In this document: positions 1 through 10,853 of the stretch, piece by piece | Numbering within the stretch: position 1 is the stretch's first letter | Layout of the letters: each line of letters begins with the position of its first letter | From: Pseudaestuariivita sp. | GTDB lineage: Bacteria > Pseudomonadota > Alphaproteobacteria > Rhodobacterales > Rhodobacteraceae | NCBI GenBank assembly: GCA_020629995.1 | Contig: JAHDCH010000076.1 | Coordinates: 1-10,853, forward strand | DNA: 10,853 nt | Direction: 5' to 3' | The notes under the pieces: model-generated | The model's input: only the letters and a program-made list of their open reading frames with translations | Told to the model about the DNA's origin: nothing | The model's database searches: none | Program-made: the position numbers and the translations under genes

Positions 1-373
1 CCGCGTCGCAGACGCTGATCAGGCCCAGCCCGCCCGCGATGGCGTGGCCGTGCACCCGCGCGATCAGCGGCTTGGGCATCTCGTTCAGCGCTTTCAGCAT
101 CCGCCCCAGCTTGGCGCTTTCCCTGGCGCGGGCGGCGGCGTCCATGCCGAACTGCTGCCGCATCCAGCCAAGGTCCGCGCCCGCGGAAAACGACCGCCCC
201 CGCCCCGCCAGAACCACGACGCGCACGGCTTCGTCCGCACCCAGCTCTTCGGCGGCGCGCACCAGCTCGGCCAGCATCGTGGCTGACATGGCGTTGTGCG
301 TGTCCGGCCGGTTCAGCCACAGCGTCGCGACGCCCCTTGCGTCGCGCTCTATCTCCAGCGTGTCATAGCTCAT
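1..373 (-). CDS. liuC: Methylglutaconyl-CoA hydratase (enoyl-CoA hydratase family), 5' part, runs off the window
   Basis: Crotonase-fold hydratase; the likely reaction is hydration of 3-methylglutaconyl-CoA to HMG-CoA, the step between methylcrotonyl-CoA carboxylase and HMG-CoA lyase, both encoded just upstream. About 124 N-terminal residues are present, beginning MSYDTLEIERDARG. Visible family signatures are LNRPDTHNAMS near residue 20-30, the CoA/oxyanion segment GRGRSFSAGADLGWMRQQ, and GHAIAGGLGLISVCDA at the window edge. SAGADLxWM is characteristic of the methylglutaconyl-CoA hydratase branch. The second half, with the catalytic acidic residues, lies beyond position 1, so activity cannot be judged. 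The ATG at 371-373 lies inside the end of the upstream gene, an 11-base overlap (363-373), which suggests translational coupling. Family assignment is firm; the exact substrate rests on operon context. A generic enoyl-CoA hydratase is the alternative. Confidence 0.9.
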   Translation of the reverse strand, partial: MSYDTLEIERDARGVATLWLNRPDTHNAMSATMLAELVRAAEELGADEAVRVVVLAGRGRSFSAGADLGWMRQQFGMDAAARARESAKLGRMLKALNEMPKPLIARVHGHAIAGGLGLISVCDA

Positions 374-878
374 CGTCCCGTACCCCCGGCACCTCGCGCC
401 CGCTTCGGCGCCAATCCTCGAAAACCCAGACCATCCGGTCCACGAACCACACCTTGGGCAGCGCGGTCAGCACCATGCCGAACACCGCGCCCTCCCACCA
501 CAGCGCCCACAGGCCCCAGACCATCAGCGCCGCACCCGGCAGGCTGGCCAGCGTCAGCGCGTGGCCCGCGCGCACGTGATGCGCGGCGATGTCCTTCCTG
601 TGCTCCAGAAAGATCCTCTCGCCCAGCACGCCCTTCGACATCCAGCCCGAGAACCTCTCGGGCTCGGCAAAGGCGCGCGGGTTCAGCCAGATCCAGCCCA
701 GCGCCAGCGCCACCGGGATCGCCGCCCACCAGCCCAGCCAGACCCGGCTCCAGATCGCGAGGCACAAGGCCGGCAGCGCGGTCAGCATCCGGGTCCAGCC
801 CGACCACGGGTTTGCGTGCCTGCGCCAGGCCGTGTCGTCCATCGCCATCAGCCGCTCGGCTGCCCTGAACACGTCCAT
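363..878 (-). CDS. Four-helix membrane protein, DUF6653-like
   Basis: A 171-residue integral membrane protein of unknown function. Hydrophobic segments lie at about residues 31-45, 49-66, 104-125 and 128-146. Conserved-looking landmarks are HANPWSGWTR (21-30), WLNPRAF (64-70), the segment KGVLGERIFL (82-91) and a Trp-rich loop with FEDWRR near the C terminus. From memory this pattern resembles the DUF6653 family; I could not run a profile search. I chose the ATG at 876-878 over an in-frame ATG at 951-953 for two reasons: a GGAG lies 8 bases upstream of it (887-890), and the longer version would translate the palindromic repeat at 898-924 into its N terminus. It follows liuE after 71 bases and overlaps liuC by 11 bases, so it is probably cotranscribed. 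No enzymatic motif is visible. Confidence 0.8.
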   Translation of the reverse strand: MDVFRAAERLMAMDDTAWRRHANPWSGWTRMLTALPALCLAIWSRVWLGWWAAIPVALALGWIWLNPRAFAEPERFSGWMSKGVLGERIFLEHRKDIAAHHVRAGHALTLASLPGAALMVWGLWALWWEGAVFGMVLTALPKVWFVDRMVWVFEDWRRSGREVPGVRDDEL

Positions 879-886
879 GCCCCCGT

Positions 887-890
887 CTCC
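887..890 (-). promoter_or_regulatory. Ribosome binding site for the DUF6653-like gene
   Basis: GGAG on the minus strand, 8 bases before the ATG at 876-878. It decides the start in favour of this ATG over the one at 951-953 and leaves the intercistronic hairpin (902-922) just upstream of the ribosome-binding region. Confidence 0.55.
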
Positions 891-897
891 GATTTGT

Positions 898-924
898 GTA
901 GGATGGGTGCTCGTCACCCATCTG
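898..924. repeat. Palindromic repeat copy 1, intercistronic (liuE / DUF6653-like gene)
   Basis: A 27-base element matching 7294-7320 at 24 of 27 positions in the same orientation. Its core is a perfect 8-base inverted repeat, GATGGGTG (902-909) and CACCCATC (915-922), with a 5-base loop CTCGT. Compared with copy 2, one stem position changes on both sides (A-T here, G-C there), so pairing is conserved while the sequence changes. The stem lies 27 bases past the liuE stop and 23 bases before the next ATG. No T run follows on the minus strand, so it is not a classic intrinsic terminator. A perfect 10-base palindrome, TGCCATGGCA, lies beside it at 935-944, and a related GCCACGGC stretch lies beside copy 2, so the full repeat unit may be longer than 27 bases. 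Confidence 0.85.
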
Positions 925-949
925 CCTTTCGCTTTGCCATGGCATCCGC

Positions 950-1807
950 TCATCCCGGGGCGCGCAGGGCCTTTGCCATCTCAGCCGCCCGGGCCACCTG
1001 ATCCGCGTCCAGCCTCGTGTCAACGCCAAGGCGCTCCAGCCGCGCCAGCACGGCCTCGGTGGCCACGTTGCCCTTGGCCCCCGGCGCATAGGGACAGCCG
1101 CCCAGCCCTCCGACCGCCGCATCGAACACGCGCAGCCCGCGCTCCAGCGACACCTCGATCGCCTCCAGCGCGCGCCCGGCCGTGTCGTGGTAATGGCCCG
1201 CCAACCTCTCGGCCGGCACGCGCTCCAGCACCGCGTCCAGCATGGCCGCGATCTCCTGGGGCTCGGCGTGGCCCAGCGTGTCGCCCAGCGACACTTCGTG
1301 ACAGCCCATGTCCAAAAGCCGGCCCGCCACCTCGGCCACCGCCCCCGGCGCCACCTTGCCGTCATACGGGCAGTCGACCACGCAGGACACATACCCCCGC
1401 ACCGGCACGCCCCGGGCCTGCGCGGTCTTGATCACCGGGACAAAGCGGGCAAAGCTTTCTTCTATGCTGGCGTTGATATTGGCCCGGCTGAACCCTTCGG
1501 AGGCCGCGCCAAAGACGGCGACCTCGTCCGCGCCCGCGGCCAGCGCGTCGGTCAGACCGCGCATGTTCGGCGTCAGCGCCACATAGCCTGTGCCCTTCCT
1601 CCGGGTGATCCCTCGCATCACCTCGCCCGAGGCCGCCATCTGCGGCACCCATTTGGGGTTCACGAAACTGGCGCATTCGATCCGGGCGAACCCCGCCCTG
1701 CTCAGGCAATCGACCAGCGCGATCTTGTCCTGTGCCGCGATCACACCCGGCTCGTTCTGCAAACCGTCCCTCGGCCCGACCTCGAAAATCTCGACCCTTT
1801 CGCCCAT
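950..1807 (-). CDS. liuE: Hydroxymethylglutaryl-CoA lyase
   Basis: Cleaves HMG-CoA to acetyl-CoA and acetoacetate, the last step of leucine degradation; a cytosolic, metal-dependent TIM-barrel enzyme of the DRE-TIM family. The 285 residues are near full length for bacterial members. Visible signatures: EVGPRDGLQNE (9-19) with the catalytic Arg-Asp pair at 13-14, FGAASEGFSRAN (99-110), SCVVDCPYDGKV (141-152), SLGDTLG (173-179), metal-binding HYHDTAGRAL (205-214; His205 and His207), and the cysteine loop GGLGGCPYAPGAKGN (233-247) with Cys238. The start at 1805-1807 has a GGAG 7 bases upstream (1815-1818), and only 3 bases separate it from the glutathione S-transferase stop. All catalytic landmarks are intact. 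Confidence in function is very high. Confidence 0.97.
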   Translation of the reverse strand: MGERVEIFEVGPRDGLQNEPGVIAAQDKIALVDCLSRAGFARIECASFVNPKWVPQMAASGEVMRGITRRKGTGYVALTPNMRGLTDALAAGADEVAVFGAASEGFSRANINASIEESFARFVPVIKTAQARGVPVRGYVSCVVDCPYDGKVAPGAVAEVAGRLLDMGCHEVSLGDTLGHAEPQEIAAMLDAVLERVPAERLAGHYHDTAGRALEAIEVSLERGLRVFDAAVGGLGGCPYAPGAKGNVATEAVLARLERLGVDTRLDADQVARAAEMAKALRAPG

Positions 1808-1810
1808 GCC

Positions 1811-2479
1811 TCAGCTCCACGCCTCGTAAAAACCCTGCTGGTACAGCCGGGCCTCGCCCTCTTGCGGCAGGCTTTTTTCAAAGGCTTCACGGCCTGCGAT
1901 CCGGGCGTACCAGTCGGCCACCGCCGGGTGCCCGTCCAGGCTGGCAAAGTGCCGCGTCATGTAGACCGCCTGGCCCACGCTGATGTCCACCGCGCTGAAC
2001 CCGCTGGTCAGCAGCGTGTCGCGGTCCTCGACCGGGGTCGACAGGCGCGCCTCCAGCGCGTCATAGCATTTCAGGATCCGCTTCGCCTCCAGCTTCATCA
2101 CCACCGGGGACCGCATGTCGTCTTCGTACAGCATGATGTGCTGCTGGGTCAGCGCCGCCGCGTGCTGGCTCAGCGTCTCGGCAAAGTGCAGCCACACCAG
2201 CCACGCCATCCGGTCGGGGCTGCCCGGGCTGCGGCCCAGCTCATCCGGCGAAAACCTCTCGCACAGGTATTCGGTGATCGCCCCGGTCTCGAACATCCGC
2301 TCGCCCTCGATCTCGAGCGCGGGCACCCTGCCCGCCGGCGACAAGGCCAGAAAGCCGGGGTCCCGCAGGCTGCGGTCAAAGGGCACAACCACCAGCTCGA
2401 AGGGCACGCCAAGCTCGTGCAACAGCCACAGGCTGCGCATCGAACGGCTTTGCGGCACGTGGTACAACCGGATCGTCAT
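1811..2479 (-). CDS. Glutathione S-transferase family protein
   Basis: A 222-residue soluble protein with the two-domain GST layout. The N-terminal thioredoxin-fold domain (about 1-75) starts MTIRLYHVPQSRSMRSLWLL, has RVPALEIEG with the cis-proline Val-Pro at 52-53, and the glutathione-binding turn ETGAITEYL (64-72); most family members have ES at that turn, here ET. A helical C-terminal domain follows, with FSAVDISVGQAVY at about residues 161-173, matching the usual GST hydrophobic-staple region. It starts 63 bases after the liuD stop and ends 3 bases before liuE. No strong ribosome binding site is visible. Its role in leucine breakdown is not known; conjugation or scavenging of reactive enoyl-CoA products is only an inference from position. 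Confidence 0.92.
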   Translation of the reverse strand: MTIRLYHVPQSRSMRSLWLLHELGVPFELVVVPFDRSLRDPGFLALSPAGRVPALEIEGERMFETGAITEYLCERFSPDELGRSPGSPDRMAWLVWLHFAETLSQHAAALTQQHIMLYEDDMRSPVVMKLEAKRILKCYDALEARLSTPVEDRDTLLTSGFSAVDISVGQAVYMTRHFASLDGHPAVADWYARIAGREAFEKSLPQEGEARLYQQGFYEAWS

Positions 2480-2513
2480 CGTCTCTTGCCCCTTCCGACT
2501 TTCTCTCTTGCTC

Positions 2514-2533
2514 CGGTCGGGCGCACCCGACCG
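2514..2533. other. Intercistronic hairpin between liuD and the GST gene
   Basis: Perfect 8-base inverted repeat, CGGTCGGG (2514-2521) and CCCGACCG (2526-2533), with a 4-base loop. On the transcribed (minus) strand the loop is TGCG, which fits the stable UNCG tetraloop pattern in RNA. It lies in the 63-base gap between the liuD stop (2543) and the GST start (2479), and the stem ends about 35 bases before the GST ATG. An A/G-rich stretch follows rather than a T run, so I do not call it an intrinsic terminator. It could stabilise a processed upstream mRNA end or damp downstream translation. Confidence 0.7.
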
Positions 2534-2542
2534 TCGCCCATG

Positions 2543-4486
2543 TCACGCGCTCTGGTACACCATGCGCACCAGCGGATCGCCCTGCGCCACCTGATCGCCC
2601 GCCCGCGCCAGCACCTCGGCCACCTCTCCGGCCTCTGCCGCGCGAAAGACGTGCTCCATCTTCATCGCCTCCAGCACCGCCAAGGGCGCGCCCGCTTCCA
2701 CGTGGTCGCCCGGCTGGACATGCACCGCCTGCACCAGCCCGGGCATCGGCGCGGCCACCAGCCCGTCCGCCGCTCCGCCTTCGGCTGCCCGCTCCAGCGG
2801 ATCGACCAGCAGGGCCCTGTGCCCGGCCCCTTCGAACACGGTGACCGCCTGCCCGGCCCTGGCAAAGGCCGGCACGGCCCGCCCGCCGCACTGCCACCCG
2901 TTTGCTCCGCGCTCATAGGTCATGCGTGCTCCGCGCAGCTCGGCTGTGATGCTGTCCGGCCCTTCGACCTCCAGCACAACCTGCTCTTCGCTGTCCCCGG
3001 CCAGCGCAAGTGTCACGCTTTTGCGCAGCGGCGCCCACAGGGCAAAGCCCGTTACCGGGCCCGCCCCCGCGTCCAGCCCCGCTGCCACCAGCGCTGCCCA
3101 GCCAAGACCCGCATCGCTCAGCGCGGCCTCGTCCGACAGCGCCCCGAGATCGCGGGCGATCAGCCCGGTGTCCACGTCGCCCTCTGCAAAGCCCTTGTGC
3201 CCCGCCAGCCGCGCCAGAAAGCCGATGTTGGTCACCGTGCCCGCCACCTGCGTCTGTTCCAGCCCCCGTTTCAGCCGGGCCAGCGCTATGTCCCGGGTGG
3301 GCCCGTGCACGACAACCTTGGCGATCATCGGATCGTACCACGGGCTGATCTCGTCACCTGTGCGCACCCCCGTCTCGGCGCGTACGCCTTCGGGAAAGGC
3401 CAGGTGTTCCAGCCGCCCCGTCGCCGGCAAAAAGCCCGCCGCGACATCCTCGGCATACAGACGCGCCTCAAATGCGTGCCCGGTGATGCTCAGCTCGTCC
3501 TGCGTCTTCGGCAGCGGCTCTCCGGCGGCCACGCGCAGCTGCCACTCCACCAGATCCACACCCGTGATCTCTTCGGTCACGGGATGCTCGACCTGCAGGC
3601 GGGTGTTCATCTCCATAAAGTAAAACCGGTCCGGCCTCAGCCCTTCGCTGGCATCCACGATGAACTCGACCGTGCCCGCGCCCCTGTAGCCGATCGCCTC
3701 GGCGGCGCGCACCGCCGCTCCGCCCATGGCCTCGCGCATGTCTTGGGTCATGCCCGGCGCGGGCGCTTCCTCGATCACCTTCTGGTGCCTGCGTTGCAGC
3801 GAACAATCGCGTTCAAACAGATGCACCGCGCTGGTGCCGTCGCCAAAGACCTGCACTTCGATGTGCCTTGGCTTGGCGACGAATTTCTCGACCAGCACAT
3901 CCTCGTTGCCAAAGGCCGCCTTTGCTTCGGCCCTCGCCGCCCTCAGCGCGTCCCTGAACGCGTCCTCGGTCTCGACCAGCCGCATGCCTTTGCCGCCTCC
4001 GCCCGCCACCGCCTTGATCAGCACCGGATAGCCTATGTCCTTCGCGGCCGCGGCCAGAGTCTCGAGGCTCTGATCGTCTCCGTGATAGCCGGGCACGACC
4101 GGCACACCCGCCGCTTCCATCTCGGCCTTGGCCGCGCCTTTCAGGCCCATCTTTCGCATGGCCTGCCCCGAGGGGCCGACAAAGACCAGCCCCGCCGCCT
4201 CGCAGGCCTCGGCAAATTCGGGGTTCTCGCTCAGAAAGCCATATCCGGGATGTACCGCACCGGCGCCGGTGGCCCTTGCCGCTTCGATGATCGCTTCGCC
4301 CCTCAGATAGCTGTCCGCCGGCGCGGCTCCTCCCAGGCTGACCGCTTCGTCGGCCATGGCCACGTGCAATGCGTCCCTGTCGACGTCCGAATGCACCGCC
4401 ACCGTGCCCAGCCCCATGGCCCTTGCCGTTCGGATCACCCTGCAGGCAATCTCTCCCCGGTTGGCTATCAGCACCTTGTCAAACAT
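2543..4486 (-). CDS. liuD: 3-Methylcrotonyl-CoA carboxylase, biotin (alpha) subunit
   Basis: The biotin-carrying half of methylcrotonyl-CoA carboxylase: it carboxylates its own biotin with ATP and bicarbonate and passes CO2 to LiuB. The 647 residues are typical length. Domain order: biotin carboxylase N-terminal domain (IANRGEIACRVIRTA, 7-21; HPGYGFLSEN, 79-88), ATP-grasp with the glycine loop AGGGGKGMR (161-169), HIEVQVFGD (208-216), ERDCSLQRRHQKVIEEAPAP (225-244) and MEMNTRLQVEHPVTE (291-305), then the carboxylase C-terminal domain (HAFEARLYAED, 337-347), a less conserved linker domain, and a biotinyl domain from about 575 with EAMKME at 606-611 and the biotin lysine at 609. The start has AAGGA 7 bases upstream (4494-4498) and overlaps the preceding gene by 8 bases. 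The EHPVTE/acyl-CoA pattern alone would also fit geranyl- or propionyl-CoA carboxylase; liuA, liuB and liuE nearby favour methylcrotonyl-CoA. Confidence 0.96.
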   Translation of the reverse strand: MFDKVLIANRGEIACRVIRTARAMGLGTVAVHSDVDRDALHVAMADEAVSLGGAAPADSYLRGEAIIEAARATGAGAVHPGYGFLSENPEFAEACEAAGLVFVGPSGQAMRKMGLKGAAKAEMEAAGVPVVPGYHGDDQSLETLAAAAKDIGYPVLIKAVAGGGGKGMRLVETEDAFRDALRAARAEAKAAFGNEDVLVEKFVAKPRHIEVQVFGDGTSAVHLFERDCSLQRRHQKVIEEAPAPGMTQDMREAMGGAAVRAAEAIGYRGAGTVEFIVDASEGLRPDRFYFMEMNTRLQVEHPVTEEITGVDLVEWQLRVAAGEPLPKTQDELSITGHAFEARLYAEDVAAGFLPATGRLEHLAFPEGVRAETGVRTGDEISPWYDPMIAKVVVHGPTRDIALARLKRGLEQTQVAGTVTNIGFLARLAGHKGFAEGDVDTGLIARDLGALSDEAALSDAGLGWAALVAAGLDAGAGPVTGFALWAPLRKSVTLALAGDSEEQVVLEVEGPDSITAELRGARMTYERGANGWQCGGRAVPAFARAGQAVTVFEGAGHRALLVDPLERAAEGGAADGLVAAPMPGLVQAVHVQPGDHVEAGAPLAVLEAMKMEHVFRAAEAGEVAEVLARAGDQVAQGDPLVRMVYQSA

Positions 4487-5267
4487 CGCTTTGTCCTTTT
4501 GCTGCTGCCGCGCCGCCTTGCTGCCGGTCCGGCCCGTCCTGTGGCGGCAGCTCGAATTCGAAAGTGTCCATGCTGATCACCGTGGCATTATGCACGTCGC
4601 CCGCCTGCCTCAGCCGCTCTGCCGATTCGCTGTCCGTGGCCGCTTTCCGGATCTTTCTGACGCTGCCCAGACCGGTCCTGACCAGCTGGTGCAGCGCGCA
4701 TCCCAGGATCACGGCCAGCAGTGTGCAGCCTACGGGGATCCACCCCTCGGCCAGCCCAAGCGCGCCTGCAAGAATGAACCCCAGAATGCCCAGATCCATG
4801 GTGATCAGCACGAACCACACCGCGGTTATGCCGTACGGCAACCACAGCGACGAATAAAAGCCCGGGATATGCGTGACGCTCTCTCCGATCAGCTTCCAGA
4901 CCTGCAGCTTCTGTCTCCGGATCTCTTGTTCGTTGGCCACGACAAAGGTGTTGTACTTTCTCGTGACCGCCCGGATCGCCAGATGCGCTGCGTGAATACT
5001 CGGTATCGCGACCATCCCGCACGCTGCGCCCAACACGCCCAGCGCTATGCCGACGCCGCACAGAACCGGCGCCAGCAAGGTTGCCTCTTCGGCAAAGCCC
5101 TTGGGCCAGGCAATCCAGGTTGCTCCATAGGCCGCAAACAGAAACCCCGACACAGTGATCGCCCATTTCAGGCGACGGTCCACCAGGTCGTCTTCGTGCA
5201 TCACGTTCCTGCGGCCCTGCTCGTACCGCGTCTCTATCCTGCACTCCAGCGTCCCCATCTCAGCCAT
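4479..5267 (-). CDS. Four-helix membrane protein of unknown function
   Basis: A 262-residue membrane protein that I do not recognise. Hydrophobic segments lie at about 34-54, 64-88, 143-172 and 177-196, arranged as two hairpins separated by a charged loop (about 98-130, RAVTRKYNTFVVANEQEIRR). The hydrophilic C-terminal tail (200-262) is charged and Gln/Ala-rich. The start chosen (5265-5267) has GGAGG 7 bases upstream and overlaps the previous gene by 8 bases. An internal ATG at 5199-5201 (MHEDDLVDRR) is the main alternative and would give 240 residues. The stop lies inside liuD (8-base overlap), so translation of the biotin subunit is probably coupled to this gene. By eye GC content in the middle of the gene is about 52-55%, well below its neighbours, which suggests separate ancestry. 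No catalytic motif is visible. Confidence 0.82.
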   Translation of the reverse strand: MAEMGTLECRIETRYEQGRRNVMHEDDLVDRRLKWAITVSGFLFAAYGATWIAWPKGFAEEATLLAPVLCGVGIALGVLGAACGMVAIPSIHAAHLAIRAVTRKYNTFVVANEQEIRRQKLQVWKLIGESVTHIPGFYSSLWLPYGITAVWFVLITMDLGILGFILAGALGLAEGWIPVGCTLLAVILGCALHQLVRTGLGSVRKIRKAATDSESAERLRQAGDVHNATVISMDTFEFELPPQDGPDRQQGGAAAAKGQSDV

Positions 5268-5973
5268 CCTCGCGCCTCCACACCGGCACGGATGCCCCGT
5301 CTTCCAGATGCTCGGCCACGTGCTCGGGCAACGGCCAGTCGCCAAAGGTGATCTCGTCCGGGTCTCCCGGGCCGCCCTTCCGGATCGCCTGCAATTGCAG
5401 CTCCGGGTGCAGCGCCACGCTTATCCGGGTCAGCGCCTGATCCACTCGGCCCTTCAAACCCTCAATCCGCGCCTCCAGCTTCTCGGTCTCGCTCGCCTTG
5501 CTCCACAATCTGGGCATCCGGATCTCGGGCAGAACGGCCCGGCCCGCCAGCAGCGCCAGCGCCATGACCATCATGCCCACCGCGCCCAGCGCCGCTCCGC
5601 CCAGCAGCGCCACGTCCGGCACCCAGCCCAGCCAGCCCCAGCGCTGGCCCTTGGCCTCCTGCTCGGCCCTCAGCGCCAGGCGCATCTCGTCAAACGCCTC
5701 GGCAAAGCTCTTGCGGAAATGCCCGGCAAACAGATCGCGATCAAAATCGTCCCGTCCCGCAAACAGCTTGAGCGCCGGCCTCACAAAAGCGCCCTTCCGT
5801 GATGCCGCCACAAACGCTTCGAAATCGAAGACAAAGAAATAATCCTCGGCCCCTCGCCCCTTGTGCACCAGATACACCGGCACCTCCGCCCGGGGCAGCA
5901 CATCCGGCATCTCCGGCATCCCCGGCACCTTCTGCCACAGCCATGCCGCGCTTTGTGAGATCGCATCCCGCAT
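5260..5973 (-). CDS. Membrane protein with soluble N-terminal region and C-terminal helix, unknown function
   Basis: A 237-residue protein that I do not recognise. Residues 1-110 look soluble and mixed alpha/beta (VPVYLVHKGR, DYFFVFDFEAFVAASRK, then a charged helix about 76-108). One long or two short membrane segments lie at about 115-148. A heptad-like helix follows at about 160-185 (ETEKLEARIEGLKGRVDQAL), which could be a short coiled coil, then a proline- and acid-rich tail. The ATG at 5971-5973 shares one base with the nuclease stop (TGATG). The longer in-frame version starting near 6180 would overlap the nuclease throughout and has a low-complexity Arg/Gly-rich start, so it was not chosen. 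It overlaps the next gene by 8 bases. Its consistent placement suggests it works with that neighbour, but this is inference. Confidence 0.8.
   Translation of the reverse strand: MRDAISQSAAWLWQKVPGMPEMPDVLPRAEVPVYLVHKGRGAEDYFFVFDFEAFVAASRKGAFVRPALKLFAGRDDFDRDLFAGHFRKSFAEAFDEMRLALRAEQEAKGQRWGWLGWVPDVALLGGAALGAVGMMVMALALLAGRAVLPEIRMPRLWSKASETEKLEARIEGLKGRVDQALTRISVALHPELQLQAIRKGGPGDPDEITFGDWPLPEHVAEHLEDGASVPVWRREDG
5275..5279 (-). promoter_or_regulatory. Ribosome binding site deciding the start of the 262-residue membrane protein
   Basis: GGAGG on the minus strand, 7 bases before the ATG at 5265-5267. It lies inside the last codons of the preceding gene and supports the overlapping start over the internal ATG at 5199-5201. 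Confidence 0.55.
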
Positions 5974-6515
5974 CAGGCTTCTTCTCTTTTCAAATATGGC
6001 TGCCCGGCGCCTGCCGCCTCTCGCTTCGGGCGGTTGTGCAGGCGGCCGGTTGCCACCTTTTCCTGCCCGCCCCCGACCGCGCTCAGCCTCGCGCACCAAT
6101 CGGGCCTCTGGCCTCCGCGATACCTTGCGGCCAGCCCCTCGCCCACCAGCACGCTTGCGACATCCTCGCCGCCGACCCACATGCGGATCAGCGGCCTGCC
6201 ATAGCGATCATAGCCCTGCCGCCTCAGCGACACCGGGCCCTGCCGGACCAGCTGCCTCAGCCGCTCGGTGGCGCGTTTGCCCGCGGCCTGTTCGGCGGCG
6301 CAGCGCGGCTCCTTGGTCTCGGGGGCGTCCAGCCCGATGATCCTTGCCGCGTAGTCTCTTGCTCCGCAGATCATCTCGACCGTGTCCCCGTCATAGACAT
6401 ACCCCACCCGGCATTCGGTCCTCTTGGGCAGGGCCGCTCCGCCCTGCACGGCCAGCCACAGCCAGCCGCCCACGGTCAGCGCCGTGACGACCAAGGCGCC
6501 CAGCACCCGGATCAC
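5973..6515 (-). CDS. Staphylococcal-nuclease-like (thermonuclease) protein with N-terminal membrane anchor or signal
   Basis: A 180-residue SNase-fold protein. Residues 5-24 ([20 protein letters not shown]) form a membrane anchor or uncleaved signal, so the nuclease domain should face the periplasm. The catalytic set matches the family: YDGDT (41-45), [11 protein letters not shown] (57-67; Arg58, Asp63 and Glu66 match Arg35, Asp40 and Glu43 of the S. aureus enzyme), and YDRYGRPL (102-109; Arg104 or Arg107 for Arg87). [17 protein letters not shown] (125-141) is the usual end of the domain. About 39 extra residues rich in Arg, Gly and Ala follow, which is unusual. The GTG start (6513-6515) overlaps the liuB stop by 4 bases (GTGA); no strong ribosome site is seen, so reinitiation is likely. 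Nuclease activity is plausible, but its physiological role within this operon is unknown. Confidence 0.85.
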
Positions 6516-8113
6516 ATGCGGAACACGCCAAAACGTGTCTCCTTCAGGGGCGCGTTCAGCGCCGCACCCAGGCTCAGGCTCAGCACCTCGCGGCTGCGGC
6601 GCGGATCGATGATCCCGTCGTCCCACAGCCTCGCGCTGGCGTACAGAGGATGCGACTGCTCCTCGAACATCTCGATCGTGGGCCTTTTAAAGGCCTCTTC
6701 CTCCTCCGCGCTCCACGTGCCGCCCATGCGCTCGATCCCGTCCCTTTTGACCGTGGCCAGCACGCCCGCGGCCTGCGCTCCGCCCATGACGCTGATCCTG
6801 CTGTTCGGCCAGGTCCACAGGAACCTCGGATCATAGGCGCGCCCGGCCATCCCGTAATTGCCCGCCCCGAACGAGCCTCCCACCAGCATGGTGATCTTGG
6901 GCACTTCGGTGCTGGCCACCGCCGTCACCATCTTGGCCCCGTGTCTCGCTATGCCTTCGTTCTCGTACCTCTGGCCCACCATGAACCCGGTGATGTTCTG
7001 CAAGAACACCAGCGGGATTTTCCTTTGCGAACACAGCTCGATGAAATGTGCGCCCTTCTGCGCGGCTTCGCTGAACAGCACCCCGTTGTTGGCGATGATG
7101 CCCACCGGCCAGCCATCCACATGGGCAAACCCGGTGACAAGCGTTTCTCCAAACCTCGCCTTGAACTCGTCAAAGCGCGAGCCATCCACGATCCTCGCAA
7201 TCACTTCGCGGATGTCATAGGGCGTGCGCAGGTCCGCCGGCACCACGCCCAGGATCTCCTCGGGATCATAGGCGGGGGGCTCGGCTGCCTGGCGTAGGGT
7301 GGGTGCTCGCCACCCACCTGTGCTTGCCACGGCCTGCCGCGCCAGCGCCAGCGCATGCGCGTCGTCCTCGGCCAGATAATCGGCCACCCCGGACAGGCGC
7401 GTGTGCACGTCACCCCCGCCCAGATCCTCTGCGCTCACCACCTCTCCCGTCGCCGCTTTCACCAGCGGCGGTCCGGCCAGAAAGATCGTGCCCTGTTCCT
7501 TGACGATGATCGTCACGTCGCTCATCGCGGGCACATAGGCGCCCCCGGCTGTGCAGGATCCCATCACCACCGCGATCTGCGCCATCCCCTTCGCGCTCAT
7601 CCGCGCCTGATTATAGAAAATCCGGCCAAAGTGCTCGCGATCCGGGAACACCTCGTCCTGATTGGGCAGGTTCGCGCCTCCGCTGTCCACCAGATAGACG
7701 CAGGGCAAATGGCACTCTTCCGCGATGGCCTGTGCGCGCAGGTGCTTTTTGACGGTCATCGGGTAATAGGTGCCGCCCTTCACCGTGGCGTCGTTGCACA
7801 CCACCATGACGTCCCGCCCCTCGACGCGGCCGATCCCCGCGATCACGCCCGCCGCAGGGGCTGCGCCTTCGTACATCCCGTGCGCCGCCGTCGCCCCGAC
7901 CTCAAGAAAGGGCGACCCGGCGTCCAGCAGGTTCGCAACCCTGTCTCTGGGCAGCATCTTGCCCCGGTCCACATGCCTTTCCCTCGACCTCGCGCCTCCG
8001 CCTTCCGCCGCCTGCTCGGCCGCCTTGCGCACCTCCGCCAGCGCCTCCAGATGCGCCTTGCGGTTTGCTTCAAAGACCTCGCCCCCCGGGCGCAATTGCG
8101 AGTTCAGTTTCAT
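6512..8113 (-). CDS. liuB: 3-Methylcrotonyl-CoA carboxylase, carboxyltransferase (beta) subunit
   Basis: Transfers CO2 from carboxybiotin on LiuD to 3-methylcrotonyl-CoA, giving 3-methylglutaconyl-CoA. The 533 residues are full length with two crotonase-like halves. N-terminal half: [20 protein letters not shown] (44-63), [20 protein letters not shown] (80-99), [20 protein letters not shown] (107-126), [17 protein letters not shown] (142-158), [14 protein letters not shown] (186-199). C-terminal half: [20 protein letters not shown] (321-340), NITGFMVGQ (373-381), [19 protein letters not shown] (413-431), [19 protein letters not shown] (493-511) and the typical end FGVFRM. Start and stop are both 4-base overlaps with neighbours. 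The oddity is residues 265-274 in the linker between the two halves, which are encoded by a palindromic repeat also found between genes at 898-924. Elsewhere the reading frame and motifs are intact, so the enzyme should be functional. Confidence 0.97.
7294..7320. repeat. Palindromic repeat copy 2, in frame inside liuB
   Basis: A 27-base element matching 898-924 at 24 of 27 positions, same orientation. The core is a perfect 8-base inverted repeat, GGTGGGTG (7298-7305) and CACCCACC (7311-7318), with loop CTCGC. It is translated in frame as [10 protein letters not shown] (LiuB residues 265-274), in the surface linker between the two carboxyltransferase halves, where this family normally varies in sequence. 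The paired change relative to copy 1 (G-C here, A-T there) shows the stem has been kept. Confidence 0.85.
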
Positions 8114-8490
8114 GCTTTCACCATCCGATATTGCCAGCGCATCCGCACCGCCCCTGTCGCCACCGCCGCGAGGCTGAACATCACCAGCCAAAGTGCCAGC
8201 GCCGCAATCATTTGTCCCGGCGTTGCCAGCGATGCCCAGTTCAGCGCCGCCAGCCCAAGCCCCGCGCACACCGCCCCCACGATTCCGACCTGCGCGGCCC
8301 AAAGCGCCACCGCGCACCACGCAGGCACGTGCAGCCGCATCTTCAGCCTCTCTCCGCAGCCCGCGCACGCCATCCATGCATTGGCCAGCTGCCACGGCAA
8401 CCAGCGAAACGTCAGGCTCGCCGCGAGATACGGCACACGGCTCCCGCAACCTGGGCACTTCAGCCCCGCCCATCTCGCCAGCAGGCTCAT
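8110..8490 (-). CDS. Zinc-ribbon membrane protein, unknown function
   Basis: A 126-residue protein with two CxxC knuckles, KCPGCGSR (Cys12, Cys15) and ACAGCGER (Cys42, Cys45), spaced as a small zinc ribbon. Two transmembrane helices follow at about 57-84 and 94-115, with a basic C terminus ([11 protein letters not shown]). The metal site would be on the cytoplasmic side if the N terminus stays inside. The start at 8488-8490 overlaps the synthetase stop by 4 bases (ATGA) and has a full AAGGAGG 7 bases upstream; its stop overlaps the liuB start the same way. Such proteins resemble the DUF983 type in general layout, but I cannot confirm the family. No link to leucine breakdown is known to me. 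Confidence 0.85.
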
Positions 8491-10001
8491 GCCTTGGCCT
8501 CCTTCCGCGCCATCTCGCGCAGCGTGCCCCGGATCACCTTGCCCGTCACCGTCATCGGCAAGGCGTCCACAAAGGCCACCTCTCTTGGGTAACAATGCGC
8601 CGCCAGCCGGTCCCTGACCCATTCGCTCAGCTCTTCATGCGTTGCGTCAGCATTGCCTTTCAACACCACGTAAGCCTTGACGATCTCCGTTCGAAGATCG
8701 TCCGGCTTGCCCACCACACCACATGTGGCAACGGCGGGATGCGTCAGCAGGCAATCTTCGATCTCGGCCGGCCCGATCCGGTAGCCCGCGCTGGTGATCA
8801 CGTCATCCTCGCGCCCCACGAACCGGACATATCCGTCCTCGATCACGCCGCGGTCCCCGGTCAGCATCCAGTCGCCCCGGTACTTCTCGGCCGTCGCTTG
8901 CGGGTTCTGCCAATAGCCCAGCATCATCGACGCCGCGCCCCTGCGCACCGCGATGTCACCCTCGCCAGCGGTCTTCTGTCCCGCTGCGTCAATCACCGCC
9001 AGCTCCACCCCCGGCGCGGGCTTGCCAATCGCCCCGGGCCTTGGCGCAAAGGCCGCCGCGCAGGACGAGGCCACCATGTTGCACTCGGTCTGGCCGTAGA
9101 ATTCGTTGATCGTCACGCCCAGCGCCTCCCGGCCCCAGGCCAGCATCTCGGCCCCCAGCGGCTCGCCTCCCGACGCAACCGACCTCAGCCCTTGCATCCG
9201 CGCGCCACCCGCCTTGAGCATCCTCAGCGCCGTGGGCGGCAAGAACAGGTTCCTCGCGCCGCCTTCCGCCACCAGCGCCGCAAAATTTTCGCAGGAAAAT
9301 TTTTCGCCCCGCCCGGCCACCACCGGCACGCCCAGCGCCAGCCCCGGCATCAGCACGTCGAACAGGCCCCCGATCCAGGCCCAATCCGCCGGCGTCCACA
9401 AAACGTCTCCCGGCTGGCCCAGAAAGTCATGGCTCATCTCGACCCCCGGCAGATGCCCCGCCAGGATCCTGTGCCCGTGCAGCGCGCCCTTCGGCTTGCC
9501 CGTCGTCCCGCTGGTATAGATCAGCACCGCCGGCGTCTCCGGTCCCGTGCGCGCCTGTTCCGCCTCGCTGCCTCGCAGGTCCTCGGGCCGCACCGCCTCG
9601 GCCAGCCCTTCCACCATTTGCGGCGCATCCGTCAGCACCAGCTTTGGCTGCGCATCCCCGATCCGGCTTTCAAGTGCTGCGCGCTGAAACAGCTTGAACA
9701 GCGGGACCGAGATGGCGCCGATTTTCCACGCCCCCAGATGGCCCGCCGCGCACCACGGATCCTGGCCAAAGAGCACGCCGACCCGGTCGCCCTGCACCAC
9801 GCCCCTGGCGTGCAGCCCCGCGGCCACCTGATCGGCCATCTGGCGCAGCTCTCCAAACGACACCTCCCGGCGCCCCTGCCGCAGGTCAATCAGCGCCAGC
9901 TGGCCTTCGTCCTTGCCCTCGAACACCTGCCCATACATGTTCAGGTCCGGTGGCAGCTCCACCTCATAACCCTCAAGCTTGCCTTGCAAAACCGGCCTCA
10001 T
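8487..10001 (-). CDS. Acyl-CoA synthetase (AMP-forming), medium/short-chain type
   Basis: An ANL-superfamily ligase of 504 residues that activates a carboxylic acid with ATP to acyl-AMP and then to acyl-CoA. Core motifs in order: P-loop [12 protein letters not shown] (162-173), [12 protein letters not shown] (206-217), YGQTECN (302-308), TGDRG (381-385, ribose-binding Asp383), hinge [20 protein letters not shown] (396-415), and [15 protein letters not shown] (482-496) with the catalytic Lys488. The pattern is closest to medium-chain/benzoate-type synthetases rather than long-chain ones. Isovalerate or another branched short-chain acid is the likely substrate because the gene sits between liuA and liuB; acetoacetate, released by LiuE, is a second possibility. 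The chosen ATG (9999-10001) overlaps the upstream stop by 4 bases; a longer form to 10205 would read through the whole upstream small gene. Confidence 0.93.
8498..8504 (-). promoter_or_regulatory. Strong ribosome binding site for the zinc-ribbon membrane protein
   Basis: AAGGAGG on the minus strand, 7 bases before the ATG at 8488-8490. It is the best Shine-Dalgarno match I see in the window and lies within the last codons of the acyl-CoA synthetase (Lys-Glu-Ala). It implies that this small gene is translated efficiently, and by coupling may help liuB, whose own site is weak. Confidence 0.6.
9282..9307. repeat. Short AT-rich tandem duplication inside the acyl-CoA synthetase gene
   Basis: AAAATTTTCGC (9282-9292) is followed 14 bases on by the near copy AAAATTTTTCGC (9296-9307). 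Each contains the self-complementary octamer AAAATTTT, in sharp contrast to the surrounding GC-rich sequence. It is translated as part of EKFSCENF (residues 233-240), so a tandem duplication could have created it, or it may be chance from Lys/Glu/Phe/Asn codons. Confidence 0.45.
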
Positions 10002-10270
10002 GCCTCCGGCCCTTCCGGGTTGGAGACGCTGAGCAGTCGCCCAAACCGGCTGGCGTAATACACCGTGCTCCCGCAGCGCACCTCGATCCACACGCGCCCC
10101 TCTCCGGGCACCGCGACGCAGGCGCTCGCGTCTCCGCCCTGCGCCTCGTATCTCGCCGCCATTCCTTCGATCACATCCGTCTCGGTGATCCCCCTCGCCT
10201 GCCACCCGGCGACAAAGGCGATGACGCCGGTCACCACGACCAGTCCGGCAAAGGGCAGCCAGCGGGTCAT
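9998..10270 (-). CDS. Small single-pass membrane or exported protein, unknown
   Basis: A 90-residue protein with one N-terminal hydrophobic segment (about 5-23, LPFAGLVVVTGVIAFVAGW) after MTR, then a soluble region that should face the periplasm. That region holds a helix (28-43, ITETDVIEGMAARYEA) and two cysteines, Cys51 and Cys66, flanked by beta-like stretches (SACVAV; RVWIEVRCGSTVYYAS), a good candidate for a disulfide. The start at 10268-10270 overlaps the upstream stop by 4 bases (ATGA) with AAAGG a few bases upstream; the stop overlaps the synthetase start in the same way. The longer in-frame version beginning near 10597 lies wholly within the upstream gene and was not chosen. I do not recognise the family. 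Confidence 0.75.
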   Translation of the reverse strand: MTRWLPFAGLVVVTGVIAFVAGWQARGITETDVIEGMAARYEAQGGDASACVAVPGEGRVWIEVRCGSTVYYASRFGRLLSVSNPEGPEA

Positions 10271-10803
10271 GTCACGCCTTTCAAAACGGCAAGGTACAAA
10301 TACGCAGTGCCCGCGAACATCGCACCCAGATACCCAAGGGCGAAAATGTGAGGCCACCAAAACGTCCGCTTCATCAACCTCAGCTTGCTTTCCAATGCCA
10401 TATTCAGATCGGCATCTTCCGCGATCAACACCATTTCGCTCATTGCAGCCTCGGGATATCGGCGCGCCATGAAATCGTGAAACTTCAAATCTGCCGCCCT
10501 GGCCGCAGCCCGCCAGTTGATCTGCACCGCATAATTGGCAAGCAACGAAAGTATGACCGCCGCGCCAAAACAGAACCCCGCTGTAATAGCCTTCCATGTG
10601 TCGATTGACTGGTTATCGACCAGAGCCACCAGCGACGGCACCGCCAAGAGCGCCCCGCCAGCCATCAATTGGGAATTGCGCAGCAGGCTCTGCCCGTGAT
10701 CGTGTGAACCGTTGAATATCCGGACGGCGTGCAATTCGTAGTACCACTTCGCCAATGCCAACGCCGGATCCTCATCCCGCGACTTTTCGCCTGCGCGGCT
10801 CAT
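10267..10803 (-). CDS. Membrane protein of unknown function, atypical composition
   Basis: A 178-residue protein with a hydrophilic N terminus (1-45), hydrophobic segments at about 46-62, 72-93 and 150-174, and a charged loop between them (about 96-148). I do not recognise it. Its base composition stands out: the two 60-base lines I counted, at 10381-10440 and 10561-10620, are about 48% and 52% GC, against about 70% in the liu genes, and it uses A/T-ending codons freely. Even so, it is joined to both neighbours by 4-base ATGA overlaps, sharing bases with the liuA stop and with the start of the 90-residue gene. This points to acquisition into an existing operon followed by tight integration. 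Function cannot be inferred. Confidence 0.78.
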   Translation of the reverse strand: MSRAGEKSRDEDPALALAKWYYELHAVRIFNGSHDHGQSLLRNSQLMAGGALLAVPSLVALVDNQSIDTWKAITAGFCFGAAVILSLLANYAVQINWRAAARAADLKFHDFMARRYPEAAMSEMVLIAEDADLNMALESKLRLMKRTFWWPHIFALGYLGAMFAGTAYLYLAVLKGVT

Positions 10804-10853
10804 CCCATCTGCCCCATCAGCTCCCGCCCGATCAGCATCCTGCGGATCTCGGA
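10800..10853 (-). CDS. liuA: Isovaleryl-CoA dehydrogenase, C-terminal fragment at the window edge
   Basis: Only the last 17 codons and the TGA are in the window: SEIRRMLIGRELMGQMG. This matches the usual end of isovaleryl-CoA dehydrogenases and close acyl-CoA dehydrogenases, where a TSEIRRMLIGREL segment closes the protein. Isovaleryl-CoA dehydrogenase oxidises isovaleryl-CoA to 3-methylcrotonyl-CoA, the substrate of the carboxylase encoded downstream, so the position fits. The stop overlaps the next start by 4 bases (ATGA). The fragment alone cannot distinguish isovaleryl-CoA dehydrogenase from other short-chain acyl-CoA dehydrogenases; operon context decides. Confidence 0.78.
   Translation of the reverse strand, partial: SEIRRMLIGRELMGQMG

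Follow-up and report, generated by a model that had tools for sequence, protein, structure and literature searches.

Among described systems, the GTAG REPs of Di Nocera et al. (2013; PMC3733652) are the closest to the repeat analysed here. According to that source, a RAYT gene is common with GTAG REPs but is reported missing in some species, and different REPs are found at about the same site in recB of X. campestris and X. oryzae. RAYTs process REPs as single strands, and the GTAG matters in this reaction (PMC8266576). The S. maltophilia REP, for example, is an 8-bp perfect palindrome with a 3-nt loop and is cleaved by its group 3 TnpAREP (PMC8266576). A further comparison is offered by the palindromic elements of Rickettsia (RPEs), for which a size of 105-146 bp is given (PMC2229807); those of R. 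conorii are CGTC-tagged (PMC3733652).

The window is a stretch of 10,853 nucleotides from Pseudaestuariivita sp. (genome G000; G and L numbers designate genomes and loci). The initial annotation had noted that a 27-base element occurs twice in it, once inside liuB and once between liuE and the next gene (Table 1). A search with the pattern GTAGGRTGGGTGCTCGYCACCCAYCTG confirms this, with two matches in the window, both on the plus strand, compared with a mean of 0.00 in 200 dinucleotide shuffles. The two 27-mers are identical at 24/27 positions. Their alignment bears out an 8-base stem common to both copies in which the difference is compensated on both sides: it consists of one stem pair (G-C versus A-T), the remaining change being one loop base. 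A hairpin is predicted for both copies as single-stranded DNA (z about -2.2 and -3.9). The liuB copy does lie in frame in a variable linker, to which it contributes nine amino acids, and in the predicted structure (mean pLDDT 81.6, 55-row alignment) the LiuB residues that it encodes form a coil between helices 251-264 and 284-290. A small SNase-fold gene (PF00565; 5973-6518, minus strand) is also located among the leucine-degradation genes of the window. Near this gene, the minus-strand frames 4479-5261 and 5260-5964 specify proteins without a Pfam match.

Table 1. Features of the window: the two repeat copies, the host gene and the neighbouring genes
Feature	Position	Strand	Remarks
REP copy in liuB	7294..7320	+	Minus-strand reading (T)GGWRAPTLR
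GTAG foot, liuB copy	7294..7297	+	Unpaired tetranucleotide defining GTAG REPs (foot definition: PMC3733652); part of L-R (CTA CG) in liuB
5' stem arm GGTGGGTG, liuB copy	7298..7305	+	
Loop CTCGC, liuB copy	7306..7310	+	
3' stem arm CACCCACC, liuB copy	7311..7318	+	
Intergenic REP copy	898..924	+	GTAG 898-901; stem arms 902-909 and 915-922; loop 910-914
liuB, methylcrotonyl-CoA carboxylase beta subunit, 533 aa	6512..8113	-	PF01039 Carboxyl_trans, E 3.3e-151; 3u9r, E 8.5e-240
liuE-like HMG-CoA lyase gene (HMGL-like), beside intergenic copy	950..1807	-	PF00682
DUF6653 gene, other flank of intergenic copy	363..878	-	PF20358

Judged by its anatomy and copy number, the element belongs to the GTAG-type REPs, of which the window's genome (2.83 Mb, 378 contigs, 70% complete) has about 100. 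The pattern GTAGGRTGGGTGN{1,20}CACCCAY gives 103 matches (58 forward and 45 reverse, perfect palindromes being counted on both strands), while the same pattern read backwards gives 0. The mobile-repeat reading of the initial annotation called for more copies than chance predicts, and this is what the genome holds. The repeated unit comprises GTAG, a stem of 8-9 bp and a loop of 2-5 bases; no long common flank outside the unit was found across the 30 loci compared. The 100 listed matches include 17 tail-to-tail (TT) pairs, with GTAG inside and 8-28 bases apart, one head-to-head (HH) pair, seven perfect palindromes and 50 singles. The unpaired GTAG foot, high dispersed copy number, opposite-facing pairs and mainly extragenic location expected of GTAG REPs are thus all present. 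At L001:1531-1554, a variant REP (GTAGGGTGCGTGCTTGCACGCATC) stands next to a typical one and represents a second subfamily in this genome.

To describe placement, coding potential was scored on both sides of each element, using a codon model trained on five genes of the window. The liuB copy is one of very few REPs inside genes. In the window's genome only two of the 101 contexts, taken from loci covering the 100 listed of the 103 matches, score clearly as coding to the left and to the right of the repeat, namely that in liuB and one in a cytidylyltransferase gene (CTP_transf_1, E 1.4e-52). The corresponding figures are 1/34 in G178, where liuB alone scores as intragenic, and 2/23 in G158 (liuB and a Hydantoinase_A gene, E 1.4e-73). 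None was found in the 16 contexts of the G021 stretches or the six of the G001 stretches, liuB lying outside both sets. The second in-frame REP of the window's genome, at L185:1538-1560 (contig C290), has the opposite orientation and is translated as VGWVFTPIA; its host gene is CDP-diglyceride synthase-like (CTP_transf_1). The REP in the Hydantoinase_A gene (L343, G158:C8:488550-490750) is also in frame, in a frame that differs from that of the liuB copy.

The corresponding linkers were fetched from 130 of the 154 family genomes with a LiuB match (30 + 100), and 116 of these were parsed by a foot-requiring scan. A generic hairpin scan of linkers (110 loci, L039 and L079 being without a reading frame) gave too much noise to be used alone, and scans of this kind took its place. 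The end of the linker was trimmed in the 116-linker scan because the conserved PAYDP codons had given false matches (for example, in G168) in an earlier foot scan. A REP-like hairpin is present in 11 of the 116 linkers, with at least four stem types. When the linkers were codon-shuffled, a hairpin occurred in 50/2320, so that about 2.5 in 116 would be expected by chance. The other 14 fetched linkers, read by other means (13 by re-scan and G184 by the earlier foot scan), have no hairpin. The initial annotation had regarded coding insertion in a Rhodobacteraceae catabolic enzyme as unusual; the finding of such hairpins in the same linker of 11 parsed family members does not support a one-off. 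Its mobile-repeat reading also required that the linker not be conserved in distant LiuB proteins, and it is not. LiuB linkers are highly variable, with LNRxKPxTVxW or a near version of it (N type) in most outgroup rows and in many Rhodobacteraceae. The LiuB of the congener G001 (L124), with the linker masked, is identical to P0012 of Pseudaestuariivita atlantica, and the linker is the same too.

The hairpin of the liuB linker reads GGCGGGGTGAACCCCGCC-CTAC in G004, G021, G132 and G197, GGCGGGGTAAACCCCGCC-CTAC in G106, GGCGGGACAAGTCCCGCC-CTAC in G178, GCCGGGCTGAAGCCCGGC-CTAC in G068, GGTGCGCTGAAGCACACC-CTAC (with one mismatch) in G158 and GGTGGGTTTCACCCACC-CTAC in G012. Further linker hairpins were seen at L037 and L053 in the generic scan. 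The 10 hosts with an exact GTAG foot (CTAC in liuB) carry ten different genus codes and share one orientation and one reading frame, and the lengths of both the left and the right junction differ between them. Since a search for the foot on the coding strand only would have forced one orientation, the scan was repeated on the opposite strand. This gave 10 loose matches. Just one of them has an exact foot and corresponds to the second half of a dimer in G012. Six represent the known hairpins again, next to feet that arose by chance (CCGC, CCAC), and the last three are further loose matches. The G012 gene (L273, G012:C10:84193-84543) contains a complete, translated, in-frame TT REP dimer with an 11-base spacer, and its linker exceeds the usual N type by about 12 residues.

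Further copies of the stem type found in liuB are held by 10 of the 11 genomes with a hairpin in this gene. We counted three stem types (A, B and C) in 198 family genomes and called those with 10 or more matches REP-rich. A liuB hairpin occurs in 9/32 REP-rich and in 2/84 other parsed genomes (Fisher p 1.3e-4, uncorrected for kinship); 23 of the 32 therefore have a liuB without an intact hairpin. With the other 14 linkers added by hand, the proportions are 9/35 and 2/95 (p not recomputed). The two exceptions that are not REP-rich are G158, which has its own fourth type (21 matches including liuB), and G167. All of the 11 hairpin linkers other than that of G167 have an exact CTAC foot and a matching family in the genome. 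The G167 hairpin, with a CTGC foot, one type-C match elsewhere and no clear family, may be a chance product.

In eight of the nine rich hosts the stem type in liuB is the commonest of the three in the genome, and in G012 it is the second commonest. Because most hosts are of type C, permutation gives this agreement a chance of 1 in 36 (hand calculation), and the nearly private variants are stronger evidence. The G178 liuB 22-mer is present in 20 copies in G178, 8 in G012, 3 in G074 and 0 in the other 195 of the 198 genomes. The G158 stem type occurs 21 times in G158, up to five times in each of five other genomes and not at all in the other 192. In both G178 and G158, the liuB hairpin matches, down to the loop, the repeats dispersed through the same genome. 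For the pattern GTAGGNYGNG...CNCRNC, the reversed control exceeded the real matches in most of 16 genomes; the places that it listed were used and its counts were not. REPs are also found in tandem at regular spacing in G168:C3:11361-11887 (about 166-173 bases) and G090:C2:82946-83170 (67-68 bases), suggesting array expansion.

In a LiuB tree calculated with the linker masked, REP-bearing proteins are placed beside N-type relatives (G004 with L034 at 100/98 and L053 with L149 at 99/94), and G068 falls within a Ruegeria clade that has both linker types. A single clade of six REP-bearing rows, these being the rows whose DNA had been inspected and having been picked after a first tree, is rejected (p-AU 1.6e-5), suggesting that the repeat was gained more than once. 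The three outgroup rows of the tree used in this test are of N type. The first tree gave 26 linker changes, based on a protein signature that does not separate intact from decayed copies and with a few labels misparsed (for example, P0115 and L045); the argument for gain is based on the AU test and not on this count.

Between liuB of G068 and that of R. arenilitoris, identity in 60-base windows is mostly 75-93%. It falls to 47% in the linker, whose length differs by one codon. The same local drop is seen in the pairs G004/L034 and L053/L149. This drop, together with the near-constant linker length, implies that sequence was replaced in the compared pairs and not simply added, the G012 dimer being an exception. 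The earlier proposal of a small element inserting at tolerated places in genes thus holds in part: the hairpin is dispersed and lies in frame, but simple addition does not agree with a linker that is about as long as in hairpin-free relatives (G012 excepted). No same-species empty site, target duplication or direct insertion event was seen.

The Y1 transposase domain typical of RAYTs (PF01797) was not found in the window's genome (70% complete), in the congener G001 (99%) or in eight other hosts (G004, G012, G021, G068, G106, G132, G178 and G197). The test covered 36 of the 50 genomes with at least 10 matches; G158 and the hosts of L037 and L053 lie outside this set. Y1 was detected in 4/36 of these REP-rich genomes compared with 3/37 in a plain family sample (G000-G036). 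The 32 REP-rich genomes in which it was not found include nine of the ten exact-foot hosts. As the association with RAYT is not universal for GTAG REPs, membership of this class stands although no Y1 was found. Either a RAYT acted and was then lost, or another enzyme copies these repeats.

We consider it probable that the element is a GTAG-type REP and that REPs have repeatedly docked in the inter-domain linker of LiuB, which resident REP copies have entered in several lineages, in one orientation and frame, mostly replacing LNRxKPxTVxW at near-same length. As far as the sequences indicate, the same spot in liuB has apparently been filled several times independently by the relatives' own versions of the repeat. 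Although the hosts tested yielded no RAYT, the REP hairpin could have been copied into the linker as single-stranded DNA, which is the known RAYT mode. Selection would then retain only those events that keep the frame open, hardly alter the length of the linker and place a leucine close to where the valine used to be, and the linker copies would later decay or be overwritten by newer REPs. The common frame may itself result from selection, with the REP-encoded P-x-L-R roughly at the former P-x-T-V-x-W place. It seems unlikely that the linker is a true hot spot, where something other than a RAYT mobilises resident hairpins and swaps one for another in a constant register, leaving the GTAG foot in place.

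A doubtful alternative is that a REP entered an ancestral liuB only once, long ago, and has since been kept in step with the REPs of each genome through gene conversion or palindrome repair. This would fit the orientation and frame shared by the 10 exact-foot copies, the stem types A, B and C, which differ by single compensated pairs, and the many other Roseobacter-group linkers that resemble decayed REPs by eye. Set against this are the rejection of a single REP-bearing clade, the position of several REP rows beside N-type relatives, the N-type outgroup rows and the varying junctions. The spread of REP-linker LiuB alleles between genera by horizontal transfer is quite improbable. Both linker types do coexist in the Ruegeria clade, but in the one pair compared there identity falls sharply only at the linker, and a nearly private REP variant points to a local origin. 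We attach very little probability to a DNA or RNA structure with a function in liuB (for example, one causing translation pausing) that came about by compensatory change and is merely REP-like: most LiuBs are without a hairpin, the window has no Rfam match and in two genomes the hairpin equals the dispersed repeats, even though the stems are perfect and the changes between species are compensated. The kinship with RPEs suggested in the initial annotation can practically be dismissed. The element is indeed a palindromic repeat in frame inside a gene, but it measures about 27 bp, has a GTAG foot in place of the CGTC tag, forms TT pairs and is mostly intergenic.

If recurrent docking in the linker is the correct reading, an orthologous site filled by the genomes' own REPs, beside close relatives with the old linker, is a natural record of how REPs arrived and allows full and empty sites to be compared; mostly non-coding repeats become enzyme sequence there in one fixed frame. 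Were the linker a true hot spot, hairpin DNA resident in the genome would in effect rewrite a protein linker again and again. The apparent absence of RAYT from 32 of the 36 REP-rich Rhodobacteraceae tested makes what copies these repeats directly testable.

Among the matches listed in literature searches on Rhodobacteraceae/Roseobacter REPs, methylcrotonyl-CoA carboxylase palindromes, intragenic REPs and coding palindromes (covering few subscription journals, and with the supplementary intragenic list of PMC3733652 outside their scope), there was no report of the liuB REP site; Rhodobacter, Ruegeria and Roseobacter are absent from the main text of PMC3733652. Compared with known systems, the window REP resembles the Rickettsia palindromic elements (PMC2229807) in being an in-frame repeat within a conserved enzyme, whereas those elements are much longer and have another sequence and tag. 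Its GTAG and 8-bp perfect stem are similar to those of the S. maltophilia REP (PMC8266576); unlike the RAYT/REPtron systems described there, it was found with no detectable Y1_Tnp gene in its own genome, in the congener or in the other hosts tested. The GTAG REPs of PMC3733652 are like it in their foot, stems mostly of 6-9 bp, short loops, TT and HH pairs and mostly intergenic placement with occasional in-frame intragenic units. It differs from them, as far as they are described in that source, in that no RAYT was found in the nine tested exact-foot hosts, and in that one linker of one gene is the common site in 10 exact-foot hosts with ten genus codes, always in one frame and one orientation.
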